From IMG/VR virus record IMGVR_UViG_3300032240_002387, positions 1-31,853 of that record: a DNA stretch of 31,853 bases, one strand, 5' to 3'. Under the pieces are notes generated by a model. That model saw only the letters and a program-made list of their open reading frames with translations, was not told the origin of the DNA and made no database searches. This DNA comes from a virus. Both the position numbers and the translations under genes were made by a program. Shown here piece by piece: positions 1 through 31,853 of the stretch (its first letter is position 1; each line of letters starts with the position of its first letter).

Positions 1-113
1 CCCAATAAAATACACCATTTATTACCATCTTTAAATGGTGTAAGCTTAAATGATTCAACATATCTTAAATCATACTTATCTTGCCAATAAATTATTTCTG
101 CATGTGTGTTCAT
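1..113 (-). CDS. Hypothetical protein, 3' end outside the window
   Basis: A reading frame opens at an ATG at 111-113 and stays open to the window edge, giving 37 complete codons and no stop. The visible N-terminus begins MNTHAEIIYWQDKYDLRY and has no motif I recognise. It follows the next gene upstream by only 3 bp, in the same direction, so it is probably the next member of the queE-led operon. Its function is unknown. Confidence 0.5.
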   Translation of the reverse strand, partial: MNTHAEIIYWQDKYDLRYVESFKLTPFKDGNKWCILL

Positions 114-116
114 AGG

Positions 117-335
117 TTATTTGTTTTGGTTATAGGTTTGGTTGTAGTAATCTTCTTCATTTTCAAACTCTGTTCCTAAATGATTTGCACTTGTGAAACC
201 ATCAATGTGACCATGTCTATAATCATTCATTATCTGCTCTTTTTCCATTTCTTTAGCTTGTTCATACACACCTGGCATAAACTTACCATCATCTTTTTTA
301 TACTGGTCCATTAACCAGTCAATTGCTGTTTTCAT
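117..335 (-). CDS. Small phage protein of unknown function
   Basis: A 72-residue soluble, charged protein. An N-terminal segment (MKTAIDWLMDQ) is followed by a helix containing QAKEMEKEQIMNDY and a polar tail rich in Asn, Glu and Tyr. Short proteins of the form A-x-x-WL ... A-x-x-MEK-x-QI recur in phages of Bacteroidota as far as I know, but I know of no assigned function. It starts at an ATG 8 bp after the stop of the zinc-ribbon gene and ends 3 bp before the next start, so it is one cistron of a tightly packed operon. No membrane segment or signal peptide is seen. Confidence 0.7.
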   Translation of the reverse strand: MKTAIDWLMDQYKKDDGKFMPGVYEQAKEMEKEQIMNDYRHGHIDGFTSANHLGTEFENEEDYYNQTYNQNK

Positions 336-343
336 ATTTTATT

Positions 344-577
344 TTATTTTTTATTTTCCCAATATAATTTCCTTACTTTGGCTCCCAACTCTTGATCGTT
401 TGGAGTTCCTAAAATTGTGTTATAGTCTACTGCTATAGCACCATGTTCTGTTCCTCTATCATAACATTTAGAACATAGTTGCCCTACCCCTTCAATATAA
501 CCTAATCTCATATCAATATGAGTATCTTTATCATAAGCGGTTTCTACACCGCAAATCATACAATGATCTTTTGCCAT
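344..577 (-). CDS. Small zinc-ribbon protein, function unknown
   Basis: A 77-residue protein with two CxxC pairs: C6/C9 in HCMICG and C35/C38 in QLCSKC. Two such knuckles 26 residues apart are the usual pattern of a treble-clef or zinc-ribbon fold. This is a structural reading of the motif, and no enzyme signature is present. The remaining residues (IAVDYNTILG, LGAKVRKLYWENKK) are not recognised. It lies 1 bp after the previous gene and 8 bp before the next in the queE operon. Small zinc-ribbon proteins are common in phage accessory regions and may bind nucleic acid or protein, but the role here is unknown. Confidence 0.65.
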   Translation of the reverse strand: MAKDHCMICGVETAYDKDTHIDMRLGYIEGVGQLCSKCYDRGTEHGAIAVDYNTILGTPNDQELGAKVRKLYWENKK

Positions 578-578
578 A

Positions 579-800
579 TTATTGTGCGTTTAATGTTTCA
601 GGTAATTCTAATTTTAAGATAAATTCAGTAAGACCGCTCAAATCATTTGCCGTTCTTATTAATTCTACTCTACCAGCAGATACAATGTCTTGAGCTAGTC
701 TATTTGTTAGTTGTTCGATGATAACACTCATATTAAGCCTTGGGTCGTTTATCATCTCACGAGAAACAGCCATTTTGCATCTAAGAACCATATTATACAT
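579..800 (-). CDS. Hypothetical protein
   Basis: A 73-residue protein with no recognised domain. The region SVIIEQLTNRLAQDIVSAG looks helical, and the C-terminus (GLTEFILKLELPETL) could form a strand or amphipathic segment. Two ATG starts are available. The one at 800 overlaps the 3' end of queE by 8 bp. The one at 791 starts immediately after the queE stop codon and gives a protein three residues shorter. Either arrangement implies translational coupling to queE. Function unknown. Confidence 0.6.
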   Translation of the reverse strand: MYNMVLRCKMAVSREMINDPRLNMSVIIEQLTNRLAQDIVSAGRVELIRTANDLSGLTEFILKLELPETLNAQ

Positions 801-1632
801 TTAATGTTTTATTCCAAGCAGCAATATGTAAACGTGTTAAACCACGGAAACGATATTTTTTAGCCATTTCTAAACAGAATTGAGTACGCTCTTCAAAATT
901 AGCAGCATCATCTAAACCCGGCATACAAACAACATTTTTAAGTGGAATATTAAATGGTACTACGAAATCACGGAATAATTCTTGTACATCTTCTTCTGTA
1001 CTGATAACAAATTTAAATTGATAGTTTTTATGCTCCATAATACGCATAATAGCAGCAGGAATAATACGTTGCTTCTCAGTCATACCTGAGTTGGCTAATT
1101 TAGGTGAGCAGTTAATTTGTTCTAAATGATCAAATAATGGTTGGTCAATTACAACTGTACCATTAGTTTCAATTTCATTATATAAATTGTTTAAACCATA
1201 AGGTCCTACAAGTGTTCTCCAGTAATTATGGAAATTAACAATTGCTACTTGATGTCCTTTAATTGTTGGTTCACCACCAGTCCAAATAACGTGAATATCA
1301 CCTTTTAAGATATCTTCATAAACACCTTCTTCTTTCCAACGATTAATTAAATAATCAAATTCTTTATCCTCACCTCTCCATAACCACTGAGATGTAGAAT
1401 CACAAGTCCAGGTAGCTTTGCCTTCTTTATGTAAATCACCTTCGAATATCTCACCATCTTCTAGTGTTTGTTCTTTAGCAATCATATTAGTAAATGCACG
1501 AGACATACCACAAGTTAGGTTACAAATACCTAAACGTACGAAATATGCAGGAATACCTGATGAAATACCTTCACCCTGTACAGTGTAAAAATCACTACTG
1601 ATTAGTAGTTTATTTGGATCAATTTTACTCAT
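793..1632 (-). CDS. queE: QueE, 7-carboxy-7-deazaguanine synthase (radical SAM)
   Basis: A 279-residue radical SAM enzyme expected to convert 6-carboxytetrahydropterin to 7-carboxy-7-deazaguanine (CDG), the committed step to preQ0. The start shows the family signature FYTVQGEG (residues 15-22), followed by PAYFVRLGICNLTC. Further support is WTGGEPT (SAM-binding GGE region) and NEIETNGT. The [4Fe-4S] cysteines read C37-x3-C41, then about 35 residues, then C77 in WTCDS. The usual CX3CX2C motif therefore carries an insert of about 33 residues between its second and third cysteines; long inserts here are known in some QueE subfamilies. It follows a tiny HExxH gene with an ATGA overlap and is coupled to the gene after it. 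With the QueC-, QueD- and DpdA-like genes nearby it forms a base-modification cassette. Confidence 0.9.
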   Translation of the reverse strand: MSKIDPNKLLISSDFYTVQGEGISSGIPAYFVRLGICNLTCGMSRAFTNMIAKEQTLEDGEIFEGDLHKEGKATWTCDSTSQWLWRGEDKEFDYLINRWKEEGVYEDILKGDIHVIWTGGEPTIKGHQVAIVNFHNYWRTLVGPYGLNNLYNEIETNGTVVIDQPLFDHLEQINCSPKLANSGMTEKQRIIPAAIMRIMEHKNYQFKFVISTEEDVQELFRDFVVPFNIPLKNVVCMPGLDDAANFEERTQFCLEMAKKYRFRGLTRLHIAAWNKTLNV

Positions 1633-1751
1633 TTGAATATTGTTTTTATATAGTTAAACATAGAACCTAAATTATGCCACTCCAAAATTACAACAACAAT
1701 ACTTGGGTGTCTTTCTCCGCAAAATCCTAATATGTGTAATATTTCATGCAT
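1629..1751 (-). CDS. 40-residue protein with an HExxH zinc-type motif
   Basis: A short frame of 40 residues starting at an ATG at 1749-1751 and ending in a TGA that overlaps the queE start as ATGA. It begins MHEILHILGFCGERHPS. HEILH is the HExxH zinc-metalloprotease motif, and GFC-GERH follows where metzincins carry their Gly and third ligand, though the spacing to H15 does not match the metzincin consensus HExxHxxGxxH. The rest (IVVVILEWHNLGSMFNYIKTIFK) is hydrophobic and could lie on a membrane. At 40 residues it is too small to be a complete known protease. The ATGA coupling to queE and the exact placement between a terminator and queE argue that it is translated. It may instead be a remnant. 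Function unknown. Confidence 0.5.
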   Translation of the reverse strand: MHEILHILGFCGERHPSIVVVILEWHNLGSMFNYIKTIFK

Positions 1752-1767
1752 GTTTTAAAAATTAAAA

Positions 1768-1800
1768 AACATCCCCCTCATTAATAGCGAGGAGGATGTT
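1768..1800 (-). terminator. Intrinsic terminator after the HTH gene
   Basis: Read on the minus strand, a 12-bp stem (AACATCCTCCTC pairing with GAGGGGGATGTT, one G-T wobble) closes a 9-base loop. It is followed by a T-rich tract (TTTTTTAATTTTT). It lies 10 bp after the stop of the HTH gene and only 17 bp before the ATG of the tiny HExxH gene. Transcription of the queE operon from upstream must therefore read through it. Confidence 0.8.
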
Positions 1801-1810
1801 AGGTGATGAA

Positions 1811-2047
1811 TTAAGCAAATGCTAATTCACTGTTTTTAGTACGACGACGAGTCAAATTGTACATTGCATTTGCAATATCATTGTTTACTCTACGTCTGTA
1901 AGATGTAATGTTAGATAAATGACTAACAGAATATCCTGTTTCTTCTGACAATCTTGTTAAATCACCAATTCTTTGACGGTGAGTGAAGAATGACAATTTT
2001 GCTGTGCGGTTTAAATAGTTCGCACGAACGTTAGTTTGATAACTCAT
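1811..2047 (-). CDS. Small helix-turn-helix DNA-binding protein
   Basis: A 78-residue basic protein. Residues about 28-49 (IGDLTRLSEETGYSVSHLSNI) have the spacing of a Cro/CI-type helix-turn-helix: a first helix, a Gly-containing turn (TGYS) and a recognition helix. They are followed by an Arg-rich segment (TSYRRRVNNDIANAMYNLTRRR) suited to DNA contact. It sits alone between queC (19 bp upstream) and a strong terminator 10 bp downstream, so the queC-led transcript probably ends with it. It is likely a transcriptional regulator, but no operator can be assigned from the sequence alone. Confidence 0.7.
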   Translation of the reverse strand: MSYQTNVRANYLNRTAKLSFFTHRQRIGDLTRLSEETGYSVSHLSNITSYRRRVNNDIANAMYNLTRRRTKNSELAFA

Positions 2048-2066
2048 AACTATATTTGATTTTTGA

Positions 2067-2957
2067 TTACGCTTTATGTGAATCTAATACTGCTTGTACT
2101 GATTCTTTTACTTCTTCCCATTTTACAGTGCGAATACCACCCTCAGGTAATTGTTCACCATACTGTACAGGATCAGGACGACCTAATTTAATAAATGCTT
2201 CTACACGTTCTACTGATGCTGCTGATTTGTAATCTGATAACCAGATATCATCTGTTAACCTGATTGGTTTGTAAGATGTGTTTGTACGAGAATAAACTTC
2301 ATTGAAATCTAATCTTAAGTCAAAACATGCTTTTTCACCATCTTTTAAAATACCAAACTTATCAGTATCAAGGTATGGGGTATAAACAGATACTAATTCT
2401 GAATCCCAGTTACCTACTTTAAATGCTTCAAAATCAGCATCGCGGAACTCTTGACGACAATCAGGATAAATAGCATGATCACCTGCATGGATTCCCATTG
2501 CAATAGCAACATCTCTTTTTTCTAATTGACCATCACCTAAATCTTTAGTAGCTAATGATAACGCTACTGCTTGGATCAATGATGCGAAAATTTTGTTTCT
2601 GTTAGGTACAACTGTTTCTTTCATATTGTCCTGCTCATAATGTCCTTCTGGAACATCTTGTCCTCCCTCTACTAAAGCTGAGTTTAGTAATTGTTGTAAA
2701 CCATCTAATTTGATAATTTGATGTTTAACTTTAGGATAAATTTCTTCAAATCCATTTGGAGCGTGATCATGATGAAAGAATCTTAATGGGTTTGAATTAA
2801 TGTACTCAACTAATGCCTTAGCACGTTCTAATTCAATTTTATGTTTTTGACCATAGTCAAAACCTAATGCTGTTACTTCATAGCCATTAGCTAATAGGTG
2901 TAACAATAATGAACTACTGTCCATACCACCTGATAACGATAAAACTGCTTGTTTCAT
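2067..2957 (-). CDS. queC: QueC-like 7-cyano-7-deazaguanine synthase lacking zinc-site cysteines
   Basis: A 296-residue member of the PP-loop ATPase family. QueC uses ATP and ammonia to turn CDG into preQ0 by way of an amide intermediate. The PP-loop SGGMDS is at residues 9-14, and FDYGQKHKIELERA and the conserved block IYPDCRQEFRDA are family hallmarks. QueC normally ends with four cysteines binding zinc (RTxSC ... CGxCxxC). The aligned region here reads RTNTSYKP ... WLSDYKSAASVERVEAF, so none of the four is present. The ATP site and core otherwise look intact. The gene lies between the DpdA-like gene (37 bp upstream) and the HTH gene. It may stop at the amide (ADG), or be stabilised without zinc. 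Confidence 0.85.
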   Translation of the reverse strand: MKQAVLSLSGGMDSSSLLLHLLANGYEVTALGFDYGQKHKIELERAKALVEYINSNPLRFFHHDHAPNGFEEIYPKVKHQIIKLDGLQQLLNSALVEGGQDVPEGHYEQDNMKETVVPNRNKIFASLIQAVALSLATKDLGDGQLEKRDVAIAMGIHAGDHAIYPDCRQEFRDADFEAFKVGNWDSELVSVYTPYLDTDKFGILKDGEKACFDLRLDFNEVYSRTNTSYKPIRLTDDIWLSDYKSAASVERVEAFIKLGRPDPVQYGEQLPEGGIRTVKWEEVKESVQAVLDSHKA

Positions 2958-2994
2958 TTGTTTATTAATTAAATTTTGAGCGGTATTTTTACGT

Positions 2995-3780
2995 TTAGCT
3001 CTTAATAAACGATTTAAATTTATTTACATTGAATGTAATATCATCAACTTGCCCACTCAAATCATTTTCGAAGTAATGCTCAAGTTTTTCCTTTGGTTTC
3101 CACAATAATCCACTATCAGTGTATCGTTGTCCTTCAGCACCAACTAAAATTGGATTAGACGTATCTACCGATTTAATAAATTTCCAATCACTATATGACA
3201 TAAATTCTTGTGGTAATGAGCATCCTAATAAATGGTGATAATAAGTAGATCTAATTACATTTGACTCTACTAATTTTCTAATAAACTCCATTCTACCATA
3301 CATCTGGTTTTTCAATGGATTTTCATAACCTAAACTTTGATAAGCAATACTAGAATGATTAAATGCAATATGAGTATAACCTAAATCAACTAATGTTTGG
3401 TATGTTGTCATTAACTCACCAAAATCTTTACCTTGCAATACAGCCATTAAATTAACTCCTTCTGGTAAATGTTGCTTATAATTAATTATCCAACTCTTAG
3501 CATTTACTAATGTTGTAGTAGCATCATTCCAGGCATCAGGTACAATAAAGATATTAGGTTTAACTAAATTAATTTTTTCAATTAAATCTTCTGTTGTATG
3601 GGTTACACCTTCAAATAAACCATTATCCATAATGATAAAACGTTTATCTGAGCTAGATTTCTGAAAAAATGTTTTGTATTGTTCGTATTGATCAATTAAA
3701 TGAGGTAAACAGTAATCATAATCATTCCACTCATAAGCATATTGCATTAACCCTAAAGGTAATTCATGACTTATTTTCAT
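2995..3780 (-). CDS. dpdA: DpdA-like DNA deazaguanine transglycosylase (TGT fold)
   Basis: A 261-residue protein resembling the tRNA-guanine transglycosylase superfamily, in the compact form found in phages (DpdA types). Those enzymes exchange guanine in DNA for a 7-deazaguanine base. Visible support includes an early MDNG with D52, IVPDAWND (79-86), AVLQGK (113-118), HIAFNHSS (137-144), the LLGCSLPQEF loop (184-193) and SVDTSNP (204-210), where D206 is a candidate nucleophile. It has no zinc-binding C-terminal domain of the bacterial TGT kind. The assignment depends on these motifs and on neighbours making the deazaguanine precursor. It overlaps the 94-residue gene by 17 bp and is followed by queC. 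The DpdA subtype cannot be decided here. Confidence 0.75.
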   Translation of the reverse strand: MKISHELPLGLMQYAYEWNDYDYCLPHLIDQYEQYKTFFQKSSSDKRFIIMDNGLFEGVTHTTEDLIEKINLVKPNIFIVPDAWNDATTTLVNAKSWIINYKQHLPEGVNLMAVLQGKDFGELMTTYQTLVDLGYTHIAFNHSSIAYQSLGYENPLKNQMYGRMEFIRKLVESNVIRSTYYHHLLGCSLPQEFMSYSDWKFIKSVDTSNPILVGAEGQRYTDSGLLWKPKEKLEHYFENDLSGQVDDITFNVNKFKSFIKS

Positions 3781-4048
3781 ATCTATGTAATTTTTTCTTT
3801 AATGTATCTATTTTAATTTGATAAGCCCACTTTCCTAACCAACTACTAGCTTTTGCTTTTCTCCCTTCCCAATATTTAATACCTTGCTTTGTTTTCTTAT
3901 TAGCATTGTTAAGTATATCTACATCATAATAACTGTTGTTTTCTAACATAGATTCCTCCCAATGACCTTCAGTATAATGAGGATGTTGTTCAGCATATTC
4001 TTCACGAAGTATCTTGCGTCGTGATTTTTCAAATTTTTTATTGTTCAT
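3764..4048 (-). CDS. Basic hypothetical protein within the deazaguanine cassette
   Basis: A 94-residue, strongly charged protein (many Lys, Glu and Arg) without Cys. It starts MNNKKFEKSRRKILREEYAEQ and contains KYWEGRKAKASSWLGKWAYQIKIDTLKKKL, which looks like one or two amphipathic basic helices. No family is recognised. It overlaps the QueD-like gene by 11 bp on one side and the DpdA-like gene by 17 bp on the other, so it is translationally embedded in the modification cassette. A helper role for DpdA or a nucleic-acid-binding role would fit the context and charge, but this is inference only. Confidence 0.6.
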   Translation of the reverse strand: MNNKKFEKSRRKILREEYAEQHPHYTEGHWEESMLENNSYYDVDILNNANKKTKQGIKYWEGRKAKASSWLGKWAYQIKIDTLKKKLHRYENKS

Positions 4049-4502
4049 ATATGGCAGTATTTTTGTTGTGTTCCATAAACTCCACTCTCACAACACTAAC
4101 TCTACCACTAGTTTCTTCTTGAACAAATTTATTTAATTTTTCAAAAACATATTTTGCAAACTGTTCTGCACCTACACTTGGAAGTATTCTAAGCTGGATA
4201 ATGCCTAGGTCATTCATTGTTTTGAATCCACCTAATGCAGGATCATCCTCTGCTACTACTGTTGTATGGTCAAACATATATTCCATCCAGGCTTTAGGAT
4301 TTTTACCGTCAATAGTGCCATCAGCACGTTTCATACCTCCAAAATCCCAAACCCAATTACGTTCATCTAATTCACCTTCGAACCATACTCTAAATGATAC
4401 TCCGTATCCATGAAGGAATCTACAATGGGTACCTTCTGCTTTCCACTGACGGAATACTGTACTGAAACCGTCAAACAACTTTGTTGATTGAAACTTTGAC
4501 AT
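4038..4502 (-). CDS. queD: QueD-like 6-carboxytetrahydropterin synthase, divergent metal site
   Basis: A 154-residue member of the 6-pyruvoyltetrahydropterin synthase family. QueD makes the 6-carboxytetrahydropterin that QueE consumes. Residues 25-37 (THCRFLHGYGVSF) match the C-x3-HGH block, with catalytic-type C27 and H31 kept but the second His of HGH replaced by Y33. The first zinc His, expected near residue 16 in FSAAH-type sequences, is absent (FSTVFRQW). LDERNWVWDFGGMK, the FDHT dyad (D78, H79) and VGAEQFAKYVFEKL are family features. FRQW plus HGY define a known divergent subfamily, to my knowledge, so this may be a different metal arrangement and not loss of function. It lies 1 bp after the small membrane protein gene. 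Confidence 0.8.
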   Translation of the reverse strand: MSKFQSTKLFDGFSTVFRQWKAEGTHCRFLHGYGVSFRVWFEGELDERNWVWDFGGMKRADGTIDGKNPKAWMEYMFDHTTVVAEDDPALGGFKTMNDLGIIQLRILPSVGAEQFAKYVFEKLNKFVQEETSGRVSVVRVEFMEHNKNTAIYEQ

Positions 4503-4503
4503 A

Positions 4504-4716
4504 TTAATCTTTTTTTACTGTAACGTTTGATCTAAATAAAATTCCAGCTATTAAATTTAACCCACAGGCCTCCCAGAAACTGATGTATCTTAATCCGAAG
4601 ATATCTGTTACTAAATGGTTCCATAAGAATTGTAAAGGCAATCCAAATAGCAATGCTGCTAAAACTAATAATCCTATAAGATAAAGCACTTGTTCAATTG
4701 GTTTCATATTATTCAT
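4504..4716 (-). CDS. Small membrane protein with two predicted helices
   Basis: A 70-residue protein with a hydrophobic segment at about residues 10-30 (VLYLIGLLVLAALLFGLPLQF) and another at about 46-62 (FWEACGLNLIAGILF). They are joined by a loop with LWNHLVTDIFGLRYI. The tail (RSNVTVKKD) is polar. Short phage proteins with an LWN ... IFGL ... FWxAxGL pattern recur in Bacteroidota phages as far as I recall, with no assigned function. An alternative ATG at 4707 (MKPIEQ) would remove the 8-bp overlap with the gene before it. It could act in the host inner membrane, for example in lysis or exclusion, but nothing shows which. Confidence 0.65.
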   Translation of the reverse strand: MNNMKPIEQVLYLIGLLVLAALLFGLPLQFLWNHLVTDIFGLRYISFWEACGLNLIAGILFRSNVTVKKD

Positions 4717-4912
4717 TTTCTGTTTCTTCGTTATTTAATTCATTTAATTCTGCTTGATTTACTATTTCCCAACTTTTATCATCATCAATAATATTGTAAA
4801 CTTGATCCATTATTTCTTCTAACTCTTTAGTTAGTAAGGTAATATCAACATCTTCCTCAGTTAATTTAACTTGGATCTGTTCTGCTTTATTTAATAATTC
4901 TATTAAGTTCAT
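4709..4912 (-). CDS. Small acidic hypothetical protein
   Basis: A 67-residue, Glu- and Asp-rich protein predicted to be almost wholly helical (LLNKAEQIQVKLTEEDVDITLLTKELEEIMDQVY), ending in an acidic tail (ELNELNNEETENE). No Cys, metal motif or membrane segment is seen. It overlaps the DUF5522-type gene by 4 bp and the membrane protein gene by 8 bp, so it belongs to the same operon. The function is unknown. An acidic DNA mimic or an adaptor would be possible but is unsupported. Confidence 0.6.
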   Translation of the reverse strand: MNLIELLNKAEQIQVKLTEEDVDITLLTKELEEIMDQVYNIIDDDKSWEIVNQAELNELNNEETENE

Positions 4913-5109
4913 TTCTTCTTATTTGGGGTAAATTTAAGTAATTCTTCTGACAAAACCACTTTTCCTTTAGTATTTCTTGGTTCATAGGGACAATGTCTAC
5001 AGTGATCACCACAGCAACTGCCTCTATTAATGTGGGGGAGCGCAGTGAAAATCACGCGCTCTCCTTCCATATAATAATCAACTCCGTTTACTAATTGTTT
5101 AGGCTTCAC
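4909..5109 (-). CDS. DUF5522-type Cys-rich small protein
   Basis: A 66-residue protein with the pattern DYYMEGERVIFTALPHINRG then CCGDHCRHCPY (C32, C33, C37, C40). This is the signature of the DUF5522 family (VFT ... RGxCCGxxCRHCPY), which I know mostly from Bacteroidota. The family has no proven function; the Cys cluster suggests metal binding. The frame starts at GTG (5107-5109), overlapping the end of nrdA by 11 bp. The first ATG lies at residue 14, inside the conserved block, so the GTG or another non-ATG start is required. The position directly after nrdA suggests expression with ribonucleotide reductase, perhaps a redox role (inference). Confidence 0.75.
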   Translation of the reverse strand: MKPKQLVNGVDYYMEGERVIFTALPHINRGSCCGDHCRHCPYEPRNTKGKVVLSEELLKFTPNKKK

Positions 5110-6823
5110 AAGATACGCATTCTGATAAACGTTGTAAATTGTCTCCTCTTAACACTGATTCAGTACGTAAGTAATACAATGTTTTAATACCTGCTTTATG
5201 TGCTTCTTTATGCACTTGAGATATCCATTTTGGGGTATCATTTGGATCAAAACATAAATTTAATGAAATTGCTTGGTCAATGTATTGTTGTCTAATAGCA
5301 TTTTGTTTTATAATTTCTAACTGATTGATTTCCTTAAATGTTAAGAATATTGATTTTTCCTCATCAGTTAAAATATAACTAGGAACATTAACTACTGAGC
5401 CTTGGTCTTTTAAAATCTGATCCCAAACACTATCAATGTTGTATCCTTTTTTCTCTAATAAATCTTCTAATATTTTATTTCGTTTAATGAATACACCTTT
5501 TGCTGTTTTAAGGTTATATACATTCGCTGGAATTGGTTCAATCGAAGGTGATACTCCACCTGAGATATGAGCATTTGATACCGTTGGAGCAATTGCTAAA
5601 TGATGTGAATGTCTTAATCCAGTACCCTTACACCATTCTGGTTCTCCGTATAATTCTGCTTGTTCGCGAGATGCTTTTAATGCTTCTGTTTGAATAAATT
5701 CAGATATAACTCTAGTTAAAGCTGATGCTTGAATACTTGCAAATGGTAATCCTTTTGATTGTAATAAGGTATGCCATCCTAAAACACCAATTCCAATTGC
5801 TCTACCTTTAGTAGCAGAACGAACTGTGTTTTCCATGAATTTAATATTCTTAGCTCTATCAATGAATTCTTGTAATACACCTTCTAAGAACCAACATGTT
5901 ACCTCAGGTAATGTCATTCCATTTTCAAACTTATAATCTTTCCATTCATCCCAACGTGCTAAATTTAATGATGATAAACAACAAATAAATGAATGTAATT
6001 CGTCTGTGTATAATGAAATCTCACTACAAATGTTTGTCATTGATACATGAAGATTTAACTTCTTATACCCTTCAGGATTAGTCTTATTAACATTATCTTC
6101 AAACATGATATAAGGTTCACCAGTTTCAAGACGTGTTTTTAGGATTTCACCCCATAAACGCATAGAACGCTCATCTTTATTTTCTAATTTATCCATAAAT
6201 GTGTCATCGATAATAACACATTGATGTAAATTCAAACACTGACGGTTAACGTCACCCTTTGGTCTACGGATTTGTAAGAACTCCTCAATATCGGGGTGGT
6301 TAATACTTAAGTTAACTGATGCTGCACCTCTTCTAACTGAACCTTGATTTGTAGCAAGGATAGTTGAATCATATATTTTACACCAAGGCACAACACCTTC
6401 TGATGTACCATTATCTCTAATGGATTTGCCTCTACCTCTAATGCGAGATACTCCAATACCAACACCACCACCTTGAGATGATAATCTCATCAATTCTGAG
6501 TTTGCATCAGCAATACCTTCAATTGAGTCACCAACATCAATTCCAAAACATGAAATTGGCATTCCACGTTCAGTACCTAAGTTTGATAACACAGGTGATG
6601 CTAAACACAACCAATTTTTTACTATAGCTTCATAGAATATTGGTTGTAAATCCTTACGTCTTAATCTACGTGATGCTGCTTTACTTACTCTTTTAAATGC
6701 TCCAAATACATCTTCATCGGGCATTAAGTAACCTTTAGAGATCATACTTAATGCAATTTCATCCATCCAACTTGGAAAATCCTTACCTTTGACCCAGGTA
6801 CTAGTGTCTACTTGTATACTCAT
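5099..6823 (-). CDS. nrdA: Class I ribonucleotide reductase, large (alpha) subunit
   Basis: A 574-residue catalytic subunit that reduces ribonucleoside diphosphates to deoxy forms, together with the adjacent NrdB. From the ATG at 6823, the active-site residues are in place: C92 in PISCFG, N264-C266-E268 in TNICSEI, C281 in ICCLSSLNL, and the Tyr pair Y550/Y551 in TLYYLRTES. The C-terminal CVSC (C569, C572) can carry electrons from thioredoxin. The N-terminal ATP-cone of cellular enzymes is missing, so dATP feedback control is probably absent. The frame extends 10 codons further to a TTG, but that would overlap nrdB by 16 bp; ATG at 6821-6823 is the better start. It lies 14 bp after nrdB. Confidence 0.95.
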   Translation of the reverse strand: MSIQVDTSTWVKGKDFPSWMDEIALSMISKGYLMPDEDVFGAFKRVSKAASRRLRRKDLQPIFYEAIVKNWLCLASPVLSNLGTERGMPISCFGIDVGDSIEGIADANSELMRLSSQGGGVGIGVSRIRGRGKSIRDNGTSEGVVPWCKIYDSTILATNQGSVRRGAASVNLSINHPDIEEFLQIRRPKGDVNRQCLNLHQCVIIDDTFMDKLENKDERSMRLWGEILKTRLETGEPYIMFEDNVNKTNPEGYKKLNLHVSMTNICSEISLYTDELHSFICCLSSLNLARWDEWKDYKFENGMTLPEVTCWFLEGVLQEFIDRAKNIKFMENTVRSATKGRAIGIGVLGWHTLLQSKGLPFASIQASALTRVISEFIQTEALKASREQAELYGEPEWCKGTGLRHSHHLAIAPTVSNAHISGGVSPSIEPIPANVYNLKTAKGVFIKRNKILEDLLEKKGYNIDSVWDQILKDQGSVVNVPSYILTDEEKSIFLTFKEINQLEIIKQNAIRQQYIDQAISLNLCFDPNDTPKWISQVHKEAHKAGIKTLYYLRTESVLRGDNLQRLSECVSCEA

Positions 6824-6837
6824 TTTATAATTTAATT

Positions 6838-7788
6838 TTAAAGGTCTGACCAATCTGCGTTTGACTTAGAATAACTAGTTACACGCCCTGCGAAGAAATC
6901 TTGATGTGTTTTTCCACTTGTTAAATGTCCGAACCACTCCATTTGTTTTAATAAGTTAGGATCAATATCATTGAAAATACCATTATAACCTAATTCAACC
7001 ATCTTTTCGTTTGCTCTAGCTTTAATGAATGTTTTTAATTGAGGAATATTTAAACCTTCAATATCTCCCATTTCAAATGCTTTATCAATAAAATCAAATT
7101 CTAATTGAACTGATAAGCGACAAGCTTCTGCTACAGCTGCTCTCATTTCTGCTGTATCTAATTCAGGTTGTTCTTCTAATAATTTTTTAAATAACCAACA
7201 TCCTGCTTTTGAATGTAAAGACTCATCTCTGACACTCCACTCTACAATTTGTCCTGTTCCTTTCATTAAGTTCCTTAATTGGAAAGACATTAATATAGCG
7301 AATGAAGAGAATAAATTAACACCTTCTGTGAATGCTGAGAATATGGCTAATGATAATGCTTGTTCTTTAATATCAGTACCCGGTACTTCAATTAAACGAT
7401 CAATTTTAGCTTTTGATGTTTCGTCTTCTAAGAATGCTTGAAAATCATCTAATCCTAATTCTTCATTTAATCGAGCATAAGCTTCAGCATGAATGCTTTC
7501 AAAATCAGCAAACACACGAGCCATGGCTTGAATTTCTGGTTTTGGAAACCATACTGATACTTTAGTAGACCAGTAATCATTAACGTGCACTTCAGTCTGA
7601 GCAAATGATTTTAAAATATTTCCAATTAAATTCTTTTCAGATTCTGTTAGTTTTAATTTCCAGTCATTTAAGTCAGAAGCTAAAGGTACTTCATCAGCCA
7701 ACCAATGTACTCTATGTTGGTCTTTATAAAAATTAAACGCCTTTTGATATTCAAAGGGTTTATAAAAAATACGTGGTTCAGTTATCAT
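6838..7788 (-). CDS. nrdB: Class I ribonucleotide reductase, small (beta) subunit
   Basis: A 316-residue ferritin-like radical-generating subunit. Candidate metal ligands are E66 (FAQTEVHVNDYW), E97 and H100 (FESIHAEAY), E155 (FTEGVNLF), and E189 and H192 (RDESLH). Y104 sits four residues after H100, where the tyrosyl radical lies, so a tyrosyl-radical class I enzyme is expected. The C-terminus, SYSKSNADWSDL, is the kind of acidic tail with Tyr that docks in the alpha subunit. It overlaps the thioredoxin gene by 4 bp (ATGA) and precedes nrdA by 14 bp, so the three genes form one operon with the reductant supplied first. Confidence 0.95.
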   Translation of the reverse strand: MITEPRIFYKPFEYQKAFNFYKDQHRVHWLADEVPLASDLNDWKLKLTESEKNLIGNILKSFAQTEVHVNDYWSTKVSVWFPKPEIQAMARVFADFESIHAEAYARLNEELGLDDFQAFLEDETSKAKIDRLIEVPGTDIKEQALSLAIFSAFTEGVNLFSSFAILMSFQLRNLMKGTGQIVEWSVRDESLHSKAGCWLFKKLLEEQPELDTAEMRAAVAEACRLSVQLEFDFIDKAFEMGDIEGLNIPQLKTFIKARANEKMVELGYNGIFNDIDPNLLKQMEWFGHLTSGKTHQDFFAGRVTSYSKSNADWSDL

Positions 7789-8045
7789 TTTAATGAATTT
7801 AATAGATTAATTAATGTCGGTTTTGACTGCATACCCAAGGTACGCTTTACTTCTTGCCCATCAACTTCTATTACTAAAGTAGGAACTGAACGAATATTAT
7901 ATTTTAGTGTTAAGTCAGGATTGCTGTCTACATCTATTGTTTCGAAATTAACATCTGTTAATTCTGATTGCACTTGCGCTACCAAAGGAGCTAATTGTTT
8001 ACAAGGACCACACCAACTGGCTGTAAATCGTTTTACTGTTATCAT
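7785..8045 (-). CDS. Thioredoxin or glutaredoxin-like protein
   Basis: An 86-residue thioredoxin-fold protein with the classical active site WCGPC (C12, C15) and the cis-proline motif SVPT (P55). It is shorter than the usual bacterial thioredoxin of about 105 residues, as is common for phage versions. It probably reduces the C-terminal cysteines of NrdA, which fits its place as the first gene of the nrd operon and its ATGA overlap with nrdB. A candidate promoter motif lies 35 bp before its ATG. Confidence 0.93.
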   Translation of the reverse strand: MITVKRFTASWCGPCKQLAPLVAQVQSELTDVNFETIDVDSNPDLTLKYNIRSVPTLVIEVDGQEVKRTLGMQSKPTLINLLNSLK

Positions 8046-8080
8046 ATTATATATTTGTCTATTTTTTAAGACTTGTAGTT

Positions 8081-8100
8081 ATAAATATAGTATATACTAT
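8081..8100 (-). promoter_or_regulatory. Candidate promoter with overlapping palindrome, upstream of the nrd operon
   Basis: On the minus strand the core ATATTTAT (8081-8088) lies 35 bp before the thioredoxin ATG, in the context CTATATTTATAACTAC. It overlaps a perfect 14-bp palindrome, ATAGTATATACTAT (8087-8100), which also covers the last codons of the helicase gene. The core matches seven other sites in this window. The palindrome is seen only here and could be a repressor operator. Confidence 0.45.
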
Positions 8101-9479
8101 TGGCTTTTACTAAGCTCAAAAAACTTCTGTTGAAGATAATCTCTGTCGTCATTATTAACGCTACTATATGAATTTACAGGTTTTGAATCGTCATCATCAT
8201 CATCTTCTAATGGTGTTTCGTATATATCTATCTTTCCGTTTGATGTATCTATTTTAGAACCGAATGTTAATCCGTCAGCACCATATCTATTTTTCATGAC
8301 GTGCCAACGTCCTGTTCCGTTTACTTTATCTTTTCTTCCTCTAGCTAGAGATAAAATAATATCTCCAATCATAATTTTTTCATATGAACCAGCTGCATTA
8401 TCTCCCTCAATGATATTACTTTTAGCAGCACCTCTATTTGCTTGTGAAGGTGATACAACTGGTATTCCTAATTCCTTAGCTAATGCTTTAGCTCCAACAT
8501 AAACATCATCAATTTCTTCCTTACGTTCTCCATTTCTGGAGCGTGTTGAACTTTTAACGTAATCAAGATAATCAATAATAATTAAATCTGGTTTGAAATC
8601 GTGTTGGTGTTCTAATTGTTGTAAATGAGCCTGAATTGTATCAAATGATGCTCGTTTAGGTGGGTATTCTTTAATTACTACTTTACCTCTAACTTTAGAT
8701 ATAGTTTCTTCAACTTTAGCTCTATTTTTATCTAAGGTATCAACAGGTAATCCTGTAAATACAGCATCATATCTTTTACCTACATAACCTTCAGCTAATT
8801 CAAGTGAATAATGTACCACATTATATCCTAAAGCAGCAGCATATGCTCCCATATCAATAACAGCCCACGATTTACCACCCCCAGGATTACCAAACACTAA
8901 CACTAAGTCACCTTTACCCATTCCACCTTGAGTTAAATCATTAAATACGGGCCAAGGGAATGGTACTGCGTTTCTATCGTCTACTCTGTATCTGGATTCA
9001 ATATCTTTATCGTATTCATGGCCAATATTCTTATCTTCACCTGCTTTTAAGGCATTATTCATTAGTGTTTTAATACTATCATAATCACCCATTCCAAGCA
9101 AGTCGACAGATGTCATGATTGCTTTTTTTACCTGTTGGTTTTTACAAAAATTAGTAAATTCACTTTCTACCCACTCTAAATCACTTGATTGTGATTCCTT
9201 ATAAGAATCTCTTAATGCTTCCGTAATAGCAATCTTCAAAACATCATTATCAATCTTTTTTACTTCAGTTGACAATACCTCCATTGTAGGCACTGTATGG
9301 TATTTAGTAAAATACGATTGTATTTCTTTAATAATCCATTGATTGGCTTGATTTTCGAAATATTCTTTTTCTAATGAATCAGATACGTTTACTAAGAAAT
9401 TTTTCTGTGTTAGTAAAGCTCCGATTACTTTAGTTTGGAACTGAGGTCCGTATGCTTGTAATTTTTGTAGTGTTGTCAT
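8097..9479 (-). CDS. Replicative DNA helicase, DnaB/gp41 type
   Basis: A 460-residue hexameric-type helicase. Residues 1-160 resemble a DnaB N-terminal helical domain. The RecA-like domain has Walker A GNPGGGKS (197-204), Walker B LIIIDYLDYV (around D303) and a following VVSPSQANRGA block. It is expected to unwind DNA at the fork, as T4 gp41 does. The C-terminus carries a run of six Asp and a polar tail (residues about 425-460) outside the conserved core. It follows the exonuclease gene by 14 bp in the replication module. No primase gene is visible next to it. Confidence 0.92.
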   Translation of the reverse strand: MTTLQKLQAYGPQFQTKVIGALLTQKNFLVNVSDSLEKEYFENQANQWIIKEIQSYFTKYHTVPTMEVLSTEVKKIDNDVLKIAITEALRDSYKESQSSDLEWVESEFTNFCKNQQVKKAIMTSVDLLGMGDYDSIKTLMNNALKAGEDKNIGHEYDKDIESRYRVDDRNAVPFPWPVFNDLTQGGMGKGDLVLVFGNPGGGKSWAVIDMGAYAAALGYNVVHYSLELAEGYVGKRYDAVFTGLPVDTLDKNRAKVEETISKVRGKVVIKEYPPKRASFDTIQAHLQQLEHQHDFKPDLIIIDYLDYVKSSTRSRNGERKEEIDDVYVGAKALAKELGIPVVSPSQANRGAAKSNIIEGDNAAGSYEKIMIGDIILSLARGRKDKVNGTGRWHVMKNRYGADGLTFGSKIDTSNGKIDIYETPLEDDDDDDSKPVNSYSSVNNDDRDYLQQKFFELSKSQ

Positions 9480-9493
9480 AACTTTTTATAAAT

Positions 9494-10522
9494 TTAATTA
9501 AAGGAATTTAGATAACCAAATACTTCTGTAAGCCAATTGTCTACATTTGGTATTGATTCCCCTAATTTATCATTCACATATATTTGGTGAAATAAATACT
9601 TATTTAATTCATATGAACTATTAAAAGCATCTTTTACCAATTGCTTATTCTCTGGTGATAAGAAACTACCATCTAATGACATTAATTTTTTATTAATTTC
9701 TAATTGATGTCTTCTTTCTACCACAGATAAGTATAATTTATTTTCATCTATTTTGTGAGCTGAGGATTCAATTATATCACTTAGTTCTATTTTATTCTCA
9801 CTGATTAATTCAGGGAATAATTTAAGTAATTTAACAGGCCCTAACCCACTAATTCCAGGCACGTTATCAGATTGGTCACCCATCAATATCTTATAGTTAA
9901 GAAAATTATAACTACTAACACCGAACTCTTCTAACACATCTTTTGGTTTATATACTTTCTTTTTAACGGGAGAATATACTTGTACTTTGTCTGAAACTAA
10001 TTGTAAGAAATCTTTGTCGGCAGACATGATAGTTACGCTTGTCGTCTCATTATACACCTGGAATTTATTAGATAAATAACCAATAATATCATCCGCTTCT
10101 AAACCATCTATACTAATAACAGTAACTGGTAGGCATTTAAGATACTGAATCAGTCTTGCCATCTGATTATTTATACTCTCTGTTTCTTCTTCTTTTGAAG
10201 AGAAAATTGAGTAATTTGTCATGCGATTAACATGACGATTCGCTTTATACTCAGGGTATAAGTTTCTTCTAGCATTCGAGCCACCAACACCATCAAATAC
10301 AATTATTACTTTAGTAGGGTTAAGCATTTTGATTGCATAACCAATTGACTTTAAAAATCCAGTTAGGCCACCAATATGGTGGCCGTTTGGATTAATGTGG
10401 TTAATCATGGTAAACGACCTTAGGAAGGTGTTTAAACCATCTATTATTAAAATTGAATCTAGTGATGTACGAGTGTCAGGTTGAATACTTGAGATTAAAT
10501 CAAAGTATTTATTCTTGGACAT
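9494..10522 (-). CDS. 5'-3' exonuclease, T4 RNase H / FEN family
   Basis: A 342-residue flap-type nuclease that would remove RNA primers and 5' flaps from lagging-strand fragments. The metal-binding acids are visible: D28 (IIDGLN), D77 (VFDG), E142/D144/D145 (LEADDIIG), D169/D171 (SADKDF) and D216/D219 (GDQSDNVPG). The helix-three-turn-helix DNA-binding segment follows (VPGISGLGPVKLLKLF). Length and motif order fit T4 RNase H and the 5' nuclease domain of Pol I, with no polymerase part attached. It overlaps the UvsX-type gene by 14 bp and precedes the helicase gene. Confidence 0.92.
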   Translation of the reverse strand: MSKNKYFDLISSIQPDTRTSLDSILIIDGLNTFLRSFTMINHINPNGHHIGGLTGFLKSIGYAIKMLNPTKVIIVFDGVGGSNARRNLYPEYKANRHVNRMTNYSIFSSKEEETESINNQMARLIQYLKCLPVTVISIDGLEADDIIGYLSNKFQVYNETTSVTIMSADKDFLQLVSDKVQVYSPVKKKVYKPKDVLEEFGVSSYNFLNYKILMGDQSDNVPGISGLGPVKLLKLFPELISENKIELSDIIESSAHKIDENKLYLSVVERRHQLEINKKLMSLDGSFLSPENKQLVKDAFNSSYELNKYLFHQIYVNDKLGESIPNVDNWLTEVFGYLNSFN

Positions 10523-11591
10523 CTACTAAATTTATTTCTTTAAAGTTTTCTTCCATCTCATCTTCTTCAACAATATCGAAGTCAGCTGAGCCTAGAATTT
10601 GTAACCACTCACTTGAGTGTAATTTTTTGTAATCATCAATTGCTTTCTTGTCATCAGGGATAAAACCATGAACTGTCATTGTAACAGTACCTTTTGTTTG
10701 TACACCTGTAACGTGGTTTTTATCAGCAGATATCTTAGTACGTTTAGCAAATTCAACGTCTTTACCGTCTTTAGTTGCTTTAATTTTACTAGTACCACTA
10801 TTTGATACGTTACCGAAAGTAATTACAAATGATGAATCGAAGAACATTGTATCACCACCTTTATTTTTCAATTTAGGTTGTTCCATTGGTGAATTTGGTT
10901 TTGCAACCCATACTTTATTAACCGCTACAAATGTATTTGTATATGGTTGATTTTCCTTACGAGATAAGATAATCTTCTGGTTGATAAAGTTACCGAATGT
11001 TTGAGACATAGCTCCAGCATTCCACTCATTGTTATTCTTATTTGATTCAACAGATAATCTACATGGAATAGATCCTACTGAGTCCCATAGGAATAATAAA
11101 TCGAATGGTAATTTACCTGCTGCTTGTTCGCTTAATAAATCAGCTACAAATGCACCTACATCTTCAATTGTGTTTAATGAACCTCTATCTACATATAAGA
11201 AGAAGCCCTTGTAATCTATAACCTCACCTGTTTCAGGATCAGCTACAGGAGTCATTTCAAAACCCATTTGTTGGGCATGTTCCCAATTCCATTTCATCTC
11301 AGTGATGATGAAAACAGGTAGAACACCCATCTTTTGAGCAGATACTGCTGCCTCAAGCATTGCTGTTGTTTTACCCGTATCCGAGTGACCACGTAACAAA
11401 GTTATGTGGCCCATCGGGATGCCAGGAATAGACAGTACATCTTGAAACGCTTTTGAAAGTGGAATCCACCTCTGTGGTTTAAATTTAACTGACTGGTCTA
11501 AGAATTTAGACTTCTTAAACGCGTCAATGTTAAATGATTTTTTTAACGATTCGGATACAACCGTCGTTAAACTGTCTTTGCTTTTAGCCAT
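10509..11591 (-). CDS. uvsX: UvsX/RecA-type recombinase
   Basis: A 360-residue RecA-family strand-exchange ATPase. Walker A is GHSDTGKT (residues 68-75), the catalytic Glu is in FIITEMKW (E98), and Walker B is LLFLWDSVGS (D170). The central HGF region and acidic C-terminal tail (EEDEMEENFKE) fit T4 UvsX. It would promote recombination-dependent replication with the gp32-like protein encoded 2 bp upstream. A UvsY-like mediator is not evident in the window. It overlaps the exonuclease gene by 14 bp. Confidence 0.93.
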   Translation of the reverse strand: MAKSKDSLTTVVSESLKKSFNIDAFKKSKFLDQSVKFKPQRWIPLSKAFQDVLSIPGIPMGHITLLRGHSDTGKTTAMLEAAVSAQKMGVLPVFIITEMKWNWEHAQQMGFEMTPVADPETGEVIDYKGFFLYVDRGSLNTIEDVGAFVADLLSEQAAGKLPFDLLFLWDSVGSIPCRLSVESNKNNNEWNAGAMSQTFGNFINQKIILSRKENQPYTNTFVAVNKVWVAKPNSPMEQPKLKNKGGDTMFFDSSFVITFGNVSNSGTSKIKATKDGKDVEFAKRTKISADKNHVTGVQTKGTVTMTVHGFIPDDKKAIDDYKKLHSSEWLQILGSADFDIVEEDEMEENFKEINLVDVQE

Positions 11592-11593
11592 TA

Positions 11594-12412
11594 TTAGTCG
11601 TTAAATAGTGAATCAAATTTGTCAGTCGCTGTTTCTTTAGGTTTTACATCTAAAGTGTAAGGTTGAATCGGAGCATTAAAATCTTTTAAGAAATCATCTT
11701 CCTCATCTACGATTGACGTTGGAGTTGCTTCAGGCGTTACCTCATCTTCAGGAGATAACCACTTTTGTAATACATCTTTTAATGCATCATAAGTGTATTT
11801 ACGATTAATAGCTAAGATGTCTGGTTGTTCGTCTAATGACTTAGTAACAAAATCAGCATCTTCAGAGATTGGAGTGGACTTTGGTTTTGGTCTTAAAGTA
11901 CATTTGATACCTTTTCTACCTGCAATTATGTCCTCAATTGCTTCAACTGTAAAATCACGACCATCTGTGATATCTGTAAAATCACCGTAATCTTCATCAC
12001 TAGCGATTCCCATCAATTGGTCATTTACTAACTTACCTACTTCCCATAAACGTACACCTTGTGCTTCTTCACCGCGAACGACTACTGGAGCGAAATAACG
12101 TGTTTTAGGAGAGATTTTGTTAGCTAAAGTCCAGTCATCCTTATCAGCAGATTTACGTAATTTCTTAGCGAAATCTGTGATTGGATCTTCTTCACCCCAG
12201 TTGCTTAAGGCTAAGATTGGACCTTTTGAGAAACCATAGTGCATTTGAATTTCACGTAATGGCCACTCTTTTCTAAATTTGTTTGGTACGATTCTGATTA
12301 AATGTTTACCTGCCTTAGGTTTCCAGAAAATCTTTGTGTAGTCGATTTTTTCACGACTTACGTTTTTGTTAGCGTTAGCTTCAAGCTTTTGCTTTACGAA
12401 TGATAAATCCAT
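11594..12412 (-). CDS. gp32-type single-stranded DNA-binding protein
   Basis: A 272-residue protein of the T4 gp32 kind. It has a basic N-terminus (FVKQKLEANANKNVSREK), a core beginning IFWKPKAGKHLIRIVP, aromatic and basic blocks (MHYGFSKGPILALSNWG), and a strongly acidic C-terminal tail (EEDDFLKDFNAP ... DKFDSLFND) of the kind that recruits replication partners. T4 gp32 binds zinc through one His and three Cys; this protein has a single Cys, so the zinc site is absent. It coats ssDNA for replication, recombination and repair. It lies 2 bp before uvsX. A 57-bp leader separates it from the gene before. Confidence 0.88.
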   Translation of the reverse strand: MDLSFVKQKLEANANKNVSREKIDYTKIFWKPKAGKHLIRIVPNKFRKEWPLREIQMHYGFSKGPILALSNWGEEDPITDFAKKLRKSADKDDWTLANKISPKTRYFAPVVVRGEEAQGVRLWEVGKLVNDQLMGIASDEDYGDFTDITDGRDFTVEAIEDIIAGRKGIKCTLRPKPKSTPISEDADFVTKSLDEQPDILAINRKYTYDALKDVLQKWLSPEDEVTPEATPTSIVDEEDDFLKDFNAPIQPYTLDVKPKETATDKFDSLFND

Positions 12413-12469
12413 AACTAATTGTTTTTTATGTATATTGTGAATGTACGAACCAGAATTTGGAATCCCAAA

Positions 12470-12889
12470 CTACTTGTTAAAATCTATTATTCTGTGGATA
12501 GCCGTGTCTAGACGACGTAAGTTAGGCCCATCAGTTAATAGAATACAATTTTTGTAGTCATTCCAATTTATAACAAAATTTTTATCTAATACACCGTTAT
12601 TTAAAGTTCTTATTAAAGTATTAAGAGCATTGATAGTATAAAGTGTATTTGATTCTTTTTTACGATGTAGTAAGATAGTATGGGCCATCGGTGCATCTTG
12701 TACGTTGCCCGAGTCAATATTATAAGTACACATCAATTCTTCGCTTTGTGGGGATTCAAGAATAAATACCTTATTAAAGAGAATAGCGTAACGGCGATTG
12801 ATAGTGTTAACTGTATCTTCCAAATCCAATGGAGTTGTAAATGTACAGAATAGCTTGTTCAAATCTAAAATTTCATTTAATTGTTCCAT
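12470..12889 (-). CDS. Hypothetical protein in the replication module
   Basis: A 139-residue protein with no recognised domain. It has a helical N-terminus (MEQLNEILDLNKLFCTFTTP), then alternating strands and helices (RRYAILFNKVFILESP, AHTILLHRKKESNTLYTINALNTLIRTL) and ends LRRLDTAIHRIIDFNK. Its place between the polymerase (9 bp upstream) and gp32 suggests a part in DNA replication or in control of it. I considered RegA and UvsY and see no motif support for either. It ends 57 bp before the gp32 gene. Confidence 0.65.
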   Translation of the reverse strand: MEQLNEILDLNKLFCTFTTPLDLEDTVNTINRRYAILFNKVFILESPQSEELMCTYNIDSGNVQDAPMAHTILLHRKKESNTLYTINALNTLIRTLNNGVLDKNFVINWNDYKNCILLTDGPNLRRLDTAIHRIIDFNK

Positions 12890-12898
12890 AATAAATAT

Positions 12899-14188
12899 TT
12901 ATACTTTCTCCAAACCGTGATACGATTGGCCTTGTTTAATGGTTACCGGATATTCCAATGATTTTATTATATCCGAAATAATGTCTTTATCCTCATCATC
13001 ATAATCAAATAGAAATGCATCATAAGTATACAATACTAATTTTGTCTTTCTGCCTTCTAATTTACTTAATATTAATTCTAATAATTTAACATTGGTTGAT
13101 GTTTCTTTACTCTGAATTATATAGTTAAATAATTTTGATCTAGTCATGTCAGCGTCAGGTATAAATATCTTGTTATCTGTTACAAATTTCTTCCCATATT
13201 GGTACGTGTCCCACATACCATCTATATAAGATAATACCTTTTCAAAGAATGGTTTATTTTGATATTCAGACCAAACACCACCATACAATTGCTTAAATGT
13301 TAATTCTTTAGCCTCTTGTTGTGATACACCTAATATATAACCCAAATACTCATATGTGTTTTTATCTTTAGGAAAATCAAATCCAACCAATTCACCGATT
13401 AATCGTGGGTGATATCCCTGGAAATCAATTTCAATGAATTTAGTATTTTCAGGTTTAAAACATGCTCGTTCGCCATCATCTTTATTTAATGCAGCAAAGT
13501 TAATGCTATTAAATGTATTAGATGGGCGTGATGTTGTTGTATATAAATTATATTGAGTGTATATTTTACTGCGATTTAAATTAAATTGTGGATTTGTTAA
13601 TTTTCCATTGTAATAGTCGATGAAGCAGTTTTTATCGACCTTTATGCCGTTTTTCTCAATATGATAAAATACATTTGATGTATGAAAATTTTGAAATTCA
13701 AATGTTTTATCCGCGGTTGAATATTGTCTAATAATAGGCCACGCTATGTCGAATATAGCTTCACACATCTCATAATGTTTGCTAATTGGAATTAAGCAAT
13801 TAACATTAGGTAAAGCATTGTGTTTGTTGTAGTAATAATTAATGCAAGTATTATCTAATGATTTTACATCTACCTGCTCAATAAAGTTTACATCGTATAA
13901 TTTATCAGCTAATTGTGGGTAATGATGTAATGCTTTTTTCTTATCTAATGTAAATAATCTACCAGTGGTATTTAATAACCAAAATAACATTTCTGGTTTG
14001 CTTATACTGAATGATTCATTGTGGTTTAAACAAAATATATATCCCTTCTTATCATTAAATGGTCTAATGTATATTAAACTTAACTCGGTGAGTGTTGGGT
14101 GGACATTATCATTAAATGGGATAAACCTAATGAAACAATCCTCAAAAGCAGGGGGTAGCTGTGATGATTTCTCAATAATATAAAACAT
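12899..14188 (-). CDS. Compact, divergent family A DNA polymerase
   Basis: A 429-residue protein whose second half follows the order of family A motifs: TSRPSNTFNSINFAALNK (219-236), motif A FIEIDFQGYHPRL with D255, motif B AKELTFKQLYG (K294, F298 and Y302 matching the O-helix Lys, Phe and Tyr), NYIIQSKETS (N355, Q359), and motif C LYTYDAFLFD with D390. Both catalytic Asp are kept, but the motif A Glu (DYSQIELR) is His260, the O-helix Arg is Gln, and motif C HDE reads YDA. Residues 1-170 may be a degenerate 3'-5' exonuclease-like domain, without clear catalytic acids. It is much shorter than Klenow-type enzymes. Its place next to gp32 makes it the likely replicative polymerase. Confidence 0.75.
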   Translation of the reverse strand: MFYIIEKSSQLPPAFEDCFIRFIPFNDNVHPTLTELSLIYIRPFNDKKGYIFCLNHNESFSISKPEMLFWLLNTTGRLFTLDKKKALHHYPQLADKLYDVNFIEQVDVKSLDNTCINYYYNKHNALPNVNCLIPISKHYEMCEAIFDIAWPIIRQYSTADKTFEFQNFHTSNVFYHIEKNGIKVDKNCFIDYYNGKLTNPQFNLNRSKIYTQYNLYTTTSRPSNTFNSINFAALNKDDGERACFKPENTKFIEIDFQGYHPRLIGELVGFDFPKDKNTYEYLGYILGVSQQEAKELTFKQLYGGVWSEYQNKPFFEKVLSYIDGMWDTYQYGKKFVTDNKIFIPDADMTRSKLFNYIIQSKETSTNVKLLELILSKLEGRKTKLVLYTYDAFLFDYDDEDKDIISDIIKSLEYPVTIKQGQSYHGLEKV

Positions 14189-14206
14189 AACCTTTTTTTA
14201 GTACCC

Positions 14207-14220
14207 CTAAATATAATAGA
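14207..14220 (-). promoter_or_regulatory. Candidate promoter upstream of the polymerase
   Basis: The minus strand reads TATTATATTTAGGGGTACTA. The core ATATTTAG (14207-14214) lies 18 bp before the polymerase ATG. It differs from the other seven sites in its last base but shares a GGGTACT-like segment with the site before the tape-measure gene. TATATTTAG is close to the Bacteroidota TAnnTTTG -7 box. Confidence 0.4.
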
Positions 14221-14230
14221 GGATTTTGAC

Positions 14231-14698
14231 TTAAACAAGTTCTTCTTGAAGAAAAAGTTTAACACCTGGCATCTTTTTATCAGCCTGTTCTACTTCATCC
14301 ATATTAAAAAAACCATTATTAGCACCTCTATCTGATATTGTAAATTTTAAAACTGTTGTTTGGTATAAAGGATTATTCTTAACAGAATTGTAAGTATCAG
14401 CATTTATTTCTTTTATATAGACAGGAACAGTATGAATATATTTAATAAAATATCTTAACACATGATCTTCTACAGAATCATATGTACTAGCAATATTAAA
14501 AGCAATTCCGTTAACCTTATTATTTTTAACTAAACTAGATATTAATTTTAAAGGCTTAGCAACACCAGTATATACTTTTCCAGGATATGCTTTACCTCGT
14601 AACTCACAATAATATCCTACATAAGGAATAAAATTAGAATCAACATATTTTTCCCCTCTTGTATATTTTACTTTAACTAAATTTTTAGGTGCTCTCAT
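14231..14698 (-). CDS. Probable virion or baseplate-associated protein
   Basis: A 155-residue protein. The N-terminal third (KVKYTRGEKYVDSNFIPYVGYYCELRGKAYPGKVYTG) follows a pattern, KYT-G-x-F/Y ... Y-x-GYY ... K-x-YTG, that I associate with small structural proteins near baseplate genes in T4-like phages of marine and Bacteroidota hosts. The middle (STYDSVEDHVLRYFIKYIHTVPVYIKEIN) is unrecognised. It overlaps the hub-peptidase gene by 1 bp (TAATG), which ties it to the baseplate operon and not to the polymerase gene after it. Virion location is inferred. Confidence 0.65.
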   Translation of the reverse strand: MRAPKNLVKVKYTRGEKYVDSNFIPYVGYYCELRGKAYPGKVYTGVAKPLKLISSLVKNNKVNGIAFNIASTYDSVEDHVLRYFIKYIHTVPVYIKEINADTYNSVKNNPLYQTTVLKFTISDRGANNGFFNMDEVEQADKKMPGVKLFLQEELV

Positions 14699-17600
14699 TA
14701 TTTATATTTAGTTTTATTAAATTGCTTTTGTTGGGCTGCATATTTTCCTACATTATTTGGATTTTTCCAATCTGCAGTTTCACCTGAGTTACTCATGTGA
14801 ATGTGATTATAGTGACCATGTGAGCGCCATATAAATGTTTTTTGTTGATATACTTCAGCAGGTGTGCCGTCTTTTCCTTTATCAAATAAATGTTTATATC
14901 CCATTTTAATAAGAGCAGAAGCAAATTTATCACCTCCAGCAGCAAATTTTGGATACCTCTTATCCATAGTCGTATTATCTTCGGCACCTGATGTAGCTCC
15001 ATCAAAATATCCTATATCAAGAGCCCAACCCGTTCTATGATATCCTTGGTCTTCTCCGGTTCTTATTCCTGAAGATACACCTACTTTAAATCCACATGAT
15101 TTAGCAGCAGTTGCTGCGTCTAAAAGAGTATTAGGATTAAAATAACCGTTAGTATAGAACTTTTTAAACTGATGGAAATCTACCCATTGTTCAATTTCAT
15201 TCTTTTGAGCTTGGGTTAATTTTACATCTGTAGGGACTAGGACTCCATTAGAGTTTGTTGTTACTTTAGCAACTACTTCTTTTATTTTTCCAGCAGCGTC
15301 TTTAAAAACATCAAATAAATTTTTTTCTTCCCCTTCTGGATCTTCTAATATAATAGTTTGACCATCTAATTTAGTAGTCCAACCATTATCATTAACAGTA
15401 TGAGCTATACCTGTTAAAACATATCCTAATTTTCTACCAACACCCGTATCCGTATCTGTTTTATACCCTCTAGGAAGTAAATCTGAATGGATATTAAACA
15501 TATTACCTATGATAAGATTTGATATTCCATCTATTTCTAAAGACAATTTTGTAGGAATAATTGCTTTAAATTTAATAGGGTTTTTTGATAATGATCTAAA
15601 AGTTGCTATAACATCTTTAAGAGCACTTCCAAATTCACCTATTCTATTTTTTTCTAGGTTACCTTCACTAGACCCTCCCCCTGTCATCCAGTGTATAAAA
15701 TAATATATTGGTATTAAATTAGTTGCTAAGTTTTCTAATTTAACAGCATCTGTATCTTGATCATTTGTGATATGCATAGCATTCATTTTAGGTTTTAAAC
15801 GATCTTTTACACCCTGATTGAATCCAACCATTGTATCGTTTTCTAAGCCTAATTGACCCCCACCTGTTTGAGCACCTATTGCTACTATAGAAGATTGCTC
15901 AGAAAATATTTGTGACTCTAATGTGTAATTTCTTACTGTAGATTTTAAACCATTATATTTTCCTGTTGGTTTACCATCTTCAGAGTAGAAAGTAAATGTA
16001 TCTTCATATGCTTTCTTTCTAGACTGAGTATCTACATAGTTTATATCTATAATTCTAGCTATATTATCTACAGGATCAACATGAATATCTAAGTTATTTA
16101 CATTACCGGTTGCTGTAGATATATCTGTTAGCATTTTCTTTAAAAAATCATACAGATTTATATTATTTTTACCTGTTTTATCACTAGCCTCTAAACCAGA
16201 ATCACTAACTATTTTCATCAAATAACGTAAACTAACATATATATTTCCTATTTGACCTAAACCTGCTTTACAAGCAGCATCTGCTGTACCATTAGTATCG
16301 GATACAAAAAATGGTTTTAATTTATCCATCCAGTCAAGATCATCAGCGGCAGTTTCTTGTTTATCTTTTATCTCAGTTACTTTTTGTTCAACTTTAATTT
16401 GATTTAATATTATTTCTTTCTTTTTATCTACTATACCTAATTTAAAGTCTTTTTTAATTGCTGGGAAGTATTCTTTTATATGATCTTCTGTGTATAAGTA
16501 ATCAAGAAAGTCATAAAGTTGTCCTTCTTTACACTTTGTTGTATCTCCGTTTAATGAAACCTGATATGTTGTAATAGGAGTTGATGGGCCCTGTCCTGTA
16601 GATACATATACTGTTGTTTTTTCAACTTTTATAGCTAATTCATACTGTCTTTGTAACTCAGAAGCCGCCTTATCATCACTTATTCCTGCACTTTTACAAG
16701 CATTAAAATAATTTTGAATAAGTCCTTTAACTGCATTTTCAGATTTTGATCCCCAAAAATCATCATTTAATACTTGAGGTACAACAGCATCTATAGTTGC
16801 TTTAGCGGCATTTTCACAAGGTGTAGCAGCCCCATTCCAAGTAACATTAGCATCAACTTGTTTTCCAGGATCTCCTACTTGAGGAGCGGGGGTTGCTGCT
16901 GATCCTGTTGGGGTTAAATTTTCAGGTAATTTAAAAGCACCCCAAACATCATTTCTAACTAAACATACTGACGGGTCTATTGACATTTGTAGTGGGTGGG
17001 CTAAACATAATAAGTAGGGAGATGTAGCCCCTAATAAATCTATATTTCCTCCTGATGGGTATGTTCTATCACTAACTGTTACTCCTATAATAGGTCTGTT
17101 ACCATTTTCATCTACAATACCTATTGTTACATGTTTGTTAATTAATCTACATAAAGATTCTAATGTAATATATTTTTGAACATCTGTATCAAATTCAGTT
17201 TCGGATTTGTCAAAATCAAGAAGCTCAATATCTTTTTGAAATATATCATATTTTACTCCAAATTTATCTTCTACAGTAGCAGATGAAGCATCGTTATCAT
17301 GTTCTATTGTTTGCCATAATTCATAAAATAAACCTGATAGGAAATTTTTAGAATAGAATTTTTCTAAATAATCTTTATCTAGATCATAATATGGGTTTTT
17401 CATTCCTAAATAACCCACAGTTTGTAAGGTTGCCATTGACAATCCTGTTGCTGTGTAATTCATCTTTAAAGATTCTACTAATTCTCCAATAGAAATTAAA
17501 GTTGTACTACAATCATACCCTCCATCTGGTCTAGCTTTCCAGCTATAATTTTTGATAATACCTAAAAATCCACCATAATTACCATGTGCTTCCTCCTCCA

Positions 17601-18174
17601 TTTTAAATAATTGTTTAAATACATTTTGGTAATCTTTTCCTTTTAAATTACTATTAAATATATCAAACATTGCTGGTGACGAAATTAGGCTTCCACTATT
17701 ATTAAGGTAAGGAATCCATCCCCATTCTAATAATACAGAGTATCCGGGTCTCATGTAAAGTAATTCTAAATCTTCTAATTGGGTAATATCCCAACAATTA
17801 AAATTTATTGTTACCTCTCTTAATGAACCATAAGCACCTTTTGATTTAATATCAACAGTAGTAATACCAGGCATTGGTTTAACACCATATAAATGAGTTT
17901 TACCACTTGGGGTTTGTAATGAATAAGCATTATCTGGTTTTACTCCTACTCCACTTCTTAATTTTCCATCATATAAAGCACCACCTACTAAAATATAATT
18001 TTTAGCTAAGGCTCCACCGTCTTCTTTAACATCAACTGATGAAGACATTCTTAACCAGGCTTTTCTACCATTAAGATATGCTAAATCTGTTGTATTACGT
18101 CTAGCAAAAGTCTCTCCTCTTTTTAAGAGTTGCTCTTTAATAACTGCGGGGAATGATTCTTTAAATATAGACAT
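14698..18174 (-). CDS. Baseplate hub-like protein with C-terminal M15-type peptidase
   Basis: A 1158-residue fused protein. The N-terminal part contains MPGITTVDIKSKGAYGSL, REVTINFNCWDI and LYMRPGYSVLLEWGW, a pattern I associate with large baseplate or hub structural proteins of myoviruses. The last 170 or so residues form a peptidase: SSGIRTGEDQGYHRTGWALDIG gives H1046 and D1053 (HxxGxAxD), and WRSHGHYNHIH (around 1116-1126) supplies the further zinc His. This is the M15 / D-Ala-D-Ala carboxypeptidase arrangement. It would open peptidoglycan during infection, a job done in T4 by the lysozyme domain of gp5. It follows the LysM-like gene by 4 bp and is the longest gene here. Confidence 0.82.
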   Translation of the reverse strand: MSIFKESFPAVIKEQLLKRGETFARRNTTDLAYLNGRKAWLRMSSSVDVKEDGGALAKNYILVGGALYDGKLRSGVGVKPDNAYSLQTPSGKTHLYGVKPMPGITTVDIKSKGAYGSLREVTINFNCWDITQLEDLELLYMRPGYSVLLEWGWIPYLNNSGSLISSPAMFDIFNSNLKGKDYQNVFKQLFKMEEEAHGNYGGFLGIIKNYSWKARPDGGYDCSTTLISIGELVESLKMNYTATGLSMATLQTVGYLGMKNPYYDLDKDYLEKFYSKNFLSGLFYELWQTIEHDNDASSATVEDKFGVKYDIFQKDIELLDFDKSETEFDTDVQKYITLESLCRLINKHVTIGIVDENGNRPIIGVTVSDRTYPSGGNIDLLGATSPYLLCLAHPLQMSIDPSVCLVRNDVWGAFKLPENLTPTGSAATPAPQVGDPGKQVDANVTWNGAATPCENAAKATIDAVVPQVLNDDFWGSKSENAVKGLIQNYFNACKSAGISDDKAASELQRQYELAIKVEKTTVYVSTGQGPSTPITTYQVSLNGDTTKCKEGQLYDFLDYLYTEDHIKEYFPAIKKDFKLGIVDKKKEIILNQIKVEQKVTEIKDKQETAADDLDWMDKLKPFFVSDTNGTADAACKAGLGQIGNIYVSLRYLMKIVSDSGLEASDKTGKNNINLYDFLKKMLTDISTATGNVNNLDIHVDPVDNIARIIDINYVDTQSRKKAYEDTFTFYSEDGKPTGKYNGLKSTVRNYTLESQIFSEQSSIVAIGAQTGGGQLGLENDTMVGFNQGVKDRLKPKMNAMHITNDQDTDAVKLENLATNLIPIYYFIHWMTGGGSSEGNLEKNRIGEFGSALKDVIATFRSLSKNPIKFKAIIPTKLSLEIDGISNLIIGNMFNIHSDLLPRGYKTDTDTGVGRKLGYVLTGIAHTVNDNGWTTKLDGQTIILEDPEGEEKNLFDVFKDAAGKIKEVVAKVTTNSNGVLVPTDVKLTQAQKNEIEQWVDFHQFKKFYTNGYFNPNTLLDAATAAKSCGFKVGVSSGIRTGEDQGYHRTGWALDIGYFDGATSGAEDNTTMDKRYPKFAAGGDKFASALIKMGYKHLFDKGKDGTPAEVYQQKTFIWRSHGHYNHIHMSNSGETADWKNPNNVGKYAAQQKQFNKTKYK

Positions 18175-18178
18175 AACA

Positions 18179-18478
18179 TTATTTGTAATTTAGATCGTCA
18201 AACATTTTTAATACAGCACCTAGATCTGTTGGTATTCTTAATTGAGTTCCTGGTGTAAGGAACATAGATCCTTTATTTATATTGTTATTAGCGGTTGATA
18301 TAACCCACCAATATTCTGGGTTTTTATAATAGGTATAAGCTAATAAATCTAATCTATCTCCTATTGTTGTAATAACATAAATATCAGTTTCAGTTAAAGG
18401 AATATTAGGATATTTCTTTAATTTAAGGTATTTTGTACCTGTTGCTTTCTGTGTAATATCTTTTGTTGTATATCTCAT
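18179..18478 (-). CDS. LysM-like / gp53-type baseplate wedge protein
   Basis: A 99-residue protein with IGDRLDLLAYTYYKNPEYWWVISTANN followed by LTPGTQLRIP. This is the layout of LysM-like small tail proteins and of the T4 gp53 baseplate wedge family: GDxLdxLAyxyYg-xpxyWWvIa ... lxxGtxLrIP. It probably sits in the baseplate beneath the tail tube. It overlaps the 764-residue structural gene by 1 bp (TAATG) and is followed after 4 bp by the hub-peptidase, in keeping with a baseplate assembly operon. Confidence 0.8.
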   Translation of the reverse strand: MRYTTKDITQKATGTKYLKLKKYPNIPLTETDIYVITTIGDRLDLLAYTYYKNPEYWWVISTANNNINKGSMFLTPGTQLRIPTDLGAVLKMFDDLNYK

Positions 18479-20772
18479 TATCTAGCGTTTGCTCCAGTTA
18501 AATATCCTGTTCCTACAATAGGGTTAGGTAAGTGACTTAAAAATCCACCTTCTTGGTATTCAGGTAATGAATCACCAATGATTGTAAAATTAAATTGAGC
18601 ATTTATATACATTGCTAATTCTAAATCTATATCCCATGATGATGTGTCAGGTATATCAAATGAAACTGATGTTAATATTCCTGGTTGTTTAACTAAATAA
18701 TTTCCCACTGTTACTTGTGTTATAATACCTCCTAACCTATTACTAGTATTATAGGTACCAGCTCCTATAGATTGTAATTCACTTAAAGCTCTGTGTTTTT
18801 CAAGTATATGAGTTCTATTAAAACATGGAATTTGTAAATTAAAACTTACATCTCTTTTATGTTCAGTGAATGTATAAAAACTTTCTGCCCTACCCACATA
18901 TTTTATTGGATTCCAAGTTGAATTAGAATTATATTTAAAACCTGACATATATGCTGAGAATTGAACATTTCTAAGATCCTTTGCTGAGAATGGGTCTATT
19001 GGATCAAATTCTACAACCATTATATCTGAGTCTATTCTTTCAAAATTAGTTATTTTTTTATTTCCACTAAAATATTTAAAAGAAGGTTTACCTGTATTTT
19101 TATATTTTGGATCTCTATCTATACTAATTTCATCTGTTACAAAATTATTTTGGTATATTTTTGTTTTAGAAGAATCAACCATTAATCCTGATTGATAAGC
19201 ATCTTCTAAATCACCTTCAAATCCTTTTACATTTATAATATGCGCTTTAACTGTGTTGGTGATTTTTGGTTTACCACTAGTAACAACAACTTCATCTAAA
19301 TTATGACTAACTGTATTCCAATCAGATAGTTTAGCTTCGGCTTCTGCTTGAGTCTTACCAGTAAAAGTTTGTGTACCAGTAGGAGCGTCTCCGTTTTGTA
19401 TAACTGTAAAGGTTCCCTTTGTGTCATCTTCAAAAGTAACTATTCTTTTTGACTTTGTATAATCAGTATCTTCCTCTTGAGATTTTATTACTTTAAATTT
19501 ATCAGATGGAGTTGAAGTAACAGGATTAATTACAGGATTATGAAAAGCATTCCAATATTTATTTTCAAAACTACTACCACTAGGAGGCTTTGAATGAGGG
19601 TATACTTCAATCTTTCCATTACCAACTCCCTTTTGCAATACAGATTCAGGTATATGACCATTATATAAAAAGTCATTTGGTTGGCGTTTTCTTGCTAATG
19701 CACTAAACTGATTATCTTCTTTATTATTAGCCCACTGTTCTGTCCAATTTGTAATAGGAGTTGTAATAGATCCAGTAACATAACTTCCACTAGCATTGAT
19801 ATATTTACTTGCTTCTGTTAATGGATTAATAGATAAACTACCTATTACTGTAGCAACTCGAGCATTATCATAAGCTTCATCTACTTTTATTTTATCTTCA
19901 GTAAAGTTATATCTATTAATAATAGTTCTTCCTATACCATATACTGAGTTAGGACCACCTGTGTAACTATCAATAGTTAATGTGGTTGTGTCTAATTTAT
20001 TTCTTGTAAATTTAGTACGATGGAACTTAGAACGAACAAAATCAAATCCTTCAGTTTTAGCTCCTTCTTTTGTAGATTGATTTACAAGTCTATTATTTTC
20101 TCTTCCTTTTCTATTAGCTTCTCTATTATTTTGTCTTTCTTGTCTATTATTAATTCTATTAGTTCTTCTTGCTTGTTTTAAATTAAATTGGTTACTAACC
20201 TCAGTTTCATTATCTCCTAAATTAAATTTATTTCTTAAACCAACTAATCTGTTATTTTGAGAACCTAAATTATCTTCACCCCATTTATTATTTTCAGATA
20301 CTACATTTAAATACTTAATGTCATCATTCATTGTAGGCATTAAACCATGTCTCATTAAATGACCACCAAAAGCATTAAGAGGAACTTGTGCTAATGTATT
20401 AATACCTAAGTTATATAGACGTGTTGACCCAACTTCACTTAAAAACCCACTAATACCTTTTTTAGCTTCTAATTTAGGATTAGATAATTGTAATCCTACT
20501 TGCTTAACTAAAAATAATGGTCCTTTTGGTAAATCTGTAAGGAATTTACCTATACGAAGAGTATCAACTACAGAAGCATTTAATGCACCTATAGCTCCAC
20601 CTCTAATTAAACCATCATCAAATTTAGTGAGTCTAAGTTTAGTAAATCCTTTATCAACGTCTTTTAAACTAACCTTCATATAAGGTTGCCCGCTGTTACC
20701 TCCGTCTGAGGTATCATTACCATACTTCAAACTGCGTAGTTTGGTAGCATTTAGTTGTGTGATTATAGGCAT
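18478..20772 (-). CDS. Large baseplate or tail structural protein
   Basis: A 764-residue protein, probably a virion component. The C-terminal 190 residues (VQFSAYMSGFKYNSNSTW ... VGRAESFYTFTEHKRDVSFNLQIP ... IITQVTVGNYLVKQPGIL ... SWDIDLELAMYINAQFNF) look like a tube- or baseplate-type beta domain, of the sort at the tube-baseplate junction in other myoviruses. Residues 201-232 form an unusual Asn/Arg-rich low-complexity stretch (RRTNRINNRQERQNNREAN). A second insert around 430-490 contains GDAPTGTQTFTGKTQAEAEAK. No enzyme motif is seen. It is followed directly by the LysM-like gene and lies 15 bp after the 98-residue gene. Confidence 0.7.
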   Translation of the reverse strand: MPIITQLNATKLRSLKYGNDTSDGGNSGQPYMKVSLKDVDKGFTKLRLTKFDDGLIRGGAIGALNASVVDTLRIGKFLTDLPKGPLFLVKQVGLQLSNPKLEAKKGISGFLSEVGSTRLYNLGINTLAQVPLNAFGGHLMRHGLMPTMNDDIKYLNVVSENNKWGEDNLGSQNNRLVGLRNKFNLGDNETEVSNQFNLKQARRTNRINNRQERQNNREANRKGRENNRLVNQSTKEGAKTEGFDFVRSKFHRTKFTRNKLDTTTLTIDSYTGGPNSVYGIGRTIINRYNFTEDKIKVDEAYDNARVATVIGSLSINPLTEASKYINASGSYVTGSITTPITNWTEQWANNKEDNQFSALARKRQPNDFLYNGHIPESVLQKGVGNGKIEVYPHSKPPSGSSFENKYWNAFHNPVINPVTSTPSDKFKVIKSQEEDTDYTKSKRIVTFEDDTKGTFTVIQNGDAPTGTQTFTGKTQAEAEAKLSDWNTVSHNLDEVVVTSGKPKITNTVKAHIINVKGFEGDLEDAYQSGLMVDSSKTKIYQNNFVTDEISIDRDPKYKNTGKPSFKYFSGNKKITNFERIDSDIMVVEFDPIDPFSAKDLRNVQFSAYMSGFKYNSNSTWNPIKYVGRAESFYTFTEHKRDVSFNLQIPCFNRTHILEKHRALSELQSIGAGTYNTSNRLGGIITQVTVGNYLVKQPGILTSVSFDIPDTSSWDIDLELAMYINAQFNFTIIGDSLPEYQEGGFLSHLPNPIVGTGYLTGANAR

Positions 20773-20787
20773 CCCTTACTTTATTTA

Positions 20788-21084
20788 TTAATAACGACCT
20801 TCAGTTGGACCTAAATCGCTATATTTACGACCTATTTTTGATTTGTATTGTGTTGCACGTGGGTTACGTGGAGCTTTAGGATCTAACTCATCTAATGTAG
20901 ATTCTTTTCTAATATTAGAAGAACCGTTAAAATCAACTAATTTAACATTAGGATCAGTGTGGATTGAATACTGATTGTGTAATTTATCAGTTTCAGTACC
21001 TGCAAAATATCCAAATTTATTAGCTGATAAGTGATTAGCTGTTAAACCTAATTTGCTTGTGTCTTTTTGATTAATAATCGCCAT
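20788..21084 (-). CDS. Small putative structural protein
   Basis: A 98-residue hydrophilic protein with no recognised domain and no Cys. It starts MAIINQKDTSKLGLTANHL and ends in a Pro/Arg-rich stretch (LDPKAPRNPRATQYKSKIGRKYSDLGPTEGRY). It lies between the tape-measure gene and the large baseplate gene and has its own promoter-like motif 27 bp before the ATG. A tail or baseplate component, or a tape-measure partner, is a guess from context. Confidence 0.6.
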   Translation of the reverse strand: MAIINQKDTSKLGLTANHLSANKFGYFAGTETDKLHNQYSIHTDPNVKLVDFNGSSNIRKESTLDELDPKAPRNPRATQYKSKIGRKYSDLGPTEGRY

Positions 21085-21111
21085 TTTATTTTAATTTAAA
21101 ATTGTCTATGT

Positions 21112-21119
21112 ATAAATAT
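21112..21119 (-). promoter_or_regulatory. Candidate late promoter core, 98-residue gene
   Basis: The minus strand reads AAATATTTATACATAGACAA. The core ATATTTAT lies 27 bp before the ATG at 21084, and the leader is A/T-rich with no Shine-Dalgarno sequence. It shares the ATAGACAA segment after the core with the site before the tail tube gene. Confidence 0.45.
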
Positions 21120-21123
21120 TTAA

Positions 21124-23793
21124 TTAGGCCGTTTTATAACTACCATTCATATTTTGTGTTGTACCTACTTTCACACTATCCATCATTACTATACCTTCTT
21201 TGTTGAGTAATTGGTCAATAGCTGCTTTTACTTCACCAAGCGCTGCTACTACTGGTGATAAATCAATATTTACCGCACCTCCTCCACCACCTTCACCACC
21301 ACCTGTTAAATCAGTACCTACTTTAATTTTACCATCAGCACCATACATTGCTTTATCCTTTGGATCTAATTGAACTGATCCAAACCCTCCAGTCATTACT
21401 GGTCCTTTGCTTGGGTCAATTACACCATCTTTCATAGCGTACCCGGCCATAGCACCTAATACTGCTGCTAATCCACCTACAATCCATAAGGTTGCTGCAC
21501 CAAAAGTACTAGCTTCTGCTGTTACTGTTGCTGCGGCTGCTATTTCTGTTTGAATTGCTGCTTCTGCTGTTTTTCCTGCTATTAACGCTGGTATTTTTGC
21601 TAATTGAGCGAATATTGCTCCTTTAGATGCCCATTCCCATATTGATTTAGCTTTTGATACAAGCATATCTTTAATAGCCCACCCATATGCTATTACTTTA
21701 GTAGCTAACGTTTCGTTCTCTAAAGCTAAACTTAATTGTTTAAATGATAATTTTTCTCCTTCAGTAGCTAATGATATAGCTGCTTGAGCATTACCAAAAA
21801 CACTTGCTGTATTTTCTGCTATTTTACTTGTTAATGAAGCTGCTTGAAACCCTGCTTTTCGACCCATTATTGATGCTGATAGACCTTCTGTTACTGCAAT
21901 TGCTTTACCAATTCCATTTATAGCCATCATTGTTCCGTAAATACCTAAAAATATTCCCCCTATTATTTTAAGAGGAGTAGCCATGTAATTAATTACATTT
22001 AAGGCTCCACTTAATAAATCTAAGAATGAACCTAAAGGACCTGCCATTAAATCACCTACAATTTTTTGTAGTTTTTCCATAGCAGCATTGAATTTATCTT
22101 GAACATTTTGTCTTTCAAGGGCTTGTGCTGCTTCCTCTGCATTTACTTGAGCTAACGATTTACCAGACTTAACTGCTTCTTCTCTTTTTCTCAATTGTTC
22201 AGACAATTTATCGGATGTTGTTCCTAAAGCTTGTGCATAAGCATCTTGTGCTAACACATTCATTTGAGAGAACTTAGTAGCAGTCATACCTTGTTTGGCT
22301 AATTCTTCTGCTACACCAACCATATCACCCTGTAAAGCTAATGATCTAGCTTTTTCTAAGTTTAATGCTTGTCCTGTTAATAATTCTGCTTTTAATTCAT
22401 TTTCAATAGATGATTCAAAATTTAATAATGAACCTGCTTGTGATTTAGTATCTTCTAATGAAGTACCTAGGGCTTTCATAGATACTATTGCCTTAGCTAT
22501 ACGCTCAGGATTATATCCTAAATTAGCAGCTAATTGACCTGATACCTTAACAGCCTCAGCTAATGCTGATCTAAAATCAATACCAACTCTAAGTTGATTT
22601 CTTGCTGTTGCTAAACCTCTAACAAATGATTTATAAGTTTCTTCAGATGATTTACCTGATAAAACAGCATATCTTTGAACTTGAGCCGCTTCATCTGCTT
22701 GTAAACCAACTTGTTTAGTTAATTTGATTTGAGTTTCAAGTTGATCTGCTGAAAATTCATAAGCAAATCCTGTTGCTTTTACTAATTCACCAAATGCTTG
22801 AGTTAATGTTGCTGTATTTACATTTAAATTCTTTGAAGAATTTTCAATGCTAACCATTTTCTCTCTAAAGGCATCTGCTCTTTGAGTTCCATATCCTAAT
22901 TGCTTTCCTAATTCAACTGCTTGTGCATTTGCATTTAAAGCAGCTTTAAAGAAGAAATTAGCAATTTTTAATAATATAGTTAATTGCGTAACTGGATCTT
23001 GTAATGCTTGTCCTATTCCAGAAACTATTCCTTTCATTCCCGTCATTAATACATTCCATTTAGATCCGGTTTTAGCAACCTCTCTCATATCTTCTTTTAG
23101 ATTTTCAAAAAAGGTACTACTAATACCTAGTTTGCCTAAAGTACCTACAATGCCATCTACTATTTTTCCAGATATACCTAAAGTAGATAGAATTTTTTCT
23201 TCTTCTTTTAATCTATCTTTTACAGCTTTTTTTAAATTTTCATATCCTAATTCTTCCCCATTTAAAAGGTCAGTAGTAGCTTTAATTTGATCATTTAATA
23301 AAGCTTTTTCAGCAGCTAATGATGCTCTTCTTTTATCAGATAAATTTTTACTTTTTAGTTCTGATTCGATAGATTTTAAACGATCTTCATTTAATCCTTT
23401 ACTATTAATTAAATTTTTTCTTTCTATTTCTAATTTTTCAAGACTAGTTTGTAGTTGTTTTTTGGTAAGAGTAGAAATACCATCTTGATCATATTTTAAT
23501 TTGCTAGCAATGCTGCTTAATGCTTCAAACGATTTTTTAGTATCCTTTGCACCTTTACTTGTATTACCAACCTCAACAAGACTTTTTTTCAATATTTCAT
23601 AAAATGTATTAATATCTGAATTAAGGTTCTTTTGTTCGTTTCTTAATGAACCTAATTCTTTTCTAAAGTCTTCAGCACCACCAACCAATTTTTCAAAGGC
23701 TTTAGCATCAGAGATAGTAATATCTCTTAATTCTTTCATCAATTTAATTAACTCAGCGGCTTCGGCTGGGGTTATTGGTGTTGTATCCGCCAT
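21124..23793 (-). CDS. Tail tape-measure protein
   Basis: An 889-residue protein with the usual tape-measure layout. The N-terminal half holds long Lys/Glu/Leu-rich coiled coils (residues about 10-210, e.g. LEKLEIERKNLINSKGLNEDR), followed by Ala-rich helical repeats. Hydrophobic segments lie near residues 600-640 (IIGGIFLGIYGTMMAINGIG) and in LWIVGGLAAVLGAMAGYAM. The Gly-rich C-terminus (GGGEGGGGG) precedes a short helix. The protein scaffolds tail-tube polymerisation and sets its length; at the usual 0.15 nm per residue it implies a tail of roughly 130 nm. The order sheath, tube, chaperone pair, tape measure fits. It has its own promoter-like motif just after a terminator. Confidence 0.9.
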   Translation of the reverse strand: MADTTPITPAEAAELIKLMKELRDITISDAKAFEKLVGGAEDFRKELGSLRNEQKNLNSDINTFYEILKKSLVEVGNTSKGAKDTKKSFEALSSIASKLKYDQDGISTLTKKQLQTSLEKLEIERKNLINSKGLNEDRLKSIESELKSKNLSDKRRASLAAEKALLNDQIKATTDLLNGEELGYENLKKAVKDRLKEEEKILSTLGISGKIVDGIVGTLGKLGISSTFFENLKEDMREVAKTGSKWNVLMTGMKGIVSGIGQALQDPVTQLTILLKIANFFFKAALNANAQAVELGKQLGYGTQRADAFREKMVSIENSSKNLNVNTATLTQAFGELVKATGFAYEFSADQLETQIKLTKQVGLQADEAAQVQRYAVLSGKSSEETYKSFVRGLATARNQLRVGIDFRSALAEAVKVSGQLAANLGYNPERIAKAIVSMKALGTSLEDTKSQAGSLLNFESSIENELKAELLTGQALNLEKARSLALQGDMVGVAEELAKQGMTATKFSQMNVLAQDAYAQALGTTSDKLSEQLRKREEAVKSGKSLAQVNAEEAAQALERQNVQDKFNAAMEKLQKIVGDLMAGPLGSFLDLLSGALNVINYMATPLKIIGGIFLGIYGTMMAINGIGKAIAVTEGLSASIMGRKAGFQAASLTSKIAENTASVFGNAQAAISLATEGEKLSFKQLSLALENETLATKVIAYGWAIKDMLVSKAKSIWEWASKGAIFAQLAKIPALIAGKTAEAAIQTEIAAAATVTAEASTFGAATLWIVGGLAAVLGAMAGYAMKDGVIDPSKGPVMTGGFGSVQLDPKDKAMYGADGKIKVGTDLTGGGEGGGGGAVNIDLSPVVAALGEVKAAIDQLLNKEGIVMMDSVKVGTTQNMNGSYKTA

Positions 23794-23814
23794 TGTTCTA
23801 TTTTAAGTACCCGT

Positions 23815-23822
23815 ATAAATAT
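23815..23822 (-). promoter_or_regulatory. Candidate late promoter core, tape measure gene
   Basis: The minus strand reads TATATTTATACGGGTACTTA. The core ATATTTAT lies 21 bp before the tape-measure ATG and begins only 2 bp after the stem of the preceding terminator. The segment GGGTACT is shared with the site before the polymerase gene. Confidence 0.5.
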
Positions 23823-23824
23823 AA

Positions 23825-23849
23825 AAAGCGCCTATTTTTTAGGCGCTTT
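23825..23849 (-). terminator. Intrinsic terminator overlapping the chaperone stop codon
   Basis: A perfect 10-bp stem (AAAGCGCCTA with TAGGCGCTTT) closes a 5-base loop and is followed on the minus strand by TTTTTATATTT. The stop codon of the 105-residue frame (23832-23834) lies inside the stem. It separates the chaperone transcript from the tape-measure gene. Confidence 0.85.
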
Positions 23850-24149
23850 CGTTGAATATGTGGGTTGTGATACGTTCGGTGTTAGTGGTTTTGATGATTG
23901 CTTTGTTTTATTTTCAAGTTGTTGTTGTTGGTTCTTAGCAGCCTCTGCTTCATCCTCATAAAACTTTTTCATCTTATGGAACGTAAATCTACGTAACCAT
24001 ATAGGCATATTATACACTGTATTCCAATCATATCCACCTTTTCCATGAAATACTATTTCGTGGATTTGGTCAAATATTATAGGTCTATCTTCCTGAGTCA
24101 GGCCAAAAAAAGTTAATTCCAACTGGAATCGAAATGCCCTCCTCCGCAC
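23832..24149 (-). CDS. Tail chaperone/hub C-terminal extension frame, probably made by frameshift
   Basis: An open frame of about 105 codons, +1 relative to the upstream gene, overlapping its last 65 bp. It encodes DRPIIFDQIHEIVFHGKGGYDWNTVYNMPIWLRRFTFHKMKKFY, a pattern I know from short T4-like tail genes, then a Gln/Lys-rich tail. No ATG opens it: the first possible starts are CTG at 24155 and GTG at 24149, the codons before TTFFG only overprint the upstream gene, and the first ATG is far inside (YNMPIW). This argues that it is reached by +1 (or -2) frameshifting from the gene at 24085-24837, giving a product of about 334 residues. A sequencing error in the T7 run could also explain it. Confidence 0.7.
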   Translation of the reverse strand: MRRRAFRFQLELTFFGLTQEDRPIIFDQIHEIVFHGKGGYDWNTVYNMPIWLRRFTFHKMKKFYEDEAEAAKNQQQQLENKTKQSSKPLTPNVSQPTYSTKAPKK

Positions 24150-24837
24150 CTTCAGGATAATAAGTCATATCAATATCTGGTTGGATTTCTGCATAATATT
24201 CACGTAGTGCTCTAGCATCTTTTGCTGTTAAACCATTATCAACAAAGTCACGAATAGTTGCTAATTCTCTTTTACCGTTGACTGATGTAATCATGTATTT
24301 TAAGCGAGTTGTAATTTCAAATGAGCCTTGTGGTGTGATTTTCTTTAAACCTTTAATTTCAGCATCAATTGCTTGTTCATCACCATGAGTTAATAACTTA
24401 AATGTTACTACATTTCCAGATAATGGCATAGTGAATGTAAATTCATTTTTACCTTCTTGAAATAATGATAAATCAACTTCCTTTTCCTTTAATGATGATA
24501 AATCAGCAGTTATTGCTTCTTCAGCACCTGTAGACGGATTATAATATCTAAATTGATATTCAGCACCATATCCTAAAATACGAGCTCCCAACAGAATTGC
24601 GTTTTTATCGCACACTAATATGTCATTAAAACTAACTGGTGTTACAATTAATGATTGCATGACTCTGTTAAGTACAGAACCATCTTTAATATAGTTAGCA
24701 TTAGTAAGAATATCTTCTTCTTTAGCTGTCATATATTTCATTTCAATTTCACCTTTAGAAAGTGGTGATTCTTTTGGATATAATAATCCTTTTGAAGGTA
24801 ACGAAACCGTTTCGGTTGGCATTTTAAAATCGCTCAT
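24085..24837 (-). CDS. T4-type baseplate hub / tail assembly chaperone protein
   Basis: A 250-residue protein with the opening pattern MPTETVSLPSKGLLYPKESPLSKGEIEMKYMTAKEEDILTN and later ILGARILGYGAEYQFRYYNP, characteristic of the T4 gp26-like baseplate protein family (Pfam T4_baseplate, from memory). It ends PVGINFFWPDSGR. The position between tail tube and tape measure is that of tail assembly chaperones in many phages. A longer frame exists to an apparent start at 24891, but those 18 codons run through a terminator and the promoter motif. The ATG at 24837 (MSDFKMP), 23 bp after that motif, is the right start. The last 65 bp overlap the +1 frame described separately. Confidence 0.82.
   Translation of the reverse strand: MSDFKMPTETVSLPSKGLLYPKESPLSKGEIEMKYMTAKEEDILTNANYIKDGSVLNRVMQSLIVTPVSFNDILVCDKNAILLGARILGYGAEYQFRYYNPSTGAEEAITADLSSLKEKEVDLSLFQEGKNEFTFTMPLSGNVVTFKLLTHGDEQAIDAEIKGLKKITPQGSFEITTRLKYMITSVNGKRELATIRDFVDNGLTAKDARALREYYAEIQPDIDMTYYPEGAEEGISIPVGINFFWPDSGR
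24105..24111 (-). other. Candidate slippery run for translational frameshift
   Basis: On the minus strand the end of the hub/chaperone gene reads AAC TTT TTT TGG, a run of seven T. A tRNA-Phe on the second TTT can re-pair with TTT after a +1 slip and continue as GGC CTG ACT CAG into the 105-codon frame. A -2 slip reaches the same frame. The overlap that allows shifting spans 24087-24164. No stimulatory hairpin is obvious. Confidence 0.5.
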
Positions 24838-24860
24838 ATAACATTTTATTTTGTTCGTAT

Positions 24861-24868
24861 ATAAATAT
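24861..24868 (-). promoter_or_regulatory. Candidate late promoter core, hub/chaperone gene
   Basis: The minus strand reads TATATATTTATATACGAACA. The core ATATTTAT lies 23 bp before the ATG at 24837, just after a terminator. At least 20 bases around the core are identical to the site at 28580. Confidence 0.5.
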
Positions 24869-24881
24869 ATAAAAAAAGAAA

Positions 24882-24900
24882 GCGTCTGCAAAGCAGACGC
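24882..24900 (-). terminator. Intrinsic terminator after the tail tube gene
   Basis: A perfect 8-bp GC-rich stem (GCGTCTGC with GCAGACGC) closes a 3-base loop, followed on the minus strand by TTTCTTTTTTT. It lies 28 bp after the tail tube stop codon and directly before the next promoter-like motif. Confidence 0.9.
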
Positions 24901-24928
24901 CTTCTAAAGAAAAGAAATATGAAGGGAA

Positions 24929-25414
24929 TTAGAAATTCAATACGCAATAGTCCATAGCAATAGTAACTGTTAAGTTAACTGCTGCTTCACTAGACCAATC
25001 ATATTCACCAAAGTTTGCAGTTTTTACATATGCACCTTTGATTACCCATTCGCTAACAATGTCACCTACTGGGCCTAATACGTTTAATACTAAATCTTTT
25101 TTATAAAAATCAGAATAACCATCACGGCCTGTTACTGATTCATGAGCCAAACGAGCCCATTCCATTACAGCCTGAGCACCACTTGGAGTGATTGGATCAT
25201 ATAATTCTAAGTTCATGTCTTGCCATTTAACTTTACCTTTTACTTTACGGTAAACGTTGATATGGTCAAGAACAATTTCACCTGCGTCAAATTGAGGAGA
25301 CGCTGCTTTCTTAATTAAATATGCTGGGATACCATCTACATACATGATGAAACGGTTCTGCACTTTTGGTTCGAAAGCGGTGAACATTATTTGGTTTGCG
25401 TCTAATACAGCCAT
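24929..25414 (-). CDS. Tail tube protein, T4 gp19 type
   Basis: A 161-residue protein of the contractile-tail tube family. Typical features are FEPKVQNRFIMYVDGIPAYLIKKAASP at the start, then EIVLDHINVYRKVKGKVKWQDMNLELYDP and the C-terminal strand AAVNLTVTIAMDYCVLNF. It polymerises as stacked rings around the tape measure and forms the channel for DNA. Length matches T4 gp19 (about 163). It follows the sheath gene by 46 bp, with a promoter-like motif 23 bp before its ATG and a strong terminator after it, so it can be transcribed alone at high level. Confidence 0.93.
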   Translation of the reverse strand: MAVLDANQIMFTAFEPKVQNRFIMYVDGIPAYLIKKAASPQFDAGEIVLDHINVYRKVKGKVKWQDMNLELYDPITPSGAQAVMEWARLAHESVTGRDGYSDFYKKDLVLNVLGPVGDIVSEWVIKGAYVKTANFGEYDWSSEAAVNLTVTIAMDYCVLNF

Positions 25415-25437
25415 TTTATGTTAAATTTTGTCTATTA

Positions 25438-25445
25438 ATAAATAT
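25438..25445 (-). promoter_or_regulatory. Candidate late promoter core, tail tube gene
   Basis: The minus strand reads ATAATATTTATTAATAGACA. The core ATATTTAT lies 23 bp before the tail tube ATG, in the short gap after the sheath gene. Confidence 0.45.
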
Positions 25446-25460
25446 TATTGTTTATAACTC

Positions 25461-27176
25461 TTACGCTGGGAATGTTGCGCCCGTTGGTAATACTGTGAAA
25501 TCTAACACAATGAATTCTGCTGTTTTACTTGGTTGTAAATAGATTTGACCAACTAATTGGTTTCTATCGATTACATCAGGTGTGTTATTAGAATCATCCA
25601 TTACCACTTTATAAGCATATAAACCTTGACGTTGAACTACTGATTCTAAATAAGGATTTGCAATGCTCATAAATCTGTTTCTTGTAGCTGCTGTATTTTG
25701 TTCAAATACTAATGAACGACCTACTTGACCTAAGAAACCTTTTAATGTAATTAATAAACGACGAACGTTAATTCTATCTAATGAAGTTGATTTTTTCTGT
25801 AATGTCTTTTGACCAAACGCTACAACACCTTCTCCAGGGAATGAAGCTAATGGGTTAACATTTACATCATATAAAGTATCGCGATCTGTTTGAGATAATC
25901 TTCTTTCAGCACGTAATACTGATCCAATTCCACCACGATTTAAACCTGCTGGAGCAAACCATTCAGCACCTACTTGGTCGTTGAATGCGAATACACCACC
26001 CATTACTACTGATGGAGGACACCATACAGCCTTACCTAAGTTAGAACTGAATAATTGTATCCATGGGTAGTAAGCCGCTCCGTAACTTGAACCATTAGCA
26101 GCAGCAGCTGAAACAGCAGCTGAAACATTAGCTCCGTAAGCTGTAGTATCGATAATTGCCATTGAATCACCTCTACCTTCACAAACTGCAACTACATCAT
26201 CTGAAATTGAACTTAAAGGGCCTGTACCTAATGTAGCACCTGGAACTAATAATAAGTTGAAACTGTAATCATCTTTATTTGATAATAAAGTTAAAGCATC
26301 TGCATAATCAGCAGCAACGAATCCTTGACATTCACCTGCAGCTGTTGTATTTGCTTCGAAGAAAGAACCTGTTCTACTTGTTGCTGCAACACCACCACTA
26401 AATGAACCACTAGCAGATGTTGGTAAAGAACCACTATAAGTAGTTGCTTTATAATTTCCGTTATTATCGATTGAATCGATAGTATTGTTTACTGCTTTAA
26501 CACGAACATATGAAGAACCACCATCAAAACTACCTGAAATTTCTACTAAGCCTTTTGAAGCATTGTAAACAGGTTTTGTATCACCTACTACACGAGAAAT
26601 ATAATTTGGTTGAGCTGGGTCTAATGATAAGTTTGTAAATGTTTCTAAAACATTTTTATTATTTGCATTGTCATCACCACGGCGAATTACTAAAGTAAAT
26701 GTACCTTTTGTAGTGTTAACGTTAGTTACTTCCCAACGTACGTTTTCTTTAGATCCTGAAACTAATGCACCTGATACTTCTGTACCACCTGCATTATTTG
26801 CAACATCTCCCCAATGGGTTGATTCTAATACAAATGAAGCAGTTGGGTTAATTGATGCTGATACTGATGAACTTGCATAAGTATCATAAGAAGAACCACT
26901 GATGATTTTTGTTACTAATAATGAATTTCCACCGTTATTGAAGTATTCTTTAGCAGCTAATGATGTAAAGTATTCATAGTAGTTACTTCCACTTTTGAAT
27001 ATATCACCAAAAACTGACAAATATTCACTATAAGATGTTACGACTGTTGGTGCCATTGGGTTACCTTTAACTGTAGGACCAACAATAGCAGCTCCAACTT
27101 CTTGAATACCTCTTTGTACTAAACTCTTATCGTTTTCGCGAGTAAAAACGCCTGGAGAGATAATTTTTTCTGCCAT
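25461..27176 (-). CDS. Tail sheath protein, T4 gp18 type
   Basis: A 571-residue contractile sheath subunit. The N-terminus (ISPGVFTRENDKSL) and AIVGPTVKGNPMAPTVVTSYSEYLSVFGD are typical of the sheath family, as are the C-terminal region NRFMSIANPYLESVVQRQGLYAYKVVMDDSNN and the ending AEFIVLDFTVLPTGATF. The middle part (about residues 100-290) is Ser/Thr/Asn/Gly-rich and is likely the variable surface domain. Sheath contraction drives the tube through the envelope. The tube gene follows directly. A promoter-like motif lies 38 bp before the start. Confidence 0.95.
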   Translation of the reverse strand: MAEKIISPGVFTRENDKSLVQRGIQEVGAAIVGPTVKGNPMAPTVVTSYSEYLSVFGDIFKSGSNYYEYFTSLAAKEYFNNGGNSLLVTKIISGSSYDTYASSSVSASINPTASFVLESTHWGDVANNAGGTEVSGALVSGSKENVRWEVTNVNTTKGTFTLVIRRGDDNANNKNVLETFTNLSLDPAQPNYISRVVGDTKPVYNASKGLVEISGSFDGGSSYVRVKAVNNTIDSIDNNGNYKATTYSGSLPTSASGSFSGGVAATSRTGSFFEANTTAAGECQGFVAADYADALTLLSNKDDYSFNLLLVPGATLGTGPLSSISDDVVAVCEGRGDSMAIIDTTAYGANVSAAVSAAAANGSSYGAAYYPWIQLFSSNLGKAVWCPPSVVMGGVFAFNDQVGAEWFAPAGLNRGGIGSVLRAERRLSQTDRDTLYDVNVNPLASFPGEGVVAFGQKTLQKKSTSLDRINVRRLLITLKGFLGQVGRSLVFEQNTAATRNRFMSIANPYLESVVQRQGLYAYKVVMDDSNNTPDVIDRNQLVGQIYLQPSKTAEFIVLDFTVLPTGATFPA

Positions 27177-27214
27177 AGTATTTTTTAATTAATTTGATTT
27201 GAATTATTCTGATA

Positions 27215-27222
27215 ATAAATAT
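27215..27222 (-). promoter_or_regulatory. Candidate late promoter core, tail sheath gene
   Basis: The minus strand reads CGAATATTTATTATCAGAAT. The core ATATTTAT lies 38 bp before the sheath ATG, the longest leader of the set. Confidence 0.4.
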
Positions 27223-27248
27223 TCGGAAAAATACGTAACCGATTGGGG

Positions 27249-27509
27249 TTATGGTAAAATTTCACCTGTCTGAACATCTAAAGTTCCTTCACCATATTTT
27301 TCACGAATCTTAACAAGGAATTCATTTTGGCGAGTTTCTGCAGATCTTATATCAGCGTATAACCCTGTTAATTCATTGTCAATTAACTTTAATTGATCTT
27401 CTAATTCATGTTTATTGTATTGTAACTGACCAATTTCAAATACTGTATCTGAATATTGTTTGCGTAATGTAACGAGTTCAGTTAATTCTTGTTCTGTAAT
27501 TTTGCTCAT
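27249..27509 (-). CDS. Small coiled-coil phage protein
   Basis: An 86-residue protein that is almost entirely one coiled coil (ELTELVTLRKQYSDTVFEIGQLQYNKHELEDQLKLIDNELTGLYADI), ending in KIREKYGEGTLDVQTGEILP. Small proteins with this coiled coil and a YGxGxLDxxTGE ending occur near tail genes in T4-like phages as far as I recall, without an assigned function. It follows the zinc-finger gene by 1 bp. Its place before the sheath gene suggests a structural or assembly role. Confidence 0.65.
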   Translation of the reverse strand: MSKITEQELTELVTLRKQYSDTVFEIGQLQYNKHELEDQLKLIDNELTGLYADIRSAETRQNEFLVKIREKYGEGTLDVQTGEILP

Positions 27510-27510
27510 A

Positions 27511-27738
27511 TTATTGTTCCCATTTTTGTTTTGGACAACTATCTTTCATTGGACTGAATACTTTTTTATTTAATGGACATCCACAAGCATTACAGTACCA
27601 AAATTTCATCACATCATTATGAGTTTTATGTTCACAACTATCACATACTGATAGACGATGTTCTGCTATTAATTTTTGTTCAGGAGTTGGGTTAGCAGCT
27701 GCTATCCATGCTTTACCTATTTCTACTAATTTATTCAT
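27511..27738 (-). CDS. Small zinc-binding protein
   Basis: A 75-residue protein with C32/C35 (CDSC), C49/C52/C54 (CNACGC) and C68 (SCPKQKW). The layout CxxC ... CxxCGCPLxxK ... CPxxKW is a recurrent small phage zinc-ribbon form. The N-terminal 30 residues form a helix (MNKLVEIGKAWIAAANPTPEQ). The function is unknown. It is separated from the gene before it by a terminator and sits 1 bp before the coiled-coil gene. Confidence 0.7.
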   Translation of the reverse strand: MNKLVEIGKAWIAAANPTPEQKLIAEHRLSVCDSCEHKTHNDVMKFWYCNACGCPLNKKVFSPMKDSCPKQKWEQ

Positions 27739-27760
27739 ATAACTTGATTTAATAAAGAAA

Positions 27761-27779
27761 AGCCCCTAAATTAGAGGCT
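27761..27779 (-). terminator. Intrinsic terminator after the 156-residue gene
   Basis: On the minus strand AGCCTCTAATTTAGGGGCT folds into a 6-bp stem with one G-T wobble (AGCCTC with GGGGCT) that can extend by A-T pairs. It is followed by TTTTCTTTATT. It lies 24 bp after the stop of the 156-residue gene. Confidence 0.75.
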
Positions 27780-27803
27780 ATTTCTTCACTTTATATAGAG
27801 GGA

Positions 27804-28274
27804 TTAGTCTTCAACTTTAACCAATTGGAAGAATGTTTGATAATTACCTTCTGTCTCTACATGAGCAAAATCTTCGATTTTGAAAGGTTTGTATTCTAAT
27901 TCTGTTTCTTGGTTTAATAAATCGTTGTATTCCTTTTGAAATTCAAAGAAATCTGGGTTTGGTTCTGTTTTGAATTTTGGGTTTCCTTCTTCGTCGACAC
28001 CATCTTCCTTTCTGATAGATGGAGATAGTTGATAACCACCTTGTTCATCTGTTGAACCATACTTTACGATCAATTCATCGCGAAGTTTGTTAATTGATTC
28101 TTTTTCAGAAGTCAATCTTTTGTTTAAATCAGTGATCCAATATTTAGTGATCATATTAAGTTTTTCACTCAATAATCCTTTAGAAATTGCTTCACCTGTT
28201 TGTTGGTTTACTAAACCATTAATTTCAGCTTCAAGATTTAAAATCTCGAATAATTTTAGACTAATTTTTTCCAT
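27804..28274 (-). CDS. Hypothetical protein with coiled-coil segments
   Basis: A 156-residue acidic protein. An N-terminal helix (ISLKLFEILNLEAEINGLVNQQTGE) and a second helical region (WITDLNKRLTSEKESINKLRDELIVKYGS) are followed by a polar stretch with SIRKEDGVDEEGNPKF. The C-terminal helix (FFEFQKEYNDLLNQETELEYKPFKIEDF) completes it. The layout is that of small helical phage tail-associated proteins, but no family can be named with confidence. It lies 15 bp after the membrane-anchored protein gene and ends in a terminator. Confidence 0.6.
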   Translation of the reverse strand: MEKISLKLFEILNLEAEINGLVNQQTGEAISKGLLSEKLNMITKYWITDLNKRLTSEKESINKLRDELIVKYGSTDEQGGYQLSPSIRKEDGVDEEGNPKFKTEPNPDFFEFQKEYNDLLNQETELEYKPFKIEDFAHVETEGNYQTFFQLVKVED

Positions 28275-28289
28275 AACTTTCTTTCTATA

Positions 28290-28556
28290 TTATTTTGTTT
28301 TCTTTGTTGCTTTTTTAGGAGTAGCTTGTTTAACTGTTTCCTTAACTTCTTTAGTTACTTTTTTAGCTTTTTTAATAGTCTCATTTTTAGGAGCTATTTC
28401 CTCAGCTTTTTCAATTACAGCTTCAACTTCAGCAGCAATTGGTTCTAATTTTTCAGCAACGGCTTCGATTTGTTCTTTGATAGCAGGTGCTTTTTTGGAT
28501 ACTCTGTAGGCAACAAATGCTGCTACAGCAACGATCAATACGATTACTAATAACAT
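28290..28556 (-). CDS. Membrane-anchored protein with Lys/Ala-rich tail
   Basis: An 88-residue protein. Residues 2-17 (LLVIVLIVAVAAFVAY) form a single N-terminal membrane helix without a lipobox or cleavage site. A Glu/Ala-rich helix follows (IKEQIEAVAEKLEPIAAEVEAVIEKAEEIAP). The C-terminus is strongly basic (KKAKKVTKEV ... KKATKKTK), like histone H1 tails. The positive tail would be cytoplasmic and could bind DNA or membrane lipids; this is inference. It has its own promoter-like motif 23 bp upstream of its ATG, one of the two best-conserved copies. Confidence 0.6.
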   Translation of the reverse strand: MLLVIVLIVAVAAFVAYRVSKKAPAIKEQIEAVAEKLEPIAAEVEAVIEKAEEIAPKNETIKKAKKVTKEVKETVKQATPKKATKKTK

Positions 28557-28579
28557 GTTTTATATTTTTTTGTTCGTAT

Positions 28580-28587
28580 ATAAATAT
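28580..28587 (-). promoter_or_regulatory. Candidate late promoter core, membrane-anchored gene
   Basis: The minus strand reads TATATATTTATATACGAACA. The core ATATTTAT lies 23 bp before the ATG at 28556. Core and flanks are identical to the site at 24861, so conservation extends well past the core. Confidence 0.5.
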
Positions 28588-28612
28588 ATAATAGAATTCA
28601 AAAACCGCAATC

Positions 28613-28843
28613 TTATAAAGAAGAAAGACGAGTTTCTACTTCTTGTCTAATTGCGTTAAATGCTGTTTCTGTTATTTCTTCAATTACATTGTTAGTAATA
28701 TCCTCAGCTATTTTGTTATAAAAGGGAGCTGGTGCTACTACGCGTATTGAGCATTCGTTAGGTTCATTAACTAAAACTATAATTTTTTGTGTTTCATTAT
28801 CTACTGATAAATGAACTTGTTTTCCTTTGTAATAATTTATCAT
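28613..28843 (-). CDS. Hypothetical protein following the fibre genes
   Basis: A 76-residue protein with an N-terminal beta-rich half (YYKGKQVHLSVDNETQKIIVLVNEP, then CSIRVVAPAPFY) and a C-terminal amphipathic helix (NVIEEITETAFNAIRQEVETRL). No family is recognised. It lies 17 bp after the Cys-rich gene, at the end of the fibre gene cluster. It could be a fibre assembly helper, but only position suggests this. Confidence 0.55.
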   Translation of the reverse strand: MINYYKGKQVHLSVDNETQKIIVLVNEPNECSIRVVAPAPFYNKIAEDITNNVIEEITETAFNAIRQEVETRLSSL

Positions 28844-28860
28844 AAATTTTTATTTTAATT

Positions 28861-29253
28861 TTAGCAAAAACTACATCCATAATAATAACAGGGATCTGGG
28901 TATGGGTCACAATCATATCCCCAACAACTGCAACTATATCCACTACTATATCCACAAATAGATGAGTTATATTCTTGAATTGAGTCGTATGTCCCACAGC
29001 TACCATTAGCATATGTAAAATATAAATCATACCCACCACCACCACAATAAGATGTAATAAATGTTCCTGAAGGTTGACAGTTAGAACAAGCTGTTATTGC
29101 TGTAATCATACCTGATGAGTTAACTGAATATACATTAGTTCCATCAGATATCCAACCAGCACTTACAGTAGTTACTCTTTTTTCATCAGTGTATAAGTAG
29201 CACCCTACTGATAAGTTAGAACAATACGTATAAAATGATAAACACTGTGCCAT
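28861..29253 (-). CDS. Cys- and Tyr-rich fibre-associated protein
   Basis: A 130-residue protein with 14 Cys, seven of them in the last 35 residues or so. That segment reads SICGYSSGYSCSCWGYDCDP, then YPDPCYYYGCSFC. The first half contains VGCYLYTDEKRVTTVSAGWISDGTNVYSVNSSG, a small beta-type module. No signal peptide is present. Cys density like this suggests metal binding or disulfide cross-links forming after release from the cell. It lies 14 bp after a gene whose product ends in a similar Cys cluster, and both follow the fibre gene. A tail-fibre tip or adhesin role is inferred. Confidence 0.65.
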   Translation of the reverse strand: MAQCLSFYTYCSNLSVGCYLYTDEKRVTTVSAGWISDGTNVYSVNSSGMITAITACSNCQPSGTFITSYCGGGGYDLYFTYANGSCGTYDSIQEYNSSICGYSSGYSCSCWGYDCDPYPDPCYYYGCSFC

Positions 29254-29267
29254 AATTTAATTTTATT

Positions 29268-30035
29268 TTAACATCCACTTACTCCACAACAATCACACCC
29301 GTTACCATTATTTTGACTTGAATAACAAGCATCACTTGGTGATGATGTACTATAACATTGATAATAACCGTATGTTACTAATGAATATGCTTTAATATAA
29401 TAATTTGTATTAGGTTGAGCTATAAATGTGTATGATAGTGATTGTAAATTAGCTGAATGAGATTCAGGTTTAAATAACTGTTGGTTACTAATTAAAGAAC
29501 CATTAGCATATACTTCTAAAAATCCATATCCATCAGCATTCCAACCATAATTACCAGCCCCTTCAGGATTTATTAATCCATAATTTGCTTGAACATAAAC
29601 ACTATTTCCTACTCTAACAGCAGCATTCATTTGGGGTGAATATTGGGGACTACCAAAAAACATTCCATCTAAACCATTATTTGGATCTAATCTAAGTATA
29701 GCTCCATTTGTATACCCAAACAAATCTACGTTTAAATAAGGATTACCCTCTTGACTCATTTCAAATAATACTGAGGCTGTTCTTAAAGGGTTTATGTAAT
29801 TATAGTTACAAGTATAATTTGGAGAAGGGCCAAAAGTATTTCCTCCTAAATCACTATTAGGTATAAAACCACCATCAGGTGAATCTCCTCCATAAACATA
29901 AACGGAATTATATACCTCTCGGCGAGTTAAACATCTGTTAGTAGCAGGAATAGAGGTTTTAGCTAATAGTAAATTTTCATTTACCATAGCTTGCAATTCG
30001 TTTCCTGTTATTTGGTAATTACCACTTCTAGCCAT
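29268..30035 (-). CDS. Putative tail-fibre-associated protein with Cys-rich end
   Basis: A 255-residue protein, rich in Asn, Gly, Tyr and Ser. The N-terminus (SGNYQITGNELQAMVNENLLLAKTSIPATNRCLTRREVYNSVYV) could be the attachment part. The body (residues about 85-225) looks like a beta-sandwich, with FLEVYANGSLI and SLSYTFIAQPNTNYYIKAYSL resembling carbohydrate-binding folds in general shape. It ends NGNGCDCCGVSGC; four of its eight Cys are in these last residues. Its start overlaps the fibre stop by 1 bp, so it is coupled to the fibre and is likely a fibre component. No catalytic motif is seen. Confidence 0.65.
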   Translation of the reverse strand: MARSGNYQITGNELQAMVNENLLLAKTSIPATNRCLTRREVYNSVYVYGGDSPDGGFIPNSDLGGNTFGPSPNYTCNYNYINPLRTASVLFEMSQEGNPYLNVDLFGYTNGAILRLDPNNGLDGMFFGSPQYSPQMNAAVRVGNSVYVQANYGLINPEGAGNYGWNADGYGFLEVYANGSLISNQQLFKPESHSANLQSLSYTFIAQPNTNYYIKAYSLVTYGYYQCYSTSSPSDACYSSQNNGNGCDCCGVSGC

Positions 30036-31853
30036 TATTTAGATTCTAATTCTTTTATTCTAGCTTCTAATTGTTGAATTGCCTTTATTAATACACCCAC
30101 TGTTGAGTTTGTATCCATTGTATTTTTCTTTGGAGTTGATAACTCTGATGGAGTATCTTCTGCAATGAAACCAATGTGAGGTACTTGTTCTTTATCGTCC
30201 TTATAGGTAAATGTTACTACATTAACTTTATTTAATAGAGATAAAGCATCACTTTCATAAGGAACTATATTGTTCTTTAAATAACGAGATGAATTTTGAT
30301 AAAAAGCATCAGCATAAATTGTATTTCCACTTACATATACACTTGCGTTTGTATAAGCACCTGTTGAAGTACCATTTGAAATTACAATTGCAGTATTTGT
30401 TGCAGGTGAAATAGCATTAAATCCAGGACCTGTAGAGCCTTGGTCACCTTTAGCACCTTGGTCACCTTTAGCACCTTGGTCACCTTTTGGACCTTGATTA
30501 CCTTGCGGACCAGCACCTGTAGGACCTTGTCTACCTTGTGGACCAGCTACAGATGAATCTGCTCCAGAAGGACCTTGGCGACCCTGAGGACCAGCTACTG
30601 TTGAGTCGGCGCCAGCTCCACCTGTAGGACCTTGACGTCCCTGTGGTCCTGCTACTGCAGAATCAGCACCTGAAGGACCTTGACGGCCTTGAGGGCCTGC
30701 TACTGTAGAATCAGCACCTGTAGGACCTTGTCTTCCTTGAGGGCCTGCTACTGATGAATCTAAACCATTTGGGCCTTGTCTTCCTTGAGGACCTTGATTT
30801 CCTTGAGAGCCTAATCCTCCTTGAGGACCTTGATTGCCTTGTGAACCTGCAATTCCTTGAGGACCTTGGTTTCCTTGAGGACCTAATCCTCCTTGTGGGC
30901 CTTGATTTCCTTGTTGGCCTGCAGTTCCTTGAGGACCTTGGTTGCCTTGTTGACCTGTAATTCCTTGTGGACCTTGGTTTCCTTGAGGACCCTGATTACC
31001 CTGTTGCCCTGTAGGACCTTGTGGGCCTTGATCACCTTTGATTCCTTGTATTCCTTGTGGACCTTGGTTACCCTGTTGGCCTGCAATTCCTTGTGGACCC
31101 TGATTACCTTGAGGTCCTGTTAAACCTTGTAAACCTGTTGGACCCTGATTACCTTGTTGTCCAGTAGGACCTTGAGGGCCTTGGCGGCCTTGAGTACCTA
31201 TAGAACCTTGAGCACCTGTGTCTCCTTTATCACCTGTTCTTGCAAAGGTTGCAATAATATCTAACCCATTTGTAAATGAATTTACTCCTGATAACCATGA
31301 AACTGGTACTTCAAAATATCCTGTATTATGAGTATGAGTTCCCGTTATTGCAAATAAAACAAAATTTGATGTATTTCCTTTTTCAGCTATAGTAAAGTGT
31401 CCTTTAATTGCTGAAGTTGAGTCATCAATTGTTTGTAAATAATTGTATATAGAAGTACTAGTATCATCAATCTCACTTATATATAATACTGAAGCTGAAG
31501 GGAAAGATGTGTTATTGAATTTTAAGTTTCCGTTTCCGGGTACTGTATTTGAAGTATTTGTATTAAATGTATAATCAAAAGCAGCTCCACCAAAATTACC
31601 TGTTAATCCTTGAAAACCTTGGTCACCTTTAGCACCTTGGTTACCTTGAGAACCAACCCCAATTTGTCCCTGAAAGCCTTGATCGCCTTTAGTACCTTGA
31701 GACCCTTGAGGGCCAGTTGGGCCTTGATTGCCTACTCCTACGGCCCCTTGAAAACCTAATGGTCCTTGATGACCTTGAGGACCAGGAATAGTGGAAGGAG
31801 TACCTTCAAGTCCTTGAAAACCTTGGTCACCCTTAATACCAGTAGGACCTTGA
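30035..31853 (-). CDS. Collagen-like tail fibre with S74-type C-terminal chaperone, 5' end outside the window
   Basis: About 605 residues of a longer protein, open from the window edge to a TAA at 30035-30037. It has a Gly-X-Y block (31853 to about 31620), a non-collagen beta domain (about 31610-31240, e.g. GHFTIAEKGNTSNFVLF and FARTGDKGD), and a long second Gly-X-Y block (about 31240-30430) rich in GPQGNQGP. A C-terminal domain follows: SSRYLKNNIVPYESDALSLL, then HIGFIAEDTP and VGVLIKAIQQLEARIKELESK. This end matches the S74 intramolecular chaperone, which helps fibres trimerise and often cleaves itself; the Ser and Lys of SSRYLK fit the self-cleavage site. Collagen triple helices would make a long trimeric fibre for host recognition. 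Confidence 0.85.
   Translation of the reverse strand, partial: QGPTGIKGDQGFQGLEGTPSTIPGPQGHQGPLGFQGAVGVGNQGPTGPQGSQGTKGDQGFQGQIGVGSQGNQGAKGDQGFQGLTGNFGGAAFDYTFNTNTSNTVPGNGNLKFNNTSFPSASVLYISEIDDTSTSIYNYLQTIDDSTSAIKGHFTIAEKGNTSNFVLFAITGTHTHNTGYFEVPVSWLSGVNSFTNGLDIIATFARTGDKGDTGAQGSIGTQGRQGPQGPTGQQGNQGPTGLQGLTGPQGNQGPQGIAGQQGNQGPQGIQGIKGDQGPQGPTGQQGNQGPQGNQGPQGITGQQGNQGPQGTAGQQGNQGPQGGLGPQGNQGPQGIAGSQGNQGPQGGLGSQGNQGPQGRQGPNGLDSSVAGPQGRQGPTGADSTVAGPQGRQGPSGADSAVAGPQGRQGPTGGAGADSTVAGPQGRQGPSGADSSVAGPQGRQGPTGAGPQGNQGPKGDQGAKGDQGAKGDQGSTGPGFNAISPATNTAIVISNGTSTGAYTNASVYVSGNTIYADAFYQNSSRYLKNNIVPYESDALSLLNKVNVVTFTYKDDKEQVPHIGFIAEDTPSELSTPKKNTMDTNSTVGVLIKAIQQLEARIKELESK
30515..30775 (-). repeat. Tandem repeat of 48-57 bp inside the collagen-like fibre
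   Basis: Five consecutive units encode GPQGRQGP(T/S/N)G(A/L)DS(S/T/A)VA, one with an added GGA, and a sixth is partial. The units differ at synonymous and a few coding positions. The DSxVA part breaks the Gly-X-Y pattern once per unit, which would place regular kinks or interruptions in the triple helix. Confidence 0.75.

Follow-up and report, generated by a model that had tools for sequence, protein, structure and literature searches.

How an open reading frame with no ATG of its own comes to be translated is the question raised by one locus in the window, a 31,853-nucleotide stretch of viral DNA from IMG/VR record IMGVR_UViG_3300032240_002387. The gene that this frame overlaps (24085–24837, minus strand) ends in a TAG at 24085–24087, and its coding-strand 3′-end reads AAC TTT TTT TGG CCT GAC TCA GGA AGA TAG. 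The A7 run on the plus strand at 24105–24111 is a T7 run on the coding strand, read in the 0 frame as TTT TTT T(GG). Starting at 24164, the +1 frame stays open as far as a TAA at 23832–23834 and encodes IHEIVFHGKGGYDWNTVYNMPIWLRRF; ahead of its conserved block it contains no ATG, its only other potential start codons being a GTG at 24149 and, deeper in the frame, a TTG. The terminal TAG, the lack of an ATG and the T7 run within the overlap had all been reported in a first-pass annotation of the letters and are directly visible in the window. The +1 frame carries a 90-residue C-terminal block, and the computed +1 fusion is 334 residues long, as that annotation had predicted. The comparative evidence points, with high probability, to a programmed +1 frameshift in a T4-type tail-assembly chaperone that would yield a short and a long product.

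All features of the locus lie on the minus strand. A tail sheath gene (25461–27176) is located upstream, in gene order, of the gene for a T4 gp19-like tail tube protein (24929–25414; phrog_4542, E = 1.6e-23). The tape measure gene (21124–23793) encodes 889 aa that share 26.8% identity over 601 aa (E = 7e-48) with the protein annotated as tape measure in Flavobacterium phage immuto. The chaperone gene sits between the tail tube and tape measure genes, as in the G/GT type, and the location originally proposed for it holds. Two strong hairpins resembling intrinsic terminators flank the chaperone gene, one in the gap that separates it from the tail tube gene (24877–24905) and the other ahead of the tape measure gene, over the +1-frame stop codon (23824–23850). 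Given these flanking hairpins, the chaperone gene may be its own transcription unit.

The short product of 250 aa, with the C-terminus ...VGINFFWPDSGR, matches phrog_150 (“baseplate hub”) with an E value of 7e-9 and Pfam PF12322 (T4_baseplate) with an E value of 9.4e-5 and 22.6 bits, slightly under the cut-off of 24.5. Among the aligned relatives, 51 of 74 match PF12322 (best E = 6.5e-77). On these matches, the gene is assigned to the T4 gp26/gp51-type tail-assembly chaperones of the PF12322 family, as the short form TAC-N. It had initially been labelled hub/chaperone; “hub” is the old T4 name, and the protein is now viewed as a tail-assembly chaperone. The two parts, with the frames of the window unchanged, were folded separately by AlphaFold. 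The short form was modelled with a pLDDT of 94, and its Foldseek matches, with a best E value of 1.4e-19, were hub assembly proteins of T4-type baseplates and phage proteins annotated as hypothetical. A PDB fold search with the short form returned no significant match; 2ob9_B, the HK97 tail chaperone, ranked sixth and had the highest probability (0.23) among the best 50 rows and a TM score of 0.45 on the target, but an E value of 1.6, and the likeness of the modelled short form to that chaperone is only suggestive. The +1-frame extension (23832–24104), which starts with GLTQEDRPIIFDQIHEIVFHGKGGYDWNTVYNMPIWLRRF and would form the T domain of the long chaperone TAC-NC, is modelled as helical (helices at 6–22 and 37–71, pLDDT 79).

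Within this genome alone, TTTTTTTGG occurs once against 1.5 occurrences expected, which is no more than chance, so the significance of the site rests on comparison with relatives. Eighty close and medium relatives were fetched from IMG/VR, and further scans used as queries the homologues from three phages (Microcystis Mel-JY01, Flavobacterium immuto and one with a 484-kb genome) and, at the DNA level, the 16-mer. This gave 379 loci, with 307 distinct ends among the matches listed, and 305 distinct relatives with an alignable site; these relatives are not independent samples, and the site counts run over related sequences. The 16-base cassette CTTTTTTTGGCCTGAC (24097–24112) is present in at least 120 stretches of IMG/VR. 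Of the 80 nearest relatives, 79 carry it without a single change, and all 79 have the downstream frame in +1; the lone exception (L029) carries an indel slightly upstream of the site, near the 3′-end of the gene. In the +1 frame, the extension is 52–92% identical among relatives. The same +1 layout is found in the cultured phages Flavobacterium immuto, Microcystis Mel-JY01, Rhodothermus RM378, Listeria LIS04 and Streptococcus GXN1. In immuto, the open reading frame immuto35A_232 (L082, 4839–4949), which precedes the tape measure gene and is annotated as a “hypothetical protein”, lies in +1 and appears to be the C-terminal end of the long chaperone, overlooked in the annotation.

Twelve bases of the cassette, TTTTTTTGGCCT, are nearly invariant across the 305 distinct relatives, and the block follows in +1 in nearly all of them. 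Over 299 distinct sites, entropy is 0–0.18 bit at most of the 12 positions and 0.49 at one, while upstream wobble positions vary freely at ~1.6–1.95 bits. Past the cassette, the second base of the +1 codons becomes the low-entropy position, which indicates that the reading constraint changes frame there. Beyond the stop, the open frame has a median length of 241 nt in +1 versus 29 nt in -1. The first slip codon is TTT in 288 cases and TTC in 8, and the second is TTT in 267 and TTC in none, compared with a TTT:TTC ratio of 1992:566 across these genes. Dual coding of FFWP and FFGL would also account for part of the 12-base conservation. The frame relation and the T-run site are thus conserved among homologues, and the programmed-frameshift reading put forward in the first-pass annotation is supported as the source of a long tail-assembly chaperone.

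That annotation had left the slip at +1 or -2. The final frame fits either, so variants of the site are needed to discriminate between them. The distinct site types are TTT TTT TGG (255), TTT CTT TGG (28) and TTC TTT TGG (9), followed by TTT CTA TGG (3), CTT TTT TGG (3) and TTT TTT TAC (2); TTT CTT TAC and TTT CTA TTC are among those seen once, and phage RM378 (L086) has TTT TTT TGG AAT with the block in +1. In 303 of the 305 sites, a cognate tRNA can re-pair at +1, moving from UUU onto UUU or UUC at codon 1 or 2, although the slip codon differs among lineages, being codon 1 in TTT CTA TGG and codon 2 in TTC TTT TGG. A -2 slip, which would add one extra Phe, is reportedly used by the phage Mu chaperone, and the T7 run would let UUU re-pair two bases back and reach the identical final frame. 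Cognate -2 re-pairing is, however, impossible in 42 of the 305 distinct sites (five site types, chiefly TTT CTT TGG, TTC TTT TGG and TTT CTA TGG), all of which keep the T block in the +1-type frame; the Mu-type pattern, in which the P-site tRNA re-pairs two bases back in every member, fails there. Because +1 works in 303 of 305 sites and -2 is excluded in 42, +1 is the likely direction and a -2 slip at the T7 run is improbable. Nor does the site form a -1 heptamer of the X XXY YYZ type. In all 250 canonical sites, TTT TTT is preceded by C, G or A and never by T, although T accounts for 40% of third bases in these genes, more than any other base; the heptamer T TTT TTT is thereby avoided, the -1 frame is shut by a stop within 5 codons in 91%, and the extension lies in the +1 frame.

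The T domain could instead be a separate protein, made from a non-ATG start or through re-initiation close to where the first gene ends, and the strong Shine-Dalgarno-like element upstream of the site would suit such a start. The two sites that offer no cognate +1 slip, L258 (TTC TTG TAT) and L263 (TTC CTT TGG CCA), are followed by a T block in the other frame, with its own ATG a few bases past the stop, and in Pseudomonas phage Cygsa01 the block is a separate TAATG-coupled gene. Some relatives therefore live without the frameshift, and L258 and L263 are, judged by their sequences, a natural switch from frameshift to separate start. As a general explanation, this is very unlikely. An ATG before the block, which the first-pass annotation had said would count against a frameshift if conserved in homologues, is absent in 202 of 277 relatives, and 115 of the 277 have no ATG, GTG or TTG in the +1 frame ahead of it; in several, that frame opens with a TAA immediately before ACTTTTTTTGG. 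A separate start also leaves unexplained the invariant T7GGCCT cassette and its loss exactly where an ATG appears. An independent start was accordingly rejected for most relatives and accepted for L258, L263 and Cygsa01. Slippage of RNA polymerase on the T7 run, a coding-strand homopolymer of seven, could likewise put some mRNAs in frame, but the TTTCTTTGG, TTTCTATGG and TTCTTTTGG lineages have T runs of at most four and the same frame; since several lineages lack a homopolymer, transcriptional slippage was rejected as highly improbable. A sequencing or assembly indel, with a single true frame, has next to no probability. Homopolymers are error-prone, and L029 does carry an indel, but ~300 distinct contigs, drawn from many samples, show the same frame relation, as do cultured phages. 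The stop codon is conserved along with its distance, and cultured immuto has the site TTT CTT TGG, which is no homopolymer. A run of six T in the raw reads had also been named as a finding that would undo the frameshift, and these hundreds of independent contigs and immuto exclude it.

In the +1 frameshift proposed here, most ribosomes would make the 250-residue short chaperone and terminate at the TAG at 24085. In a minority, with the A site holding UGG or the second UUU, peptidyl-tRNA-Phe on UUU would move ahead by one base within the T7 run (UUU U to UUU), and reading would continue with GGC CUG ACU. These ribosomes would bypass the TAG and produce the 334-residue long chaperone, which gains a helical T domain. 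If the two products work like those of lambda G/GT and T4 gp26/gp51, the short form would coat the tape measure, and a few long forms would recruit tail tube subunits. As a tail-assembly chaperone, the gene would help give the phage tail its correct length. Family assignment, gene order, the conserved cassette and the +1 position of the T block are seen in the sequences; the slip itself, its direction (+1, not -2), how often it happens and how the two products share the work are inferred.

Single-sequence folding of 60 relatives gave no stem-loop signal for a downstream RNA structure (median z of -0.4 to -0.7). Upstream, the Shine-Dalgarno-like stretch GGAGGAGGG (24137–24145) lies ~26–34 nt from the slip codons. 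Such a stretch is found 20–40 nt upstream of the site in ~78% of relatives, compared with at most 26%, and mostly less than 15%, in other 20-nt stretches of the gene. Across 286 relatives, anti-Shine-Dalgarno pairing at the element is ~-6.9 kcal/mol, versus -3.5 kcal/mol after synonymous codon randomisation. The residues encoded at the element vary, and some lineages shift or lack it. In prfB and dnaX frameshifting, the Shine-Dalgarno element is spaced 3–14 nt upstream, so at ~26 nt the element is too distant to act directly on the slipping ribosome in the way it does in those genes. A trailing or re-initiating ribosome held at the element might, speculatively, push the slipping ribosome forward.

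Cyanophages (Kyanoviridae) provide a homologous arrangement with a different direction of slip. Their gp26 gene and small “gp51” open reading frame hold homologous G and T parts in the same order, with the slippery string at the same FF codons. An hhalign comparison of the window clade with cyanophage gp26 scored 60.8, against at most 24.8 in 100 column shuffles, and that of the two T blocks scored 29.9, against at most 16.4 in shuffles. Unlike in the window, the cyanophage T block (..HHKYSLTEIENMMPWERDIYV..) is in the -1 frame, and all 79 distinct ends carry the heptamer T TTT TTC, one of them reading ..AGT TTT TTC GCA TAG. The cyanophage Shine-Dalgarno-like element is ~10 nt upstream, with only a modest excess; ~10 nt is the classic distance. 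In Synechococcus phage S-SCSM1 (L387), the T block is off the frame of the other cyanophages after TTTTTTC, probably because of a one-base indel in the deposited genome. Outside the cyanophages, the site is T TTT TTT in Xanthomonas phage XacN1 (L393) and Stenotrophomonas phage RAS14 (L394), where the -1 frame holds an open block, and Listeria phage LIS04 and Streptococcus phage GXN1 (L392; TTC TTT CGT) have an open block in +1. The site TTC TTT CGT resembles the influenza PA-X site. A genome comparison described cyanophage “gp51” as ~20% of the T4 length and similar to the T4 C-terminus (PMC3037559). On the evidence here, this “gp51” is part of a frameshift extension.

T4 itself belongs to the same PF12322 family, but has two separate genes where the window has one gene and a frameshift. 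T4 gp26 (208 aa) and gp51 (249 aa) both match PF12322 (E = 8.8e-64 and 3.9e-52), and gp51 consists of that domain and ~48 additional aa that align with the cyanophage T block; T4 thus carries a short-form gene and a fused long-form gene. The short form of the window clade scored 37.4 against gp51 by hhalign (shuffles at most 24.3). The cyanophage T block scored 49.0 against the gp51 C-terminus (shuffles at most 17.3), whereas the window T block scored 18.2 directly (shuffles at most 17.1), so that homology of the window extension with the gp51 C-terminus is supported through cyanophages and is weak directly. That gp26 and gp51 are short and long chaperones is already published (Vladimirov, Gautam and Davidson, 2022, Virology 566:9-15, as cited in passages of PMC10885494 and PMC12846349), and one such passage cites the same work for poly-T -1 signals in T4-like chaperones (PMC12846349). 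A rather doubtful, though conceivable, scenario is that of a single family that switched direction at one shared pair of Phe codons, with -1 in cyanophages and +1 in the window clade, controlled mainly by the bases flanking the T run, with a T4 duplication or a separate start elsewhere, and with the upstream Shine-Dalgarno-like element (acting through a trailing or re-initiating ribosome) possibly at work in the +1 clade as a stimulator of a new type.

Tail-chaperone frameshifting as a kind is already known, and frameshifted tail chaperones of the lambda G/GT type were reportedly described by Xu in 2004. The window resembles lambda G/GT and other frameshifted chaperones in the position between tail tube and tape measure genes, the short and long products and the slip near the 3′-end (reviewed in PMC5009743); lambda G/GT differs in being -1 and is likened to it by gene layout. 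Among +1 cases, the archaeal HSTV-2 chaperone is very likely +1 (PMC5009743), and forward shifts are annotated among SEA-PHAGES frameshifted genes (PMC10885494). These share with the window the +1 direction in a tail chaperone but belong to other phage groups, and are likened to it by direction. The prfB (RF2) gene shares the +1 slip of a YUU codon onto UUU, and CTT TGG of the immuto clade is close to CTT TGA of prfB. Unlike prfB, which has a stop in the A site and a Shine-Dalgarno element ~3 nt upstream, the window has TGG or TTT in the A site, its Shine-Dalgarno-like stretch ~26–34 nt away and, as far as is known, no autoregulatory role.

As far as the open literature was searched, a +1 version within the T4-type chaperone family, homologous by sequence to -1 versions, looks new. 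Well-supported bacterial +1 sites without an A-site stop are few, and a paper on frameshift prediction reports that a general forward motif has yet to be identified (PMC10885494). A near-invariant +1 cassette with many natural variants, beside a homologous -1 family, makes the direction of slip directly testable. The proposed frameshift also explains the small “hypothetical” or “gp51” open reading frames ahead of the tape measure gene in phage annotations. It would give the T4-type chaperone family members that frameshift; in a 2016 review, this family was still the exception, G-T frameshifting being described as widely conserved “except T4” (PMC5009743).
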